In this document: positions 1-64,000 of the stretch, in pieces | How the letters are laid out: every line of letters starts with the position of its first letter | Position numbering within the stretch: the first letter of the stretch is position 1 | Assembly (NCBI RefSeq): GCF_028710345.1 | Contig: NZ_JAQTUH010000001.1 | Span: 186,001-250,000 of the forward strand | Length of the DNA: 64,000 nucleotides | Direction: 5' to 3' | Source: Sulfuricurvum sp. | GTDB taxonomy: Bacteria; Campylobacterota; Campylobacteria; Campylobacterales; Sulfurimonadaceae | Program-made: the position numbers and the translations under genes | Notes under the pieces: model-generated | Seen by the model: the letters and a program-made list of their open reading frames with translations, nothing else | Told to the model about the DNA's origin: nothing | The model's database searches: none

Positions 1-7369
<7,369 letters not shown>

Positions 7370-7385
7370 AACTTACCCTCTTCTC

Positions 7386-7411
7386 TATCCTCTTGCTTTG
7401 GCAAGGGGATA
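7386..7411 (+). terminator. Terminator-like hairpin after rpoC
   Basis: An 11-bp stem (TATCCTCTTGC pairing with GCAAGGGGATA, one T-G wobble) closes a TTTG loop 16 bases after the rpoC stop. A T-rich stretch ending in TTTTTT follows about 20 bases on. It probably ends or attenuates the rpoBC transcript. The T-run is not directly adjacent, so its efficiency is uncertain. Confidence 0.6.
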
Positions 7412-7449
7412 ACTTTATTGTATCTTTTTTAATAATAAAAAATATTTGC

Positions 7450-7455
7450 TATAAT
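7450..7455 (+). promoter_or_regulatory. Predicted -10 element of the small membrane-protein gene
   Basis: TATAAT lies 26 bases before the ATG at 7482, in AT-rich DNA with no clear -35 box, as is usual for the main sigma factor in Campylobacterota. Transcription from here would give a leader of about 20 bases containing the AAAAGGGA ribosome-binding site. Inferred from sequence only. Confidence 0.5.
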
Positions 7456-7481
7456 ACTCTTAATATTAAAAGGGATACAGA

Positions 7482-7724
7482 ATGAAGCCATTTGTCTATC
7501 TATTTATGATCGCGTTTGTCCTTATTGTACTAAAAGCATTTTATTGGGAAGAATTGATAGCATATTGGAATAAAGAGAGTATAGAAGTTATAAAACCTAC
7601 AACTACTTCGGAATCGACATCTCCTCAAAATTTACCTTCATCTTCAGATCAAGGTAATACGACAAAAAAAGAGACACCTATAGAGAGAGTAGGAAATAAG
7701 ATTGCTGAAAAAATAAAATTATAA
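7482..7724 (+). CDS. Small single-pass membrane protein, function unknown
   Basis: An 80-residue protein. Residues 4-20 form one hydrophobic segment (VYLFMIAFVLIVLKAFYW), followed by a charged stretch and a Ser/Thr/Pro/Gln-rich tail ending in a short basic helix (KIAEKIKL). The start is supported by AAAAGGGA about 10 bases upstream and a TATAAT at 7450. It stands alone between rpoC and rpsL with its own promoter, so it need not be linked to transcription or translation. I do not recognise the family. It is probably a real gene because start signals, promoter and composition agree, but no function can be assigned. Confidence 0.65.
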   Translation: MKPFVYLFMIAFVLIVLKAFYWEELIAYWNKESIEVIKPTTTSESTSPQNLPSSSDQGNTTKKETPIERVGNKIAEKIKL

Positions 7725-7760
7725 AAAGATAATAACCCTTTAACCTTCCTTAAAATAAGC

Positions 7761-7766
7761 TATAAT
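7761..7766 (+). promoter_or_regulatory. Predicted -10 element of the rpsL-rpsG(-fusA) operon
   Basis: TATAAT lies 91 bases upstream of the rpsL ATG, in AT-rich DNA. It would give a leader of roughly 85 bases, unusually long for this window and long enough for autogenous control of the ribosomal protein operon, although no clear structure stands out in it. Confidence 0.5.
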
Positions 7767-7856
7767 TAATCAAAAAACGGGTAATATTTCGCGTTTATTA
7801 GTCCCCTATGGGTGGATCTAAAATTCTACTGGAACATTTCAAAACAAGGAGATTGT

Positions 7857-8237
7857 ATGCCAACAATCAACCAGCTTATTCGTAAAGAGCGACAAGCGGT
7901 CGTGAAAAAATCAAAATCACCCGCTTTGGTGTCATGTCCACAACGTCGTGGAGTATGTACTCGTGTTTATACTACAACCCCTAAAAAACCGAACTCGGCG
8001 CTTCGTAAAGTTGCTAAAGTTCGTTTGACTTCAGGGTTTGAAGTTATTAGTTATATCGGTGGTGAGGGTCACAACTTGCAAGAACACTCTATCGTTCTTG
8101 TTCGTGGTGGTCGTGTAAAAGACTTACCAGGGGTAAAATATCATATCGTTCGTGGTGCTCTTGATACTGCGGGTGTTAAAGATCGTAAAGTGTCTCGTTC
8201 TAAATACGGAACGAAAAAAGCTAAGGTGAAAAAATAA
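7857..8237 (+). CDS. rpsL: 30S ribosomal protein S12
   Basis: Protein of the ribosomal decoding centre, 126 residues. The start is the ATG at 7857 ([12 protein letters not shown]), preceded by AAGGAG; an in-frame codon 45 bases upstream lies in the leader and is not used. The two conserved loops where streptomycin-resistance changes fall are intact and wild-type ([14 protein letters not shown] and [13 protein letters not shown]). First gene of a str-type operon with rpsG and fusA; no tuf gene follows fusA here. Confidence 0.98.
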
Positions 8238-8257
8238 TCATCTAACCTGACAAGACT

Positions 8258-8278
8258 CGGTTTTAGTGACCGTTTTTT
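8258..8278 (+). terminator. Weak hairpin plus T-run between rpsL and rpsG
   Basis: CGGT and ACCG pair around a 7-base loop and are followed directly by six T residues. The stem is only 4 bp, so it may attenuate rather than terminate. The 71-base rpsL-rpsG spacer is where S7 binds its own mRNA in E. coli; whether that happens here cannot be seen. Confidence 0.35.
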
Positions 8279-8284
8279 GAGTAA

Positions 8285-8776
<492 letters not shown>

Positions 8777-8799
8777 GAGTCTATTCGGGCTACTAAAGC

Positions 8800-8852
8800 T
8801 TGCCTCTTTAGAGGCAAATTTTGTAACCATATGATAGCCTTTTTAGGCTATC
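8800..8852 (+). terminator. Two tandem hairpins between rpsG and fusA
   Basis: First hairpin: TTGCCTC (8800-8806), TTTA loop, GAGGCAA (8811-8817), then ATTTTG. Second hairpin: GATAGCCT (8833-8840), TTTT loop, AGGCTATC (8845-8852), then TTTCC. Both stems are perfect. They could part-terminate between the ribosomal protein genes and fusA, or protect mRNA ends. fusA may have its own promoter within or after them. Confidence 0.5.
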
Positions 8853-8889
8853 TTTCCTCTAATAAAACTATATCCTTAAGGCTATTATC

Positions 8890-10974
8890 ATGGCAAGATC
8901 CCATAAACTTGAAGACGTAAGAAACATCGGTATCGCCGCTCACATCGACGCGGGTAAAACAACAACAACAGAACGTATCTTGTTCTACACCGGTGTATCA
9001 CACAAAATCGGTGAGGTTCACGAAGGTGCTGCAACTATGGACTGGATGGAGCAAGAGCAAGAGCGTGGTATCACGATCACTTCTGCTGCAACTACCTGTG
9101 AATGGAACGGCAAACAAATCAACATTATCGACACTCCGGGCCACGTTGACTTCACCATTGAAGTTGAGCGTTCTATGCGTGTTCTTGATGGTGCTGTAGC
9201 GGTATTCTGTGCTGTTGGTGGGGTTCAACCACAATCAGAAACAGTATGGCGTCAAGCAAACCGTTACGGTGTTCCTCGTATGGTTTTCGTCAACAAAATG
9301 GACCGTACAGGGGCTGATTTCTACAACGTAGAAGAGCAAATCCGTGCACGTCTTAAAGCAAATCCTATCGCTATCCAACTTCCAATCGGTGCGGAAGATC
9401 AATTTAAAGGGATCGTCGATCTTGTTAAAATGAAAGCTATCCTTTGGGATGAAGATGCAGCGATGGGTTCAAACTATCATGAATCAGAAATTCCTGCGGA
9501 TATGGTTGAACTTGCAAATAAATACCGTGCACAAATGATGGAAGCGGCGGCTGAGGGTGACGATTCTTTGATGGAGAAATTCTTCGAAGAGGGTGAACTC
9601 ACTAACGAAGAGATTATGCGCGGGATTAAAGCCGGATGTCTTAAAATGGAAATTATTCCAATGACATGTGGAACAGCTTTCAAAAACAAAGGGGTACAAA
9701 CTCTCCTTGATGCGGTTGTTGATTATCTTCCATCTCCATTGGAAGTTGCGGCGATTAAAGGGACAATGGAAGACGATGAAGAAGTTGAAGTTGATGTTGA
9801 ATCAACTGACGATGCTCCATTCGCCGGTCTTGCGTTCAAAATCATGACTGACCCATTCGTTGGACAATTGACATTCGTACGTGTTTACCGTGGTGTTCTT
9901 GAATCAGGTACGTATGCTTACAATACCATCAAAGGTAAAAAAGAGCGTATCGGGCGTATCGTTAAAATGCACGCTAACAAACGTGAAGAGATCAAATCTC
10001 TTTATGCGGGTGAAATCGGAGCGGTTGTAGGTCTTAAAGACACAACTACTGGAGATACTTTGTGTGATGAGCGCGAACGTCTAGTACTAGAGCGTATGCA
10101 TTTCCCTGAGCCGGTTATCTCGGTTGCGGTTGAGCCTAAAACAAAAGCGGACCAAGAAAAAATGGGTATCGCTCTTGCAAAATTGGCTGCGGAAGATCCA
10201 TCTTTCCGTGTTCACACTGACGAAGAGACAGGACAAACAATCATCAGCGGTATGGGTGAACTTCACCTTGAAATCCTCGTTGACCGTATGTTCCGTGAGT
10301 TTAAAGTAGAAGCAGAAGTAGGTGCACCACAAGTTGCTTACCGTGAATCTATCCGTAACGAAGTTAGCCAAGAGTACAAATACGCGAAACAATCGGGTGG
10401 ACGTGGACAATTCGGTCACGTTTATATCCGTGTTAAGCCGGGTGTTCCTGGAACTGGTTATATCTTCCACAACGAAATCAAAGGTGGGGTTATTCCTAAA
10501 GAATATATCCCTGCGGTTGAAAAAGGGTGTAAAGAAGCGATGCAAAAAGGGGTTCTCGCGGGTTATCCAATCGAGGACGTTGAAGTTGCATTGTATGACG
10601 GGTCTTACCATGAGGTTGACTCGAATGAGATGGCATTTAAACTCGCTGCATCTATGGGATTTAAAGAGGCTGCGCGTAAAGCAAATCCAGCTATCCTTGA
10701 GCCTATGATGAAAGTTGAAGTTGAAGTTCCTGAGAACTTCATGGGTGACGTTATTGGTGACCTTAACCGTCGTCGCGGACAAGTTAACAACATGGGTGAC
10801 CGTTCTGGTAACAAAATTGTTGACGCGTTCGTACCATTGTCTGAAATGTTCGGTTACTCAACTGACCTTCGTTCAGCAACTCAAGGACGTGCAAGTTACT
10901 CTATGGAATTCGATCATTACGAAGAAGTTCCACGTAACGTTGCTGAAGAGATTATCAAAAAGCGTAACAGCTAA
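8890..10974 (+). CDS. fusA: Elongation factor G
   Basis: Translocase GTPase of protein synthesis, 694 residues, the normal length. GTP-binding motifs are in order: G1 [15 protein letters not shown] (residue about 19), G3 DTPGHVDF, G4 NKMD. The effector segment [17 protein letters not shown] and the domain IV sequence [15 protein letters not shown] are intact. It is the single cytosolic EF-G type in this window. A compact UUCG-loop hairpin follows the gene. Confidence 0.98.
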
Positions 10975-10990
10975 GAGATTTCCTCTCCTC

Positions 10991-11004
10991 TGCCCTTCGG
11001 GGCA
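10991..11004 (+). terminator. UUCG-tetraloop hairpin after fusA
   Basis: TGCCC, TTCG loop, GGGCA, 16 bases after the fusA stop, followed by TTATCTATCCTTTTAA. UUCG loops are exceptionally stable, which fits a terminator, though the T-tract is interrupted. Confidence 0.5.
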
Positions 11005-11111
11005 TTATCTATCCTTTTAAATTCCAAAACTTCTAGTTTAATAAATAATACATATCTTTTTATCTCTCTATTTACATAAAGTGAATATAACTAGTTTTAT
11101 TTAATCAACGC

Positions 11112-11117
11112 TATAAT
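11112..11117 (+). promoter_or_regulatory. -10 element abutting the start codon (candidate leaderless mRNA)
   Basis: TATAAT ends 6 bases before the ATG at 11124. With normal spacing, transcription would begin at or within a base or two of the start codon. No Shine-Dalgarno sequence lies between them. Confidence 0.5.
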
Positions 11118-11123
11118 GAATTT

Positions 11124-13760
11124 ATGAAAAAAATCATCCTTGTATTTTTACTGCTGTTTACTCTTGAACCATTCACCTCTTTATGTGCCAAAGAGAGCGT
11201 ACATATCGGGGTGTTAGCACATAAAAATTATGAGTCAACCCATATGATGTGGGATCCGACAGCTGAATATCTGAACACTAAAATTCCGGAGTATGATTTT
11301 CATATTACCCCTTTGAGGTTTGAAGAGTTTCTCCCCTATCTGCGAGATAGAAAGATTGATTTTGTTATCACTAATTCGGCGTATTACGTTGATTTGGAAA
11401 GCAGTTTCGGTATTTCAAGAATTGCAACTTTAAAAAATAAAGATTTTAATGGAAAGGTGCAAACGGAGTTCGGGGGTGTTATATTTAAACGTGCTTCCAA
11501 TACGGCCATACAGAGCGTCGACGATTTAAAAAACAAGAAATTCGCCGCGGTGGATGCTGAATCGTTTGGCGGATGGATCATGGCACTTCGAGAACTCAAA
11601 GAACAAGGGATAAGTGAAAAGGATTTAAAAACGACATTTTACGGCACTCATGAATCGGCTGTTTTTGCAGTTTTAGACGGTAAAGCGGATGCGGGGACGG
11701 TTCGAACCGATACATTAGAGCGCATGGCGGGTGAGGGAAAAATCAACTTAAACGACTTCACCCTTTTAGAACAAAAAAATTACCCCGATTTCTTTTATCA
11801 AACCAGTACACGTCTCTATCCCGAATGGCCGATAGCAACGACAAAACATACCTCTAATGCACTTGCAGAGAAGGTAGCAGTAGCACTTATTTCGATGCCA
11901 CAGCACTCGGAAGCGGCAGAGGCATCTAAGAGTATGGGATGGACGATTCCGCTCGATTATCAAAGTATCCATGAGTGTTTACGAGAACTTGAAATGGGGC
12001 CTTATAAACATTTTAGAGAGGATGCGTTTATCTCTTTTGTTAAGCAGTATTGGTATTACGGTGTTATTACATTGTTGGTGTTGTTAGTATCTCAGTTTAT
12101 CGCATTATACATTGCGCGAATCAATGCAAAATTACGTGATACACAACAAGCGTTAGAGACGCTTAACGATTCATTAGAAGATAAAATTCGTGATAAAACA
12201 GAGCATCTCTATAGTGAGAGTTTAAAGCTCGAAGAGGCGTATTTGAACGAAAAATATCTCCGTAGTATTTTGAGGACAGTTGCCGATGTCAATCAGATGT
12301 TGATTACAACAAGGTCAAAAGATGAGCTGATCGATAAAGCAACGTTGTGTCTGAGTTCAAATGAATCGTTTAAAAGGGCAAAAATTTCTCTTGTTCATGA
12401 AGGAGAGTTAAGTGTCGCTGCCGCGTACGGAATCGGAGAAGATAATACGATAACATGGATAGAGCGTAAGGTATACGAAGAGAAGAAAAATTTTATGATT
12501 ACGAACATGGCGGATGTACGGATAACTCCTGAGTGTAGAGAGAATATCGTTTTACATGGAATCAAAGCGATTTATGCGTTACCGTTGAAAAGCAGTACGT
12601 TTAGCGATGAGGTAATCGGTGTATTGACGATTTGTACGGGGCGGGATAACGGGTTTAGCGTTGAAGAGCAAAAAATGATTGAAGAGCTTTCCGGAGATAT
12701 CGGTTTTGCCTTGAATTCGTTCACACAGCAAAATCATATCAATGAACTTTATGATGAGCGTTTAGAGAGCTACGAAAGCTTTATCGATGCTATGGTCAAT
12801 ATGATCGAGCAGCGTGATACCTATACGGCGGGGCATACGGTGCGGGTGGCCTATTATGCTGAATTGATAGCCAAAGAGATGGAACTGAGCGAAAAAGAGA
12901 TACAACTGTTGGTCGAGTCGGCAAAATTGCATGATATCGGTAAAGTTGTTACTCCTGATTCGATATTACTCAAGCCTGGAAAATTGAGTAATTTGGAATA
13001 TGAGCTTATTAAAGAACATGCCAAGGCGGGGTATGAGGTTCTCTCCAATGTCCATCTTTATAAAGAGCTTGCCGATATTATGGTTGATCATCATGAACGC
13101 TATGACGGTAGCGGTTATCCGTACGGCAAAAAAGGGGGAGAAATCTCACTTTTGGGGCATATTATGGCGGTTGCCGATTCGTTCGATGCGATGACAACCA
13201 ATCGGATTTACAAACCGCGTAAAGAGGTGAAAGAGTCGTTGATTGAACTGAGTGAGTTGAGTGGCACATGGTATCATCCTGCGGTTGTGAATGCTGCGGT
13301 AAAAGTACTTTCCGATATTGAGATTGATACGACGATTAATCAGATAGGACAGACTCCTCTTGAGGAAGAGCGACTGAGTTATTTTTTCAAAGATAGGTTG
13401 ACAAAACTTTACAATGAAGACTATTTTATGATGGTAATTAACGGTCGTTCTCGCTATAGTAAACCGAATAAATTTACAGTGATTTCATTGATTGATTTTC
13501 ATCGTTATAATAAAGCATTCGGATGGGAGAGCGGAAATACGATGATTGCGCGTTTTGCCGATTTTTTAATGCACAAACTTCCCGAGCGGCTCATGTTCAG
13601 AGTATGGGGAGATCGGTTTGTGATTGCCGATTTTGAGGGGAATTTAGAGGAGGTGTTAAGTGAGTCGCCGTTAGTGGAAGCGGGGATTAAAACGGCTATC
13701 AAAGAGATATCCACAACTACGGATAATTTAGAGGGGATGTTACGCGATAAGGTTATTTAA
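11124..13760 (+). CDS. PhnD-like sensor with GAF, HD-GYP and degenerate GGDEF domains
   Basis: An 878-residue membrane sensor that probably degrades cyclic di-GMP. Order: signal peptide (1-22), periplasmic phosphonate/phosphite-type binding domain (about 26-290), one transmembrane segment (about 308-331), coiled coil (335-380), GAF domain (about 385-540), HD-GYP domain (about 550-720), and a C-terminal GGDEF-like domain (about 750-878). The HD-GYP core is complete: GHTVRVAYYAE, HDIGK near residue 603, DHHERYDGSGYP near 660. The last domain keeps the fold-defining motifs but has WGDRF at residue about 826 where active cyclases have GGDEF, so it should not synthesise c-di-GMP. The ligand is unknown. 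The stop codon shares TTAA with the convergent neighbour. Confidence 0.85.
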   Translation: MKKIILVFLLLFTLEPFTSLCAKESVHIGVLAHKNYESTHMMWDPTAEYLNTKIPEYDFHITPLRFEEFLPYLRDRKIDFVITNSAYYVDLESSFGISRIATLKNKDFNGKVQTEFGGVIFKRASNTAIQSVDDLKNKKFAAVDAESFGGWIMALRELKEQGISEKDLKTTFYGTHESAVFAVLDGKADAGTVRTDTLERMAGEGKINLNDFTLLEQKNYPDFFYQTSTRLYPEWPIATTKHTSNALAEKVAVALISMPQHSEAAEASKSMGWTIPLDYQSIHECLRELEMGPYKHFREDAFISFVKQYWYYGVITLLVLLVSQFIALYIARINAKLRDTQQALETLNDSLEDKIRDKTEHLYSESLKLEEAYLNEKYLRSILRTVADVNQMLITTRSKDELIDKATLCLSSNESFKRAKISLVHEGELSVAAAYGIGEDNTITWIERKVYEEKKNFMITNMADVRITPECRENIVLHGIKAIYALPLKSSTFSDEVIGVLTICTGRDNGFSVEEQKMIEELSGDIGFALNSFTQQNHINELYDERLESYESFIDAMVNMIEQRDTYTAGHTVRVAYYAELIAKEMELSEKEIQLLVESAKLHDIGKVVTPDSILLKPGKLSNLEYELIKEHAKAGYEVLSNVHLYKELADIMVDHHERYDGSGYPYGKKGGEISLLGHIMAVADSFDAMTTNRIYKPRKEVKESLIELSELSGTWYHPAVVNAAVKVLSDIEIDTTINQIGQTPLEEERLSYFFKDRLTKLYNEDYFMMVINGRSRYSKPNKFTVISLIDFHRYNKAFGWESGNTMIARFADFLMHKLPERLMFRVWGDRFVIADFEGNLEEVLSESPLVEAGIKTAIKEISTTTDNLEGMLRDKVI

Positions 13761-14365
13761 TGCACCCTCCAGCGATTTTCGATTAATAACGTCTCATCAC
13801 TGTAAATTCGTCCGATAAACTCATCGTCTATACTATAAGTATTGACCCCTTTGGGAGTTCCACTCATGATGACATCGCCATCCTCAAAACTCATAAAGGT
13901 TTTAATCTCCTCTATCATCTCCAGCGGTTTGTAGATCATGAGTTCATAGGTCGCTTCTTGAGTCAATACACCATTAATATGTAGTGTCATCCGTAATGAT
14001 TCGAGCGGTGCATTAAAAGGGACAAAATTACCCAATACCGCCGAACCGTCAAACCCTTTAGCTCTCTCCCACGGAAGCCCTTTGGATTTGAGATGATTTT
14101 GTATCTCTCCTTTGGTGAGGTCAAGTCCAAACCCAATCCCTGCAATCTTCCCAGATATCATCAAAAAGCAAATTTCTCCTTCATATCGGGTGTCAGGGGT
14201 GATGAAGGCTAATGTATCCGTGATAGCAGAGTTGGGTTTGTTAAATACTACCATGGAGGAGGGGATTTCATTGTTCAGTTCATAGATATGTTCGACGTAG
14301 TTGCGTCCGATGCAGACTACTTTGGAGGGAGCTAAGGGAGTGTTGTTAAAGTGGAGGGTTTTCAT
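13757..14365 (-). CDS. Fumarylacetoacetate hydrolase-family protein
   Basis: A 202-residue single-domain FAH-family enzyme, a Mg2+-dependent fold used for C-C bond hydrolysis or decarboxylation of acylpyruvate-type compounds. Visible family motifs are CIGRNYVEHI near the start, NKPNSAITD, the metal-ligand segment YEGEICFLM, KGFDGSAVLG and MSGTPKGV. The ATG overlaps the bpt stop as ATGA, so the two are translationally coupled. Its stop overlaps the stop of the HD-GYP gene on the other strand. Family members also include oxaloacetate tautomerase and acylpyruvase; the exact substrate cannot be told from sequence. Confidence 0.85.
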   Translation of the reverse strand: MKTLHFNNTPLAPSKVVCIGRNYVEHIYELNNEIPSSMVVFNKPNSAITDTLAFITPDTRYEGEICFLMISGKIAGIGFGLDLTKGEIQNHLKSKGLPWERAKGFDGSAVLGNFVPFNAPLESLRMTLHINGVLTQEATYELMIYKPLEMIEEIKTFMSFEDGDVIMSGTPKGVNTYSIDDEFIGRIYSDETLLIENRWRVH

Positions 14366-15096
14366 AAATCATTCCATTGAGCAGATTCATCCTCTTCGGG
14401 GCGTCCTTGGAGGATTTTAAGAGGGTTGTAGGTCGCTTTATACTCCAAACTTTGACACCCCTGCACATAATAGCCTAAATAAAGCCATTTAAGTCCCAAA
14501 CGCTTTGCTAGGGAGATTTGTTCCAAGAGGGTGAATTTACCCAGTGAGAGGTGTTTGGCATGGGGATCGTAGTAGCAATAAAGGGAAGAAATTCCCTCTC
14601 CCAGTATATCGATAAGATCAACGGCGATAAGCTTTTCACCTTCGAAATAAAGTACTTCATATCCAAAATCACCATGACCGTTAACGAAAGAGGCTTGGTA
14701 GTTTTTAGGATCGATTTTAGGTGCATCCCAGTTACGGGTTCTATGTTTATAGGAGTGGTAACGGTAAAAAAGATCTAAATGTTCACCGCTCATACTCGGC
14801 GGGCGGATAAAGGTGCGTAAATGGCTATTTTTACGTAAAATTCTCCGTTCTGACTTGCTAAAAACATAGTTTTCGACATCAATTTTGAGACTTTCACACG
14901 CAGTACATTCGCTGCAAACAGGGCGAAAATACATCGATCCGAAACGTCTCCAACCACGAAGGATGAGTGCTTCACATTGAGCTTTGGTACACTCTTGGAT
15001 TACTTTATAATGGATGGTTTGAGAGTTCCCCGGAATATAGGAGCATGGCTCGTGGAGAGCACACTCTTTGAGGAGGGTGTTTTCCTTATTCGTCAT
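14362..15096 (-). CDS. bpt: Leucyl/aspartyl-tRNA-protein transferase (Bpt/Ate type)
   Basis: Transfers an amino acid from aminoacyl-tRNA to protein N-termini for the N-degron pathway. Signature features are an N-terminal CSYIPGN and the four-cysteine cluster [14 protein letters not shown], then the GNAT-like second half ([14 protein letters not shown] is recognisable as [16 protein letters not shown]) ending in [16 protein letters not shown] take the ATG at 15096 (244 residues, 11-bp overlap with prfB) over a GTG at 15123, because neither has a strong Shine-Dalgarno and the ATG needs less overlap. It is middle gene of prfB-bpt-FAH, all tightly overlapping. Confidence 0.88.
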
Positions 15097-16192
15097 CTTT
15101 GCGGTTGAGGGAAATAAGGACACCTTCGATCATCTCATCGATGTCACCGTCGAGGATGTTGCTGATGTTGGAGTAGGGGATACCGGAACGGGTATCTTTG
15201 ACTTGTTGATACGGTGCTAAAACGTAAGAGCGGATTTGGTGACCCCAACCGTTTTCACTTTTCTCGATACCATCAACGGCGGCTTGTTTTTTCTCCATCT
15301 CCAGTTCGTAGAGGCGGGATTTAAGCATTTTAAAGGCGGTTGCTTTGTTTTTGTGTTGTGAACGGTCATTTTGACACTGTACAACGATGCCGCTTGGGAT
15401 ATGGGTAATACGGATCGCCGATTCGGTTTTGTTAACGTGCTGTCCACCAGCCCCAGATGCGCGGTAAGTATCGATACGGATATCACGATCTTCAATTTCG
15501 ATATCAATGTCATCATCGAGTTCTGGAGAGACCATTACAGAGGTAAAACTGGTGTGACGTTTAGCAGCAGAATCGTAGGGGCTGATACGGACAAGGCGGT
15601 GGATACCGTTCTCGTTTTTGAGGTAACCATAGACATTAACCCCTTTGATGAGGAGTGCGGCATCTTTAATTCCTGCCTCTTCACCTGCTTGATAATCGAG
15701 GATTTCTACGGTGAAATCGCGACGCTCTGCCCAGCGGGTATACATACGAAGCAACATCGAAGCCCAGTCTTGGGACTCAGTCCCCCCAGCTCCCGGATGG
15801 ATGGTGATAATCGCATTGTGAGAGTCGTGCTCACCTGAGAGAAGCACCTCTACTTCCATCGATTTGACATTGTTTTCGAGTGATTCGGCATCGGAAAACA
15901 GCGCTTCAATAGTCTCTTCATCCCCCTCTTCTTTTGCCATTTCATAAATATCTTGGGCATCTTGGAGGAGATTGAAGGTTTTGGAATATTTTGCCAAACG
16001 GCGTTCTAGCTGTGTTTTCTCTTTTTGGATAACTCCCGCAGCAGTGGCATCGTTCCAAAATCCATCGGAATTTTCAAGTTCAGTAATCTCGCCTAAACGT
16101 CCATTAATCTCTTGGGGACGGACAACATCGGTGACGTTTTGCATTTTAATCGTCAATGTTTTTAGTAATTCGGTATATTCGTAATGATCCAT
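15086..16192 (-). CDS. prfB: Peptide chain release factor 2, no programmed frameshift
   Basis: Recognises UGA and UAA stop codons and triggers peptide release. The 368-residue frame is uninterrupted, so the autoregulatory +1 frameshift found in many bacteria is absent. The catalytic GGQ is intact ([15 protein letters not shown]). The stop-recognition tripeptide, normally Ser-Pro-Phe, reads Ser-Pro-Tyr ([15 protein letters not shown]); the codon is TAC. The flanking RHTSF is normal. The gene is divergent from panC with 60 bases between the starts and overlapping promoter elements. AAAGGAA precedes the ATG. Confidence 0.97.
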
Positions 16193-16217
16193 GTAAAGGA
16201 ATATCCTATTCGTATAT

Positions 16218-16223
16218 TATAAT
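16218..16223 (+). promoter_or_regulatory. Overlapping divergent promoters of prfB and panC
   Basis: TATAAT on the plus strand serves panC (leader about 22 bases, GAAGG site). On the minus strand the same AT-rich segment reads TATAAT twice (AATTATAATATACG and GAATATAATCGC), suitable for prfB. The two starts lie only 60 bases apart, so the polymerases should compete. Confidence 0.45.
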
Positions 16224-16252
16224 TGCGATTATATTCTATGAAGGCTAAATAT

Positions 16253-17068
16253 ATGATTATCGCACGTTCACGTGAAGCATTACGAGAAATACTCGATTTG
16301 ATGTCGGGGAGTATCGGGTTTGTTCCGACGATGGGAGCACTCCATATCGGTCACCGTAGCCTTATTGAAGCGGCGCGGCGTGAAAATGATATTGTGGTAG
16401 TCTCTATCTATGTCAATCCGACACAGTTTCTAGCGGGAGAAGATTTGAGTAAATATCCACGCAAAGAAGAGGCAGATTTTAAGATTTGTGAACTAAGCGG
16501 TGTCGATGTGTTGTTTTATCCTGAATCAATGTACGAGTCTGATGAGGTGAGCATTAAAGCTCCCGATGTCCGTGGATATATCCTAGAGGGTGCCTCACGT
16601 CCCGGTCATTTTGACGGTATGCTTACTGTGGTGATGAAGCTTTTAAACGGTGTACGTCCTACACGTGCTTATTTTGGGAAAAAAGATGCTCAGCAATTGG
16701 CATTAATCTCTCAAATGGTTCGAAATTTCGGGATGAATGTTGAAATCGTTCCGATGGATACGATGCGTGAGGGTGATGGGTTAGCCCTCTCTTCACGTAA
16801 TATCTATTTGGATGAGGTGCAACGGGGTGAGGCGTTAAAACTCTCAGCATCCCTCAAAGAGGCAACCAAAATGGTGATGCAAAAGAATTTTGGTACCCAA
16901 TCGATACAAGAGGCAATGATTGAGGTACTTAAACCTCTTGATGTCGAGTATGTAGCGATTGTCAATCGTCAGTTTGAAGCGATTTCGGAAGTAGTTTTGG
17001 GGGACACGATAGTGTTGGTTGCGGCGCGTGTCGGAACGACACGGCTCATCGATAATGTCTGGATGTGA
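16253..17068 (+). CDS. panC: Pantothenate synthetase
   Basis: ATP-dependent condensation of pantoate with beta-alanine, last step of pantothenate synthesis. The start at 16253 ([13 protein letters not shown], 271 residues) is chosen over ATG 16238 and TTG 16223 because GAAGG lies 9 bases upstream and the family begins here. Motifs: [15 protein letters not shown] (HIGH-like nucleotide site), [33 protein letters not shown] and [10 protein letters not shown]. It ends one base before the convergent ftsI stop. Confidence 0.97.
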
Positions 17069-17069
17069 T

Positions 17070-18872
17070 TTAGTGGTGTTCGGCTACAGGCGGCTGTTCA
17101 GCTGCTGCTGCGGCAACTTCTGCAGGATCGGGGTGTAGGTATTTCTCTTCGACCATCATATCGACAATCGCTTTAAATACCGGTACGGCGGTGATGGATG
17201 CAAAATAGACGGTACGTGGGTTAATAACGAAAATCCCAATGGTATAGTTGTGTTTTTTGTCATTGGCAAAGCCGACAAAAGAGGTATGGTAACTGTTGAC
17301 ATATCCCCCATTTTTAGCGATATGGGCAGTTCCTGTTTTTCCACCTACTTCGAGTCCCGGTGTTTTAGCTACCGTCCCCGTCCCTACATTGACCGTTTTG
17401 ATCAAAATCTGTTTCATCCTCTCAGCAGTTGCTGGTGTAATTACCTGTGTAGGTTCCATCACCTCTTGTGGTAAGGCTCTGCCGTTATCATCGATTAATG
17501 AATCCACTACCATTGGATTGAGGATACGCCCGTTGTTGTTAAATGCATTAAATGCTTTGAGAATCTGCATCGCATTGGCACGCATTCCATACCCATATGC
17601 GGTAATCGCTTTATAAAGATAGTTATTGAGCTGAGATGCATTGGGGATAGAACCCCGTTTTTCATACGGTAAATCGGCACCGCTAAAATTGGTAAATCCA
17701 AAACGGCGTAACCCCTCAGTGTATTCGGTTCCGTTGAGTTTTTGAGCCAGTTGAGCAATCCCGATATTGGAGGAGTAGACGATAACATCCTCAGCACTAA
17801 TCATATTAAATTTATGCTCATCGGTAATGGTTTTTCGTCCCATGGTGTAACTACCGCCGTGACCGTTGACCATATCGTAGGGGTTAATCAGTTTTTTATC
17901 GAGCATAATAGCAAAAATAATCGGTTTGATAACGGAACCCGGTTCATAGCTGTACTCTATAGCGTTGGTGTTAAGAGAGGGGTAATCTTCTCGTCGGATA
18001 TGGTTGGGATCAAAACGGTTTGAGCTTGCTAGGGTGAGAATTTTCCCCGTTTTTGCATCCATAACGGTAGCGATAATCTCATCGGCTTTAAGCTGCTCTT
18101 TGATTCTGCTGGTAATTGCCTCTGTTCGTGCTTGTAGGGTTAAGGGGATATTGAGCTTAAGACTGAAACCGTTGATTTGTGATTTGATAGCGCTTTGTTT
18201 ATTGAGGATGAGATATCCGTTGACATCGCGCATTGCCCGTTGGGTTTTGTTTTGTTGAGGATTAAGCTCTTCATCAAAATATTTCTCTAGCCCTTTGATA
18301 CCATAGATACGGGTATAGCCATCTTCTTCCATTTTACGAGGATAACCCATAACAGGAGTAAGAAGGTCTTGATAGGGGTATTCTCGTGCTTCACCGCTCT
18401 CGATGATATTGAGCCCTTGAAGCACCCTTTGGCCATTTGGAAGCTCATATTCGATAAATACTTTGAGTTTTCGTAGCTCAAACGCCAATGTTTTGAGATA
18501 CATTGCCTCTTTTGGCCCGAGATGGTAGCTGAGGGTAACAGAACCTCTACGGGTGTGGAGACGTTGACGTATTTCAGATGCATCGATACCGCTGTAAATA
18601 CTGAAAAGTTGGATAAAAAGTTCCTCTTTATCGGGATCAATATTACGAGTATTGACCACCGCTTTGTAGAGTTTTTGGGTTGTAGCGATATGAAAACCAT
18701 CGGCACTGATAATAGTTCCCCGTTGTGCTTTGGAATTTTCTTCGGAATAGATAGAGGGGATATCGCGATCATGAACGGCGGTATAAAACATAACCGCTAA
18801 AAAAATGGCAAATCCAAAAAGGAGAACGACGAAAAGGGCAAGTATTTTTTTGGATTTATTGGAATTTTGCAT
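17070..18872 (-). CDS. ftsI: Class B penicillin-binding protein (FtsI/PBP3)
   Basis: Septal peptidoglycan transpeptidase, 600 residues. One N-terminal membrane segment (about 8-31, ILALFVVLLFGFAIFLAVMF), pedestal domain, then the transpeptidase domain with all three active-site motifs: SVIK (in YEPGSVIKPI), SSN and KTGTAH. It is the promoter-distal gene of the flgB-flgC-fliE run, separated from fliE by 17 bases; Campylobacter has the same linkage, as I recall. The C-terminus is Ala/Glu/Pro rich and ends EHH. SpoVD-like names are possible for this family, but the cell-division role is most likely. Confidence 0.93.
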   Translation of the reverse strand: MQNSNKSKKILALFVVLLFGFAIFLAVMFYTAVHDRDIPSIYSEENSKAQRGTIISADGFHIATTQKLYKAVVNTRNIDPDKEELFIQLFSIYSGIDASEIRQRLHTRRGSVTLSYHLGPKEAMYLKTLAFELRKLKVFIEYELPNGQRVLQGLNIIESGEAREYPYQDLLTPVMGYPRKMEEDGYTRIYGIKGLEKYFDEELNPQQNKTQRAMRDVNGYLILNKQSAIKSQINGFSLKLNIPLTLQARTEAITSRIKEQLKADEIIATVMDAKTGKILTLASSNRFDPNHIRREDYPSLNTNAIEYSYEPGSVIKPIIFAIMLDKKLINPYDMVNGHGGSYTMGRKTITDEHKFNMISAEDVIVYSSNIGIAQLAQKLNGTEYTEGLRRFGFTNFSGADLPYEKRGSIPNASQLNNYLYKAITAYGYGMRANAMQILKAFNAFNNNGRILNPMVVDSLIDDNGRALPQEVMEPTQVITPATAERMKQILIKTVNVGTGTVAKTPGLEVGGKTGTAHIAKNGGYVNSYHTSFVGFANDKKHNYTIGIFVINPRTVYFASITAVPVFKAIVDMMVEEKYLHPDPAEVAAAAAEQPPVAEHH

Positions 18873-18889
18873 TAATGGTGAATCTACCC

Positions 18890-19192
18890 CTACATTTGTG
18901 TACGGGTAATCTCTTTGTAGGCATTGAGTGCTTTGTTACGTACTTCGAGCATCAGTTTCATACTGATTTCGGCTTTGTCAATAGCGATAGCGGCTTGGTG
19001 AAGATCTTTGACACTACCGGTGGCAATATCACTCATTGCCCGTTCGCTGTCAACTTGCATTTGGTTGACGTTTCCAAGAGCTGAGCGGAGTTCTTCGGCA
19101 AAATCGGTCCCTGTGCTCTGTGTACTTCCGGTACTTTTTGCTTTGAGCAAATCGGAGGTAGAGAGGGATTTGATTGCTTGAATATCAGACAT
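18890..19192 (-). CDS. fliE: Flagellar hook-basal body protein FliE
   Basis: Joins the MS ring to the proximal rod of the flagellum. It has 100 residues, the usual length, with the typical C-terminal half (KAEISMKLMLEVRNKALNAY, then KEITRTQM). It lies 12 bases after flgC. The N-terminal part is polar and poorly conserved, as usual. Export is by the flagellar type III system, so no signal peptide is expected or seen. Confidence 0.95.
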   Translation of the reverse strand: MSDIQAIKSLSTSDLLKAKSTGSTQSTGTDFAEELRSALGNVNQMQVDSERAMSDIATGSVKDLHQAAIAIDKAEISMKLMLEVRNKALNAYKEITRTQM

Positions 19193-19204
19193 CTGTGTTT
19201 ATCC

Positions 19205-19699
19205 TTATGATTGGAGGATGCTAATTGCACCATTTGCTAAATTTTTGGCACTTTCAAATGCTGCGACGTTCGCTTGGTATGAACGTGTTGCTTCTACTAA
19301 ATCGGCCATTTCGATGACGGGATTAATATTGGGGTAAGCAACGTACCCTTTTGCATCGGCATCGGGATGAGAAGGGTCGTATTTCATATTGGGTGCTTTG
19401 TCATCGCGTACCACTTTATCAACGATTACACTCATAATAGCAGGATTGGGTTTAAGTCCTGATAATCCCTCTTTGAGAGGATCGGAATAACCGAGTTGAT
19501 TGGTTTGGCGCTCTAGTGCCTGATTATAGACACTGTTAAAATCAATCGCTTTAAAGACAACTTCTTGACGACGATAGGGTCCACCCTCGTCAGTACGGGT
19601 TGTTTGGGCATTCGCGATGTTTGAACTTATGGTGTTTACACGAACGCGTTGTGCTGAGAGCCCATAACCGCTGATATCAAAACTGTCTAAAAATGCCAT
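19205..19699 (-). CDS. flgC: Flagellar basal-body rod protein FlgC
   Basis: Proximal rod subunit, 164 residues. The N-terminal rod signature is clear (SAQRVRVNTISSNIANAQTT) and the C-terminal heptad region reads MADLVEATRSYQANVAAFES. It lies between flgB and fliE with 10- and 12-base gaps, so the three are co-transcribed. AAGGATAA precedes the ATG. Confidence 0.96.
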   Translation of the reverse strand: MAFLDSFDISGYGLSAQRVRVNTISSNIANAQTTRTDEGGPYRRQEVVFKAIDFNSVYNQALERQTNQLGYSDPLKEGLSGLKPNPAIMSVIVDKVVRDDKAPNMKYDPSHPDADAKGYVAYPNINPVIEMADLVEATRSYQANVAAFESAKNLANGAISILQS

Positions 19700-19709
19700 G
19701 AGTTATCCT

Positions 19710-20144
19710 TTAAGACGTTTTACTACTAGCGTCAATGACGCTTTTAAAGATTGTGGAATCTTTTTTGATAGCTGCTGTGAGCGCATTAAACATCGTTGCA
19801 TTTTTTGCCATCTCTGAGCTCTCTACATCTAAATCAACACTGTTTCCATCGTTACGTGCCATATGACCGTCACGAAAAAAAGTAGTAGCGTTGGTGCTAT
19901 TTGTTGTATCGTTAAAACCGCTCATATGAGCAGATGAGGTTTGTGTCATTGCTAATGTATTCGTTTTGTCAGTAAAAAGTTCAGCACTTTTTTGTGCGAG
20001 CGCTTCTTCAAAACGGATGTCTCGTGGACGGTAATTTGGGGTATCTGCATTAGCAATATTGCTAGCAATCATGTCTTGACGTGCAGCACGATAATCCATT
20101 GCACTTTGCATCAAGTCATGTGAACGTGAAATATTCAATCCCAT
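19710..20144 (-). CDS. flgB: Flagellar basal-body rod protein FlgB
   Basis: Proximal rod subunit, 144 residues, first gene of the flgB-flgC-fliE-ftsI run. Rod signature IASNIANADTPNYRPRDIRF. AAAGGAGG lies about 5 bases before the ATG, one of the strongest ribosome-binding sites in the window. I looked for a sigma-54 (GG-N10-GC) promoter upstream and found none convincing, so its class in the flagellar hierarchy is unclear. Confidence 0.96.
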   Translation of the reverse strand: MGLNISRSHDLMQSAMDYRAARQDMIASNIANADTPNYRPRDIRFEEALAQKSAELFTDKTNTLAMTQTSSAHMSGFNDTTNSTNATTFFRDGHMARNDGNSVDLDVESSEMAKNATMFNALTAAIKKDSTIFKSVIDASSKTS

Positions 20145-20162
20145 TTTATCCTCCTTTATTAG

Positions 20163-20186
20163 ACGCCAAAGGAATTTATCCCTTTG
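20163..20186 (-). promoter_or_regulatory. Hairpin in the flgB leader
   Basis: GCCAAAGG and CCTTTGGC form a perfect 8-bp stem with an 8-base loop, about 20 bases before the flgB ribosome-binding site. It might affect translation or mRNA stability of the flagellar operon. No T-run follows, so it is unlikely to be a terminator. Confidence 0.4.
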
Positions 20187-20346
20187 GCTACGCTAACCGC
20201 TATGGTACTAAAGCTAACCTCTTGCGAGGTAGATTTTAGATTTGTTACTATCAAGCAAAATCTATTCCGTTTTCGTTTTATGAGCACTTTAACGTAGTTC
20301 GCTATACTTATGGGCAATTATATACTAAAACCAAGTAAAGTTTTTC

Positions 20347-21525
20347 ATGCCAGATAAAAAATTATTTCTTTTAACGACTGCATTGATTACAATAGGGATA
20401 ATCTGCTCGTATACTCTCTCTGCTTATACCGTTATTTTGTTTGAGTACAATAACTTTCACTTTGTAATACGGGAATTATTTATAGCAACGATTTCGATTT
20501 TACTGATGTGGTCTATAGCGCAACTTGATCCCGATGAATGGCTCCATCCACTGGGGCTGACTCTCTTTTGGGGAGGGATTTTTTTAATGATTATTATGCC
20601 CTTTCTCCCATCATTTTTAGTGAGTGAAGTTGGGGGGGCAAAACGGTGGATAAAAATTGTCGGTTTTTCTATCGCTCCAGTCGAGTTTTTTAAGATAGGA
20701 TTTGTCTATTTTCTCGCGTGGAGTTTTTCACGGAAACTAGGGCATCACGGCGGTATGGGGGTTATGGAAGAGTTTAAACGTTTCTCTCCGTATGCGGCAC
20801 TTTTTATTGTGGTGATGTTTTTGATTGCGGTGGTTCAAAACGATTTGGGTCAAGTGGTCGTCCTCTCTCTCACCCTTGCCTTTATGCTCTTTTTTGCAGG
20901 GAGCAGTTTTCGATTTTTCCTCAGTTTAATTATGGGAGCGGTTGGATTTTTCTTATTATTTATCGCTATGGCACCGCATCGGATTGATCGTATTCTCTCA
21001 TGGTGGGCATCAGCCCAAAGTACTATTTTGGCTTTTTTCCCTGAATCGATTGCGAAACATTTGCGAATAGAGAATGGTGAAGAAGCATACCAAATCGGTC
21101 ACTCGATGAATGCGATTCACAACGGCGGGATTTTGGGAACGGGATTAGGAAATGGAACTTTTAAGCTTGGATTTTTGAGTGAGGTGCATACCGATTTTGT
21201 CCTCGCTGGGATTGCGGAGGAGTTTGGATTTATCGGAGTCCTTTTTGTTACTTTTTTATTTATTGCAATTTTGCATCGACTTTTTAAAATCGCCAATCGC
21301 TCTCTCGAAGATACCGATTATCTCTTTAGTCTTGGTGTAGGATTGTTAATCACCTTTGCCTTTATGATTAATGCGTATGGTATCAGCGGACTCACTCCGA
21401 TTAAAGGGATCTCGGTACCGTTTTTGAGTTATGGGGGATCATCCATGCTCGCTTCGGCTATCGGGATAGGGATGGTATTGATGTTGTCTAAAAAGATTAA
21501 ATACGAGTCTGGGGATAAGAAATAG
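20347..21525 (+). CDS. ftsW: FtsW-type septal peptidoglycan polymerase (SEDS family)
   Basis: Multi-spanning lipid II glycosyltransferase of the divisome, 392 residues with about ten membrane segments. SEDS hallmarks are GAKRWIKIVGFSIAPVEFFK, VVQNDLGQVVV, QIGHSMNAIHNGG, LSEVHTDFVLAGIAEEFGF and the C-terminal ISVPFLSYGGSSM. It is next to murG, which favours FtsW over RodA. There is no strong Shine-Dalgarno before the ATG. Its partner transpeptidase, FtsI, is encoded just upstream on the other strand. Confidence 0.92.
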   Translation: MPDKKLFLLTTALITIGIICSYTLSAYTVILFEYNNFHFVIRELFIATISILLMWSIAQLDPDEWLHPLGLTLFWGGIFLMIIMPFLPSFLVSEVGGAKRWIKIVGFSIAPVEFFKIGFVYFLAWSFSRKLGHHGGMGVMEEFKRFSPYAALFIVVMFLIAVVQNDLGQVVVLSLTLAFMLFFAGSSFRFFLSLIMGAVGFFLLFIAMAPHRIDRILSWWASAQSTILAFFPESIAKHLRIENGEEAYQIGHSMNAIHNGGILGTGLGNGTFKLGFLSEVHTDFVLAGIAEEFGFIGVLFVTFLFIAILHRLFKIANRSLEDTDYLFSLGVGLLITFAFMINAYGISGLTPIKGISVPFLSYGGSSMLASAIGIGMVLMLSKKIKYESGDKK

Positions 21526-21530
21526 TGTTC

Positions 21531-21626
21531 CCGTTCGTGGTGAGCTCAAGGAAACATCGCTACGCGAGCGGTACCCTTGTTTTGTCGAACCATGAATCAA
21601 CCCTTCGACAAGCTCAGGGTGAACGG
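21531..21626. repeat. Palindromic intergenic repeat interrupted by a 37-base hairpin
   Basis: The outer parts match the 58-bp palindromic repeat at 24472-24529 in the opposite orientation (CCGTTCGTGGTGAGCT, then TGTCGAACCATGAA, CCCTTCGACAAGCTCAGGG). The copy is split after GAGCT by 37 bases (21546-21582) that form their own hairpin (CAAGG/CCTTG ends, inner CGCT/AGCG). It lies between ftsW and murG. Confidence 0.75.
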
Positions 21627-21652
21627 ATTATAGACAAAAATAGGAAAATAAT

Positions 21653-22669
21653 ATGAATATCATTTTTACCGGTGGTGGAACAGGGGGGCATTTGGTGATA
21701 GCGTTATCGCTTGCAATCGCCGCGAAAGAGCGGGGGCATAGGGTAGCGTTTATCGGCTCGACATCGGGGCAAGATCGTCAATGGTTCGGTGAGAGTGCGG
21801 TGTTTGAAGAGACCTATTTTTTAGAGACGACGGGAGTGGTCAATAAACGAGGATTGGGTAAAATCGGAGCATTGTGGAAGATATTCAAAGCACTAATGCA
21901 ATCCCGTCACATACTCGATACATTTCATGCTGATTACGTGGTGAGTGTCGGAGGATTTTCCGCCGCACCGGCGGCGATTGCCTCATTAACCAAACGTCTA
22001 CCCCTCATTATCCATGAACAAAACGCGGTAACGGGAAAACTTAACTCCATGCTTCGTCCGTATGCGAAAGGTTTTTACAGCTCCTATGAAGAGGGGGATA
22101 ATCACTGCGATTACCCTGTGAGTGCTCGCTATTTTGAAAACTCCCGTATCCGCGAATCGGTTAAAACGGTTATTTTTTTAGGGGGATCTCAAGGGGCGAA
22201 ATTTATCAACGATTTGGCATTAGAGATTGCACCGTGGCTTCATCACGGTGGGATTCATATCATTCATCAATGCGGTGCCAAAGAGGAAGAGCGTGTTCGT
22301 CATGCGTACCATGAACTGGGGATTGAGGCTGAAGTATTTGGGTTTACGACACAAATCGCGGAGCTGATTGAGAGAAGTGATTTTGCTATCAGCCGCTCAG
22401 GTGCGAGTACGTTATGGGAGTTGTGTGCAGCTTGTGTCCCTGCGTTTTATATCCCCTATCCCAGTGCGGCAGGAGATCATCAATACCATAATGCTCGCTA
22501 CGTCATCGACCATAATGCGGGGTGGTGTGAACGTCAGAGTGAGGGGATAGCCGATAAACTCAAAGAGGCGATTGCAAGCGATATTCGTCTCAAAAGTGAA
22601 GCATTGGAAAAACTGATTTCACCCGATGGAGCAAAACATATTATTGAAAAGATAGAAATAAATAAATAA
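21653..22669 (+). CDS. murG: UDP-GlcNAc transferase MurG
   Basis: Adds GlcNAc to lipid I to give lipid II on the inner face of the membrane. It has 338 residues, a GT-B fold. N-terminal TGGGTGGHLVIALSLA, SVGGFSAAPAAIA, HEQNAVTGKLN, FLGGSQGAKFIND and the donor-site region SRSGASTLWELCA with PYPSAAGDHQYHNA are all present. It supplies the substrate of the adjacent ftsW product. A weak AGGAAAA precedes the ATG. Confidence 0.96.
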   Translation: MNIIFTGGGTGGHLVIALSLAIAAKERGHRVAFIGSTSGQDRQWFGESAVFEETYFLETTGVVNKRGLGKIGALWKIFKALMQSRHILDTFHADYVVSVGGFSAAPAAIASLTKRLPLIIHEQNAVTGKLNSMLRPYAKGFYSSYEEGDNHCDYPVSARYFENSRIRESVKTVIFLGGSQGAKFINDLALEIAPWLHHGGIHIIHQCGAKEEERVRHAYHELGIEAEVFGFTTQIAELIERSDFAISRSGASTLWELCAACVPAFYIPYPSAAGDHQYHNARYVIDHNAGWCERQSEGIADKLKEAIASDIRLKSEALEKLISPDGAKHIIEKIEINK

Positions 22670-22699
22670 TCCTTCATTCGCGTTTGAGCCCCTTTTCGC

Positions 22700-22705
22700 T
22701 ATAAT
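22700..22705 (+). promoter_or_regulatory. Predicted -10 element of leuA
   Basis: TATAAT lies 62 bases before the leuA ATG. The leader of about 55 bases contains no leucine-rich leader peptide and no obvious attenuator hairpin. Confidence 0.5.
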
Positions 22706-22766
22706 TCGCCCATTCATTTACCACCAGCAAGGGTAATTGAGAAGAGAATTATCAAAGGAGTTTCCT

Positions 22767-24434
22767 ATGAAACATGCATCTGTGGGCAAATACCGCCCGT
22801 ATCCTCAAGTTGATTTGCCAAATCGCATTTGGCCTACCAAAACCATCACACACGCTCCGATTTGGTGCAGTGTCGATCTTCGCGACGGAAACCAAGCGTT
22901 GATCACCCCGATGAATTTGGATCAAAAACTCTCTCTCTTCACCCTCTTGCTGAAACTCGGATTTAAAACCATCGAGGTGGGATTTCCCTCCGCATCCAAA
23001 GTCGAATTTGACTTTTTACGCACCCTCGTAGAGCAAAAACTGATTCCCGATGATGTGACGGTACAAGTCCTCGTCCAAGCGCGCGAACATTTGATTGATA
23101 AAACGTTTGAAGCTCTTGCGGGAGTTAAAAAAGCGATTGTCCATCTGTACAACTCGACTTCCGTTGCCCAGCGTAAAATCGTTTTCGGCAAAGAGCAAGA
23201 CGAGATCATCGCCCTTGCAATGGAGGGGGTTGATATGGTCAAAGCGCGTGCATTGAAACACGACGGCGAGATCATGCTCGAATACTCCCCTGAGAGTTTT
23301 ACAGGGACGGAACTCGAATTTGCCGCCCGTATCTGTAACGCCGTGACCGATAGATGGGGTATTAGTGCAGAGCGTAAAGTGGTGATTAACCTCCCAGCGA
23401 CTGTGGAGATGGCAACCCCGAACGTCTATGCCGATCAAATCGAGTGGATGAGCCGACACCTTACCAACCGTGAGCACGTACTGATCTCGACCCACACCCA
23501 CAACGACCGTGGAACCTCGGTTGCCGCAACGGAGTTGGCGTTATTGGCGGGGGCAGATCGTGTCGAGGGGACGTTGCTCTCTAACGGTGAGCGCACCGGA
23601 AACGTCGATATTATCACGTTGGCACTCAACATGTATACCCAAGGGGTTGATCCGCAGTTGGATTTCAGCGATTTGGAGAGTGTTGTTCGTGTCGTCGAAG
23701 AGTGTACCGATATGAAAACACATGAGCGTCACCCGTATGTGGGCGAGCTCGTTTACACGGCGTTTTCAGGCTCTCATCAAGACGCAATCAACAAAGGATT
23801 GGCATATCAACGCGCCAAAGATGATGCGTTTTGGGAAGTACCGTATTTGCCGATCGATCCGAGTGATGTGGGGCGCAACTACGAGGGGATTATCCGTATC
23901 AACTCTCAATCGGGCAAAGGGGGGGTAGCCTACGTCCTCGAAGATAAATTCGGCTATTCACTGCCGAAAAAAATGCACCCTGAGATCGGAACCATCGTTC
24001 AGCGCGTAACTGATGAAGCGGGACGCGAACTCTCCAGTGAAGAGATTTTAGACATTTTCGAGAAAACCTATTTTGGTGAACCTCACGACATCGAGTTTGT
24101 GGACTATTCGGTGATTTCAGAGAGTGCCAAAGAGCACTCCGCCAAATGTGTATTGGAATACACCCATAACGGCAAAGCAATCCGAAGCGAAGGGGTAGGG
24201 AATGGTCCTATCGATGCGTGTAAAAATGCATTAATGGTGGAGTATTCTCACAGTTTTAAAATCCTCTCATATTCTGAGCACTCTCGCGGAGAACTCTCCA
24301 GTGCCGAAGCGGTCGCCTACATCGAGATTCAGACCGAGAGTTTGGAGAAATTTTTCGGGGTAGGGTGTGATAACGACATCACGGTAGCTTCGATCAAAGC
24401 GATGTTTAGTGCGCTTAATCGGGCGTTTTCGTAA
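22767..24434 (+). CDS. leuA: 2-isopropylmalate synthase, long (actinobacterial/fungal-like) type
   Basis: First committed enzyme of leucine synthesis: acetyl-CoA plus 2-ketoisovalerate to 2-isopropylmalate. The start at 22767 (MKHASVGKYRPYPQVDLPNR) has AAAGGAG 6 bases upstream; an in-frame upstream codon at 22737 is in the leader. The product of 555 residues has the second LeuA type's N-terminus (IWPTKTITHAPIWCSVDL), the metal site DLRDGNQALI, HTHNDRGTS and a C-terminal regulatory domain with ASIKAMFSALNRAF. Feedback inhibition by leucine is expected from the family. Three palindromic repeats follow the gene. Confidence 0.95.
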   Translation: MKHASVGKYRPYPQVDLPNRIWPTKTITHAPIWCSVDLRDGNQALITPMNLDQKLSLFTLLLKLGFKTIEVGFPSASKVEFDFLRTLVEQKLIPDDVTVQVLVQAREHLIDKTFEALAGVKKAIVHLYNSTSVAQRKIVFGKEQDEIIALAMEGVDMVKARALKHDGEIMLEYSPESFTGTELEFAARICNAVTDRWGISAERKVVINLPATVEMATPNVYADQIEWMSRHLTNREHVLISTHTHNDRGTSVAATELALLAGADRVEGTLLSNGERTGNVDIITLALNMYTQGVDPQLDFSDLESVVRVVEECTDMKTHERHPYVGELVYTAFSGSHQDAINKGLAYQRAKDDAFWEVPYLPIDPSDVGRNYEGIIRINSQSGKGGVAYVLEDKFGYSLPKKMHPEIGTIVQRVTDEAGRELSSEEILDIFEKTYFGEPHDIEFVDYSVISESAKEHSAKCVLEYTHNGKAIRSEGVGNGPIDACKNALMVEYSHSFKILSYSEHSRGELSSAEAVAYIEIQTESLEKFFGVGCDNDITVASIKAMFSALNRAFS

Positions 24435-24440
24435 TTCCTC

Positions 24441-24465
24441 GTCATTCCGTGCCACGACACGGAAT
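24441..24465. repeat. GTCAT-type palindromic repeat
   Basis: GTCATTCCGTG-CCACGA-CACGGAAT: an 8-bp stem (ATTCCGTG/CACGGAAT) preceded by GTC, directly after leuA. Member of the repeat family seen at 24548, 26364, 29448, 41260, 54799, 59170 and 62805. Confidence 0.7.
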
Positions 24466-24471
24466 CCATCC

Positions 24472-24529
24472 CCGTTCGCCCTGAGCTTGTCGAAGGGTGT
24501 TCATGGTTCGACAAGCTCACCACGAACGG
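24472..24529. repeat. 58-bp palindromic repeat (TTCGACAAGCTC type)
   Basis: CCGTTCGCCCTGAGCTTGTC and its near-inverse GACAAGCTCACCACGAACGG flank a short centre. Same unit, opposite orientation, as the interrupted copy at 21531-21626. It lies between leuA and an AT-rich accessory patch. Confidence 0.75.
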
Positions 24530-24547
24530 AAATAATTGATACGCTCT

Positions 24548-24571
24548 GTCATCCCCGACGTGATCGGGGAT
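24548..24571. repeat. GTCAT-type palindromic repeat
   Basis: GTCATCCCCGA-CGTGA-TCGGGGAT: perfect 8-bp stem ATCCCCGA/TCGGGGAT. It ends 15 bases before the stop of the next minus-strand gene and could serve as its terminator. Confidence 0.65.
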
Positions 24572-24585
24572 TTAGCTCTTTAAAT

Positions 24586-25293
24586 TTATTTCAATATATG
24601 CCATGGTTTATCCTTTAAAGGATTAATTGCCTTATAGTTTTCATCACTTGCCCAAGTATCTAAAAAAATCTTCCATCCATTTTTATACGGAATAATCATC
24701 CATAGTCTTGACGTGTTCTCTTCTAACTTCAAGGCAGATCCATAAAGTGGTGTTTCAAAAGTATCTAACATCAATTGAACTTTGAATTTTTTGTTCTCAA
24801 TTTGAATTTCACTATTCCTAAAACACCATTTTTGATTTAATTCATCTTTATAACACTTATTTTGAAATAGTCTATTAAAATAAATTGTATTTTCATCCAA
24901 AGCTTTACCTACTCGTATGAAAGGTCCTTCCCATTTATGGTTATTTTTATTAAATATCCATAATTTATTTTTTAAGATTGCACTACATACTGATTGTATA
25001 GAACCTTCATGCCAATTATCATAAGCAAAAATTTCTCCAGATTCGTAAATATCAGCATCTTTGATTTGATTATTTGTTCTTTCTTTTTTGGTTATATTAA
25101 AACTCACCATATCGCCAGTCCACTCCCCTGCAGCTGATGGCCATTGACGAAATATAGGAAGACGATTCCACAGTGTAGCCTCGGTGTAATATCCAGTATA
25201 TTTTGCTAAAACATTTTGCTGTTGACATTCAATAGGTTTATCTGAACTCCATAGTGAAGTAAACATTACAAATAAAAAAAATATTTTGTACAT
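24586..25293 (-). CDS. Exported protein of unknown function
   Basis: A 235-residue protein from the ATG at 25293, which begins a good signal peptide (MYKIFFLFVMFTSLWS) with AAGGATT 7 bases upstream. A longer in-frame reading to 25470 runs backward through a truncated antitoxin remnant and is not credible. The mature part has few cysteines (CQQQ, SVCSAIL, NKCYKDE, KWCFRN), many aromatic residues and no motif I know. The DNA is clearly more AT-rich than its neighbours, which suggests later acquisition. It lies next to toxin-antitoxin-like genes, but a link is not shown. Confidence 0.65.
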   Translation of the reverse strand: MYKIFFLFVMFTSLWSSDKPIECQQQNVLAKYTGYYTEATLWNRLPIFRQWPSAAGEWTGDMVSFNITKKERTNNQIKDADIYESGEIFAYDNWHEGSIQSVCSAILKNKLWIFNKNNHKWEGPFIRVGKALDENTIYFNRLFQNKCYKDELNQKWCFRNSEIQIENKKFKVQLMLDTFETPLYGSALKLEENTSRLWMIIPYKNGWKIFLDTWASDENYKAINPLKDKPWHILK

Positions 25294-25310
25294 CGTAATC
25301 CTTATTAATC

Positions 25311-25380
25311 TTAACTCGCCTTGTGCGTCTGTTCTTCTTTTAATCGTTCCGCTATCCAAACTTTGATAATCGATTGGCGT
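25311..25380 (-). pseudogene. Truncated antitoxin gene end; 70-bp direct repeat copy B
   Basis: These bases match 26051-26120 at 66 of 70 positions. Read on the minus strand they encode RQSIIKVWIAERLKEEQTHK-AS and a stop, the same amino acids as the last residues of the intact CopG/BrnA-type antitoxin gene at 26051-26293, but with no N-terminal part. All four differences are silent. The stop of the DUF2442 gene lies two bases beyond the repeat. The segment is either a duplication footprint or the rest of a second antitoxin gene. Confidence 0.8.
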
Positions 25381-25381
25381 A

Positions 25382-25675
25382 TTACGCCGCTTCGTTAGAA
25401 CCGTGGCGGATGTTTCCGATATTTTGATTTTCGTAGAGATCGGCAATCGGAAAACATAAATCGTAATCATTCCACTCTAAATCGCCATCGGTGATCGAAA
25501 AGTTTTTAAAAATTTCTAAATCAGAATATTTGGCGATATGCGGGTTAGTGGATGAGCAGATAAAATTTTCAAAATCAATCGTTTGGGTTGTTTGGTCATT
25601 AAAGTGCAAACGAATTTTGTACCCGTTTAGATACTCTGCGTTTTCGATGAGGATGATTTGATTTTCGGTAATCAT
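25382..25675 (-). CDS. DUF2442-family protein, probable antitoxin-like partner
   Basis: A 97-residue protein from ATG 25675 (MITENQIILIENAEYLNGYK), chosen because the ATG overlaps the upstream stop as ATGA; a longer frame to 25738 would run into the DUF4160 gene. The sequence has the DUF2442 pattern: short beta-rich start, LHFNDQTTQTIDF, and a C-terminal EWNDYDLCFPIADLYE. DUF2442 genes are often found directly after DUF4160 genes, a pairing regarded as toxin-antitoxin-like. Its C-terminus abuts the 70-bp repeat. Confidence 0.75.
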   Translation of the reverse strand: MITENQIILIENAEYLNGYKIRLHFNDQTTQTIDFENFICSSTNPHIAKYSDLEIFKNFSITDGDLEWNDYDLCFPIADLYENQNIGNIRHGSNEAA

Positions 25676-25977
25676 TTTACTTTTCCTTCTATTTTGATAC
25701 AATTGATTTGTTTGTGTAACACAAAATAATCGATCCATTTTTGGACTATTTCACTCTGAAACGTTTCAACCAATTTTTGGAACTCTCTAAGTTCATTTAA
25801 TGGTAAAGGTCTTTTTCCTTTGACCTCTTTGATAATAATCTTAGAAATTTTACCATCGATGATAATGAATTCGGCTTTGGACTCATATCCTTGATATTTA
25901 CCGTGAACATGGACAGGTTCGTGCTCGTTGCTATAGAAAAGTATAGAAATCCCTAAATATTCAAAAATTTTGGGCAC
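25672..25977 (-). CDS. DUF4160-family protein
   Basis: A 101-residue protein with the DUF4160 signature near its N-terminus: MPKIFEYLGISILFYSNEHE then PVHVHGKY, followed by acidic/basic beta strands and ELREFQKLVETFQSEIVQKW. The family is small, cytosolic, and usually paired with DUF2442 as here (4-bp ATGA overlap). A toxin role is proposed for such pairs but not shown by this sequence. AAAAGGAG precedes the ATG. Confidence 0.8.
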   Translation of the reverse strand: MPKIFEYLGISILFYSNEHEPVHVHGKYQGYESKAEFIIIDGKISKIIIKEVKGKRPLPLNELREFQKLVETFQSEIVQKWIDYFVLHKQINCIKIEGKVK

Positions 25978-26050
25978 ATATACTCCTTTTACTTGATGCT
26001 ATAAGTATATCAAAATGCAAGATAGTTTCATACCACGAACGGAACCCATA

Positions 26051-26120
26051 TTAACTCGCCTTATGAGTCTGTTCTTCTTTTAACCGTTCCGCTATCCAAA
26101 CCTTGATAATCGATTGGCGT
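26051..26120. repeat. 70-bp direct repeat copy A (3' end of antitoxin gene)
   Basis: Partner of 25311-25380 (94 percent identical, same orientation). It covers the last codons and stop of the intact antitoxin gene. The 670 bases between the two copies hold only the DUF4160-DUF2442 pair. Confidence 0.85.
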
Positions 26121-26293
26121 GTCACCCCAATCTTTTTGGCTTCGATGTCGAGTGCATTGACGATCCATTCGGGAAAATCGACATTCACTTTTTTCGGTTG
26201 CGTTCCGATACGTTTTGCAGTGGTGAGATCGAGATGCTCACTTATATCTTCGCCTGAGTCAAATAATTCGTCTAATTCTTCAGCTTTCATCAT
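26051..26293 (-). CDS. CopG/BrnA-type ribbon-helix-helix antitoxin, no toxin beside it
   Basis: An 80-residue protein from the ATG at 26293 (AAGGAT about 3-7 bases upstream; ATG 26290 is an alternative). An acidic N-terminus (EELDELFDSGEDISEHLDL) precedes a ribbon-helix-helix DNA-binding domain (KKVNVDFPEWIVNALDIEAK, GVTRQSIIKVWIAERLK). Such proteins normally pair with a BrnT- or RelE-type toxin encoded just upstream or downstream. Upstream there are only 182 bases to the next gene on the other strand, and downstream lies the DUF4160 gene, so no usual toxin is present. Confidence 0.78.
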   Translation of the reverse strand: MMKAEELDELFDSGEDISEHLDLTTAKRIGTQPKKVNVDFPEWIVNALDIEAKKIGVTRQSIIKVWIAERLKEEQTHKAS

Positions 26294-26363
26294 AAATCCT
26301 TGGTATAAAAATAGTATCATTTCTATACTTTTATGTCAACTCTTTTAGAAAAATATAAAAAGA

Positions 26364-26393
26364 GCTGGATTCCCAATCGAGTTGGGAATGACG
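26364..26393. repeat. GTCAT-type palindromic repeat
   Basis: GCTGGATTCCCAATCGAGTT then GGGAATGACG: inner stem ATTCCCAA/TTGGGAAT, with the ATGAC end typical of this family (here inverted). It lies upstream of the small plus-strand antitoxin-like gene. Confidence 0.65.
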
Positions 26394-26475
26394 AAATAAT
26401 ACCTATGTTCAAATTTCTACCTCATTTAAACCAATCAGTGATACAATTTTCAAAACAACAATCGAGGATTTTGAA

Positions 26476-26697
26476 ATGCATACCGTCCGACTCACTATCC
26501 ATGACACGATTTATGACAAACTGATGGGGTTTTTAGAGATTCTTCCGAAAGATAAGATCGGGATTATCGAAGAGAGTGAGTATCCCGCACTTTCATTCGA
26601 CGAAGCAAAACTAAAAGTAGAGCACGCTATCAACAATATCTCTAAAAATGAGGGGATTGATCTCGCCAGTGCTATCGAAAAAGTGATACACGCGTAA
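26476..26697 (+). CDS. Small antitoxin-like protein, unpaired
   Basis: A 73-residue acidic protein: MHTVRLTIHDTIYDKLMGFL, then EILPKDKIGIIEES, and a helical end (ISKNEGIDLASAIEKVIHA). It resembles the small antitoxins encoded before RelE/ParE-type toxins, with an RHH-like first strand and helix. No toxin frame follows in the 190 bases before alaS. GAGGA lies 8 bases before the ATG. The family assignment is by appearance only. Confidence 0.6.
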   Translation: MHTVRLTIHDTIYDKLMGFLEILPKDKIGIIEESEYPALSFDEAKLKVEHAINNISKNEGIDLASAIEKVIHA

Positions 26698-26749
26698 ATA
26701 CCGTCGTTTTTCAGATTCAAGAGAGCAATATTCATATTTTGACGGTATT
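26697..26749 (+). terminator. Inverted repeat after the small antitoxin-like gene
   Basis: AATACCGTC (26697-26705) pairs with GACGGTATT (26741-26749), 9 bp perfect, 35-base spacer. The first arm begins at the last base of the stop codon. Possible terminator or scar; there is no clean T-run after it. Confidence 0.35.
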
Positions 26750-26850
26750 TCGTCAAAAATAAACCTTTTAATCGAGCATTTTTGTAACTTATTTTCTCTA
26801 CTTTTCTTTTTCACTAAAAATGTAGAATAAGTTTTTAACCCCTTCTTCGC

Positions 26851-26856
26851 TATAAT
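26851..26856 (+). promoter_or_regulatory. Predicted -10 element of alaS
   Basis: TATAAT lies 32 bases before the alaS ATG, in the context CGCTATAATCGCGC; the leuA -10 has a closely similar context (CGCTATAATTCGCC). Confidence 0.5.
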
Positions 26857-26887
26857 CGCGCAATTTTTACTATACAGTGAGTAAACC

Positions 26888-29443
26888 ATGATGGATGTCC
26901 GCGAAGCCTTTTTGGCATTTTTTGAATCAAAACAACACGAACGTGCTGCGAGTTCTCCTCTCGTACCTGATGATGCAACCTTGCTTTTTACCAATGCGGG
27001 GATGGTGCCGTTTAAGTCAATCTTTACAGGGGATATCCCAATCCCTGCTAATCCAAGAGCGACCAGTTCTCAAACGTGTTTACGTGCGGGTGGGAAACAT
27101 AACGACCTAGAAAACGTGGGGCATACGGCGCGTCACCATACGTTTTTCGAGATGCTTGGGAATTTCAGTTTCGGAGATTATTTCAAAGAGGAAGCGATTG
27201 CCTATGCGTGGGAGTTTGTAACTGAAGTGATGAAGCTTCCGAAAGAGAAGTTGTGGGTCACTGTCCATGAGAGCGATGATGAAGCCGAAGCAATCTGGAA
27301 AAAGCATATCGCCTCAGATCGCATTATGCGTCTTGGGGATAAAGATAATTTCTGGCAGATGGGAGATACTGGACCGTGTGGACCGTGTTCGGAGATTTTC
27401 GTCGATCAAGGGGCGGAACATTTTAACGGTCCTGAGGATTACATGGGGGGCGATGGGGATCGTTTCTTGGAAATCTGGAACCTCGTCTTTATGCAGTATG
27501 AGAAAAAGGTGAAAGATGGAGCGTTGATTCCATTACCAAAACCCTCTATCGATACGGGGATGGGATTAGAGCGTGCGGTTGCGGTACTCGAAGGGGTACA
27601 AAGCAACTATGATAGCTCCCTCTTTATGCCGATTATCCGCAAAGTTGAAGCGTTGATTTCTAAGCCGTATAGCTATGCAAGCGGTGCATCGTACCGTGTT
27701 ATCGCCGATCATATCCGAACCGTTACGTTCTTGCTCGCACAGGGGACAAATTTCAGCAATGAAGGGCGTGGGTATGTATTACGTCGTATTTTGCGTCGTG
27801 CGGTTCGTCACGGATATTTGCTCGGATTTACCAAACCGTTTATGTATGAAGTTGCCGATACCGTAGCTGATTTGATGGGGAAACAATACCCTTATGTTGT
27901 CGAAAAATTGGCAGTTTTAAAAGAGCAAATCATGCTCGAAGAGGAGCGATTTTTCAAAACCATCGCTTCGGGGATTGAACTCTTTAACGAAGAACTCAAA
28001 AATACCAAAGAGACCTTCAGTGGGGAAGTGGCGTTTAAACTCTACGATACGTTCGGATTTCCACTCGATTTGACCGAAGATATGCTTCGGGAAAAAAATC
28101 TCTCCCTCGATGTGGAGACGTTTGAAGAATTAATGTCTGAACAACGTCGTCGTGCGAAAGCAGCGTGGAAAGGTTCAGGAGATGCGGCGGTTGAGGGGGA
28201 TTTTAAAACCCTTTTGGAGACGTTCGGTGTCAATGGTTTTATCGGATATGGCAAAACCAAAGCAAGTGTTACCATCCAAGCGTTATTGGGGGAAAATTTC
28301 GAGCGTGTTGAACAGCTTCATGCCCATCAACATGGTTGGGTACTCCTCGAAGAGACTCCGTTTTATGCAGAGAGCGGTGGACAATGCGGTGATAGCGGAG
28401 TGCTTGGGGATAAAGCGGTGGTGTTGGATACGAAAAAATTCCACGGATTAAACCTCTCTCACATCGAGACCCGCGCGACACTCAGTGTCGGTGAGCGGAT
28501 TGAAGCGGTTGTGGATATCTCCCGTAATGAAATCGCGAAACACCACTCGGCAACCCACTTGCTCCATGCAGCGTTGTATGAAATCCTCGGTGAACACATC
28601 TCCCAAGCAGGTTCACTTGTCGAACATAACCGTCTCCGTTTTGACTTTTCCCATCCAAAAGCGATGTCTCATGAAGAGATTGCTCTCGTCGAAGAGCGTG
28701 TGAACTACCATGTTCTCCATGCCCTAGAGGGGATGACGCGTGAGATGAGTATTGATGAGGCGAAAAAAAGCGGTGCAAAAGCGCAATTCGGTGAGAAATA
28801 CGGTGATACGGTTCGCGTTGTAAACTTCGGGACGGCATCGGTCGAGTTTTGCGGTGGTATCCACGTCGATAACACGGCAACTATCGGGACGTTTGTGATT
28901 GTCAAAGAGAGCGGTGTGAGTGCGGGTGTACGACGTATCGAAGCGGTATGCGGTAATGCGGCGTATAACCTCTTTAAATCGCAACGTCATTTGCTCGAAT
29001 CGGTAGAGACATCGGTAAAAAACCGCGATGTGTTAGCGGGTATCGAACGTCTCAAAGAGCAGGTTAAAACACTTAAATCGGAAATGAGTACATTAGCTTC
29101 AAGTGCAAAAGAAGAAATTGCTGTAACGATGATGGGCTCTACCGCTGTAGTGGTTGCAGAGTTGGGGAACGGTGATATCAAAGAGCGGATTGATGAGCTC
29201 AAAAATCAGCACGATTCGGTTGCAGTGATTTTATTCCAAATCAAAGAGGATAAAGTTCTTCTCGCGGCGGGTGCTAAAAATACGAATGTTAAAGCGGGTG
29301 ATTGGATTAAAACAATCGCACCGATCCTCGGCGGTGGCGGTGGTGGACGTCCTGATTTTGCCCAAGCGGGTGGAAAAGATGCTAGTAAATTGGGCGAAGC
29401 TAAAGAGGCAGCACTCAAATACGTGAGTGAACAGTTAGGGTAA
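26888..29443 (+). CDS. alaS: Alanyl-tRNA synthetase
   Basis: Charges tRNA-Ala; 851 residues with catalytic, tRNA-recognition, editing and C-Ala domains. N-terminal [46 protein letters not shown], then the editing-site [12 protein letters not shown] and CGGIHV, and the C-terminal glycine-rich [20 protein letters not shown] 26888 and 26891 are both possible starts; [11 protein letters not shown] is the usual N-terminus. Followed by maf and a class A PBP, an order I recall from Campylobacter. Confidence 0.97.
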
Positions 29444-29447
29444 TTTT

Positions 29448-29522
29448 GTCATCCCCGCGAAGGCGGGGATCCAGCTAGATTTACCCGCAGGGGGCACAAT
29501 GCCCGCCTTCGCGGGAATGACG
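29448..29522. repeat. Large GTCAT-bounded palindromic repeat after alaS
   Basis: GTCATCCCCGCGAAGGCGGG at one end and CCCGCCTTCGCGGGAATGAC at the other form a nearly perfect 20-bp inverted repeat, with a smaller hairpin centre (CCCGCAGGGGGC). Each arm is also a palindrome. It may end the alaS transcript. Confidence 0.75.
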
Positions 29523-29536
29523 AATCAAGGAATAAA

Positions 29537-30073
29537 ATGAAAGAATTTTTAGTAGATACATTTGTCCATCATCGGACATTGATAATCTTCTTGCACGTGA
29601 TAAGTGCGGTAATTTGGGTAGGGGGGATGATCGCTATCCGTTTTGCCGTTCATCACTCATTGGCAATGATTGACGATCCAAAATTGAAAATGGAACGCGC
29701 CTTGGATACATTGAAACGTTTTTTTACCATTGTATGGCCATTTGTAGTTGTTTTAATTATGACGGCTGTCTTGATGGCGGTAGGGTACCAATTCCGTGCG
29801 GCTGCTATGGATGAGAATGGAAACGTTATCAATGAATACATGATGAGTATTTACAATACCGTCCATATCAAAGAGATGATTTGGGTGATTATGTCTATCA
29901 ATCTCGGTGCCATGATGTTTCGTCGCCATAAAGCTGAAATCGCATTGCGTGATGGGAATTTACAAAGAGCGAAAGATTTGCTTGAAATGATTTCTAAATA
30001 CATGGTACCGATCAATATTACGTTAGGCGTGATCGCTATTTTTATCGGTGTCGTTCTTCGTAACGTACATTAG
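29537..30073 (+). CDS. Four-helix inner-membrane protein, CopD-like
   Basis: A 178-residue protein with four hydrophobic segments at about 15-36 (LIIFLHVISAVIWVGGM), 65-88 (VWPFVVVLIMTAVLMAVGY), 117-135 and 153-174. The first segment and its histidines (HHRTLIIFLH) resemble the CopD/DUF2269 type of membrane proteins, some of which bind haem or copper. No cysteine motif is present. AAGGAATAAA precedes the ATG. The role is unknown; the location between alaS and maf gives no clear clue. Confidence 0.65.
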   Translation: MKEFLVDTFVHHRTLIIFLHVISAVIWVGGMIAIRFAVHHSLAMIDDPKLKMERALDTLKRFFTIVWPFVVVLIMTAVLMAVGYQFRAAAMDENGNVINEYMMSIYNTVHIKEMIWVIMSINLGAMMFRRHKAEIALRDGNLQRAKDLLEMISKYMVPINITLGVIAIFIGVVLRNVH

Positions 30074-30082
30074 TTTTTGATA

Positions 30083-30164
30083 CACCTTATGAGTAAAACC
30101 CATAAGGTGGCAGGGACTAAAGTCCCTTGCAACCCCCTAAAGCTACCCATATCTTTCGGATATG
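30083..30164 (+). promoter_or_regulatory. Three tandem hairpins before maf
   Basis: CACCTTATG/CATAAGGTG (30083-30109), GCAGGGACT/AGTCCCTTGC (30110-30130, one mismatch) and CATATC/GATATG with a TTTCG loop (30148-30164). The first follows the membrane-protein gene by 10 bases. They lack T-runs, so they may be mRNA-stability elements or a repeat rather than terminators. Confidence 0.45.
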
Positions 30165-30182
30165 AGAGAATAAAGGAATTCA

Positions 30183-30728
30183 ATGCTCCGTTTAGCTTCT
30201 TCCTCCGTTACTCGTGCTGAACTGCTGAGAGTGGCGGGCATCCCCTTTCTCCAAGAGTCTATCGATTTCGATGAAGACTCTATAGTCGCTCCAACTCCGA
30301 AAAACTTTGTCTATCAAGCGACACTCGGAAAATACCGTTTGAATTTAGAGAGATTCGGATGTGCCGATTATCCCCTCCTTGTCGCCGATACGGTAGTCAC
30401 TGCAGGGGGAAAAATCTTGCGAAAAGCAAAAGATGAAGCCGATGCACGTGCTATTTTAGAGACCCAAAGCGGCTCAGAGGTTGCCATTATCACCTGTATG
30501 ATTTACAAAACACCCCGACTTGAACTTCTCGATATCTCCTCAACCCACTATTTTTTTGACCCTTTTAAACCGGATGCTGTTGAGCGTTATATCCAAAGCG
30601 GTGAATGGCGCGGAAAAGCAGGGGCGTGTATGGTCGAGGGATTTTGTAAACCCTATATACGTGAAGTACGCGGGTTTGAGAGTACGGCGATGGGGCTGTG
30701 CGTTGAAGTATTAAAGCCGTTTGTATGA
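30183..30728 (+). CDS. maf: Maf-family nucleoside triphosphate pyrophosphatase
   Basis: Hydrolyses modified or non-canonical dTTP/UTP/CTP-type nucleotides. It has 181 residues and begins LRLASSSVTRAELLR, the Maf nucleotide motif; LVADTVVTAGGKILRKAKD holds the catalytic Asp, and AGACMVEGF is a variant of the usual GxAxGxxG-like end motif. AAAGGAATTC precedes the ATG. The bioF-like gene starts inside its stop (ATGATGA). Confidence 0.92.
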   Translation: MLRLASSSVTRAELLRVAGIPFLQESIDFDEDSIVAPTPKNFVYQATLGKYRLNLERFGCADYPLLVADTVVTAGGKILRKAKDEADARAILETQSGSEVAIITCMIYKTPRLELLDISSTHYFFDPFKPDAVERYIQSGEWRGKAGACMVEGFCKPYIREVRGFESTAMGLCVEVLKPFV

Positions 30729-31840
30729 TGAACCCCTACACCAACGAACTCAAAGCGCTGAAACGCTCCGGTCGATATCGTGAACGCCATCTTGTCGATG
30801 AGGGTATCATCGATATGGCGTCTAATGATTACTTGGGATTGGCACATTTAAGTAAACTTCATGATATGGCGTGCAAAACGTTAAAAAATTATGGATACCA
30901 TGCTCCAAAATCATCCATGCTGGTCAATGGCTATCATCCAATCCATAAAAATTTTGAAAAAGCACTCTGCGAAGCGAACGGATTTGAAGAGGCTATCGTG
31001 ATGGGGAGCGGATTTAATGCCAATATCGGACTGATAGAGTCGCTAGTACGTCGGGGTGATGTGCTGCTGATGGATGAAGAGTATCACGCCAGCGGAATGG
31101 TGGCGACGAAGATGTGTGAGGGGGAGGTAATCATATTCTCTCATAACGACACAGTAGCTTTGGAAAAAGAGTTGATGCGCGCGCAGGGGAAACGGGTGAT
31201 TGTCGCTATTGAGGGGATATACTCGATGGGAGGTGACCTCGTTCCCAAAGAAATTATCGAACTTGCCATTAAATATGAAACGATTTTGATTTTGGACGAG
31301 GCGCATAGCAGTGGAGTTATCGGAGAAAATCTGATGGGGATTTTAGACTTTTACGGTATTACTCCGACCCCACTAATGGTTAAAATGGGGACTCTCGGTA
31401 AAGCATATGGGAGTTTTGGAGCGTATGTTCTCTCATCACATCATATCAATGAGTATCTCATTAATCGGGCTAAAAATGTCATCTACGCCACTGCTCCTTC
31501 GCTTTATGATACGGCATTGGCGCATCATGCTCTTCTCTATATACAAGAACATTCTGGAGTGTTGCGAGAAGCTATTTTGCGACGACAACGTATCATCAAA
31601 GAGATTTTAAATATCGATATTGCAGGGTTGATTCTTCCGCTAGAGATAGGAAATAATCGAGCTGTGATGGAGATACAAAAAATTCTCAAAGAGGAGCTCG
31701 GTGTTTCGGTGGGAGCAATACGCCAACCGACTGTTAAAGCGGCGATTATCCGACTTATCGCACGGTTGGATGTGGAAGAAGAGAGATTGATAGGGGTGTG
31801 TGAGCGTTTTAGAGACATTTTGGTAAAATACGTTCCATGA
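30725..31840 (+). CDS. bioF: BioF-like PLP enzyme (8-amino-7-oxononanoate synthase family)
   Basis: Fold-type I PLP enzyme of the alpha-oxoamine synthase family; BioF condenses pimeloyl-ACP with alanine in biotin synthesis. It has 371 residues. Visible are DMASNDYLGLAH at the N-terminus, HAPKSSMLVNGYHPIHKNFE, DEAHSSGVIGENLMG (PLP-contact Asp and His) and MGTLGKAYGSFGAYV, with the Schiff-base Lys. The glycine substrate loop differs from E. coli BioF (S-S-M-L-V-N-G instead of S-G-S-R-L), which is why I keep the family name first. Starts within the maf stop; ends inside the ABC ATPase start. Confidence 0.8.
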   Translation: MMNPYTNELKALKRSGRYRERHLVDEGIIDMASNDYLGLAHLSKLHDMACKTLKNYGYHAPKSSMLVNGYHPIHKNFEKALCEANGFEEAIVMGSGFNANIGLIESLVRRGDVLLMDEEYHASGMVATKMCEGEVIIFSHNDTVALEKELMRAQGKRVIVAIEGIYSMGGDLVPKEIIELAIKYETILILDEAHSSGVIGENLMGILDFYGITPTPLMVKMGTLGKAYGSFGAYVLSSHHINEYLINRAKNVIYATAPSLYDTALAHHALLYIQEHSGVLREAILRRQRIIKEILNIDIAGLILPLEIGNNRAVMEIQKILKEELGVSVGAIRQPTVKAAIIRLIARLDVEEERLIGVCERFRDILVKYVP

Positions 31841-32535
31841 AGAGTATCGCGATTGAGCACCTAAAAATCGTCCATAAATCTAAAGTGTTAGTAGAGTGTG
31901 CATTTCGTATCGGCTCCTCTTTGGCGCTTGTTGGGCAAAGTGGAAGCGGCAAATCGCTTATTCTTAAAACCCTTTTGGGGTTGAATGAGAGCACTTTGGA
32001 GATAGAACTTCGTAAAAGTGCACATTTTGAGTGGATTCGGGGCAAAAGTGTCTCATTGGTTCCCCAAAATCCTTTTACTGCCCTCTCTCCGCTTACCAAG
32101 ATTAAAGACCAACTTTTTCTCTCTCATGAAGAGGCGGTGAGGATGTTTGGATGGCTTGGGTTAGCTGAAGAGCTTTTGAACCGTTATCCGAGTGAACTCT
32201 CAGGTGGGCAATTACAGCGGGTCATTATCGGGATAGCGTTAAGCTCTAAGCCCTCATTGCTCCTTTTGGATGAGCCGACAACGGCATTGGATTTAAACTC
32301 AAAACGAGCTTTGATTGATTTGTTACTATCGTTACAGCATCAATTTGGGTTTTCGATGCTTTTTGTCACCCATGATATGAGTGTTGCATCACAATTGTGT
32401 GAAGATATTTGTGTCCTTAAAGAGGGAATGATAGTGGAAGAGGGTAAAATGGCAGATGTTTTACGCAATCCTCACCATTTGTATACGCAACAGTTGATTG
32501 ACGCTGATTTTGAAACCAGGGAATATAGAAAATGA
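31837..32535 (+). CDS. ABC transporter ATP-binding protein, DppD-like, without permease
   Basis: A 232-residue ABC ATPase: Walker A GQSGSGKSLI, Q-loop VPQNPFTALSPL, signature LSGGQLQRV, Walker B LLLLDEPTTALD, switch His in FVTHDMS. The VPQNPFTALSP segment matches the oligopeptide/nickel ATPase class. No permease, binding protein or second ATPase is beside it. It is coupled on both sides by 4-bp ATGA overlaps to bioF and the PBP gene, so it is expressed with them. The transported substrate cannot be deduced. Confidence 0.85.
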   Translation: MKSIAIEHLKIVHKSKVLVECAFRIGSSLALVGQSGSGKSLILKTLLGLNESTLEIELRKSAHFEWIRGKSVSLVPQNPFTALSPLTKIKDQLFLSHEEAVRMFGWLGLAEELLNRYPSELSGGQLQRVIIGIALSSKPSLLLLDEPTTALDLNSKRALIDLLLSLQHQFGFSMLFVTHDMSVASQLCEDICVLKEGMIVEEGKMADVLRNPHHLYTQQLIDADFETREYRK

Positions 32536-34496
32536 AGAAAAAATTATGGATTATAATAGCTCTTATAGTGATGATTCCCATCGGTTATTTGGGGTATGTT
32601 ATTTATAACTTTGAATACGAAACGCAACGCCTTATCAACTATAAACCCCTTTTGACTACAGAAGTGTATGACCGAAACGGTGAAAAAATTGCCAATCTTT
32701 TTAGTGATGAACACCGTTATTACGTTTCGTTTGAGAATATCCCACCTCGTCTTATTGAAGCACTTATCGCGATTGAAGATACCGATTTTTTTGAACATCA
32801 TGGGGTAAATCCGGATGCTATTATGCGTGCTATTATCAAAGATGTCTCTGCCGGAAAGCTCAAAGAGGGGGCGAGTACGATTACGCAACAACTCGTTAAA
32901 AATGCCCTTTTAACCCGAGATAAAAATTTTGCCCGTAAATTTAAAGAGGTTCTTTATGCTATTCGTATTGAACAAGAACTCTCTAAAGAACAAATCTTAG
33001 AGAGGTATTTTAATGAAATTTATCTCGGGCATGGATATTACGGTATTAAAACTGCATCTGATGGATATTTCCATAAGCCGCTGAAAGAGTTGAGCCTCAA
33101 AGAGATGGCGATGTTGGTAGGACTTCCAAAGGGGCCTAATTTTTATGCGCCGACTAAAAACTATGAGCTCTGTTTAGGGCGTGCCAATCGTATTATCGCG
33201 AGGATGCAAGAACTCGGATGGATTGATCAAGCAACCTATGATAAAGCGACACAAGAGCGCCCTCAAGTTTATAACGATACATTGAGTAAGAACTCGGGAC
33301 CTTATATCATCGATGAGGTTATGCGTCAACTCGGCGATGCCTTTCCCGATATTCGTAGCGGAGGATATAAAATCTACACGACCATCGATATGCGACTGCA
33401 AGAATCGGGATATAAAGCACTTCAATCGGGACGTGAGGAAATTTTGAAACGGGCTGAAGAATCGGGTGTGTTAGATGAAAATATAAAAAGTCAGCTCAAC
33501 GGAGCTTTGATGAGTATGGATCCGAATACGGGTGAAGTGTTGGCGATGGTCGGCGGATATGATTATTCGGTGAGTCCGTTTAATCGTGTTACCCAAGCCA
33601 AACGTCAACCGGGTTCAGCATTTAAACCGTTTATTTATCAAGTCGCACTCGATAGCGGTATGTCACCGGCAACACTGGTTCCCGATATCGCCCGCACCTA
33701 TACCTATAAAGGGGACAATGGTGAGGATAAAGAGTGGAAACCGAAAAACTATAAAAACGAGTACAAAGGGATGGTAACCATCCGTGATGCACTGACCCAT
33801 TCTCGAAATTTGGCAACCATCAACATGGTGAGCGATATGGGTTTCCAAAAAGTGGTTGAAGGGCTTCGACGTTATGGAATCGTTGAAAATATCCCTCCCG
33901 ATCTCTCTATCGCTTTGGGAACTATTATGATCTCTCCGTACGATTTGGCGAAATATTACACCATGTTCCCAACCGGTGGGATTCAAACGAATCCGATTTT
34001 AATCCGTCAAGTCATTACCCCAAAAGGGGAGACGTTCCGTTATGAAAATAAACGTCGTCAAGTAAATACCAAAGAACAAACCTATCTTATGACCTCAATC
34101 TTGCAAGATGTTGTTGCGTATGGAACAGGGACATCAGCTCGCGTATCAGGGGTTGATATCGCCGGTAAAACAGGTACAACCAATAAAAACGTCGATGCAT
34201 GGTTTGTTGGTTATTCTCCAACTGTTGAGACGGTAGTTTGGTATGGGAACGATAATAATACTCCAATGCCTCGAAGTGAGACGGGTGGACGTGCAGCAGG
34301 ACAAGTTTTCCGCTATTTTTACCAAGATTTAATGCGAATTTACCCCAATACTAAACGTTATTTTGATCGTCCTGCCGGAGTGTATTTGGATTCAGCAATC
34401 GATAGTAATTCGACCGAAAATTTTACCGATACTTCCGCTGCACCTGATGCAACGCAAGCACCCGCACCGACAACAGAAGAGAAATTGGTATTTTAA
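32532..34496 (+). CDS. pbpA: Class A penicillin-binding protein 1A
   Basis: Bifunctional peptidoglycan polymerase, 654 residues. One N-terminal membrane segment (6-26), glycosyltransferase domain with IEDTDFFEHHGVNPDAIMRA, GASTITQQLVKN and LGHGYYGIKTAS, then the transpeptidase domain with SAFK (RQPGSAFKPFIYQ), SRN and KTGTTN. The C-terminal 35 residues are Thr/Asp/Pro-rich and look disordered. Last gene of maf-bioF-ABC-pbpA, all overlapping by a few bases. Confidence 0.95.
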   Translation: MKKKLWIIIALIVMIPIGYLGYVIYNFEYETQRLINYKPLLTTEVYDRNGEKIANLFSDEHRYYVSFENIPPRLIEALIAIEDTDFFEHHGVNPDAIMRAIIKDVSAGKLKEGASTITQQLVKNALLTRDKNFARKFKEVLYAIRIEQELSKEQILERYFNEIYLGHGYYGIKTASDGYFHKPLKELSLKEMAMLVGLPKGPNFYAPTKNYELCLGRANRIIARMQELGWIDQATYDKATQERPQVYNDTLSKNSGPYIIDEVMRQLGDAFPDIRSGGYKIYTTIDMRLQESGYKALQSGREEILKRAEESGVLDENIKSQLNGALMSMDPNTGEVLAMVGGYDYSVSPFNRVTQAKRQPGSAFKPFIYQVALDSGMSPATLVPDIARTYTYKGDNGEDKEWKPKNYKNEYKGMVTIRDALTHSRNLATINMVSDMGFQKVVEGLRRYGIVENIPPDLSIALGTIMISPYDLAKYYTMFPTGGIQTNPILIRQVITPKGETFRYENKRRQVNTKEQTYLMTSILQDVVAYGTGTSARVSGVDIAGKTGTTNKNVDAWFVGYSPTVETVVWYGNDNNTPMPRSETGGRAAGQVFRYFYQDLMRIYPNTKRYFDRPAGVYLDSAIDSNSTENFTDTSAAPDATQAPAPTTEEKLVF

Positions 34497-34498
34497 GA

Positions 34499-35059
34499 CT
34501 ATTTTCGCTTCGTTGCTTGGGAGAGATAAAACCACACTCCTCCACCGATAACGACAAGCGAGATAGGAGCGAGGTAGGGTTTGTCCGCAATAAGTTTAAA
34601 TCCTTCGACAATCGCTCCACCGAAAAGATAACTCACCCCTCCGACAACGATAGCCCAAAGTGCCGCACCGATAGCGTTATAGATACTGAATTTTATAAAA
34701 TTGTATTTTGTCAACCCGATTGCCAAAGGGACGAGGGTTTTTAATCCATAAATAAATTTTTTGATGACAATGATCCATGATCCTCGACGTTTGAGGAGAA
34801 GGTGGGAAAATGCCAGTTTGCGGCGGTGTTTTTTAAGATGTTCCATCATCTCATGTTTATGGTAGCGAGACATATAAAATATGAGTGAATCGCCGATAAA
34901 GTTAGCGAGAAAGGCGATACTTATGGAGAGGGTTAAATCCATTTTACCCATAAAACTGAGAACACCCGCACCGATGAGGGCAACCATTCCACCCCCAAGA
35001 GAGTAGATAAAAACGACTAGGTAGCCATACGTTGAGAGATTTTTGAGCATTTCATCCAT
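34499..35059 (-). CDS. DedA-family membrane protein
   Basis: VTT-domain protein; characterised members flip lipids such as undecaprenyl phosphate or phosphatidylethanolamine. I choose ATG 35059 (MDEMLKNLSTYGYLVVF, 186 residues) because AAGGAAA lies about 9 bases upstream and the extra 14 residues of the longer frame (to 35101) fall in a hairpin repeat. Four to five hydrophobic segments; core motifs GGGMVALIGAGVLSFMGKM, ANFIGDSLIFYMSRYH and KKFIYGLKTLVPLAIGL are typical. It ends 3 bases from the convergent pbpA stop. Confidence 0.83.
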   Translation of the reverse strand: MDEMLKNLSTYGYLVVFIYSLGGGMVALIGAGVLSFMGKMDLTLSISIAFLANFIGDSLIFYMSRYHKHEMMEHLKKHRRKLAFSHLLLKRRGSWIIVIKKFIYGLKTLVPLAIGLTKYNFIKFSIYNAIGAALWAIVVGGVSYLFGGAIVEGFKLIADKPYLAPISLVVIGGGVWFYLSQATKRK

Positions 35060-35087
35060 AAATATAATTTCCTTTATAAAATAATTT

Positions 35088-35158
35088 CCGTAATTCATCA
35101 CCTAGAGCCGCGCCGAAAGCAGAAGTGCTGAGAGGCGCGAAGCGTTTATGAATTACGG
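35088..35158. repeat. Nested inverted repeat upstream of the DedA gene
   Basis: Outer arms CCGTAATTCAT (35088-35098) and ATGAATTACGG (35148-35158) are perfect; inner arms CGCGCC (35109-35114) and GGCGCG (35134-35139) nest within. It resembles a small mobile palindrome, but only one copy is present in this window. Confidence 0.6.
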
Positions 35159-35171
35159 TATGGTCTTTTGG

Positions 35172-35197
35172 TACTTTTCTGACTAAACAGAAAAGTA
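35172..35197 (-). terminator. Hairpin downstream of uvrB
   Basis: TACTTTTCTG and CAGAAAAGTA, a perfect 10-bp stem with a 6-base loop, starting 8 bases past the uvrB stop. Symmetric A/T runs in the stem could act as a terminator in either direction. Confidence 0.5.
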
Positions 35198-35204
35198 TAG
35201 AGAT

Positions 35205-37178
35205 TTATAATTTCCGTATTTTAGCGATTTCATCCCGTAATCTCGCCGCCTCTTCAAATTCCAACTTCTTCGCCGCCTCTTTCATTTTAGTGGTGAGTTC
35301 ATCGACCAGTTTTTTACGCTCCGCTGCTGGAAGTGTTTTCGCTTTTTTCGAGCGGTTGTATAAATCACCTACATCTTCGAGTTTGAGATTTTCATCGAGA
35401 TTACGTTTCGTTGTTGTCGGGGTGATACTATGTTCGGTATTAAATGCCTCTTGTCGTGTGCGACGTTCGTTGGTTTTAGAGATTGCCCTCTCCATCGATC
35501 CTGTTATTTTATCGGCATAGAGGATAACCCGACCATGTTCATTACGTGCGGCGCGTCCGATAGTTTGGACGAGAGAGGTTTCGGAACGTAGAAAGCCCTC
35601 TTTATCGGCATCGAGGATAGCAACCAAACTCACCTCCGGTAAATCCAACCCCTCCCGCAAGAGGTTGATTCCGATAAGGACATCGAAACCGCCCACACGA
35701 AGCCCTCGGATAATCTGATTTCGTTCGATGGCATCGATTTCGGAATGCATATACTGTACTTTGATCCCCAAATCGGCGAGGTATTTGGTGAGTGCTTCCG
35801 CCATTTTTTTGGTGAGTACGGTGACAAGGACACGATCACCCAGAGCCACTGTTTTTTTGATTTCATCGTGTAAATCTTCGACCTGATTGGCTATCGGTTT
35901 GATGGTGATGATCGGATCGAGCAATCCTGTCGGACGGATGATTTGATGGGCAAGAGTGGTGCTCAGCTCGAGCTCTTGCGCCGATGGGGTAGCAGAGACG
36001 AAGAGATAATGGGGTGCTTTATGGATAAACTCATCGATCATCAACGGGCGGTTGTCGAGGGCGCTAGGAAGTCTGAAACCATACTCGACGAGCACCTCTT
36101 TACGGCTACGATCTCCCGCAAACATCCCCCGAAATTGAGGTAAACTCACGTGCGATTCATCGACGATAATGAGAAATTTATCGTGATGGAGGGTGAAATA
36201 ATCGAGGAGAGTATAGGGGGCTTCACCGGGGAGTTTATCGGTGAGATGACGGGAGTAGTTTTCGACCCCCTTGCACATCCCTGTTGCTTGAAGCATCTCC
36301 AAATCAAATTCGCATCGCTGTTTGAGCCGTTGCATCTCGACGATTTTCCCTTGTTTGTCGAGTTCGGCTAGCCGTTCCCCCAGCTCATCTTCGATTCGCT
36401 TGATTGCACGGGCAAGTTTCTCTTGACCGACGGCGAACTGAGAGGTGGCGTAGATAGTGACACTCTCTTGTTTTTCGGTCATGGTGTTGCTGAGAGGTTC
36501 AAAAAAGGTTAGACGTTCCACTTCATCGCCGAAAAATTCGATTCTTACCGCCTGATCTTGCCAGTACGGGGGATAGATATCGACCACTTCTCCATTAACC
36601 CGAAAATGACCGCCGTCAAAATAGGCATCATTGCGGGCGTATCCCATCTCGACGAGACGGAGGAGGAGCTTTTTTTGGTTGATCTCATCCCCTATAGCGA
36701 TTACCTGCACCATCTTCTCATACTCTTCAGGATCTCCCAACCCGTAGTTAGCAGAGACGGAGGCGACGACGATAACATCATCATAGCTTAGGAGATTGGC
36801 AGTGGCAGAGAGGCGTAGACGTTCTAACTCGTCGTTGATGGAACTATCTTTTTCGATAAATAAATCTTGGCGAGGGATATAGGCTTCGGGTTGATAATAG
36901 TCGTAGTAGCTGATGAAATACTCGACATGGTTTTCGGGGAAAAAAGAGCGAAATTCACTGTAAAGCTGTGCCGCGAGGGTTTTGTTATGGGTCATAATGA
37001 TGGTGGGGAGCTGAACACTCTCGATTACCTTTGCCATCGTGAATGTCTTACCGCTTCCGGTTACCCCCTCTAGGGCAACGTATTGTTCACCCCGTTTGAT
37101 ACCGGAGGCGAGTGCTTCAATAGCGACTGGCTGATCGCCGGCAGCTTGGTAAGGGGTGTGGACTTTAAAAATCGGCAA
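35205..37178 (-). CDS. uvrB: UvrABC excinuclease subunit B
   Basis: Damage-verifying helicase-like subunit of nucleotide excision repair, 657 residues. N-terminal [15 protein letters not shown], Walker [13 protein letters not shown], the beta-hairpin region [52 protein letters not shown] and the C-terminal UVR motif [20 protein letters not shown] for UvrC contact. Alone in its transcription unit, divergent from the MBOAT gene. Confidence 0.97.
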
Positions 37179-37238
37179 TGAGTAACCCTAATGTTGTATC
37201 TATTAATGAAGTGAAATTATAGCGGAAAACCTATTTTT

Positions 37239-37291
37239 CATCACCGATGATGAAGGAGATGCTACTGAGTTAAGATGATTACAATATAATT
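37239..37291. promoter_or_regulatory. uvrB/MBOAT divergent control region
   Basis: The 143 bases between the two divergent starts hold an inverted repeat TTCATCA-CCGA-TGATGAA (37239-37256) and a TATAAT at 37286-37291 facing the MBOAT gene, with a leader of about 24 bases. The repeat could be an operator; no LexA-type site was recognised. Confidence 0.4.
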
Positions 37292-37321
37292 TCAAATAAA
37301 TAATATAAGTAGTCAATAACA

Positions 37322-38752
37322 ATGCTCTTTAATAGCTATGAATTCATCTTTTTCTTTTTACCGATTACCTTTGGTATCTATTTTTGGCTGAATAAAAAAC
37401 GTTTGACGTCCGCTTCAAAAGGGTGGATGGTATTTGCTTCACTCTTTTTTTATTCGTGGTGGAATGTTATTTATCTCCCCCTTATTTTAGGTTCTATCCT
37501 TTTTAACTTTACGGTAGGCTCGAGTATTACCCATATTAACACGACCCACCTTTTGAAAAAAAGGCTCTCTTCTAAGAGCCTATTAACGTTTGGTATTTTT
37601 GCCAATGTTTTGTTGCTGGTCTATTTCAAGTATATGGATTTTTTTATTACCAATGCCAATACGTTCGCTGGTACCCATTTTAATATGATGCATATCGTTC
37701 TCCCTTTGGGGATTAGCTTTTTCACTTTTACCCAAATCGCGTATTTAGTCGATGCGTATCGGAATGAAGTTAAAGAGATGGATTATCTCAACTATACCCT
37801 TTTTGTCACCTTTTTCCCCCATTTGCTAGCAGGGCCTATTTTGCATCATAAAGAGATGATGCCGCAGTTTGATGACATCCGTAATAAAGTATTGAATACC
37901 AAAAATATTAGTGCCGGAATGTATCTGTTTGCCATCGGACTCTTTAAAAAAGTGGTTATTGCCGATACGTTTGCCATCTGGGCATCGTATGGATACAACC
38001 ATACAGCCTCTATATCCTTGATGAGTGCGTGGGCAACTTCACTCTCATATACATTTCAGCTCTATTTTGATTTTAGCGGTTATACCGATATGGCGTTGGC
38101 GGTTGCTTTGCTCTTTAATATCAAACTCCCTATCAATTTTAATAGCCCCTATAAAGCGTTGAATATCCAAGATTTTTGGAGACGTTGGCACATGACGTTA
38201 TCGCGCTTTTTGCGTGATTACATCTATATCCCTCTCGGTGGTAATCGTGGTGGAGAATTTCGTACCTATAGCAATCTTTTTACCGTCTTTTTGGTTGGCG
38301 GATTATGGCATGGAGCATCGTGGATGTTCGTCATTTGGGGTGCATTGCATGGGGTAGCGATTGTAACGCATCGATTGTGGCAACAGATGGGGCTTAAAAT
38401 GAATACGATGCTGGCATGGTTCATTACCTTTAATTTTATCAATATTACGTGGATTTTCTTTAGGGCAAAAGGGTGGGATGATGCGGTTAATATCTTATCG
38501 GGTATGTTTGGGTTAAACGGGATTGAAGAAGTGTCTGATTTGCTGGAGTTCGGTGGATTATCAACCATAGATTTGTTTATGATGGGTGTCGTTTTTATTC
38601 TGGGGATAAGTACTTTTTTCACACCCAATTCCAATCAGTTGGTCAGTTCTTTACGTTTAACCAACAAGAGTATGGTGTTTGGTCTCTTTTTGATGTGTAT
38701 GGGAGTATTGCATCTGAGTAAGATTTCAACATTTCTCTATTTTAACTTTTAG
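37322..38752 (+). CDS. MBOAT-family O-acyltransferase (AlgI-like)
   Basis: Polytopic membrane acyltransferase, 476 residues with about ten hydrophobic segments. It resembles AlgI, which passes acetyl groups from the cytoplasm to a surface polymer. Family motifs are FFLPITFGIYFW, LPLGISFFTFTQIAYLVD, FFPHLLAGPILHHKEM, FWRRWHMTLSRFLRDYIYIPLGGNRG in parts, and the catalytic-His segment VGGLWHGASWMFVIWG. It is followed after 8 bases by its likely partner. No polysaccharide synthesis genes are nearby, so the acceptor is unknown. Confidence 0.9.
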   Translation: MLFNSYEFIFFFLPITFGIYFWLNKKRLTSASKGWMVFASLFFYSWWNVIYLPLILGSILFNFTVGSSITHINTTHLLKKRLSSKSLLTFGIFANVLLLVYFKYMDFFITNANTFAGTHFNMMHIVLPLGISFFTFTQIAYLVDAYRNEVKEMDYLNYTLFVTFFPHLLAGPILHHKEMMPQFDDIRNKVLNTKNISAGMYLFAIGLFKKVVIADTFAIWASYGYNHTASISLMSAWATSLSYTFQLYFDFSGYTDMALAVALLFNIKLPINFNSPYKALNIQDFWRRWHMTLSRFLRDYIYIPLGGNRGGEFRTYSNLFTVFLVGGLWHGASWMFVIWGALHGVAIVTHRLWQQMGLKMNTMLAWFITFNFINITWIFFRAKGWDDAVNILSGMFGLNGIEEVSDLLEFGGLSTIDLFMMGVVFILGISTFFTPNSNQLVSSLRLTNKSMVFGLFLMCMGVLHLSKISTFLYFNF

Positions 38753-38760
38753 GCTGATTT

Positions 38761-39813
38761 ATGAAACCAATACCTTGGATACTAAAATTTATTCTATTAT
38801 CAATCCTTACCCTCTCTATTGTGGGGAGTATAAACTTTATTTTAGATCCATTACAACAATACCGAAAAGCCCATTTTTACAAACCAATCTACGATAATGA
38901 GCGTTATTTAAATCCGGGATTAGCCAAAACGTATGAGTATAATCAGGTGATTATCGGATCGTCTATGACGGAGAATTTTATACTTTCCGATGCCAAAGAA
39001 ATTTTAGGATTTAACAAACCGATTAAATTTTGTATGTCCGGAGCAACGGCGTATGAGATAAAAATCATGTTAGATTCCGCCTATCAACATCGTAAAATAG
39101 ATAGCGTCATTTATGGTGTTGATCTCTTCTCTTTTACGGGAGAGACAACACGCCTTTTTGACGGAGAGGGCTCCCTCCCCTTTTATCTGTATGATAATAA
39201 CCGTTTAAACGATTATCGCTATCTTTTGAGTTTCGATACGCTTAAATTTTTTGTCGATTCATTTGTATTGCCGAAACCTGAGGTGATGTTTGATTTGAAC
39301 CGAATGTATCAGTGGCAACATAAATCAAATGAAGATGATTTTAACGGAACGGATCGACTCGATGAGTGGAGCGAGAAGTATGGGTTTAATCCCGATTATA
39401 GTAAAAGTGAGTTTACCCTTAAAGCTTTAAAGGCGAATATTGATACGAATCTGATTCCTCTTATCCAAAATCATCCTGAGACAACGTTTTATTTGTTTTA
39501 TCCCCCTTATTCGATTCTTGCATTCAAAGATATGGAGAATAAAGGATGGCTGAATACGGTAGAGTTGTTTAAACGTCATCTATTGACTCAGTTAGCGCAT
39601 TATCCGAATGTCAAGATATACGATTTTCAAGCTTCCAAAGAGGTTACCTGCAATTTGGATAATTATAAAGATTTGCTTCACTACCATCAACGGATTAACA
39701 GATGGATGTTAGAAGAGATGAAAAAAGAGAATTATCTAACGAGTGATAAAGGTAAATTTGGGCGATTAAATCGATCTTTGATTAGCAACATTCATGGGTG
39801 TGGCATACAATAA
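38761..39813 (+). CDS. SGNH-like membrane-anchored acyltransferase partner (AlgJ/DltD-like)
   Basis: A 350-residue protein with one N-terminal membrane anchor (about 8-28, ILKFILLSILTLSIVGSINF). It probably completes O-acylation in the periplasm. SGNH hydrolase landmarks are the Ser block VIIGSSMTENF (residue about 67) and the C-terminal DLLHYHQRIN with Asp-x-x-His. The arrangement MBOAT then single-anchor SGNH protein is standard for alginate- or teichoic-acid-type acetylation. RBS is weak (AGGCTGATTT). Confidence 0.78.
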   Translation: MKPIPWILKFILLSILTLSIVGSINFILDPLQQYRKAHFYKPIYDNERYLNPGLAKTYEYNQVIIGSSMTENFILSDAKEILGFNKPIKFCMSGATAYEIKIMLDSAYQHRKIDSVIYGVDLFSFTGETTRLFDGEGSLPFYLYDNNRLNDYRYLLSFDTLKFFVDSFVLPKPEVMFDLNRMYQWQHKSNEDDFNGTDRLDEWSEKYGFNPDYSKSEFTLKALKANIDTNLIPLIQNHPETTFYLFYPPYSILAFKDMENKGWLNTVELFKRHLLTQLAHYPNVKIYDFQASKEVTCNLDNYKDLLHYHQRINRWMLEEMKKENYLTSDKGKFGRLNRSLISNIHGCGIQ

Positions 39814-39815
39814 TT

Positions 39816-40271
39816 TCAATCACTTTCGGATTGAGATATTGCTTTTGGAAGTTCTATCCAAATAGCTTTAAGTGAGAGTTCAAGATCATAGATGAATAAA
39901 GAAAGTGATCCTATTAAACTGACGATACTCGAAATAAAAAGGGTTATGAGCAAGTAGGTCATATTAAAATGGTACAGTGCAGATCCAAACAGTCCGATGA
40001 TAATAAAGGAAACAAATAAAACACTCAATACCGCCAAAAAATTACTATTTCGAATCACTTTTGCTCTGAGTGTTAATATTTTAAGCTCAGATAGAATACG
40101 AAGATGATCGCTGTTTGATGAGTTACGGTACTCAACAGAGAGTTGTCGGGTGCGATCGATTATCCGTCCGAAACGATTCGTAAGACTCAAAATAATCAAA
40201 CCGACACCGGAGATTAAAATGACAGGACCGATGGCTAACTGTAATGTGGGGATAACATCTGCGAGTAACAT
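39816..40271 (-). CDS. DUF2721-family membrane protein
   Basis: A 151-residue protein with three hydrophobic segments (about 8-28, 70-92, 97-120). The N-terminal LAIGPVILISGVGLIILSLT and NRFGRIIDRTRQL are the DUF2721 signature. Function is unknown for the family. It ends 3 bases from the convergent SGNH-like gene. AAAGGT precedes the ATG. Confidence 0.8.
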   Translation of the reverse strand: MLLADVIPTLQLAIGPVILISGVGLIILSLTNRFGRIIDRTRQLSVEYRNSSNSDHLRILSELKILTLRAKVIRNSNFLAVLSVLFVSFIIIGLFGSALYHFNMTYLLITLFISSIVSLIGSLSLFIYDLELSLKAIWIELPKAISQSESD

Positions 40272-40376
40272 AAAATACCTTTGAGAGCAACGTTCTAAAA
40301 ATTATAGCGGATTATCAATATCCTTTGTCAAACTGTGTTAAAATAACTCTAATCACTTTATACCCAAAGGTTATCC

Positions 40377-40607
40377 ATGCTTTTTAACCCAACCCCTCTT
40401 GAGAAACTCACTACGCTGACCAATCAGCTTATCGAAAAACATGCATCGGCTGCTAATGATAACCAAGCGCTTCACAATGAGATTGCTACCTTAAAATCAT
40501 CATTAAAAGCGAAAGAGGATGAGGTAGCAAGCCTCAATAATGAATTGCTGGAAAAAGATATTGAGATCGAAGCTATCGTCTCTAAAATCGAAACTCTTTT
40601 AGGATAA
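40377..40607 (+). CDS. Small coiled-coil protein, possibly divisome-associated
   Basis: A 76-residue protein that is almost entirely coiled coil from residue 10 on, with heptad leucines (ALHNEIATLKSSLKAKEDEV then ASLNNELLEKDIEIEAIVSK). It ends 3 bases before the next small gene. Size and architecture recall ZapB, but similarity of coiled coils proves little. AAAGGTT precedes the ATG. Confidence 0.6.
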   Translation: MLFNPTPLEKLTTLTNQLIEKHASAANDNQALHNEIATLKSSLKAKEDEVASLNNELLEKDIEIEAIVSKIETLLG

Positions 40608-40610
40608 GTA

Positions 40611-40829
40611 GTGAAAACCAAAGTCTCTCTCACCCTCAACGCCAAGCGTTACGATATCGATGTTGAGGAAGATTTTGCCACCTATCTCATCTCTCAGATG
40701 AAACACGATTTTAGCTATGAGGGGAATAATGACCATAAACAACTCCTTCAAGCTTACGTTCGTCGCACTTTTACCCTTTATGAGCAAGAGAAACAAATTA
40801 ATGCTCTCATCGATACCCTCCAATCGTAA
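40611..40829 (+). CDS. Small cytosolic protein, perhaps ZapA-like, GTG start
   Basis: A 72-residue protein with GTG start and AGGATAAG 4-10 bases upstream, inside the end of the preceding gene. It begins with two beta strands (KVSLTLNAKRYDIDVEEDF) and ends in a helix (VRRTFTLYEQEKQINALIDT). The beta-beta-then-helix outline is like ZapA, which would match a ZapB-like neighbour, but the similarity is only structural impression. Confidence 0.55.
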   Translation: MKTKVSLTLNAKRYDIDVEEDFATYLISQMKHDFSYEGNNDHKQLLQAYVRRTFTLYEQEKQINALIDTLQS

Positions 40830-40921
40830 ATACACTTTCACAATTTCTCCACAATAACTTTTTATACTGCTCATATCAAAAGGGAATCTCGAAAGAGAAA
40901 CTCTCCAAAAAGGAGTTTAAA

Positions 40922-41251
40922 ATGAATAAGTTGCTCTCAATCTTATTGGTTGCGGCACTCAGTGCCTCTGTTGCTTCAGCTGATGCTAAAGCGGGTCAAA
41001 AAGCGTATTTAAAAACGCTCAAAGCAAAGTTCAACATGAACGGTACCAAATTTGCCGCCGATCATACGGTAGCGGAGTGGGAAGAGCTTTTTGCCAATGG
41101 GGCAAAAGGGTTTATCAAAGAGTACAGTGAAAAATATCCCGCTTCAGCAGCGGTTTTAAGCAGTCCAGATATGGCGGATAAACTCCAAGATGTCGGGGAT
41201 TTTGCGAAAGAGTACGGTTCGGATAGTGGAAACGTTCCGAGTTGTGGGTAA
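40922..41251 (+). CDS. Cytochrome c-like periplasmic protein lacking the haem motif
   Basis: A 109-residue exported protein (signal peptide 1-20, cleavage after ASA). It is clearly paralogous to the monohaem cytochromes at 46805 and 49792: all share GQKAY, then NGTK or NGIK, then EWEELF, and with the first also EYGSDSGNVP and a final cysteine. Where they have C-x-x-C-H at residues 37-41, this one has Leu33-Lys-Ala-Lys36-Phe37, so haem cannot be attached covalently. The frame is intact, with AAAAGGAG before the ATG, so it is a maintained gene and not a decayed one. A function as subunit, chaperone or metal-binding protein is open. Confidence 0.8.
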   Translation: MNKLLSILLVAALSASVASADAKAGQKAYLKTLKAKFNMNGTKFAADHTVAEWEELFANGAKGFIKEYSEKYPASAAVLSSPDMADKLQDVGDFAKEYGSDSGNVPSCG

Positions 41252-41259
41252 GGGGTTGC

Positions 41260-41329
41260 GTCATTCCGTGCACCGACACGGAATCTAAAAATACTAAGAA
41301 CGTGGATACCGTATCAAGTACGGTATGAC
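41260..41329. repeat. GTCAT-bounded composite palindromic repeat
   Basis: GTCATTCCGTGCACCGACAC-GGAAT hairpin and a second hairpin (GATACCGTATCAAGTACGGTAT) ending in ATGAC. It lies between the haem-less protein gene and a cytochrome gene. Confidence 0.65.
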
Positions 41330-41364
41330 GAAATTAGGCAAAGATAAAATAAAAGGATATTCAA

Positions 41365-41658
41365 ATGAAAACGTTAATTGCAATTTTAGGTTTAACAGCA
41401 ATGTTGAGTGCTGCCGATGGTGCGGCAATGTATCAAAAATGTAGTGCATGTCATGGTGCTAAAGCCGAAAAAGCGGCTTTAGGAAAATCAGAAGTGATTG
41501 GTGGATGGAGTTCATCAAAAACACTTGATGCTCTCAAAGGGTATAAAGCGGGAACCCGTAATACCAAAGGGATGGGTGCTATCATGAAAGGGCAAACAGC
41601 CTCGTTGAGTGATGGCGATATGAAAGTACTCAGCGATTATATTGCAGGGTTAAAATAA
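41365..41658 (+). CDS. Small monohaem c-type cytochrome
   Basis: A 97-residue cytochrome of the c553 type. Signal peptide 1-16, haem motif CSACH at residues 26-30, methionine ligand candidates in GMGAIMKGQ near residue 74-78, and the typical end LSDGDMKVLSDYIAGLK. It would carry electrons in the periplasm to a terminal oxidase or reductase. AAAAGGAT precedes the ATG. Confidence 0.93.
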   Translation: MKTLIAILGLTAMLSAADGAAMYQKCSACHGAKAEKAALGKSEVIGGWSSSKTLDALKGYKAGTRNTKGMGAIMKGQTASLSDGDMKVLSDYIAGLK

Positions 41659-41692
41659 TTTTCTCACCTCTCCTCCCCATCAGCGGGAGGTT

Positions 41693-42724
41693 TTATACAT
41701 CATCTCTAAATTGTGCCATAACCGCTTTAATCTCATTCATACTTGATAAAAAAGAATCCACAAGCTCACCGTCAAAATGTTCCCCTTTTTGTGTAATGAG
41801 ATAGTTAATTGCATCCTCTAAACTCCATGCCTCTTTGTAAGGGCGTTTGGAAGTAAGGGCATCAAAAACATCGGCAATAGCAACGATACGTCCCGCGAGG
41901 GGTATATCGTACCCTTTGATTCCATAAGGATACCCTTTTCCATCAAAGCGTTCGTGATGAGTGAGGGAGACAATACGTGCTGTTTGAAGTAAAAGAGAGT
42001 GGTGATTCCCGATGATGTCAGCTCCTTGAAGGGGATGACGCCGTACAATTTCCCATTCATGATTTTCGAGTGAGCTTGGTTTTTGTAAGATGGCATCGGG
42101 AGTTCCTATTTTTCCGATGTCGTGCATCGGGGCGGCAAGATAGATAAGCTCGACACGTGCATTATCGAGACCGATTTTTTGAGCGATAATCTTTGCGTAA
42201 GCACTCATCCGTAAAACGTGAGTACCCGTCTCATTATCTTTAAACTCAGCCGCACGCCCAAGTTGACGGATAACCTCCATACGGGTGAGGACAATCTCCT
42301 CTGTCCGCTCTTGAAGTTTTTGTTCCAAATCGTGTTTATAGCGCAGTAATGAGATTTGGGTGTTAATCCGTGCGAGGACGATAGAGGAGTTAATCGGTTT
42401 AGTGATGTAATCGACAGCACCGAGATGTAGCCCCTCCGCTTCATCGGTTTCATCGCTGAGTGCAGTAACAAAGATAACAGGGATATTACGGGTGAGAGAG
42501 TCATTTTTGAGTTTTTTGCATACATCATATCCACTGATATCGGGCATCATAATATCGAGTAAAATCAAATCGGGGATATCTCCCGAAGCAATCATTTGGA
42601 GTGCTTTTGTACCGTTTATAGCCACTTTGACTTTATAAAAAGGTTTAAGAATTTCGCTTAGTACCATCAGATTATCGGGGGAATCATCGACGATTAAAAT
42701 GGTTTCCGGTGAGTAGGGAATCAT
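41693..42724 (-). CDS. Response regulator with HD-GYP output domain
   Basis: A 343-residue RpfG-like regulator. Receiver domain (1-125) has phospho-acceptor Asp57 ([10 protein letters not shown]), acidic pair Asp13-14 and the KPI lysine. The HD-GYP domain (about 160-335) has [33 protein letters not shown] and [11 protein letters not shown], so c-di-GMP hydrolysis is expected. It starts within the stop of the hybrid kinase gene (ATGA), which should be its partner. Confidence 0.92.
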
Positions 42725-45700
42725 GGCTTTTCCTTTTGTAGAGTTTGAGAGATAAGAGATGCTGCTTTATCGAATTCAAATTTTTGTATCCATTGATACG
42801 CTTCGCTCAATTCGCTCTCTTCAGAATTAGACAATATTACAGAATCATCAAACGCCGTAGCATCACCGTTTCGAAGTTTCAATAAGAGCATATTGAGCTG
42901 GGTTAGAGTTGGTGCTTCCGAAGAAGCTATATGTTGTCGATGGGTTTCAAGGGTTTCAATCTCTCTACTGAGCCGTTGAATTTCGGTGTCAATGGCGAGG
43001 AGTAAGGGGTGCGCAATCGGATGTTCTGAGAATTCTGCTTCGCGGGAGAGTTGGGTAAGAAGTCCCATCCCAAGCATAGCGGCAACACTTTTTAGGGTGT
43101 GGCATAACCGTTTTGCACTTTGCGTATCCTCTTGGAGTGCGTGGGTGTAGCGCTCACTAAAGTTGTATTGTTCATGGGGAAACTTTTGTAGAAGGCGTCG
43201 ATAAAGATGATCGTTTCCGCTGAGTCGTTGGAGGGCGTTTTGGGTATCAACTCCTTCGATAGGGGGAAATGAGGCTATCTTAGAGAGTTCATCCAAATCG
43301 ATGTTTCGATGACATTGCAGGGCGATTTCACGGTAGAGTTTAGATGAATCAATCGGTTTGGTGATATACCCATCCATTCCGACTGAACGACATTGTGCTT
43401 CATCTCCATCCATAACATTTGCCGTCATAGCGATGATAGGTATGTAGGGTAATGCGAGGTCACTGCGGATATGACGTGTCGCTTCATAGCCATCCATAAT
43501 CGGCATTTGGCAATCCATAAGTATGGCATCAGGAGTTGGATTTTGGAGGAGCCACTCGAGAGCCTCTTGCCCGTTGGAGACGATAGAGACATTTATTTTA
43601 GCATCGGTGAGTATTTCATAGGCGACCTCTTGATTACTTTCGTTATCTTCGACTAGCAAAAGAGAGAGTCCGTTGAGCGATTTAATGAGAGAATCATTAG
43701 GGGTATCAATCGGATGAGAATGGCTGAGGCGTGAATGTCCGTATATCTCTATCAATGTATCAAAAAGATGAGAAGGGGTGATTGGTTTGATTAAGATTTT
43801 TTCAGGTCGCTCGATGGCGAATTGTTTAAGCAACTCCTCTTTTTCATACGCCGTCGCCATAATGATGGAGGTAATCTGTCGTGAGTAGCGTTCATTGATA
43901 CGGTGATACAATTCAACCCCGTTCATCTCCTCCATTTTCCAATCCAAAATGGCAATATCGGCACTAAACCCAGTGTCTAATAAATGCAATGCTTCATGAG
44001 CATTTTTACAAATAGCATTGTCGATACCAAAACGTGAGAGCATCTCATGAAAAATTTCCCGTGCGGTTTCGTTATCATCTACCACAAGGACTTTTAAGCG
44101 TTGAATAGCCGAAGTCTCGATTGGGAAATTCTCTGAATCTGTTATGCCAAGGGGAATTTCAAACCAAAAAGTACTCCCTTGATTCACAGAGCTTTTAAAT
44201 CCTATCGTCCCACCCATCAGGGTGACTAACTGTTTTGCGATTGCCAGCCCTAAACCGGTTCCCCCAAATTTACGTGTTGTAGACATATCGGCTTGGGTAA
44301 AAGCGCGAAAGAGGAGGTTTTGCTGATCTTGGGATATTCCTATACCGGTATCTTTTACCTCGAATCGGAGTGTTTGGGTATCGTGTTGCATCTCTAGGAG
44401 ACGTATTTTAATGACAACTTCCCCTTCAGCTGTAAATTTTACCGCATTGGAGACGAGATTCAGGAGGATTTGTTTGAGACGAAGAGGGTCTCCGCTATAG
44501 CTTTTGTTAAAGTTGTTTTCAATATCGATTAAGAGTTCTATCCCTTTTTGTTCCGCACGCATCCCTAGTAAATCTGTAACGGAGATAACCAACTCTTCAA
44601 GATTAAACAAGATAGATTCTATTTGGAGTTTTCCGGCTTCGATTTTGGAAAAGTCGAGAATGTCATTGATAATGTCGAGGAGAAGATGGGAAGCTTCAGA
44701 CGCTTTGGTGATAAAGTGACGCTCTTTTTCGGGCAATTTCCCTTTGAGTGCGAGTTCGGTCATCCCGATAATCGCGTTCATCGGTGTTCGTATCTCATGG
44801 GACATATTGGCTAAAAATTCACTCTTTGCTTGCGTTGCGGCATGGGCAGCCTCTTTGGCTTCGATAAGTTCACTAATATCGACGATAGCACCGATTAATC
44901 CGGCAGGATTCCCATCAGGATCTGCAAATCCGCTTACCCAATAGAGGGTTTGATGATTTTTACCGTCACTAAAAGGGATGAGCATCTCTTTACGAGAGGT
45001 TCCGATTGTATTGATTATCTCTTCATCTTCGGCTTGGTAGAGTAGCCGATCTTCATAGGGGAGATACTCTAAATCCAATACTTGTTTGCCGATGAGGCTC
45101 TCTCTGGAGATTCCAAACGTCTCCTCATACGCTTTGTTGACCCCGATAAAACGGTAATCTTTCCCTTTGTAAAACAGAGGATAGGGAATCGTATCGATTA
45201 GGGCTTGTTCAAAGGCGATTTGGTGATTCAGATGCTGTTGCAATTTGTGTTGCATAATCATGTTGTTATGGCTAATGCTCTCACGCTCTTTGATTCGAAT
45301 ATAACGTTGAAATAAGATAAACAACGGGATGATGAGTAATAAAAATAAGATAGCAATCCCAAGTGTCTGAAGGGCAACATTGATTAAAAGGGTGTGAATC
45401 TCATCGACGGCGATATCGGCACCGATAACATAGTGCTTTCCTTGTGGAGAGACCATCGGGACAAAAACAGAGTGAAATGTCCCCCACTTATCGGTGTATA
45501 CAGGGCTAAAAATTAACTGCTTAGTTGCGTAGGCCTTTTTGAGTTCCATCGGAGGATTTTCATAATGTTCCCAAAAGGTCACTTTCAACCCTTTTTCAGG
45601 ATCGTTAGTTTGTTCATTGGAGATGATAAAATAATAATCATTTTGATCGCGAACAACGATATAGAGATAAGAGGCGTTTAGGGTGTGTGCTAAATGATTT

Positions 45701-45966
45701 GCATCACTAACAAAACGAGTGAACTCTTGAGGTGTGGGGGGTGTTGATTTGGTATAGCGATCAACAAAATGGTTTCCAAATTTTTGGTTCGTTTTGTAGA
45801 CCATTTCGAGTAATTGAAAATCGATTTGTGCCAGTTTCAGGGTATGTTCACGCTCATAAATAGCCCATGAAATCAATAAAACGATTGCGCAGTATACGAG
45901 TATTATGTAACGAAAAAGGGATGAGCCATATAAACGGCGTAAGAGTGCGAGGGGTTTATGTTCCAT
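42721..45966 (-). CDS. Hybrid sensor histidine kinase with two receivers and an HPt domain
   Basis: BarA-like phosphorelay kinase of 1081 residues. Order: membrane segment (about 20-37), periplasmic sensor (38-195), second membrane segment (about 200-222), PAS (about 250-370), HisKA with [10 protein letters not shown] (His about 390), HATPase ([24 protein letters not shown]), first receiver (Asp about 673, [10 protein letters not shown]), second receiver (Asp about 817, [11 protein letters not shown]), and an HPt domain with [12 protein letters not shown] (His about 955). Phosphate probably flows from HPt to the co-encoded HD-GYP regulator. The periplasmic ligand is unknown. Confidence 0.94.
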
Positions 45967-46076
45967 CGATTAGCCTTTTATAGTAGCTCTATTGTTAAAT
46001 TATAGCAAATAAAAATTATTTTTCGGGAAAACAACAATAATTTTACTTTCTAAGCTCGATAAATGACGTAGAAACG

Positions 46077-46082
46077 TATAAT
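46077..46082 (+). promoter_or_regulatory. -10 element abutting the TonB-like gene start
   Basis: TATAAT ends 5 bases before the ATG at 46088 (TATAATATTTTATG). No Shine-Dalgarno is possible between them, so the mRNA would be leaderless or nearly so. Confidence 0.45.
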
Positions 46083-46087
46083 ATTTT

Positions 46088-46795
46088 ATGCAATACGATT
46101 CATCCTCTTTTCGCGCTTTTTTATGGGCACTTGGAATTCATCTATCGATTATTATCATTATTGTGATTAGCCAATTTGATACGGCAATAAAAAATAGAGA
46201 TTACAAAGAACCGCCAAAACTTTTAATCTCTCTCAAAAATCCGTATCTCCAAGCTTTACCTGCTGATGTTATCAGTTCACCTCCACAATCGATTCCCCAT
46301 CAAGAACGTAAATCTGTACCCGATAAATCGAAAAAAATTCCGATAGTTGAAGACAAAAGTACCTCCTCAGAGATAAAAACCGAACCTGAAGTTCAGAGTG
46401 AAGTATCCACTCCTCCCATTGTGCCGATGGGGAGGGTTGCTGGGTTGATTAAACGCCATTATGGAGATGTTTTTGCCGATTTAACCCCTGAAGAGCAAGC
46501 CTATATTGTAGAAAATATTGTTACCATCCACCGTATTGACCGACGTGTTGGAAATGCATTGCTTGCAGAAAAAGCACCCAATCTTTTTAAAGACGGTGAT
46601 AGTAACTATGTAGAGATGTTTCTTTATCCCGATGGGACAGTATCAGACATAACGCTGATTAATGAGAGAGCTAATGCGGCATTGGATGAACTCACGATGG
46701 AGACAGTGGAGAGAAGTTATTCACAATATCCGCGCCCGAAACAAAAAACATTGATTCGGTTGCATACGAGGATACAAAGGGGGAAAGATCATTAA
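46088..46795 (+). CDS. TonB-like energy-transducer protein
   Basis: A 235-residue protein with the TonB plan: short cytoplasmic start, one membrane helix (about 10-30, FLWALGIHLSIIIIIVISQF), a Pro/Ser/Lys/Glu-rich linker (about 50-120), and a globular end with VEMFLYPDGTVSDITLINER and LDELTMETVERSYSQYPRP, matching the TonB C-terminal strand-helix pattern. No exbB, exbD or outer-membrane receptor gene is close. It is convergent with the cytochrome gene, 9 bases apart. Confidence 0.72.
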   Translation: MQYDSSSFRAFLWALGIHLSIIIIIVISQFDTAIKNRDYKEPPKLLISLKNPYLQALPADVISSPPQSIPHQERKSVPDKSKKIPIVEDKSTSSEIKTEPEVQSEVSTPPIVPMGRVAGLIKRHYGDVFADLTPEEQAYIVENIVTIHRIDRRVGNALLAEKAPNLFKDGDSNYVEMFLYPDGTVSDITLINERANAALDELTMETVERSYSQYPRPKQKTLIRLHTRIQRGKDH

Positions 46796-46804
46796 ACTCT
46801 ATGT

Positions 46805-47134
46805 TTAACAGGTCGGTACGTTGCCTGAATCAGAACCGTATTCAAACAAGAAATCGCGTAAATCTTGCGCTTGACTTTTGAAACCATCACCGTTAAAAAA
46901 TGCAGATGATTTATCTTTTGCATGAGCTTTGACGATTTTTGCTCCGCCGTTTGCGAAAAGTTCTTCCCATTCATCTTGTGTATGCATAGCGGCACCTTTT
47001 GTTCCGTTGCCGTGGCAATTCTTACACGTTTTGAGATAGGCCTTTTGCCCTTTTTTAATATCAGCTGAGGCAGTTGATACCATTGTTCCAACAGCGAGTA
47101 GAATCGCTAAAAGAGATGAAGTTGTTTTAGACAT
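46805..47134 (-). CDS. Monohaem c-type cytochrome, paralogue 1
   Basis: A 109-residue periplasmic cytochrome: signal peptide 1-24, haem motif CKNCH at residues 37-41, then GNGTKGAAMHTQDEWEELFA and a C-terminal EYGSDSGNVPTC with a lone final cysteine. ATG 47134 is preferred over 47143 because AAAGGA is then about 8 bases upstream; the ATG overlaps the stop of the previous gene (TGATG). It is co-transcribed with the two-domain C-x8-C protein. Its close paralogues are at 40922 (haem motif lost) and 49792. Confidence 0.92.
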   Translation of the reverse strand: MSKTTSSLLAILLAVGTMVSTASADIKKGQKAYLKTCKNCHGNGTKGAAMHTQDEWEELFANGGAKIVKAHAKDKSSAFFNGDGFKSQAQDLRDFLFEYGSDSGNVPTC

Positions 47135-47706
47135 CACACACATCCTTTGAAGAACTCTTTTTTGCCACCTTCATAAATCATGTTTTCGAGCTTTAGTGTA
47201 TCTCCATCGATTTTACCGAAAAAGCCGACACCGTTTTGCATAATCGCATGGTCAATTTTTGTTTTACTCACAGTTTGTTTATCTAATTGATATGTTTTAC
47301 CACCAATAACGGCTACTACTTTATCTCCATCAGAGTATTTTTTGAGATCACAATCAGAAAATTCACCTTTATCAGCGCATGACTGAATACCTAAAAATCC
47401 TTTCATATCAGGTACACGTTCAATTTCAGAAGCAATAATACGATTGCCTTCGATGACACCTTTGAATGATACATCATCGTGTCCTAAAGCTACTTCGAGT
47501 TGAGGTTCTGAAATTTTTGGATTTACAATGGTGTATTGTTTTCCATCAATAACAGCAATTAGTGGATCATTTTTAGTGTAATTTGCATAGGTGCAACCAT
47601 TGGTACAGTTTTTACTGAGAAGAGTACCTACATAAGTAGTTTCTTCTATTTCCGTTGCCATTAAACTAAGAGCGCAGAGAGAAATAATCGTGAGAGCTTT
47701 TTTCAT
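47134..47706 (-). CDS. Exported protein with two C-x8-C-type domains
   Basis: A 190-residue protein from ATG 47706 (MKKALTIISLCALSLMA signal peptide). The ATG at 47715 sits directly on the AAAGG site, so 47706 with 9-base spacing is better. The mature part is two tandem copies of one domain: YVGTLLSKNCTNGC (Cys34, Cys38) with PLIAVIDGKQYTI, and FLGIQSCADKGEFSDCDLKK (Cys110 and Cys119) with KVVAVIGGKTYQL. It ends in FFKGCV. The domain also occurs in the single-domain proteins at 47951 and 49394 that flank the radical SAM gene. I know no family name for it. Confidence 0.78.
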   Translation of the reverse strand: MKKALTIISLCALSLMATEIEETTYVGTLLSKNCTNGCTYANYTKNDPLIAVIDGKQYTIVNPKISEPQLEVALGHDDVSFKGVIEGNRIIASEIERVPDMKGFLGIQSCADKGEFSDCDLKKYSDGDKVVAVIGGKTYQLDKQTVSKTKIDHAIMQNGVGFFGKIDGDTLKLENMIYEGGKKEFFKGCV

Positions 47707-47766
47707 CTTATTCATCCTTTATTATGTCGAATAATCAGTCTCCTCTGACGAGATGTCAGGAACTTC

Positions 47767-47778
47767 GGATCATGATCC
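47767..47778. promoter_or_regulatory. Perfect 12-bp palindrome in the divergent control region
   Basis: GGATCATGATCC, extended by CTT/AAG with one mismatch on each side, about 60 bases upstream of the minus-strand start. It could be an operator or a terminator-like hairpin in the leader of the minus-strand operon. Confidence 0.4.
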
Positions 47779-47888
47779 AAAGACGCTTTATTTGAAATCG
47801 TTAAAAGTACAATATTCCTTTTTAGCTTACATAATTATTAATTATTTGTGATAATAATGTGATTTTATTATGACGTGTCACAATTTTA

Positions 47889-47907
47889 TAGCAAAATTTG
47901 CTACAAT
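47889..47907 (+). promoter_or_regulatory. Palindrome overlapping a -10 element before the radical SAM operon
   Basis: TAGCAAAATTTGCTA (47889-47903) is a perfect inverted repeat about a single central base. Its last two bases start a TACAAT -10 element (47902-47907). A protein bound there would block the promoter. The leader would be about 37 bases. Confidence 0.5.
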
Positions 47908-47920
47908 ACTTTTGAATGCG

Positions 47921-47937
47921 TATCAAAAAATTTGATA
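47921..47937 (+). promoter_or_regulatory. Second inverted repeat at the leader end of the radical SAM operon
   Basis: TATCAA-AAAAT-TTGATA, perfect 6-bp arms, ending 3 bases before the GGAG ribosome-binding site. It resembles half-sites of CRP/FNR-type operators (TTGAT..ATCAA read in inverse order), but position downstream of the start point suggests repression or an RNA hairpin. Confidence 0.4.
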
Positions 47938-47950
47938 GATGGAGCTAACA

Positions 47951-48325
47951 ATGCAAAAAACATTGGTCATTTCGCTAAGTAGTATTTTCTTTACATTACC
48001 TCTATTGGCAGATGTCACATCCACAGAAAAAGAAGGCTTTTTACTAACTAAGGAGTGTTTGCAGAAAGGGGAATTTACTGAATGTCCACTAGAACAGCTA
48101 AAGAAAATATCAGGGACGAATCCAATTATGTTGTTTCAGGGAACGGAAGCTAAAACATACATATTGGATATTAGTGGAATCGATAAATCAAAGCTGGATA
48201 AAGTTGCTTTTAAAAATAATATCATCGTTACAGGGACATTGCAAAGTGATAATGTAACTTTAAAAGTTAGTAATATTGTCCAAAAACCAATTTATAAAGA
48301 AATTCGAAGAAGTGGAGTAATATGA
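47951..48325 (+). CDS. Exported C-x8-C protein A, upstream of the radical SAM gene
   Basis: A 124-residue exported protein. I start at ATG 47951 (MQKTLVISLSS) because GGAG lies 6 bases upstream and the paralogue at 49394 has the same N-terminus and the same ATGGAGCT leader; the ATG at 47939 is part of that leader. Signal peptide about 1-20. The only two cysteines are Cys36 and Cys45 (KECLQKGEFTECPLEQL), followed by NPIMLFQGTEAKTYILDI and a beta-rich end, KEIRRSGVI. The stop overlaps the radical SAM start (ATGA). It is a candidate substrate of that enzyme; the family is unknown to me. Confidence 0.78.
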   Translation: MQKTLVISLSSIFFTLPLLADVTSTEKEGFLLTKECLQKGEFTECPLEQLKKISGTNPIMLFQGTEAKTYILDISGIDKSKLDKVAFKNNIIVTGTLQSDNVTLKVSNIVQKPIYKEIRRSGVI

Positions 48326-49392
48326 ACCTCACTCTCTCCCTCACTCACGCTTGTCAACTCCGATGCAATTACTGTTATGCAGGGGAGAAAATCGATAAAC
48401 GGATGAATGAAGAGACCGCGATGCGTGCTATCGATTTTGCGTTTGAGTACCCATCGCAGGAGATGATACTCGGATTTTTCGGGGGTGAACCGTTGTTGGA
48501 GTGGGATTTACTTCAAAAATCGGTAGAGAGAGTCGAAGAAAAAGCCAAAAATACCAATACCTATCTTACCAAAACCCTCACAACGAATGGATTATTGTTG
48601 GATGAGGCAAAAGCTTTATGGTTATCTCAACATGGTTTTCATATCGCCCTTTCTCTCGATGGGAACGAAAAAATGCACAGCACCCACAGAGTGTTTGCTA
48701 ACCAAGCCTCTTCATTTGAGCACACATTCTCAGCTCTCAATATCATCAAAAAATATTTTGATTCTAACCATTTCACGATTATCACAGTGGTTACCCCTCA
48801 AAATGTACATCATCTTTATGAATCGGTGGTAGAATTAGTAGAGCAACACGGGGTGAACCATTTTACCCTTAGTCCGAATCTTTATACTACTTGGGATGAG
48901 GGAGAAACTCTTTGGCAAGAGCAGTATGCGCGTATCGGAGAATATGTGATTTCCTCTTATGAAAAAGGGACTCCTATCTCGGTGAGTTTTATCGACCGAA
49001 AAATCGAAGCGACCCTTAATGAGCATTGTCGTGTTTGCAGTTTTGGAGAGATGGAGATTGCCGTTGCCCCATCGGGCAATATCTACCCATGCGAACGGTT
49101 GATTGGGGATGATTCGGGTGCCGTATTACTGGGTAATGTCCATGGTGGATTTGACATCCCAAAACGTCAAGAAATCTTGCGTGCACGCGGATGTGCTTAT
49201 AGTGAATGTGAAACGTGCGAAATACAAACACGGTGTCAAAACAGTTGCGGTTGTACCAACTATAGCCTCAGCGGAGAGATTAATCTTCCGACACCGATTT
49301 TGTGTTTTAATGAAAAGCTTTCAATATCGATTGCGGATTATGTATATTCTCAGCTGAGTGAAAACAGCTATTTTATAGAGAGATGGAGCTGA
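48322..49392 (+). CDS. Radical SAM/SPASM-domain peptide- or protein-modifying enzyme
   Basis: A 356-residue radical SAM enzyme. The SAM [4Fe-4S] cluster is held by Cys11, Cys15 and Cys18 (CQLRCNYC), with GGEP at 54-57. The C-terminal SPASM domain is complete: Cys239-x12-Gly-x4-Cys257, then Cys296-x2-Cys299-x5-Cys305-x3-Cys309, then Cys328, for two auxiliary clusters. Additional cysteines are 236, 291 and 311. This architecture is that of sulfatase-maturating and RiPP-maturing enzymes (thioether or C-C cross-linking). No sulfatase is near. It is sandwiched with almost no spacing between two exported C-x8-C proteins, which are the obvious candidates for modification in the cytoplasm before export. 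Confidence 0.92.
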   Translation: MNLTLSLTHACQLRCNYCYAGEKIDKRMNEETAMRAIDFAFEYPSQEMILGFFGGEPLLEWDLLQKSVERVEEKAKNTNTYLTKTLTTNGLLLDEAKALWLSQHGFHIALSLDGNEKMHSTHRVFANQASSFEHTFSALNIIKKYFDSNHFTIITVVTPQNVHHLYESVVELVEQHGVNHFTLSPNLYTTWDEGETLWQEQYARIGEYVISSYEKGTPISVSFIDRKIEATLNEHCRVCSFGEMEIAVAPSGNIYPCERLIGDDSGAVLLGNVHGGFDIPKRQEILRARGCAYSECETCEIQTRCQNSCGCTNYSLSGEINLPTPILCFNEKLSISIADYVYSQLSENSYFIERWS

Positions 49393-49393
49393 T

Positions 49394-49789
49394 ATGCAAA
49401 AGACACTGATGATTTCACTGAGTAGTATTTTATTTGTTGCCCCTATGATGGCTGGGGATGTGTATGCAGGGCTATTGACGACACAGCAATGTTTAGCATT
49501 AAAAGAACGGATGGACTGTCCAATGAAGCAATTGGATAAAATTACTCCTCAAAATCCTCTCATGATTTATCAAGAAAATGAAAGTAAACTCTATGTATTA
49601 GATGTCTCAGCAATCGATAAAAAAGATTTAAAGGCAATCGGATTTAGAAACGGTGTTTATATTTTTGGACATTTAAGTGCAGATGGAACAACGTTTGTAG
49701 TTAGAAAAGTATCACCACCGCGACCATTGGAAGATGTAAAAAATCAAGCCTTTATTGAAGGATGGACAAGACCAAGTGGTGCAGGTTGA
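49394..49789 (+). CDS. Exported C-x8-C protein B, downstream of the radical SAM gene
   Basis: A 131-residue paralogue of the protein at 47951: signal peptide MQKTLMISLSSILFVAPMMA, the only cysteines at 33 and 42 (QQCLALKERMDCPMKQLDKI), NPLMIYQENESKLYVLDV, and IFGHLSADGTTFVVRKV. It has an extra C-terminal tail ending EGWTRPSGAG. It starts one base after the radical SAM stop, and its ribosome-binding site GATGGAG lies in the last codons of that gene. Substrate, partner or scaffold of the enzyme; no known domain recognised. Confidence 0.78.
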   Translation: MQKTLMISLSSILFVAPMMAGDVYAGLLTTQQCLALKERMDCPMKQLDKITPQNPLMIYQENESKLYVLDVSAIDKKDLKAIGFRNGVYIFGHLSADGTTFVVRKVSPPRPLEDVKNQAFIEGWTRPSGAG

Positions 49790-49791
49790 TT

Positions 49792-50112
49792 TTATTGGTC
49801 TGAGTCAGATGCACTATATAATAAAAAGTCTCTTATATCTTTGTAGTGAATTGAAAATAACTCTGTTTTGAAAAAAGCGTCAGCTTTTTCATCCTTTTGA
49901 TGGGCTTGTTTGATTTTGGTACCGTTATTGGAAAATAGTTCCTCCCACTCTACTTGGGTATGCATTGCAGCACCTTTAATTCCATTGCCATGACAAACTT
50001 TGCAATTTTTAATATACGCTTTTTGTCCTTTTGGTATATTAGCAAATGCATTAAATGTAAAAACATTAGTAATAAAAATGACTACAAGGAAACGTAAAGT
50101 GATTTTGCTCAT
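49792..50112 (-). CDS. Monohaem c-type cytochrome, paralogue 2
   Basis: A 106-residue periplasmic cytochrome with signal peptide 1-24 and CKVCH at residues 37-41, followed by GNGIKGAAMHTQVEWEELFS. It closely follows paralogue 1 (46805) through the first 60 residues, then diverges and ends LLYSASDSDQ without the final cysteine. It is convergent with the C-x8-C protein B gene, 2 bases apart. TAGGAAC precedes the ATG. Confidence 0.88.
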   Translation of the reverse strand: MSKITLRFLVVIFITNVFTFNAFANIPKGQKAYIKNCKVCHGNGIKGAAMHTQVEWEELFSNNGTKIKQAHQKDEKADAFFKTELFSIHYKDIRDFLLYSASDSDQ

Positions 50113-50203
50113 AAGAGTTCCTAAAATTGTATTATAAATTGTAATCTAATTCTTTCATCGTTTTTCCATCCTATTGTGTGTCATTATATCAAATTCTCCT
50201 CTT

Positions 50204-51388
50204 TTATCTCCACTCCACACAAATCTTCGTCCCTTGATTTTGTTCCGATTCGATGGTGATGTTCATCCCGTACTCTTTGGCAATCATCGCGACGATGTGT
50301 AATCCTATCCCAAATCCCCCAACACTTTTATCGGCGCGGGTGTAACGTTCAAACACCCGATCAATCATATCTTTGGGGATACCGATGCCGTTGTCTTGGA
50401 TGCAGAGGGTGGATGGGGTGAGGGAGATGAGTATCTCGCCGCCCATTTTGTTGTATTTAATCGCATTGGAGAGGAGATTATCGATAACACGGGTCATTTT
50501 GGTTCGATCACTGGAGAGGGTGACGTTACCTGTGATAGAGAGTTTTAGGGTAATCTTTTTTTGCTCGATACGGTGGCGAAAATACTCGATACGTTCCCCT
50601 AAGAGGTGGGAAATATCGAGCGGTTCATTGTGGATGATGAGATCGTGGTTGAGGATGAGATAGGTGAGATCATCGTAGAGGGTGGAGATGGTGCGCGAAG
50701 CGATTTCGATACGTCCTAATTTTTTTTGAACCGATTCGGAGAGTTGAGTTCTATCTAATGATTCCAAATTGGTGAGGATGGCACTCACGGGGGTGTTAAG
50801 CTCGTGGGTGGTGTCTTTGATAAAATCATCGAGGAGGGCTATCGCTTCGTTCATGGGGCGGAGAATCAAACGGGAGAGCAAGAAACCTACTCCGACGAGC
50901 ATCAAAAACAAAATAATTCCGAAAGTAAGGGTTATTTCGAGTGTTTGTTGTCGCCATAAGCCGTCGTCTTCGGTTTCAAAAATCAGATAATATTCCCCCA
51001 TTCCATAGGGTAAGAGGGGGACAATCAGATAGATATGTCCCGATGCGACGTAAATATTTTCTTTGAAATTAATATCGGAGCCATTTAAACGGGAGATTAT
51101 TGGTTTTCGGTCATATCCGTAGAGGGCAGTGGTATAGGCTAAATCTTTTGGGAAAGTAGAAAGATTGCGATCGTTCTCGAGCCACTGTTTGAGTTTAGGG
51201 ACATAACTTTCCGATTCCAACTGCATCGCGAGGCGTTGAGAGGAGAGCATAACCGCTTTAGCGTACTGATAATAGAGGAGACCGAGAAGGGCGAGAATCA
51301 AAACCGACATGATTCCATAGAGGATTAGGAAGCTTTTGAGGGTACGGTATTTAGCGAAATTGATACCCGAGGCGCTTGTGGCTGACAA
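50204..51388 (-). CDS. Sensor histidine kinase of the NhaC operon
   Basis: A kinase of about 394 residues from a TTG at 51388 (reads SATSASGINFAKY), which has GGAAAGGA 6 bases upstream and overlaps the regulator gene by 38 bp; the longer frame to 51463 would overlap by 113 bp and has no signal. Two membrane segments (about 24-44 and 158-180) enclose a periplasmic domain. HisKA motif KDTTHELNTPVSAIL, HATPase motifs NLLSNAIKY, DNGIGIP and FGIGLHIV. Partner of the adjacent OmpR-type regulator. Confidence 0.85.
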   Translation of the reverse strand: MSATSASGINFAKYRTLKSFLILYGIMSVLILALLGLLYYQYAKAVMLSSQRLAMQLESESYVPKLKQWLENDRNLSTFPKDLAYTTALYGYDRKPIISRLNGSDINFKENIYVASGHIYLIVPLLPYGMGEYYLIFETEDDGLWRQQTLEITLTFGIILFLMLVGVGFLLSRLILRPMNEAIALLDDFIKDTTHELNTPVSAILTNLESLDRTQLSESVQKKLGRIEIASRTISTLYDDLTYLILNHDLIIHNEPLDISHLLGERIEYFRHRIEQKKITLKLSITGNVTLSSDRTKMTRVIDNLLSNAIKYNKMGGEILISLTPSTLCIQDNGIGIPKDMIDRVFERYTRADKSVGGFGIGLHIVAMIAKEYGMNITIESEQNQGTKICVEWR

Positions 51389-52019
51389 TGGAATCCTTTC
51401 CGAGGAGTTTGCGGAGCGTTTTGATGTAGGTGCGCAGACTTCCATCACTTGGGGTCTCATCATAATCCCACAGATGCTCCATAATCATCTCATGAGATAG
51501 TAGTTCATTGCGATGTTGGATAAAGAGTTTGAGGAGCTTGTGCTCTTTGAGTTGTAGATTCTGGAGATTTCCATTGATGGTTAGCACCTGATTATCACTA
51601 TCGTAGGTAATCCCATCGGCTAATGTGATGGCATCGGTAGGGTTGTGATAAAAATTGCGTTTGAGAATGGTTTGAATCCGTAGCAACAGCTCTTTGAGTG
51701 CGAATGGTTTGCGGATATAATCATCCCCTCCGCTCTCAAAACCCTCTTCGACATCACTCATCGCATTGCGTGAGGTGATAAAAATCGCAGGGGTGGTGTT
51801 TCCCCCTTTTCGATTTGCTTTTAGCAGGGAGAAACCATCACCCGCAGGGACATTCACATCGAGGAGCAATAAATCAAATTTGTGTTCGTATAAAGCATCT
51901 TCAGCAGAAGGTGCATCATAGACGCACACGACATTAAAGCCTTGTTCTTCGAGATATTCGCTGACACTTTCCGAGAGGTTCGGGTCATCTTCGAGGAGGA
52001 GGAGAGAGGCTTTGGTCAT
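51351..52019 (-). CDS. OmpR-type response regulator
   Basis: A 222-residue regulator from ATG 52019 (MTKASLLLLEDDPN). Receiver with Asp54 (LLLLDVNVPAGDG), acidic Asp11-12 and KPF lysine; winged-helix output with LKEHKLLKLFIQHRNELLS and a typical end VSHKRLGYQFR. The ATG overlaps the NhaC stop (ATGA), and the gene overlaps the kinase. The two-component pair probably responds to ionic or pH conditions handled by the antiporter; that is inference from the operon. Confidence 0.92.
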   Translation of the reverse strand: MTKASLLLLEDDPNLSESVSEYLEEQGFNVVCVYDAPSAEDALYEHKFDLLLLDVNVPAGDGFSLLKANRKGGNTTPAIFITSRNAMSDVEEGFESGGDDYIRKPFALKELLLRIQTILKRNFYHNPTDAITLADGITYDSDNQVLTINGNLQNLQLKEHKLLKLFIQHRNELLSHEMIMEHLWDYDETPSDGSLRTYIKTLRKLLGKDSIVSHKRLGYQFR

Positions 52020-53389
52020 GTTAGTGCGATTCCAAATAGAATAAATAATATGAGTGAGAGTCCGGCTGCAATCAGAGCATAGGGGAGTTGCGTTCGCGTA
52101 TGCTCTTGGACGCTGCATCCGCTCGCCATGGCAGAGATAATGGTGGTATCAGAGATTGGGGAGCAGTGGTCGCCAAATACACCGCCCGATATCGCCGCTC
52201 CCATTGCTAGTGCTATCGGTGCATCGAGACCGACAGCGAGAGGAATCGCGATGGGGAGCATGATACTAAACGTCCCCCAACTGGTTCCCGTTGCAAAAGC
52301 GATAATCGCCGCGAGCACAAAAATAGCTCCTGCGAGATATTCTGAGGGGAGATAGTCACCGATAAATGAGGCGAGGTATTGACCTACGTGCATATCCGAA
52401 CTCACTCCGCCGATAGCAAAGGCAAATAGGAGAATCATTGCGATAGGGGTCATGGTGCGAGCACCGCTCAACGATGCTTCCCAAAACTCTGATAATGTGA
52501 GGGCATTTTTAAAACGATAGTATCCTAGCATCATAAGTAATGTAATCAGTAAGGTATAAAAGATAGACGTTGAACCCGAACCTTTGAAAATATCTCCGTT
52601 TCCTGTGATAAACATAAAAAGAATGACCCCACCAATCATCCATACCATCGGCCATAGAAAAAGCCCTATGTCTCCTCTATCATCTTCACACTCAATTTCG
52701 GGGGTACTAATGGTGGCATGGCGCATGGGACCTATATCAATCTCATACCATATAGCGATAAAAGTGACGATAAGAGCCATAAAGGCATAAAAATTAAAGG
52801 CAATGGATTGCATCAGCCATGTGGCACTCTCTCCCGCGATAAGACCAGCGGAGATCTGTCCTCCGATAAGCCCGAGTAACAATGCTCCCCAACCATTTAA
52901 GGGGATAAGGGAACATACGGGAGCGGAGGTTGAATCACAAACAAAAGCGAGCTTGGCACGGCTAATTCCGTGACGATCACAAAAAGGGCGTCCGATGGCA
53001 CCTGCAACGAGCGAAGTGATGGATGACTCGATAAATACGATAATCCCGGCGATAAAGCTGGGCATCAGCGCTCCCCTTTTGGTTTTGACAATGGAGCGTT
53101 TGATACTCAATTCGTGAACTAAGCCATTCACCCCACCGCTACGCTCTATCAGCATCATGACAGAACCTACCATGATTGCAAACGCGAGGGTTTTGAGAAC
53201 CCATGCTTCACTAAGAAGGGCAAAAAAACGCTCAAAAGTTAGTAGAAAGGTACTGAGAAGATTAAAATCGGCGATTATGAATTCCCCAATGAGAACGGCT
53301 ATCGCTAATGCAATAAAGACAGAACGGCTAAAAAAAGCGAGAAAAATAGCGATAAGTGGAGGGATTAACCCTAAGATTCCGTATTCTAT
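52016..53389 (-). CDS. nhaC: NhaC-family Na+/H+ antiporter, apparent ATA start codon
   Basis: Polytopic ion antiporter, about ten to twelve hydrophobic segments. The only in-frame ATG near the front (53173) would give 385 residues and cut off two membrane segments. The frame is open for 72 more codons, with clear family-like sequence (EYGILGLIPPLIAIFLAFFS, later WVLKTLAFAIMVGSV). It contains no ATG, GTG or TTG until the preceding gene's stop. TAAGGA lies exactly 6 bases before an ATA codon at 53389, giving 457 residues, the normal family size. I therefore annotate ATA as start. Later motifs: PSFIAGIIVFIESSITSLVA, GTSWGTFSIMLPIAIPLA and GGVFGDHCSPISDTTI. Confidence 0.85.
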   Translation of the reverse strand: MEYGILGLIPPLIAIFLAFFSRSVFIALAIAVLIGEFIIADFNLLSTFLLTFERFFALLSEAWVLKTLAFAIMVGSVMMLIERSGGVNGLVHELSIKRSIVKTKRGALMPSFIAGIIVFIESSITSLVAGAIGRPFCDRHGISRAKLAFVCDSTSAPVCSLIPLNGWGALLLGLIGGQISAGLIAGESATWLMQSIAFNFYAFMALIVTFIAIWYEIDIGPMRHATISTPEIECEDDRGDIGLFLWPMVWMIGGVILFMFITGNGDIFKGSGSTSIFYTLLITLLMMLGYYRFKNALTLSEFWEASLSGARTMTPIAMILLFAFAIGGVSSDMHVGQYLASFIGDYLPSEYLAGAIFVLAAIIAFATGTSWGTFSIMLPIAIPLAVGLDAPIALAMGAAISGGVFGDHCSPISDTTIISAMASGCSVQEHTRTQLPYALIAAGLSLILFILFGIALT

Positions 53390-53398
53390 GGGGTATCC

Positions 53399-54022
53399 TT
53401 ATAGTGTCATTTGAAGGCGCATGATACCAGGGCGGTCAAATTGCTCTTCGTAATACTCACTCCGTTTTTCATCGATAACGCTAAAACCGAGTTTTTTATA
53501 AATCATCTCAGTTTCAATGGAACCGATTTCAACCATTGCTTGTACTTTTCGGTACCCTTTGAGTCTTGCGGTGAGCATACTCTTTCCTACAATCTCTTTG
53601 TATAGCTCAAAACTTTTAAATTCAGGTTTAACCATCATAAAATCACATACCCATGTTTTGTTATCGATTTCAGGTTCACACAACAAATATCCCGCGATAC
53701 GTTCATGGTAGCTCTCATCGATTCCTACCTCTTCGAGTGCACGGGCAAAGATATCGTGAGTAGCAATACGGGGTTCATATCCGCAGATTATTCCGGCAAT
53801 TACTCCATCAGAGAGAGCAATGGTGAAATTAGAAAAATGGCAATAGCTTTTGGTAGCGGTAAGACAAAACTTTTGTAACTGTTCTAATAGTTTGGGGGTG
53901 TCGGAGGTATTAAAGATATAGTCAAATATTCCTACCTTTTTTCCGGCACGAGAGCTTTCCAAAAGAGCTTCCGCGATAAACGGTGCGTCTGCCTCTGTTG
54001 CTTTACGAATGGTAATACTCAT
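53399..54022 (-). CDS. GNAT-family acetyltransferase
   Basis: A 207-residue GNAT protein. It starts MSITIRKATEADAPFIAEAL, ends KKLGFSVIDEKRSEYYEE, and has the acetyl-CoA region around FKSFELYKEIVGKSMLTARL, though the usual RxxGxG/A loop is weak. The substrate is unknown. First gene of a four-gene operon with the antiporter and two-component genes; 9 bases separate its stop from the antiporter's ATA start. Confidence 0.82.
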   Translation of the reverse strand: MSITIRKATEADAPFIAEALLESSRAGKKVGIFDYIFNTSDTPKLLEQLQKFCLTATKSYCHFSNFTIALSDGVIAGIICGYEPRIATHDIFARALEEVGIDESYHERIAGYLLCEPEIDNKTWVCDFMMVKPEFKSFELYKEIVGKSMLTARLKGYRKVQAMVEIGSIETEMIYKKLGFSVIDEKRSEYYEEQFDRPGIMRLQMTL

Positions 54023-54080
54023 TCCCTACCCCCATGATTTTCATTATGCTATACTACCTATCTTTAAAATTTCATAAGTT

Positions 54081-54770
54081 ATGGTTTCAAATATGATTAA
54101 ATTTTCTTCTCTTTTTCTATTTTTATCATCATTCTCCGTTGTATGGGGGTTTGAACAGCTTGTGGTTATTATTGCTCCAGAGATGAATTCGACGCGTGCA
54201 ACGTTGCAACGGTATGAAAAAAATGGGTCGTGGGAAAAAATAGGCTCTTCGGTAGAGGTAACGTTAGGGCGTAGTGGTTTGGGATATGCCGATGAGGGTG
54301 AACCTCAAAAACACGAAGGGGATGGTCGTTCTCCCTTAGGACTCTTTTCGGTTGATGCGAGTTTCGGATACTCTAGTGAACCAAATTCCCATCTACCTTA
54401 TTATTATGCGGATGAGTCACTTATCTGCGTGGATGATATTGAGGATAAAAAATACAATAAAATGGCTCTTTTAGACCCTGTTAAACCTCCGAAAAGTTTT
54501 GAAATGATGCATCGAACTGATGAGGTGTATACCCACGGAGCGGTGATAAACTATAACACCAAAGGGGTACGAGGGAGAGGCTCATGCATTTTTTTCCATC
54601 TCAATAACAAAGCCCATAAACCCACTTCCGGTTGCAGTGCGATGGATGAAGCTTCGTTGTTGGAGATGCTACGTTGGTTTGACCCGTTAAAACAACCGCA
54701 TCTATTACAAATACCGCTGAGTGAATGCGGGAAATATCAAAAAGAGTTTGTGGGGATAGAGTGTGAATAA
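54081..54770 (+). CDS. L,D-transpeptidase-like exported protein
   Basis: A 229-residue exported protein (signal peptide about 1-23 from ATG 54081; ATG 54093 is an alternative, neither has a good Shine-Dalgarno). YkuD-like catalytic pattern: GDGRSPLGLFSVDASFGY, then IFFHLNNKAHKPTSGCSAMD with His173, Ser183, Gly184 and Cys185. Such enzymes cross-link peptidoglycan or attach proteins to it; some (Csd6/Pgp2-like) trim peptides and shape Campylobacterota cells. Which activity applies here is not evident. Confidence 0.82.
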   Translation: MVSNMIKFSSLFLFLSSFSVVWGFEQLVVIIAPEMNSTRATLQRYEKNGSWEKIGSSVEVTLGRSGLGYADEGEPQKHEGDGRSPLGLFSVDASFGYSSEPNSHLPYYYADESLICVDDIEDKKYNKMALLDPVKPPKSFEMMHRTDEVYTHGAVINYNTKGVRGRGSCIFFHLNNKAHKPTSGCSAMDEASLLEMLRWFDPLKQPHLLQIPLSECGKYQKEFVGIECE

Positions 54771-54798
54771 ACGTCATTGTGGAGGTGATTGATGGTTT

Positions 54799-54824
54799 GT
54801 CATTCCCGTCTTCGCAGGAATGAC
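54799..54824. repeat. GTCAT-type palindromic repeat
   Basis: GTCATTCCCGTC-TTCGCA-GGAATGAC: GTCATTCC/GGAATGAC perfect 8-bp arms. It lies between two convergent genes and could terminate both. Confidence 0.7.
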
Positions 54825-54832
54825 GAGGTGTA

Positions 54833-55852
54833 TTAATTATTAACAACATCCACTTTAGGAGTTTTAGCGGTAGAAGCCGGCAACATTGGATAAACAACCG
54901 TCGGTTTTTTACCCTCTAACGCTTTTAAAAATGTTTCGATTTCTACTGTTTCGTTATCATTGATATCAACACCGAGTTGGATACGACCCATCTCTTTGAT
55001 TGCATCTGTGAGTGTTGTCATTTGACCGTTGTGGAAATAAGGTGCGGTTTGTGTCACATTACGTAATGTCGGTACACGTACCATCCCGTTTTTATCCCCT
55101 TTGAAATCGCCTACGTTCATGTGTTTATACGGAGCGACCACACCGAAAGCTTGCATTGTTCCGCCAAGTGCGATGTCGTTATGACAGGTAGCACACCCTT
55201 TGGTAATAAAGGTTTTAAGCCCTTTTTGCTCTGTAGCTGTAAGTGCGTTTTTCTTTCCGTTCAAGAAATCATCGTAGCGTGATGGAGTTACTAATGTACG
55301 TTCAAACACGGCGATGGTATCAGCGATTTTTTCAAACGTAATTTTGACATCTTTGCCGTACGCTTTTTGGAACAGTGTAACGTACTCAGGCATAGAGGTA
55401 ACCACGCCGACTACGAAATCTTTCGGTGCTGCCATCTCAGGTCCTGCTTGAATCGGCCCTTGGGCTTGGTCTTCGAGATGCGGAGAGCGTCCGTCCCAAA
55501 ATTGTTGGCTATAAAATACAGCATTATAAACCGTCGGTGAACTCAAATGGTGTGGATTAGCAGTCCATTTATGCCCGATAGCAGCAGCCATGCCGTCTGT
55601 TCCGCCAATGGCAAGATTGTGACAGCTGTTACAGCTAATCAAGCCGCTTTTAGAGAGACGCGGTTCAAAATAAAGCATTTTTCCCAATTCTACTTTTGCG
55701 GCAGTGGTTGGGTTTTTAGGGTTAGAGGTGAGTTTTTCGAGAGCTTTTATGTTCGATGGAATCGGTTTTAAACCGGCTGTTTTAGCGTCATCGATGAGGG
55801 ATGCTCCCATAAGTGATGTGGCAACTATTGCTGATAAAATGAATGTTTTCAT
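54833..55852 (-). CDS. Dihaem cytochrome c peroxidase
   Basis: Periplasmic peroxidase of the CcpA/MauG superfamily, reducing H2O2 with electrons from small cytochromes. Start ATG 55852 (MKTFILSAIVATSLMGA) with AAGGATT about 8 bases upstream; the upstream frame to 55897 is spurious. It has 339 residues and two haem motifs, CNSCH at 74-78 and CATCH near 220, plus LGKMLYFEPRLSKSG, NAVFYSQQFWDGRSPHLEDQ, and VRVPTLRNVTQTAPYFHNG typical of bacterial CCPs. The mature end is Lys/Thr/Pro-rich. Confidence 0.92.
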   Translation of the reverse strand: MKTFILSAIVATSLMGASLIDDAKTAGLKPIPSNIKALEKLTSNPKNPTTAAKVELGKMLYFEPRLSKSGLISCNSCHNLAIGGTDGMAAAIGHKWTANPHHLSSPTVYNAVFYSQQFWDGRSPHLEDQAQGPIQAGPEMAAPKDFVVGVVTSMPEYVTLFQKAYGKDVKITFEKIADTIAVFERTLVTPSRYDDFLNGKKNALTATEQKGLKTFITKGCATCHNDIALGGTMQAFGVVAPYKHMNVGDFKGDKNGMVRVPTLRNVTQTAPYFHNGQMTTLTDAIKEMGRIQLGVDINDNETVEIETFLKALEGKKPTVVYPMLPASTAKTPKVDVVNN

Positions 55853-55924
55853 AGGTGAATCCTTGCGGTAATTGGATTGGAATGAAAATTGTAGCACAAT
55901 AACCTAAAGGAAAATTTTTATCCT

Positions 55925-58165
55925 TTAATTAATTACCAACTCCTGTAATACGGTTTGACGTTTAGTCGTTTCTAATCGTCGGCATCCCATCTCGAACGCA
56001 CCCGATTCCCCTATCAAAATACACTGTTTTTTTGCCCGTGTGATAGCGGTATAGAGGAGTTTGGTATTGAGCATGATGAGATGGGAAAAACTCATCACCA
56101 CCACCACATTCTCATACTCCATCCCCTGTACTTTATGAATGCTGAGTGCATACGAGAGGTCGAGCAAATCCCGTATCCCCTCGGTCGTATAGTGGACAAT
56201 AAGCTCTTCATTAGGATAAAAGACACTTAAGCTTTCCTCTTCTTCATCGATTTTAAAAAGGAGTCCGCACATACCGTTGAAGACACGTCGCTCATGCGAA
56301 TCGGCTCCCTCTTTAAACTCATCGGTAGTATGGGTGGGCATGTTCTCGTTTCGGATATGGACTACTTTATCAAAAAGGCGGAACTCCCCACGGTGGGTTT
56401 TTATCTTTTTTTTGGGGTTGGGGTTGAAATACTCTTGGAGAAGGATATTGAGATTATCGACACCCAGTGCATGACCTCTCATCGGGGTGATGACTTGAAA
56501 ATGGTTGAGATACTCTTTGGTCCGTTTGGACTCCAAATACTCTCGTGAGGTGGATAAAAATTGTAGCGTATAGGTAGCGATTTGGGCGAGGATATTGTGA
56601 GCATTGGAGTGTACAACGTCACTAAAATCATCATTACTCATACTTTGTTTGAGAGCATAGCGGTTGGGGATATCGACCGCTTCAAAGGTAAAATCTTCAT
56701 ACACTTCGCGGTATTGCGGGATGAGCCCTTGGCGGATGTCATTGGCAATAATCGCGATGGCTTGATCGGAGCGTTGACGGTAGATATGGGTGAGGGTTAC
56801 TTTTGGGGCGATATTGAGGGAGATGAAATCGCTTAATGGACTCCCCGCACCGATAGGGGGGAGTTGGGCATCATCGCCGACGATAATGATGGTGGCTTGA
56901 GAATCGATTTTCGAGAGGAGGCGTGCAAAGAGGGTAGAGTTAATCATAGAGGCTTCATCGATGAGGACTACGTTGTAGGGCATCGCATCTTGGGATTCGT
57001 ATTTGACCAACAGGCTTTGGATGGTTGCGCTCTCATAACCGCTTCGCTCACGTATCCGTTGTGACGCGATACCGCTGAGGGCGCAGGTGATGATGCTTTC
57101 TCTAGGGGTTTTAGTAGAGAGAAGCTCCAAAAGGGCTTTGGCTGTTGTACTTTTCCCCGTCCCCGCATATCCGACGAGGAGGAGCACTTTTATCCCGCTA
57201 TTGATAAGTTCCAACGCTTCACGTTGTTGTTCTCCGAGATGTAACTCATGCTCTTTGAGAAACGGCTCAAGATCACTTAGTATTACTCCATCGTTGTTTT
57301 TAGAGCGTTTTTTGAGGGTATCGAGTAAAAACTTTTCAGCCTCATAGATTCTATCCAGCGCGAGTTTGCCACTGGTGAGGATAACGATACTCCCCTCATG
57401 TATACGATCATCCAGTGCCTCTTCGTAGGAGCGTTGATCACCCAGATTGACGAGGATTTCGAGTTTGGAAAATAGGGTCTCTTTCTCGATACAGCTGTTC
57501 CCCTCTGAGTCGCAATATTCTGCTAGTACAAACTCCATCGCTGCGCCGATACGTCGTGGATCGGTGGGGGAGAGTTTCATGTTGAGGGCGATCTCATCGG
57601 CTTTTTTAAATCCGATTCCATTAATCCGCATGAGCCCATAAGGATTTCGTTTAATCGCTTCGATGGGGTCATTCACCTCTTTGAGTGCCGTGGCGATGAG
57701 ACGAAGCAGTGCAGGGGTGACGCCATAAGGGGCTAAAAATTCCCCCAATGCTCTCATGGAGCGAAATTGTTTCCACCCGTTTTTGAGACGCTCCAGCCGT
57801 TTTTCATTCATCCCTTTGACATCGAGAAGTTTTTCAACATCGTTCTCTAAAATCTCTATCAACCCCTCTTGGGAATATTTTTCGATCAGATCGGCGGTGA
57901 GTTTTTTCGTAAACCCTTTGACGACGCGATTAAGAAAAAAGAAGAGGGGATTTTGATTGACATTGAGAGATTCTGCTTTGAAGGTTTTGCCGTAGTTTTT
58001 ATGAATTTCCCATGATCCTTTGAGGGTGATAGCGGCGTCTTTGAGATGCTCTACGTCACTCTCATGATAATGAGCACTGATTTTTTCTCCGCTTTTAAGG
58101 GAAGCGATAAAAAAACCGCCGTTTTCATAAATGATTTTGTCGATTTGCCCGATAAGTGTTTGCAT
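55925..58165 (-). CDS. recD2: RecD2-like ATP-dependent DNA helicase
   Basis: A 746-residue superfamily 1B 5'-3' helicase without RecBC. N-terminal OB-like part (YENGGFFIASLKSGEKISAH), helix-hairpin-helix region around 130-200 (RINGIGFKKADEIALNM), then motor: Walker A VGYAGTGKSTTAKALL, Walker B VVLIDEASMI, GDDAQLPPIGAGSP, LTHIYRQ, and the C-terminal SYALSIHKVQGMEYENVVV and LLYTAITRAKKQ. Likely role in recombination or mismatch repair by analogy with the Deinococcus/Bacillus enzymes. Confidence 0.9.
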   Translation of the reverse strand: MQTLIGQIDKIIYENGGFFIASLKSGEKISAHYHESDVEHLKDAAITLKGSWEIHKNYGKTFKAESLNVNQNPLFFFLNRVVKGFTKKLTADLIEKYSQEGLIEILENDVEKLLDVKGMNEKRLERLKNGWKQFRSMRALGEFLAPYGVTPALLRLIATALKEVNDPIEAIKRNPYGLMRINGIGFKKADEIALNMKLSPTDPRRIGAAMEFVLAEYCDSEGNSCIEKETLFSKLEILVNLGDQRSYEEALDDRIHEGSIVILTSGKLALDRIYEAEKFLLDTLKKRSKNNDGVILSDLEPFLKEHELHLGEQQREALELINSGIKVLLLVGYAGTGKSTTAKALLELLSTKTPRESIITCALSGIASQRIRERSGYESATIQSLLVKYESQDAMPYNVVLIDEASMINSTLFARLLSKIDSQATIIIVGDDAQLPPIGAGSPLSDFISLNIAPKVTLTHIYRQRSDQAIAIIANDIRQGLIPQYREVYEDFTFEAVDIPNRYALKQSMSNDDFSDVVHSNAHNILAQIATYTLQFLSTSREYLESKRTKEYLNHFQVITPMRGHALGVDNLNILLQEYFNPNPKKKIKTHRGEFRLFDKVVHIRNENMPTHTTDEFKEGADSHERRVFNGMCGLLFKIDEEEESLSVFYPNEELIVHYTTEGIRDLLDLSYALSIHKVQGMEYENVVVVMSFSHLIMLNTKLLYTAITRAKKQCILIGESGAFEMGCRRLETTKRQTVLQELVIN

Positions 58166-58231
58166 CCTAGAAGTGTAACGTTATGACAAATGAGGTGCTA
58201 TTTTTATTACAAATTGACATATTTTTGTGAG

Positions 58232-59113
58232 TTATCCTCGAACCCGTTGAATCCGTGCCTCTTCTTGTGATTTATACAACTCCGCACACCCTTTGGCGAG
58301 TTCACGGATTTTGAGGATGTAATTTGCCCGTTCAGTGACTGAAATCGCTTTGCGCGCATCGAGAGTATTAAACGTATGGGACGCCATCATACACAGATCA
58401 TACGCGGGGAGGGGAAGCTCTGCTTCAAGACACCGTTTACACTCGGCGGCTTTAGCTTCAAACTCGGCAAAGAGCATTGCGGTATCGGCGATTTCGAAAT
58501 TGTATTTACTAAACTCGATTTCACCCTCTTTATGGATATCACGGTAGAGGGTTTTTCCGAATTTGTTTTCACTCCAGACGATATCAAACACCGTATCAAC
58601 TCCTTGGAGATACATTGCCAGACGCTCTGTACCGTAGGTGATTTCAACAGCGACCGGATCACACGTCACTCCGCCCACTTGCTGAAAATAGGTGAACTGT
58701 GTCACTTCCATACCATTCAGCCACACTTCCCAGCCCAGACCCCATGCTCCGAGGGTTGGAGATTCCCAGTTGTCTTCGACGAAGCGGATATCATGGTCTT
58801 TGAGGTTTAAACCGAGGTATTCTAAACTTTTGAGATAGAGTTCTTGGATATTTTCAGGGCTTGGCTTGATGAGAACCTGAAACTGATAGTAGCTCCCTAG
58901 ACGGTTTGGATTCTCACCGTAACGTCCATCAGTCGGGCGACGACTAGGAGCAACGTAGGCAACCGACCACGGTTGTGAATCGAGTGAACGCAAAAAGGTT
59001 GCCGGATGAAATGTCCCTGCACCCGCAGCAATGTCATAAGGTTGTACTATGGCACACCCTTGGTCGTTCCAAAATTGTTGAAGTTTTAAAAGCATATCGC
59101 CGAAAGTAATCAT
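58232..59113 (-). CDS. glyQ: Glycyl-tRNA synthetase alpha subunit
   Basis: Catalytic subunit of the bacterial heterotetrameric GlyRS, 293 residues. [69 protein letters not shown] and [15 protein letters not shown] are all typical. glyS, for the beta subunit, is not in this window. Alone between recD2 and the hipBA pair. Confidence 0.97.
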
Positions 59114-59169
59114 GAAAATTTCCCGTAAAAAAAGTGGTGTATTATAGCCAAAAACTTCTTATGCCTTTC

Positions 59170-59194
59170 GTCATTCCCGCGAAGGCGGAATCCA
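59170..59194. repeat. Degenerate GTCAT-type palindromic repeat
   Basis: GTCATTCCCGCGAAGGCGG-AATCC, one G short of the common form, so the stem is bulged. Between glyQ and hipA. Confidence 0.6.
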
Positions 59195-59214
59195 ACTTTG
59201 TCATATGGGAATCA

Positions 59215-60432
59215 CTACACGAACAGTTTTGATTCAACAAAGTGTATCATCTTCTGACTCACCCCAACTTGTTGTGCAAATTTCGACCATTGCGCTACCG
59301 ATGTATGAACTTCATTACAGATACTAACTCCGTTTTTGAGTCGATGTTTTTTTGCGAGTGCTAAAAGATGTTCTTTGGTAGGATTTTTTCCCTCACCCGC
59401 AACCATCGTACTATGCTCACCGCCTGGTCCACTGGAGAGGGTGACATCATAGATCGGTGAAAACTTCCACGCTCCTCTCTCATCCATGAGAAACGAGAAA
59501 TTCTTGGCATGATCATCACGATTGTGGGCAAAGAGGTTGAAGCACGCGAGGCGAAAAACTTTCTCTTGCTCTTGGATATTTTTGGTGAGATGCAGACTTA
59601 ACGAGAGCAAATCATCATAATCCAGAGAGGGAAACCTGAAATCACTATGGACTAATCCTGCCACCGAGTGGACATGAACACGTGCATCACCGATCCGATC
59701 AAATCGTTCACAAGCGAAATAGTTCCCCTTTTTCCCTTCCAAAAGAGCCGTTTTTGGCATCTCCAACCCCGCCTCTTTCGCCATCAGCGAATAGGCATAC
59801 TCGATAGCTCCGATTTCAGGATGATCTGTCCCGGAGGCAAATTTAACCATCCAATGGCTATACCCCTCTCTGAGCGGTTGCGACCCGTGGATAATCTCTT
59901 TGTGATCATCGTTGAGTTGTATCATCGCTTTGGGACGCGCCCCTGCGGATGAGCCGTTGAGAATCAAAAGTTCATCCACTAAATCCTCACTGCTTCCTGC
60001 TAAAATCTCTTGGGAATGAAGTGCCAAATGATCGAGTACGATGGTATCCACAGAGGGATTTTCGATCTCGTGAAAAGGTTCGTAGCCGAGTGCCCCCATT
60101 CCGTAGTTTCCGACATACCCCAGCCGATCCAGCGGTGTCAAATCGCGTGCATGAACACCCAACCGCATCAAATGCCTATCCATGAGTAACCGTCCCCAAC
60201 CATCAGGCAATGAGTCATTAAACACCCCCCACAGCCCCTCAAACGTATTGTCATCGCAACGCATAACCCCTGCTTTGAGGGATAGTTTATAGGGAGATAT
60301 TTCGATACCTGTTTGGAGAAACGCTTGGTCATACTCGAAATAGATTTTCCGATCTTTGTAGGCGAGGGTTCCTACTTTTTGTTTTTGAGTGGTATTTAGG
60401 TGGACGGTGAGTTTGGGGGTAAATACACTCAT
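59215..60432 (-). CDS. hipA: HipA-family serine/threonine kinase toxin
   Basis: Kinase toxin of the HipBA type; E. coli HipA phosphorylates glutamyl-tRNA synthetase and causes persistence. 405 residues from ATG 60432 (MSVFTPKLTVHL), which overlaps the hipB stop as ATGA; the frame further upstream lies inside hipB. Conserved features are the P-loop-like NGSSAGARPKA near residue 160 (site of the inactivating autophosphorylation), GYSHWMVKFAS, YFACERFDR, the catalytic HNRDDHAKNFSF and metal-binding SPIYDVTLS. It looks fully active. Confidence 0.93.
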   Translation of the reverse strand: MSVFTPKLTVHLNTTQKQKVGTLAYKDRKIYFEYDQAFLQTGIEISPYKLSLKAGVMRCDDNTFEGLWGVFNDSLPDGWGRLLMDRHLMRLGVHARDLTPLDRLGYVGNYGMGALGYEPFHEIENPSVDTIVLDHLALHSQEILAGSSEDLVDELLILNGSSAGARPKAMIQLNDDHKEIIHGSQPLREGYSHWMVKFASGTDHPEIGAIEYAYSLMAKEAGLEMPKTALLEGKKGNYFACERFDRIGDARVHVHSVAGLVHSDFRFPSLDYDDLLSLSLHLTKNIQEQEKVFRLACFNLFAHNRDDHAKNFSFLMDERGAWKFSPIYDVTLSSGPGGEHSTMVAGEGKNPTKEHLLALAKKHRLKNGVSICNEVHTSVAQWSKFAQQVGVSQKMIHFVESKLFV

Positions 60433-60704
60433 CCTAATACCTCTTCCAAGCTCCCATAAACCTTCTCTTTTGGTGTACAAACCCCCTCAAAATCCCCCAA
60501 ACATTCCAAAATAAATGCCAGTTTGAGAAGTGAATCTAGGGAAATATCTCCGCTGTGTTCGAACCGTTTGAGTGAGCCTAAGCTCACCCCTGAACGGAGT
60601 GAGAGTTCTTTTTGGGTGTAGCCTAAGGTGCGTCGTCGATCTTTAAATTTGGTTCTGAGTTCTTCGATAATATGGTGAGGTTCTTTTGGTAAAAAGGATA
60701 ACAT
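60429..60704 (-). CDS. hipB: HipB-like XRE-family antitoxin/repressor
   Basis: A 91-residue helix-turn-helix protein: RRTLGYTQKELSLRSGVSLG-SLKRFEHSG is a typical XRE/lambda-repressor HTH at about 24-55, followed by SLDSLLKLAFILECLGDFEG. It should neutralise HipA and repress the operon. ATG 60704 has AAAGGG about 8 bases upstream. Confidence 0.9.
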   Translation of the reverse strand: MLSFLPKEPHHIIEELRTKFKDRRRTLGYTQKELSLRSGVSLGSLKRFEHSGDISLDSLLKLAFILECLGDFEGVCTPKEKVYGSLEEVLG

Positions 60705-60745
60705 ATTAGCCCTTTTGCAATGATATTAACCATTATAGCTAATAT
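60703..60745 (-). promoter_or_regulatory. Putative hipBA promoter/operator
   Basis: ATATTAGC (60703-60710) and GCTAATAT (60738-60745) are perfect 8-bp inverted repeats 27 bases apart, flanking a minus-strand TATAAT (60732-60737) and including the hipB start. A repressor dimer pair could bind here; HipB is the natural candidate. Confidence 0.45.
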
Positions 60746-60783
60746 TTTATCTTTTTATTTACTGATGTTATGCACTTTATCGA

Positions 60784-60853
60784 AAGTGGGGCTTTAGCCC
60801 CGCAAAAAGCTTCTTTTGTTCTACAAGCAACTATGCGAGGCTAAAGCCTCACT
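60784..60853. repeat. Paired palindromes between hipB and the DUF89 gene
   Basis: AGTGGGGCTTTAGCCCCGC and GCGAGGCTAAAGCCTCACTT are imperfect inverses of each other. Each arm is itself a palindrome (GGGGCT/AGCCCC and GAGGCT/AGCCTC). Two alternative hairpins or one long one can form. Fills most of a 209-base gap; nothing else is seen there except the hipBA promoter. Confidence 0.6.
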
Positions 60854-60913
60854 TCCAAAAATAGCATTTTACATGCAAATTTTACAAAATAAAATAGATG
60901 TGTAAGGGCAGTT

Positions 60914-61771
60914 TTAATCCATCTTACAAACAATATCACCAATTTCTCTGCCCAGTGAAGAAGCGACGACAGAGCATTTAACTTTGAGTAAAAAACAGAT
61001 ATTTTTACGACGTAGCGGAGTCATACACTCATAATTTCCCATCCCTTTAGCGATAATCACATCAGCACTGTCAAAGAGTTCTTGGGACTCGGGTGAAGCC
61101 AACTCATAGACAAATCCGGGAGTAGGGACACCGCTATCGATTAGAGTACAGACGTCGTCTATTTTGGCTTCCAATGCCTCTTTCATTGTGACATCATTAA
61201 TGATGACATTGCCTCGCACCATATAGGTGATGTCGAGGTTTGGAAAGAGTTTTGAGAGATGTTCTATAGCGAGTTTATCGAACAGATGTTCCCCTGTATT
61301 ATCGCCGATGTAGAGTAATGTTTGAGCATTATGCAACTGATGAGAAAGTTTTGGAGAATCATCGTGAGCAAAAGGTGTTTTATAAACAGAGGTGATGGCA
61401 TCGTGCAAATCAAAACTCACTTCGGCGGCGAGATCGATTACATTTCCCACTACAGCGGTTTTGAGGAGTGCGATAAACGGATCATAGGAGTTTTGGATTG
61501 ATTCGGTACAAAAAGGGAGATAGTGCGAGGCTTGTTCAGATGCATGGGCTTTTTGCTCATCATAGAGATCATCTTTTTGGGCAAATAGTGCCATTTGCTC
61601 ATATAGCGGTGCAGCGATTACAGGGGGTGAGAGGGTAAAATCAGCACTAAAAAGTTCACTCTCCACGTACTGGGTAATCGTTTTGGTTAATACTTCATTT
61701 GCCCTAATAGCTTCACAAACACGGCGACTTTGACCTGCGATGCACTGGATACACTCAGGTTGTATGGTCAT
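60914..61771 (-). CDS. DUF89/ARMT1-like metal-dependent phosphatase
   Basis: A 285-residue DUF89 protein, a family of damage-control phosphatases acting on abnormal phosphometabolites. Begins MTIQPECIQCIAGQSRRV with the paired cysteines of the bacterial/archaeal subgroup, then TAVVGNVIDLAA, LLYIGDNTGEHLFDKLAI, VRGNVIINDVTMKEAL, DSGVPTPGF and DVIIAKGMGNYECM, which form the metal and phosphate site. Overlaps the DUF3972 gene by 17 bp, so it is translationally coupled. Confidence 0.88.
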   Translation of the reverse strand: MTIQPECIQCIAGQSRRVCEAIRANEVLTKTITQYVESELFSADFTLSPPVIAAPLYEQMALFAQKDDLYDEQKAHASEQASHYLPFCTESIQNSYDPFIALLKTAVVGNVIDLAAEVSFDLHDAITSVYKTPFAHDDSPKLSHQLHNAQTLLYIGDNTGEHLFDKLAIEHLSKLFPNLDITYMVRGNVIINDVTMKEALEAKIDDVCTLIDSGVPTPGFVYELASPESQELFDSADVIIAKGMGNYECMTPLRRKNICFLLKVKCSVVASSLGREIGDIVCKMD

Positions 61772-62228
61772 CGATCACTTTACCCCACATGAGTTTGTAT
61801 TTACGGCGCATAAATTCAACTTCTTGTTGAGAGAGTTTGAGTTGTTCGGTGAGTGTTGCGATGGTGCGGCGGTCTTCATCGTAGAGCTCTTGAAGTGAAC
61901 CCAGTGCCTCTTTGAGAAACATATTTTCGTTTTTAATCGACTCTATCGTCTCTTCTTTAGCGGTAAGAACTTTTTCATGGAGATTGATGATAGTGCCGAT
62001 TGTTTTTTCGACAAAATTAGCACCCACGATAATATCGCTTCCAGAAGCATTAAGCTCTTGGAGGGTTGCAGGGACAATCCCAGCCATTATATTGGAAGCA
62101 TCGACGAGAACTTCTCCATCGTCGATAGTCGTCGAGAGTTTCCCTCTCATGATTAATGCTTCAACCTCTTCTTTATCCACTTCTGCCAAACGGGCGTATT
62201 CGTTGATGCTCATCCATTGTCCTTGCAT
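61755..62228 (-). CDS. DUF3972-type protein with HTH-like start and coiled coil
   Basis: A 157-residue protein. Residues 5-35 look like a MerR/excisionase-type helix-turn-helix (MSINEYARLAEVDKEEVEAL), and residues 80-150 are coiled coil (KEETIESIKNENMFLKEALG and EQLKLSQQEVEFMRRKYKL). I recall this arrangement as DUF3972, largely confined to Campylobacterota, with no known function. AAAGGG lies 7 bases before the ATG. Sits between purE and the DUF89 gene. Confidence 0.72.
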   Translation of the reverse strand: MQGQWMSINEYARLAEVDKEEVEALIMRGKLSTTIDDGEVLVDASNIMAGIVPATLQELNASGSDIIVGANFVEKTIGTIINLHEKVLTAKEETIESIKNENMFLKEALGSLQELYDEDRRTIATLTEQLKLSQQEVEFMRRKYKLMWGKVIDDHTT

Positions 62229-62277
62229 AGGTTACCCTTTGATTAATTATGGATTGATAGCAATAAGTATACCTAAA

Positions 62278-62772
62278 TTATAAAATCGTCTCGATTTCCA
62301 GTGAATCCATCTCCACTTTTTTCGCTTTAGCGATGCGATCCTCTTCGAGTTTCATACGAAGTTCACTATTTTCCAATGCCAAGATTTGCATTGCAAGATA
62401 GGCCGCATTCACCGCTCCCGCTTTACCCAAAGCAACGGTAGCAACCGGCATACCCGATGGCATTTGAACAGTTGAGAGCATTGCATCCATACCATCCATA
62501 GCACCACCTTTCATGGGAACACCGATAATCGGTTTGACTGTTTTAGAAGCGAGTACCCCCGCTAAATGGGCTGCCATTCCCGCTGCTGCGATAAACACTT
62601 GCGCCCCTTTGGCTTCTGCTGTTATGATGTACTCTTTGGTACGTTCAGGGCTTCGATGTGCTGATGAGATGATAAGTTCGTACTGAACCCCAAACTCTTC
62701 AAACGTATCCGAACATGCTTTCATAATCTCATAATCACTTTTGCTTCCCATAATAATTGATACGAATTTCAT
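62278..62772 (-). CDS. purE: N5-carboxyaminoimidazole ribonucleotide mutase
   Basis: Class I PurE of purine synthesis, converting N5-CAIR to CAIR. 164 residues, with IMGSKSDYEIMKACSDTF, SAHRSPERTKEYI (catalytic His), AAAGMAAHLAGVLAS and GGAMDGMDAMLSTVQMPSGM. It would act with PurK, not seen here. AAAGGAG precedes the ATG. A GTCAT-type repeat lies between it and the U32 gene. Confidence 0.97.
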   Translation of the reverse strand: MKFVSIIMGSKSDYEIMKACSDTFEEFGVQYELIISSAHRSPERTKEYIITAEAKGAQVFIAAAGMAAHLAGVLASKTVKPIIGVPMKGGAMDGMDAMLSTVQMPSGMPVATVALGKAGAVNAAYLAMQILALENSELRMKLEEDRIAKAKKVEMDSLEIETIL

Positions 62773-62804
62773 TTTTTGCTCCTTTGGTTTTGTAATTAAT
62801 ACCC

Positions 62805-62872
62805 GTCATTCCCGCGTAGGCGGGAATCCAGCTTTTTTTGGGATGGATCCCCGGGTCAAGCCCGAGGATGAC
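62805..62872. repeat. GTCAT-bounded composite palindromic repeat
   Basis: GTCATTCCCGCGTAGGCGGG-AATCCAGC hairpin, then ATCCCCGGGTCAAGCCCGAGGAT hairpin ending ATGAC. Between the U32 and purE genes in the same orientation. Confidence 0.7.
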
Positions 62873-62881
62873 GATGGTGTG

Positions 62882-64000
62882 TTAACATTTCGTGACCATC
62901 CCCATATCCTCCGTAGCAGGGATACGAAAAAAGGTAAAGTGAGGCAGAGCGCATGGCAATCTAAAACGGTTCAAATTCCCACTGTGCACCTGATCCCATA
63001 CTTTTCCACCCTCAGCGAGAAGTTGTTTAAAAATAATAACCCATTGACCCTCACATTTCTCTACCGTTCCAATCTCATTATCACATGGGTATAAGAGTGA
63101 CTCATCGGGTACGACGAGTTCCATTACGTCATCAGGAAACGTTTTGTATTTACACTCAAAAAACTCACCCGACTCATCGACCATACCACTTACCTGATGG
63201 GTTCCCATCATCATCGTAAAATCGAGATTTTGGGTATCGTGCTTCTCAAACGGGCGATTGATGAGATAGGCATCGGTAAAACCCCGATTTTGCATCGTAT
63301 TTAGCTCACGTTGATAAACATCTCCATCAAAATGATTGCTATAATAATCATCGATTGCTTTTCGATAGGTTTTGGCAGTAATCGCCGCATAATACGGAGC
63401 TTTTGTCCGTCCCTCGATTTTAACCGAATCGACTGCACCGCTCTCTAAAATCTCTTTCATGTGTGAAGCGAGATTGAGATCTTTGGAGTTCATGATATAG
63501 GTTCCGACACCCTCATCTTCGACGAGTTTGAAAAGGGTTCCTGTTTCAGGATTTGCCGCATACATCTCATAGGGGAACCTGCAATCATTGGCACAGCTTC
63601 CACGGTTGGGGACACGACCGCTTTGGAGTGTAGAGATCAAACACCGTCCACTGTAGGCAAAACACATTGAACCATGGATGAACACTTCGATTTCCAAATC
63701 GGGGAGCTCTTTTTTAATCTCTTTTAAATCTTTAAGTGAAATCTCTCGTGCCGCGATAATACGACGCGCTCCCATATCGTAGTACACTTGTGCATCGAGG
63801 ACATTCATGACATTGGCTTGAGTCGAGAGATGGAGTGGAATCTGCGGTGCGATTTGGTGAGCGAGTTTGAGCACACCGGGAGTTGCAACGATAAACGCAT
63901 CGGGTTCTAGTGATGCCATGGTCGCAATATGTTCTTTTAGCAGTTTGAGTTGAGAATTAAAAGGGAATCCGTTGATGGTGACATAGACCTTTCGTCCACG
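62882..64000 (-). CDS. U32-family (TrhP/YegQ-like) protein, N-terminus outside window
   Basis: Peptidase U32 family; characterised members such as TrhP and RlhA hydroxylate tRNA or rRNA rather than cleave proteins. The frame is open to base 64000, giving 372 visible residues; the ATG at 63919 is internal. Visible are VYVTINGFPFNSQ, LSTQANVMN, ARRIIAAREISLKDL, the four-cysteine iron-sulfur site (GSMCFAYSGRCLIS and NRGSCANDCRFPYEMY), and VKIEGRTKAPYYAAI. The start lies beyond the window. Confidence 0.9.
   Translation of the reverse strand, partial: RGRKVYVTINGFPFNSQLKLLKEHIATMASLEPDAFIVATPGVLKLAHQIAPQIPLHLSTQANVMNVLDAQVYYDMGARRIIAAREISLKDLKEIKKELPDLEIEVFIHGSMCFAYSGRCLISTLQSGRVPNRGSCANDCRFPYEMYAANPETGTLFKLVEDEGVGTYIMNSKDLNLASHMKEILESGAVDSVKIEGRTKAPYYAAITAKTYRKAIDDYYSNHFDGDVYQRELNTMQNRGFTDAYLINRPFEKHDTQNLDFTMMMGTHQVSGMVDESGEFFECKYKTFPDDVMELVVPDESLLYPCDNEIGTVEKCEGQWVIIFKQLLAEGGKVWDQVHSGNLNRFRLPCALPHFTFFRIPATEDMGMVTKC

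Follow-up and report, generated by a model that had tools for sequence, protein, structure and literature searches.

On sequence evidence, the gene at positions 40922–41251 of the window, by which we mean the whole stretch of 64,000 nucleotides of Sulfuricurvum DNA that was analysed, belongs to an ancient haem-free family that is the sister of the small CxxCH cytochromes of Campylobacterota and extends across the Campylobacterales. We denote the haem-free set N and the CxxCH relatives, most of which end in DSGNVPSC, H; f3, f4 etc. are codes for families within the Campylobacterales. A preliminary description had presented this gene as one that lost its haem-binding motif; the phylogenetic tree instead places it in a family that is haem-free as a whole and distinct from the CxxCH family. 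The gene and the two paralogues with which it is compared have the following features.

40922–41251, forward strand: cytochrome c paralogue of 109 aa without the haem-binding motif, type I of family N, identified by reading of the open reading frame, with 33 orthologues in 41 Sulfuricurvum genomes and dN/dS of 0.14
40922–40981, forward strand: codons of the 20-aa signal peptide, with the cleavage site ASA-D, MNKLLSILLVAALSASVASA-DAK, read from the sequence; the sole part with AlphaFold2 confidence under 60
41018–41032, forward strand: LKAKF, residues 33–37, where the paralogues have CxxCH (sequence and alignment)
41243–41245, forward strand: Cys108, the invariant C-terminal Cys (DSGNVPSC; family N alignments)
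40910–40915, forward strand: AAGGAG ribosome-binding site, read from the sequence
46805–47143, reverse strand: CxxCH paralogue (family H) used for comparison (Pfam Cytochrome_CBB3 / Cytochrom_C)
49792–50112, reverse strand: second CxxCH paralogue (family H), without the conserved C-terminal NVPSC tail (sequence; Pfam Cytochrome_CBB3 / Cytochrom_C)

The frame, the start, the AAGGAG ribosome-binding site and the signal peptide are all as first described, and we infer that the product is secreted. In the alignment with the paralogue at 46805, GQKAYLKT, NGTK, EWEELFANG, EYGSDSGNVP and the C-terminal Cys all match, and CKNCH of the paralogue is replaced by LKAKF, as had been noted. The two proteins had also been described as identical in length, which holds only when the paralogue is read from its fourth codon (109 residues); from its first ATG it has 112, so that the equality is a coincidence. 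The motif swap brings a one-residue insertion (LKAKFNMNG versus CKNCHGNG), and the differences go beyond CxxCH, with the Met of GAAMHT changed to Asp or Glu. Six more relatives are encoded in the same genome, every one with CxxCH. The protein has no match at all in Pfam, including the Cytochrom_C and Cytochrome_CBB3 models, both of which are matched by the H paralogues.

CxxCH is absent from all 67 N sequences of the tree set. The KAH/KKH His, invariant in H (29 of 29 members), is probably the distal, that is, the second axial ligand; in the corresponding column, none of the 67 N sequences has His, and the protein encoded at 40922–41251 has Tyr. N therefore lacks all four classical haem contacts, namely, the two thioether cysteines, the proximal His and what is probably the distal one, and haem is presumably absent from the protein itself. 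Two other columns of the N alignment, KxxC and [IL]CP, contain Cys at both positions in 33 sequences, at neither in 34, and at one only in none. Members with this Cys pair (at KxxC-G and [IL]CP) are denoted type II; the window protein, with F37 and Y72, is not among them, and in its branch these columns hold Phe and Tyr or Phe. Because the columns are close to the places in the sequence that are bridged by haem in H, a disulphide or an aromatic contact may take the place of haem: the Cys pair in half of N, predicted to form a disulphide, or the aromatic pair in the 40922–41251 branch, probably links the two segments that haem joins in the cytochromes. The DSGNVPSC tail is common to N and most H, which argues that its role is unrelated to haem. 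Retention of the C-terminal Cys had been taken to suggest a kept function other than haem electron transfer. What stands is that this is a real cytochrome c paralogue without the haem residues, held by selection, with the Cys retained; the Cys, which is invariant in the N alignments, is no evidence of a replacement function because it is also conserved in nearly all CxxCH paralogues.

Orthologues were sought in 228 genomes of Sulfurimonadaceae, of which 41 are Sulfuricurvum, the source genome included. Close orthologues, with 67–89% identity, are present in 33 of the 41 Sulfuricurvum genomes (again counting the source), and CxxCH is absent from every one that was read, which is not the pattern of a strain-specific loss; relatives in other genera, at 48–60% identity, are likewise haem-free. 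Among 32 Sulfuricurvum orthologues, pairwise dN/dS estimated by the Nei-Gojobori method (136 pairs with dS of 0.05–1.5) had a median of 0.142 (range 0.03–0.29), far from the value near 1 that the preliminary description had set against its own claim and similar to that of the CxxCH paralogues (0.169). The N orthologues in Sulfuricurvum are under purifying selection. In a metagenome-assembled genome named Sulfurimonas (L049 / L135), the N gene contains an in-frame TAA, either genuine or an assembly error.

The search with an N profile found members in 254 of the 398 genomes of the order, a count that includes lower-scoring CxxCH relatives. None of the top-ranked members, taken from f3, f4, f5, f8, f10, f13, f17, f18 and f20, contains CxxCH, and H was found in several families too. 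Thus, N is not confined to Sulfuricurvum, with members occurring throughout the order, and H, obtained from other families as well, is not confined to Sulfurimonadaceae. In a tree of 96 sequences, all 67 N fell on one side of a single branch (92/89; 93% of bootstrap trees), with H on the opposite side; the motif and distal-ligand columns had been left out of the alignment, which has few columns. The gene at 40922–41251 lacks CxxCH, has the DSG[NK]xPxC C-terminal tail and lies on the N side of this branch. The resemblance between the two groups is not due to chance, given the profile-profile E value of 3e-42. The tree would be compatible with either direction of change, that is, haem-lessness arising once at the depth of the N/H split or the haem site being gained once; given that CxxCH is the rule among c-type cytochromes in general, loss in N is the simpler of the two readings. 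The family is apparently undescribed. Pfam Cytochrom_C and Cytochrome_CBB3 models matched 0 of 19 N members, PHROGs and NCBIfam provided no family for N (a single member had one stray NCBIfam match, E 0.0013), the best match among solved structures had an E value of 0.85, so that no sequence relative was found there, and the literature searched yielded nothing on point, either on a cytochrome paralogue without haem in Campylobacterota or on a cluster of this two-component system with c553.

Several observations on related sequences are worth recording. A more distant haem-free relative, YNKGFKYYxKYxKK..., is encoded in f15 (L273, L274), with two divergent copies in L274. At L054 (genome G065), a second N copy adjoins a CxxCH copy and has an H-like signal peptide, as if the genes recombined. 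In several families (L261–L265, L277, L078), the CxxCH form adjoins a gene for a protein of about 460 aa that resembles argininosuccinate lyase.

The AlphaFold2 model of the window protein, built with 44 family sequences, is all helical, with a mean pLDDT of 84.7 and values above 90 for the mature part. The matches listed by VIA-align were nearly all c-type cytochromes, which also ranked at the top, with Z of 5–6 for cytochrome c6 and, at best, Z of 6.0 and rmsd of 2.9 over 78 residues, although such Z values are modest and may reflect a common arrangement; a Foldseek search with the same model yielded no significant fold match (E above 1). N is thus predicted to keep a cytochrome-c-like helical fold, for which sequence homology to H (profile E 3e-42) is a firmer argument than the structure matches.

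The genomic context of N associates it with a second, haem-binding cytochrome, a two-component system and a characteristic promoter. In the window, these are as follows.

40837–40855, forward strand: direct-repeat operator TTCACAAT-TTC-TCCACAAT, predicted, located at the -35 place and with a period of 11 bp (a single exact match in the genome; phylogenetic footprint)
40863–40868, forward strand: TATACT, probable -10 element, conserved 7–8 bp after the direct repeat
41256–41340, no strand assigned: spacer between N and c553, occupied by a dispersed palindromic repeat (20 matches in the source genome)
41365–41658, forward strand: c553-type cytochrome (CSACH), probable same-operon partner (Pfam Cytochrom_C, E 1.7e-8; adjacency to N; fusion at L052)
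50204–51463, reverse strand: sensor histidine kinase, forming a two-component system with the regulator listed next (Pfam HisKA and HATPase_c; co-occurrence with c553 and the operator)
51351–52019, reverse strand: OmpR-type response regulator, probable operon regulator (Pfam Response_reg and Trans_reg_C; synteny)

In Sulfuricurvum, the typical gene order is a coiled-coil protein, a short protein, N, c553, and then the convergent histidine kinase and OmpR-type regulator; in the window, the kinase, which adjoins c553 in relatives, is displaced from it, together with the regulator, by about 8.5 kb, to 50204–52118. The c553 gene adjoins N in most Sulfuricurvum loci with enough flanking sequence, and in other families. 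The cluster in f3, f5, f17 and f20 reads regulator, kinase, small CxxCH cytochrome, N, c553, and in genomes of the Sulfurimonas group, the regulator, kinase, c553 and N follow one another on one strand. In one genome (G056, L052), c553 and N domains are fused within a single open reading frame, the one such fusion seen. The first half of the repeat at 41256–41340 has another copy at 24440–24467. Elsewhere in the window, the radical SAM/SPASM protein encoded at 48322–49392, for which the best NCBIfam match, below the cut-off, is a PapB-type ranthipeptide maturase, is flanked by the genes of two similar small secreted proteins (47939–48325 and 49394–49789), and a third secreted protein is encoded nearby, at 47134–47715; the small secreted proteins of this region (47134–49789) matched no family.

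Nearly every Sulfuricurvum locus, and loci of other families that have the cluster, show a direct repeat upstream of N, T[TC]CAC[AG]AT-N3-T[TC]CAC[AG]AT, which occupies the -35 place and has a -10 element after it. The source genome has a single exact copy of the repeat, at 40837–40855, and sites with one or two mismatches elsewhere in this genome or in the window were at the level of controls or shuffled sequences. With the extended -10 side, the repeat was detected in 36 of the 41 Sulfuricurvum genomes, compared with a total of two hits for the reversed control. Among the 30 loci with exact matches that were read across the order, the repeat preceded N in 19 and c553 in 6, and was located elsewhere in the other 5; four f8 loci (L288–L291) have the operator and c553 but no N. 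This repeat is probably bound by the OmpR-type regulator whose kinase partner is encoded in the same neighbourhood, and comparison gives good support to regulation of the N-c553 operon by this two-component system, although synteny and co-occurrence suggest regulation and binding rather than prove them. The sequence TTCAC-AATTTC-TCCAC in the window closely fits WTTCAC-N6-TTCACW, reportedly the DccR operator of Wosten 2010; this fit to a DccR-type box is best treated as a lead. The best matches to the regulator in f10 and f13, taken to include Campylobacter, have only 43–52% identity, too little to establish orthology. According to a review (PMC9449129), the OmpR-type DccR of Campylobacter jejuni activates a small number of genes, the products of which are putative periplasmic and membrane proteins.

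The kinase, c553 and the operator occur in the same 36 Sulfuricurvum genomes and are all missing in the remaining five; N is present in 33 of the 36 and, as a separate gene, in none of the five, with the proviso that the species share ancestry, so that these counts are not phylogenetically independent tests, and that many of the genomes are metagenome assemblies in which a single absence is uncertain. In the three Sulfuricurvum species without N, c553 directly follows the operator repeat and the kinase is kept. This asymmetry, whereby in Sulfuricurvum a separate N never occurs without c553 and the kinase, while both occur without N, helps the view that we favour, tentatively and with a confidence that approaches but does not reach an even chance: N, with a cytochrome c fold but no haem, would be a partner of c553 in a periplasmic module under the control of the regulator. 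The adjacency of the two genes and the natural c553-N fusion also speak for this view. Under this scheme, N and c553 would be made from one promoter in Sulfuricurvum and several other families, with the OmpR-type regulator binding the direct repeat; N would dock to the co-made c553 in the periplasm and, once docked, might shield, position or modulate its electron transfer when the kinase is stimulated. We infer the physical pairing of N with c553 and, likewise, the biochemical role and the direction of the effect. The three species lacking N indicate that c553 does not need N.

The same arrangement of genes could suggest, by analogy with CpxP-like logic, that N serves the sensor kinase as an accessory protein in the periplasm, binding the periplasmic domain of the kinase to set or damp the signal, with c553 being the component that is measured or protected. 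The location of N just downstream of the regulator and kinase genes in f3, f5, f17 and f20, the one-strand order in Sulfurimonas, and the exact box being unique or almost unique within each genome, as would befit a dedicated feedback operon, all fit such a role. We nevertheless consider it unlikely, given that three Sulfuricurvum species keep the kinase and c553 without N, many N have no such system nearby, and the periplasmic part of the kinase matches no Pfam domain, so that no contact can be proposed.

With about the same low probability, N might be a thiol carrier or a disulphide-tethered periplasmic protein, the active part being its C-terminal Cys, joined in type II by the Cys pair. The invariance of the former in N, the fact that the latter never occurs as a single Cys, and the presence of thioredoxin genes and, in some loci, MsrA-like genes near the clusters are in line with this possibility, whereas the near-ubiquity of the C-terminal Cys among the CxxCH paralogues makes it non-specific to N, and the pair is missing in half of N, including the window protein. 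Somewhat less likely still, N could be a pseudo-cytochrome that gates or reads c553, competing for, or reporting on, a redox-dependent docking surface and relaying this to the neighbouring kinase, in a manner conserved across Campylobacterota; if so, it would represent a signalling use of the cytochrome fold without its cofactor.

Partnership with c553, the reading that we prefer, cannot be the only role of N because many members (those of f8 and f18, and the second copies of f17 and Sulfurimonas) lack both the box and a nearby c553 gene, and are instead adjacent to genes encoding DUF3373 proteins. A DUF3373 gene (E 1e-111 to 1e-129) adjoins N on the same strand in 6 of 6 loci in f8, 3 of 6 in f18 and all 3 second copies in f17, and some Sulfurimonas N are likewise next to such a gene. 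No operator box was found within 2 mismatches upstream of stand-alone, DUF3373-linked N in five loci. DUF3373 is included in a putative pore family (PMC4827864). These outer-membrane proteins (TCDB 1.B.62), which neighbour stand-alone N in four groups but are no part of the window locus, raise the question of whether N is primarily an envelope adaptor for them, with the c553 operon a secondary recruitment. Given that no DUF3373 gene adjoins N in Sulfuricurvum or in the clusters of N and c553 with the regulator and kinase, we regard this as quite improbable. Finally, that the gene at 40922–41251 is a strain-specific loss or a decaying pseudogene, for which only the in-frame TAA in one relative from another genus (L049) could be invoked, is refuted by the 33 orthologues in the genus, the intact frames, the low dN/dS and the conserved promoter, leaving it a negligible probability.

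Compared with known proteins, N resembles the small class I cytochromes c (PF00034 / PF13442; c6 and c553 types) in its probable helical fold, its predicted secretion and its homology to CxxCH paralogues that match these models, but differs from them in the absence of CxxCH and of the proximal and distal ligands, and in matching no Pfam model. With H, it shares the length class, the GQKxYxK start, in many cases HTQxEW, and the C-terminal DSGNVPSC, whereas H keeps CxxCH and the invariant His and, in several lineages, has an argH-like neighbour that is not observed for N. Some SoxA proteins have an N-terminal cytochrome domain without haem, next to a haem-bearing partner. This offers a parallel, a cytochrome fold without haem beside one that carries it; unlike N, which is a stand-alone protein with a phylogeny of its own, often in an operon with c553, the SoxA domain is part of a multi-haem protein.

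Pseudo-enzymes are well known, but it is unusual to see a family of "pseudo-cytochromes" that stays distinct from the sister family with haem throughout many families of a phylum and that is often produced together with a genuine cytochrome. The analysis also connects an uncharacterised two-component system with what looks like its own target operon, for which an operator is predicted. By homology, N proteins may be called cytochromes in genome annotation, yet none has the residues for the usual binding of haem. The family therefore offers a clean case for asking what a haem-less cytochrome c fold does.

Follow-up and report, generated by a model that had tools for sequence, protein, structure and literature searches.

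QhpD is a SPASM enzyme that puts Cys-Asp/Glu thioethers into a small protein, QhpC, which is exported afterwards. Many SPASM maturases require partner proteins. PapB joins Cys-Xn-Asp with n = 0-6, and Glu is also accepted (PMC9413430). The locus described here lies in a window of 64,000 nucleotides from a Sulfuricurvum genome, where a radical SAM/SPASM gene is flanked by two genes for small exported proteins. The gene content would fit a sulfur oxidiser within the Campylobacterota. Literature searches for radical SAM with Sulfuricurvum and for SPASM with Sulfurimonas found nothing in the collection of papers searched.

The radical SAM/SPASM enzyme and its neighbours

The enzyme (356 aa; 48322..49392, plus strand) matches Pfam PF04055 (E 1.5e-15). 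It carries a CX3CX2C radical SAM motif (Cys11/15/18) and, at C239, C257, C296, C299, C305, C309 and C328, the full set of cysteines in SPASM spacing, so that the complete SPASM enzyme described in an earlier note on this DNA is confirmed. An N-terminal recognition domain is absent; the N-terminus consists of ten residues ahead of the first cluster Cys. Among 79 matching NCBIfam models the PapB model NF047865 is best (209.6 bits, E 6.9e-62), then CcpM, then SCIFF and nif11-type maturases, and the matching SPASM models also include cyclophane and other chemistries. All scores are below the curated cut-offs, that of PapB being 340 bits, and the enzyme therefore falls outside the PapB family as curated. 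The earlier note had proposed comparison with such maturase models: the sulfatase maturase scores far lower than PapB, so the enzyme is not sulfatase-type. The nearest solved structure is CteB (5wgg), a SCIFF thioether maturase (E 2.2e-31). Judged by these matches, the enzyme is predicted to be a SPASM maturase of the thioether-forming kind, closest to PapB but below its cut-off.

The upstream gene, B (47951..48325, plus strand; 124 aa, beginning MQKT), overlaps the enzyme gene by ATGA (48322-48325), and the downstream gene, C (49394..49789, plus strand), follows the enzyme after a gap of 1 base (49393). Both are candidate substrates, and both predicted exported proteins contain exactly two cysteines, spaced C-x8-C (CLQKGEFTEC in B, CLALKERMDC in C). 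Divergent from B lies A (47134..47715, minus strand), an exported two-domain member of the same family. The earlier note had seen A as a two-domain version of the C-x8-C domain, which is true of domain 2, where C-x8-C and a C-terminal FFKGCV are kept, and not of domain 1, which has C-x3-C. The other features reported there, namely the reading frames and their coordinates, the overlap, the 1-base gap, the two cysteines of B and C, and the lack of a sulfatase or amine dehydrogenase near the cluster, all stood on re-reading. The ORF list shows no small ORF or candidate target enzyme in the cluster, and a promoter and terminator scan of it gave no more matches than shuffled sequence. Neither B nor C matches a family model in Pfam or NCBIfam. 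The structure model of B (pLDDT 69) weakly resembles an OB fold: OB-fold proteins make up most of the top VIA-align rows, with a best Z of 7.8 that is below the telling level, and Foldseek returned no match under E 0.001. The model of A was poor (pLDDT 48.6) and was left out of the analysis.

Two c-type cytochrome genes border the cluster. One (46805..47143, minus strand; CKNCH) overlaps the end of A and shares 80% identity with a further copy in this genome. Its paralogue (49792..50112, minus strand; CKVCH) converges on C, as had been noted before. The family counts 7 homologues in this genome and at least one in 41/41 genus genomes, and being so ubiquitous its presence says little about the cluster; the partnership with the C-x8-C proteins suggested by the earlier note is weakened by the same count. 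Elsewhere in the window (40922-41251, plus strand) a further paralogue has its heme motif replaced by KTLKAKFNMNG and keeps the C-terminal Cys. The heme motif is missing in 9/9 genus loci readable by the search pattern, and this paralogue is apparently conserved without heme.

C arose as a duplicate of B and differs from it in the C-terminal tail. In their DNA the two resemble each other from GATAGATGGAGCT onward, some 17 bases ahead of the start codon; before this point one copy has coding sequence of the enzyme and the other intergenic DNA. The duplicated leader GAGAGATGGAGCTGAT (49378..49393, plus strand), which is the ribosome-binding site of C, aligns with its counterpart immediately before 47951. 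The last codons and stop of the enzyme (AGA TGG AGC TGA) lie within the copied leader, so C was joined directly to the 3' end of the enzyme gene by duplication of the B gene together with its ribosome-binding site. A start of B at 47939 was judged less likely: ATGGAGCTAACA is the ribosome-binding region instead, and since it recurs as the duplicated leader before C, the start is most likely 47951. B and C share 70% identity in the signal peptide and 35% in the mature part. In ancestral pairs whose mature parts are about as similar, signal-peptide identity never exceeds 54% (n=11; the pairs are not independent), and in the next identity bin 4/353 pairs reach 65%. Synonymous differences affect 5/13 informative codons in the leader and 21/39 in the mature part, which does not point to a recent copying of the leader by itself.

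An exported family of DMSO-reductase operons

C-x8-C homologues were found in 30/41 genus genomes (query B) and 19/397 phylum genomes (query A). Three loci were read in longer stretches (L049, L050, L051), including the fourth copy of the window's own genome. L049 and L050 contain a rhodanese gene, genes for the alpha, beta and heme-b gamma (EB_dh) subunits of a type II DMSO reductase, the C-x8-C gene, and genes for a TorD-type chaperone and an iron-sulfur protein; the gene families were named for L049. L051 has the same genes from the beta subunit onward, up to the contig end, and shorter flanks at other loci also show the gamma subunit and chaperone. At these fully read loci, where no radical SAM gene is present, the family supplies an accessory gene to the rhodanese/type II DMSO-reductase operon.

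The protein encoded there is unannotated and has five cysteines (L049:9733-10131; L050:9959-10351; L051:9857-10255). In the 37 copies outside the window, C-x8-C-x6-C-x4-C and a C-terminal FFKGCL are invariant. The C-x8-C, conserved in 37/37 copies without a radical SAM enzyme, thus has a role of its own. The protein ends in a PPPP arm with a penultimate Cys, which presumably recalls the sulfur carriers SoxY and DsrC. B, C and domain 2 of A are homologous to it. In the tree B and C group as one clade, on long branches and with a support of 0.984; the C-x8-C pair is all that they have, the C-x4-C and the penultimate Cys being absent, and beyond C-x8-C domain 2 of A keeps only the C-terminal Cys. 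By homology, B and C are best placed as a diverged branch of this unannotated exported family, not as a new domain bound to radical SAM enzymes. The earlier note had tied the domain to the enzyme, and this does not hold: 30/41 genus genomes have the domain and no other sampled one has the enzyme. It had also named wide occurrence of C-x8-C genes without radical SAM as refuting its proposal; such occurrence is found for the family and not for the B/C subclade, which is seen only beside the enzyme.

Relatives of the enzyme and the PHLH protein

Few relatives of the enzyme were detected. It occurs in 1/200 family genomes, this genome itself (E<=1e-30). The order search (E<=1e-24) found it in 3/399 genomes, namely this one, G518 and G553; the phylum search (E<=1e-20) gave 5/397, three of them QhpD-type loci and the other two this genome and G518. 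No other sampled genus genome contained the enzyme, and the B-enzyme-C arrangement occurs in this genome alone. The true relatives are those of G518 (36% identity) and G553 (34%; this one is truncated where its contig stops); they share 56% identity with each other. The QhpD-type loci seen in other order genomes (L004-L006) encode a QhpD-type maturase with a QhpC-like protein and are ordinary quinohemoprotein amine dehydrogenase loci.

The gene just downstream of the enzyme encodes, in G518 as in G553, a protein of 115-119 aa that lacks cysteine and has GGWP...PHLH motifs (L007:9825-10172 and L052:1094-1453, each on the minus strand). A profile search found this PHLH protein in 2/399 order genomes, exactly these two, and it is absent from the window's genome. 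It has no credible match in Pfam, NCBIfam or the PDB, and hhalign finds it unrelated to B and C (probability 0.6%). The two enzymes have no C-x8-C neighbours; the C-x8-C protein of G518 is on a separate contig, in the DMSO-reductase setting. As they adjoin the PHLH protein instead, the enzyme lineage is not always paired with C-x8-C proteins. The PHLH protein is a candidate new radical SAM substrate or partner. A di-heme cytochrome c peroxidase-like protein is encoded in the window at 54833-55897 (minus strand), and a similar gene lies near the G553 enzyme (L052:2-931), probably by coincidence.

Searches of other sequence collections added little. Among genome contigs, the enzyme as a single-protein query had a sole match at 23% identity. 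In viral contigs, single-sequence searches with the enzyme and with B gave no match, nor did a search with PHLH, and the enzyme alignment matched one 25% fragment. Plasmids yielded only SPASM enzymes below 28% identity for the enzyme and nothing for A or PHLH. Phage records held low-identity radical SAM matches only.

Proposed modification, alternatives and known systems

For the substrates, the bond, recognition and function we infer the following. The enzyme would act in the cytoplasm as a PapB/SCIFF-like maturase on the co-translated B and C, with their conserved signal-peptide region serving as its recognition leader. A Cys of the C-x8-C loop would form a thioether with a nearby acidic residue, with loss of 2 H; the likeliest bonds, each within a C-x4-E with Glu at +5, are Cys33-Glu38 in C and, counted from Met 47951, Cys36-Glu41 in B. 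After cross-linking the proteins would be exported and take up a small OB-like fold in the periplasm. Their ancestor is the accessory protein of the DMSO-reductase operon with its five cysteines, of which B and C have lost all but the C-x8-C pair, and for that reason they probably act as a modified form of it in periplasmic sulfur/electron chemistry together with A and the cytochromes. Enzyme-dependent thioether formation before export is the preferred reading, put forward tentatively, at somewhat short of even probability. In its favour are the affinity to PapB and CteB, the ATGA and 1-base coupling, the junction of the C duplication, the signal-peptide conservation and the Glu at +5 from the first Cys, which is present in domain 2 of A, B and C and in only 1/37 ancestral copies. 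This Glu may also reflect shared ancestry, and the signal-peptide identity of B and C may be the product of other constraints. Counted against the proposal are the working of the C-x8-C family without radical SAM in the majority of genomes, the other partner of the enzyme relatives, the restriction to one genome, the PapB score and the missing recognition domain. Since their family usually occurs without such an enzyme, the link between B/C and the enzyme is plausible and testable rather than shown.

The C-x8-C of B and C could be a simple disulfide. The enzyme might be a mobile SPASM maturase with its real substrate elsewhere or lost, B and C being ordinary disulfide-bearing accessory proteins that flank it by chance; we rate this as doubtful, if a distinct possibility. 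It would fit the wide occurrence of the family without radical SAM, the patchy distribution of the enzyme, the pairing of both its relatives (2/2) with a PHLH protein that the search of 399 genomes found nowhere else, and the third-position GC of 0.42 in the enzyme and 0.25-0.26 in B and C, which hints at separate origins. It is harder to reconcile with the lack of PHLH in the window's genome, translational coupling on both sides, a duplication junction at the very stop codon of the enzyme, and flanking paralogues that shed all cysteines but the C-x8-C pair and kept their signal peptides. Another chemistry or target, such as a sactionine, a C-C bond or a decarboxylative change outside the C-x8-C loop, or a change on A or the tail of C, with the loop forming a disulfide after export, is decidedly unlikely. 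The range of chemistries among the matching SPASM models and the conservation of C-x8-C in copies without radical SAM would allow it; thioether maturases are the best-scoring models, however, and an acidic residue at +5 is all but confined to the paralogues in the window. That the enzyme serves a small peptide not yet recognised, or a redox enzyme, whose gene lies elsewhere in the genome, with B and C as its helpers or carriers, seems very improbable: partner proteins are needed by many SPASM maturases and the relatives have a non-cysteine partner, but the cluster itself offers neither small ORF nor candidate enzyme.

If thioether formation in B and C is true, a radical SAM maturase was captured for a pre-existing exported redox-accessory domain, and the signal peptide doubles as the maturase leader. 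A wider version is unlikely in our estimate: a SPASM enzyme would have been recruited for a duplicated periplasmic carrier domain of a molybdoenzyme operon, a fixed thioether replacing disulfide or sulfur chemistry and the Sec signal acting as leader, which would place the locus outside the described systems. The analysis also brought to light a widely conserved, unannotated accessory protein with five cysteines that belongs to the rhodanese/type II DMSO-reductase operon, and the PHLH protein as a new candidate radical SAM partner.

Several known systems resemble the locus in part. With the anaerobic sulfatase maturase it shares a SPASM radical SAM enzyme proposed to act on exported proteins, but that identity was rejected at 113.1 bits against a cut-off of 349.45 with no sulfatase adjoining. 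QhpD/QhpC likewise combines a SPASM enzyme with a small protein exported after modification, as proposed here; the enzyme is 28-29% identical to QhpD, scores 112.7 bits against 453, and has no adjoining QhpC-like partner or amine dehydrogenase. The SCIFF maturase CteB is the closest solved structure, but the score is 138.8 bits against 425 and no six-cysteine SCIFF peptide was seen; the QhpD and SCIFF assignments were likewise rejected on score and gene neighbours. The C-x8-C protein of the DMSO-reductase operon is homologous to B, C and domain 2 of A, and differs in its five invariant cysteines, its PPPP arm with penultimate Cys and the lack of radical SAM nearby. PapB modifies short peptides with repeated C-x3-D; the candidates here are exported domains of 124-131 aa with Sec-type signals, no repeated C-x3-D/E peptide adjoins the enzyme, and the Cys-acid pairs in B and C are only C-x4-E, C-x7-E/D, C-x2-E and C-x5-D. 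PapB is nevertheless the best-scoring family (209.6 bits of the 340 required) and is likewise a SPASM enzyme with two auxiliary-cluster motifs, and since four residues separate Cys and Glu in the B/C loop, within PapB tolerance, the pair would be acceptable to PapB-type chemistry (PMC9413430).

Follow-up and report, generated by a model that had tools for sequence, protein, structure and literature searches.

To our knowledge, very few natural genes start at AUA or AUC, and those that are known come mostly from model organisms. The infC gene, which encodes IF3 itself and is autoregulatory, starts with AUU in E. coli and with AUA in S. aureus. IF3 discriminates between start codons: only the G-ending starts AUG, GUG and UUG escape, and AUU, AUC and AUA do not (PMC4611024). 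In vitro, an AUU codon read by the CAU anticodon yielded 31% full-length product in the presence of IF3, AUA and AUC with CAU lying outside that experiment (PMC10158994). In S. aureus, the AUA start of ccpN was mapped by ribosome profiling; non-canonical starts gave approximately 10% of the AUG output in poor medium, and the ccpN AUA at most 30% in rich medium (PMC13009471). Repression by IF3 was demonstrated experimentally for the GTC start of sigR (PMC5472188). For E. coli pcnB, PMC13009471 cites Binns and Masters 2002 on low output from an AUU start. Here, we describe a transporter gene of Sulfuricurvum that opens with AUA. No earlier report of the start of this gene was found in the open-access literature.

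Layout of the transporter locus

The window analysed is a stretch of 64,000 nucleotides from Sulfuricurvum sp. On its minus strand, an antiporter-like frame of 457 codons was read from 53389 to a TGA at 52018-52016, within the following arrangement:

53399..54022, minus strand: upstream GNAT-like acetyltransferase (weak PF00583 match, E=0.019, below the cut-off)
53396..53400, minus strand: Shine-Dalgarno sequence AAGGA, overlapping the upstream stop, with a 6-nt spacer to ATA; kept in orthologues
53387..53389, minus strand: start codon ATA (ATA or ATC in every Sulfuricurvum copy with a visible start and in most Sulfurimonadaceae)
52016..53389, minus strand: coding sequence of an NhaC/Tet(35)-like transporter (PF03553), 457 aa with AUA start, based on the Pfam match and on dN/dS of codons 2-72
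51351..52019, minus strand: downstream OmpR-type response regulator (PF00072 and PF00486)
50204..51463, minus strand: sensor histidine kinase, behind the response regulator gene (PF02518, PF00512), start approximate

The transporter frame opens directly past the TAA of the upstream gene (53401-53399), and its first in-frame ATG, GTG or TTG is the ATG at 53173, codon 73. When the sequence was read again, both observations behind the original prediction were confirmed, namely that 72 codons beginning with ATA contain no ATG, GTG or TTG, and that TAAGGA overlaps the upstream stop 6 bases ahead of the ATA at 53389. At the other end of the gene, the ATG of the response regulator (52019-52017) overlaps the antiporter TGA as ATGA. 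The frame of the response regulator had been listed from an ATG at 52118, 99 bases upstream; 52019 is the likelier start. Elsewhere in the window, on the plus strand, a radical SAM gene (48322-49392) lies between two small proteins (47939-48325 and 49394-49789) that resemble each other and begin much like signal peptides.

The product scored 152.7 bits against Pfam PF03553 (Na+/H+ antiporter family; cut-off 23 bits). The name NhaC, given in the original prediction, thus fits at the level of this family, but the NCBIfam nhaC equivalog TIGR00931 reached 53.7 of 370 bits and missed its cut-off, so that the name is approximate. A search for relatives of the transporter with solved structures returned none. 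The gene is present in a single copy in its own genome; when 100 related genomes were sampled, 59 had a match. An in-frame stop interrupts two orthologues (L048, TGA; L317, TAA), which are either pseudogenes or assembly errors.

Conservation of the start codon and translation from codon 1

For each orthologue, the codon aligned with residue 1 in the retrieved locus was taken as the start codon. This comparison, which the original prediction had proposed as a check, gave ATC in 23 and ATA in 11 Sulfuricurvum copies, that is, in 34/34 with a visible start. ATA or ATC was also found at Sulfuricurvum loci with different upstream sequence (L004, L009, L010, L016 and L030). In a wider family set of 90 sequences, 75 had ATA or ATC, 14 had ATG, TTG or GTG, one (L049) was unclear and fell in neither count, and no ATT was found. 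The canonical starts of the 14 relatives lie at the same position or at most a few codons away; one Sulfurimonas locus (L104) has ATG precisely at this position. The N-terminal pattern was additionally searched in Sulfurimonas, covering 135 genomes, with a gene match in 115. Approximately 68 genomes had ATA, 1 had ATG and 0 had ATT; the ATA/ATC pattern itself matched 70 genomes, two of them seemingly off-target, and among the matches listed all were ATA. The codon thus behaves as an evolutionarily conserved AUH start, with a codon other than AUG, GUG or UUG at the same position in orthologues, no usable canonical start in its vicinity and a sequence constrained as coding from the start codon on.

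Codons 2-72 had a median dN/dS of 0.096, compared with 0.048 and 0.079 elsewhere in the gene, values that are rough since dS is near saturation. This is strong purifying selection, similar to that on the remainder of the gene, and codons 2-72 are therefore translated. Alignment columns are conserved from the start codon onward and not just upstream of it. The orthologues strongly support the proposal that translation truly begins at AUA.

ATA/ATC is shared by all of Sulfuricurvum and by most of Sulfurimonadaceae, so that both an error in sequencing and a recent mutation are excluded; neither of the corresponding suggestions in the original prediction, a misread base or a normal start disabled by a single base change, is supported. 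It is extremely improbable that the gene is dying or that its true start is the ATG at 53173. In favour of such a start, ATG is common at codon 73 within Sulfuricurvum; against it stand the presence of ATA or ATC in dozens of independent genomes, the purifying selection on the 71 codons after the first, the strong hydrophobic segments within the N-terminal 72 residues, and the codon-73 Met itself, which is not conserved in the family and whose place is taken by Leu in relatives (FAILVGS or FALLVGS, for example). Hardly more probable is a GNAT-transporter fusion produced by read-through of the GNAT stop or by frameshifting. Such a product could be imagined from the window, where both genes share one frame with a single TAA between them, but gap length and relative frame vary between species, and the codons from the stop to AUA are not conserved. 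At three loci (L009, L010 and L016), no GNAT gene could be recognised immediately upstream. In L015 and L024, a second in-frame stop, TAG, directly precedes the ATC, which excludes a read-through fusion at those loci. The fusion is thus largely refuted.

Selection on start-codon identity

On the Sulfuricurvum tree, six switches of the start codon between ATA and ATC were counted, and none to ATG or ATT. At 87 fourfold-degenerate third positions of the gene, the other kinds of change occurred in similar numbers; scaled to six A/C changes, 11.2 changes involving G and 10.4 involving T were expected (Poisson p ~1e-5 and ~3e-5 for their absence); the change counts are approximate, being parsimony counts on one quick tree, and the contrast is large. 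ATT was present in 19/20 of the invariant Ile columns of the gene, and the start alone was without it. These patterns show that AUG and AUU are rejected by selection and that the codon is held in the AUA/AUC class in Sulfuricurvum and most Sulfurimonadaceae. The avoidance of AUU is unusual, and we met no earlier description of AUU exclusion combined with free exchange of AUA and AUC. It makes a specific prediction on the initiation ranking of the three AUH codons in Campylobacterota.

A weak start that initiates but has no regulatory role, persisting by tolerance and drift, is unlikely. Change is possible, as canonical and AUA/AUC starts were exchanged at least six times on the tree, but drift would not be expected to leave ATG and ATT at zero in Sulfuricurvum, nor ATA so far ahead of a single ATG in Sulfurimonas. 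Very unlikely, too, is a constraint on the surrounding DNA or RNA, such as a binding site or an sRNA target, with codon identity as a by-product. Admittedly, nowhere else in the Sulfuricurvum gene is synonymous constraint as strong as at codons 2-11 (53357-53386, minus strand; rank 1 of 450 windows), where GAA and TTA-GGG are nearly fixed (loci L002-L033). Yet no conserved stem-loop was found around the start, no Rfam element matched there, and the constrained TTAGGG is missing from Sulfurimonas, where AUA is kept regardless. A-to-I RNA editing of AUA was rejected as a general cause, since AUC cannot yield AUG in this way.

The initiation signals are otherwise ordinary. Shine-Dalgarno pairing at the transporter was -4.6 kcal/mol, compared with a genome-sample median of -4.8, and the extended Shine-Dalgarno of the S. 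aureus type is absent. In 2 Mb of a relative (G029), the initiator tRNA is encoded by two canonical CAU genes that are identical to each other; neither there nor in 440 kb of G000 was an unusual initiator with a different anticodon found. General use of AUH starts in the genus was likewise rejected, on a sample of 119 orthologous pairs drawn from 440 kb of the window's genome and 2 Mb of the relative. The transporter gene alone had, in both genomes, homologous coding sequence that begins far ahead of the first canonical start; the candidates ranked after it resemble alignments reaching a few codons into leaders. Nor does infC provide a parallel AUH case: in Sulfuricurvum and several other Campylobacterota, it has an apparent conserved TTG start (GAGGT-N6-TTG; L141-L170), and autoregulation of the E. 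coli AUU type therefore appears to be absent.

Among GNAT-adjacent genes, those with canonical starts mostly have no Shine-Dalgarno and those with AUA/AUC starts do have one: pairing had a median of -4.6 kcal/mol with AUA/AUC starts versus +0.8 kcal/mol with canonical starts (n=6; p 2.5e-4, uncorrected). Such a contrast is what one would see if selection kept the rate of initiation constant, although independent events are too few: with 3-6 independent pairs on the tree, compensation between Shine-Dalgarno and start codon is not significant given ancestry. Several Sulfurimonas AUA genes are without a clear Shine-Dalgarno, and their initiation would have to depend on coupling.

Proposed mechanism and comparison with known systems

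We consider it probable that this is a real AUA start, read with a mismatch at position 3, that caps output at a low level and is maintained by selection, with IF3 probably restraining initiation and with probable coupling to the upstream GNAT gene. The ordinary AAGGA would direct the ribosome to the AUA at 53389, where the ordinary CAU initiator tRNA would read the codon through the third-position mismatch, presumably as fMet. Ribosomes that have just terminated on the GNAT gene probably help by termination-reinitiation. A GNAT-like neighbour, recognised by a sequence-motif test, is kept in 72 of the 75 AUA/AUC-start orthologues, and the distance from its stop to the start codon is usually 1-21 nt (9 nt in the window). 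IF3 should discriminate against AUA and AUC and cap transporter output at a low level, and through the weak start this output may follow the activity of IF3 or the growth state. The benefit under selection would then be that little of an ion transporter is made. We infer a weak, capping start because output is lowered or regulated in the known cases (pcnB, infC, ccpN and sigR). Low expression or control by initiation factors, both raised in the original prediction, would be the best mechanism. Overall, the weak start looks like a long-maintained limit or regulator of a membrane protein, not an error.

More tentatively, and with the balance of our judgement somewhat against it, the identity of the start codon could be the conserved regulatory element of the operon, with AUA and AUC interchangeable and AUU and AUG counter-selected. 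If this is true, the output of the ion transporter would be set at a graded level throughout the family, possibly in dependence on IF3 or growth state. Roughly 100 species provide a natural series of AUA and AUC starts together with natural ATG and TTG variants; with a series this broad, comparative and reporter tests can ask which start-codon strength is selected. Gene finders limited to ATG, GTG and TTG are expected to mis-start or truncate the transporter in these genomes.

The four known genes each share part of this picture. Like pcnB of E. coli, where an AUH start keeps output low according to the citing source mentioned above, the transporter would be limited by its start codon; the pcnB codon, however, is AUU, the sole AUH codon absent from the transporter starts. 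The start of infC also belongs to the AUH class against which IF3 discriminates, but infC is IF3's own autoregulatory gene, and its Sulfuricurvum counterpart apparently starts with TTG. The sigR gene of Streptomyces has a conserved non-canonical start within an operon and a next gene overlapping by ATGA, as here. It differs in having GTC instead of an AUH codon and a strong AGGAGGTG, and repression by IF3 is experimental in sigR, whereas for the transporter we infer it. The ccpN gene of Staphylococcus and Bacillus resembles the transporter gene in being an otherwise ordinary coding gene with an AUA conserved across genera and low initiation expected; ccpN encodes a repressor and has an extended Shine-Dalgarno, whereas the present gene encodes an ion transporter behind an ordinary AAGGA within an operon. 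The transporter start is a new, unusually widespread and deeply conserved addition to the small class formed by infC, pcnB, ccpN and sigR.
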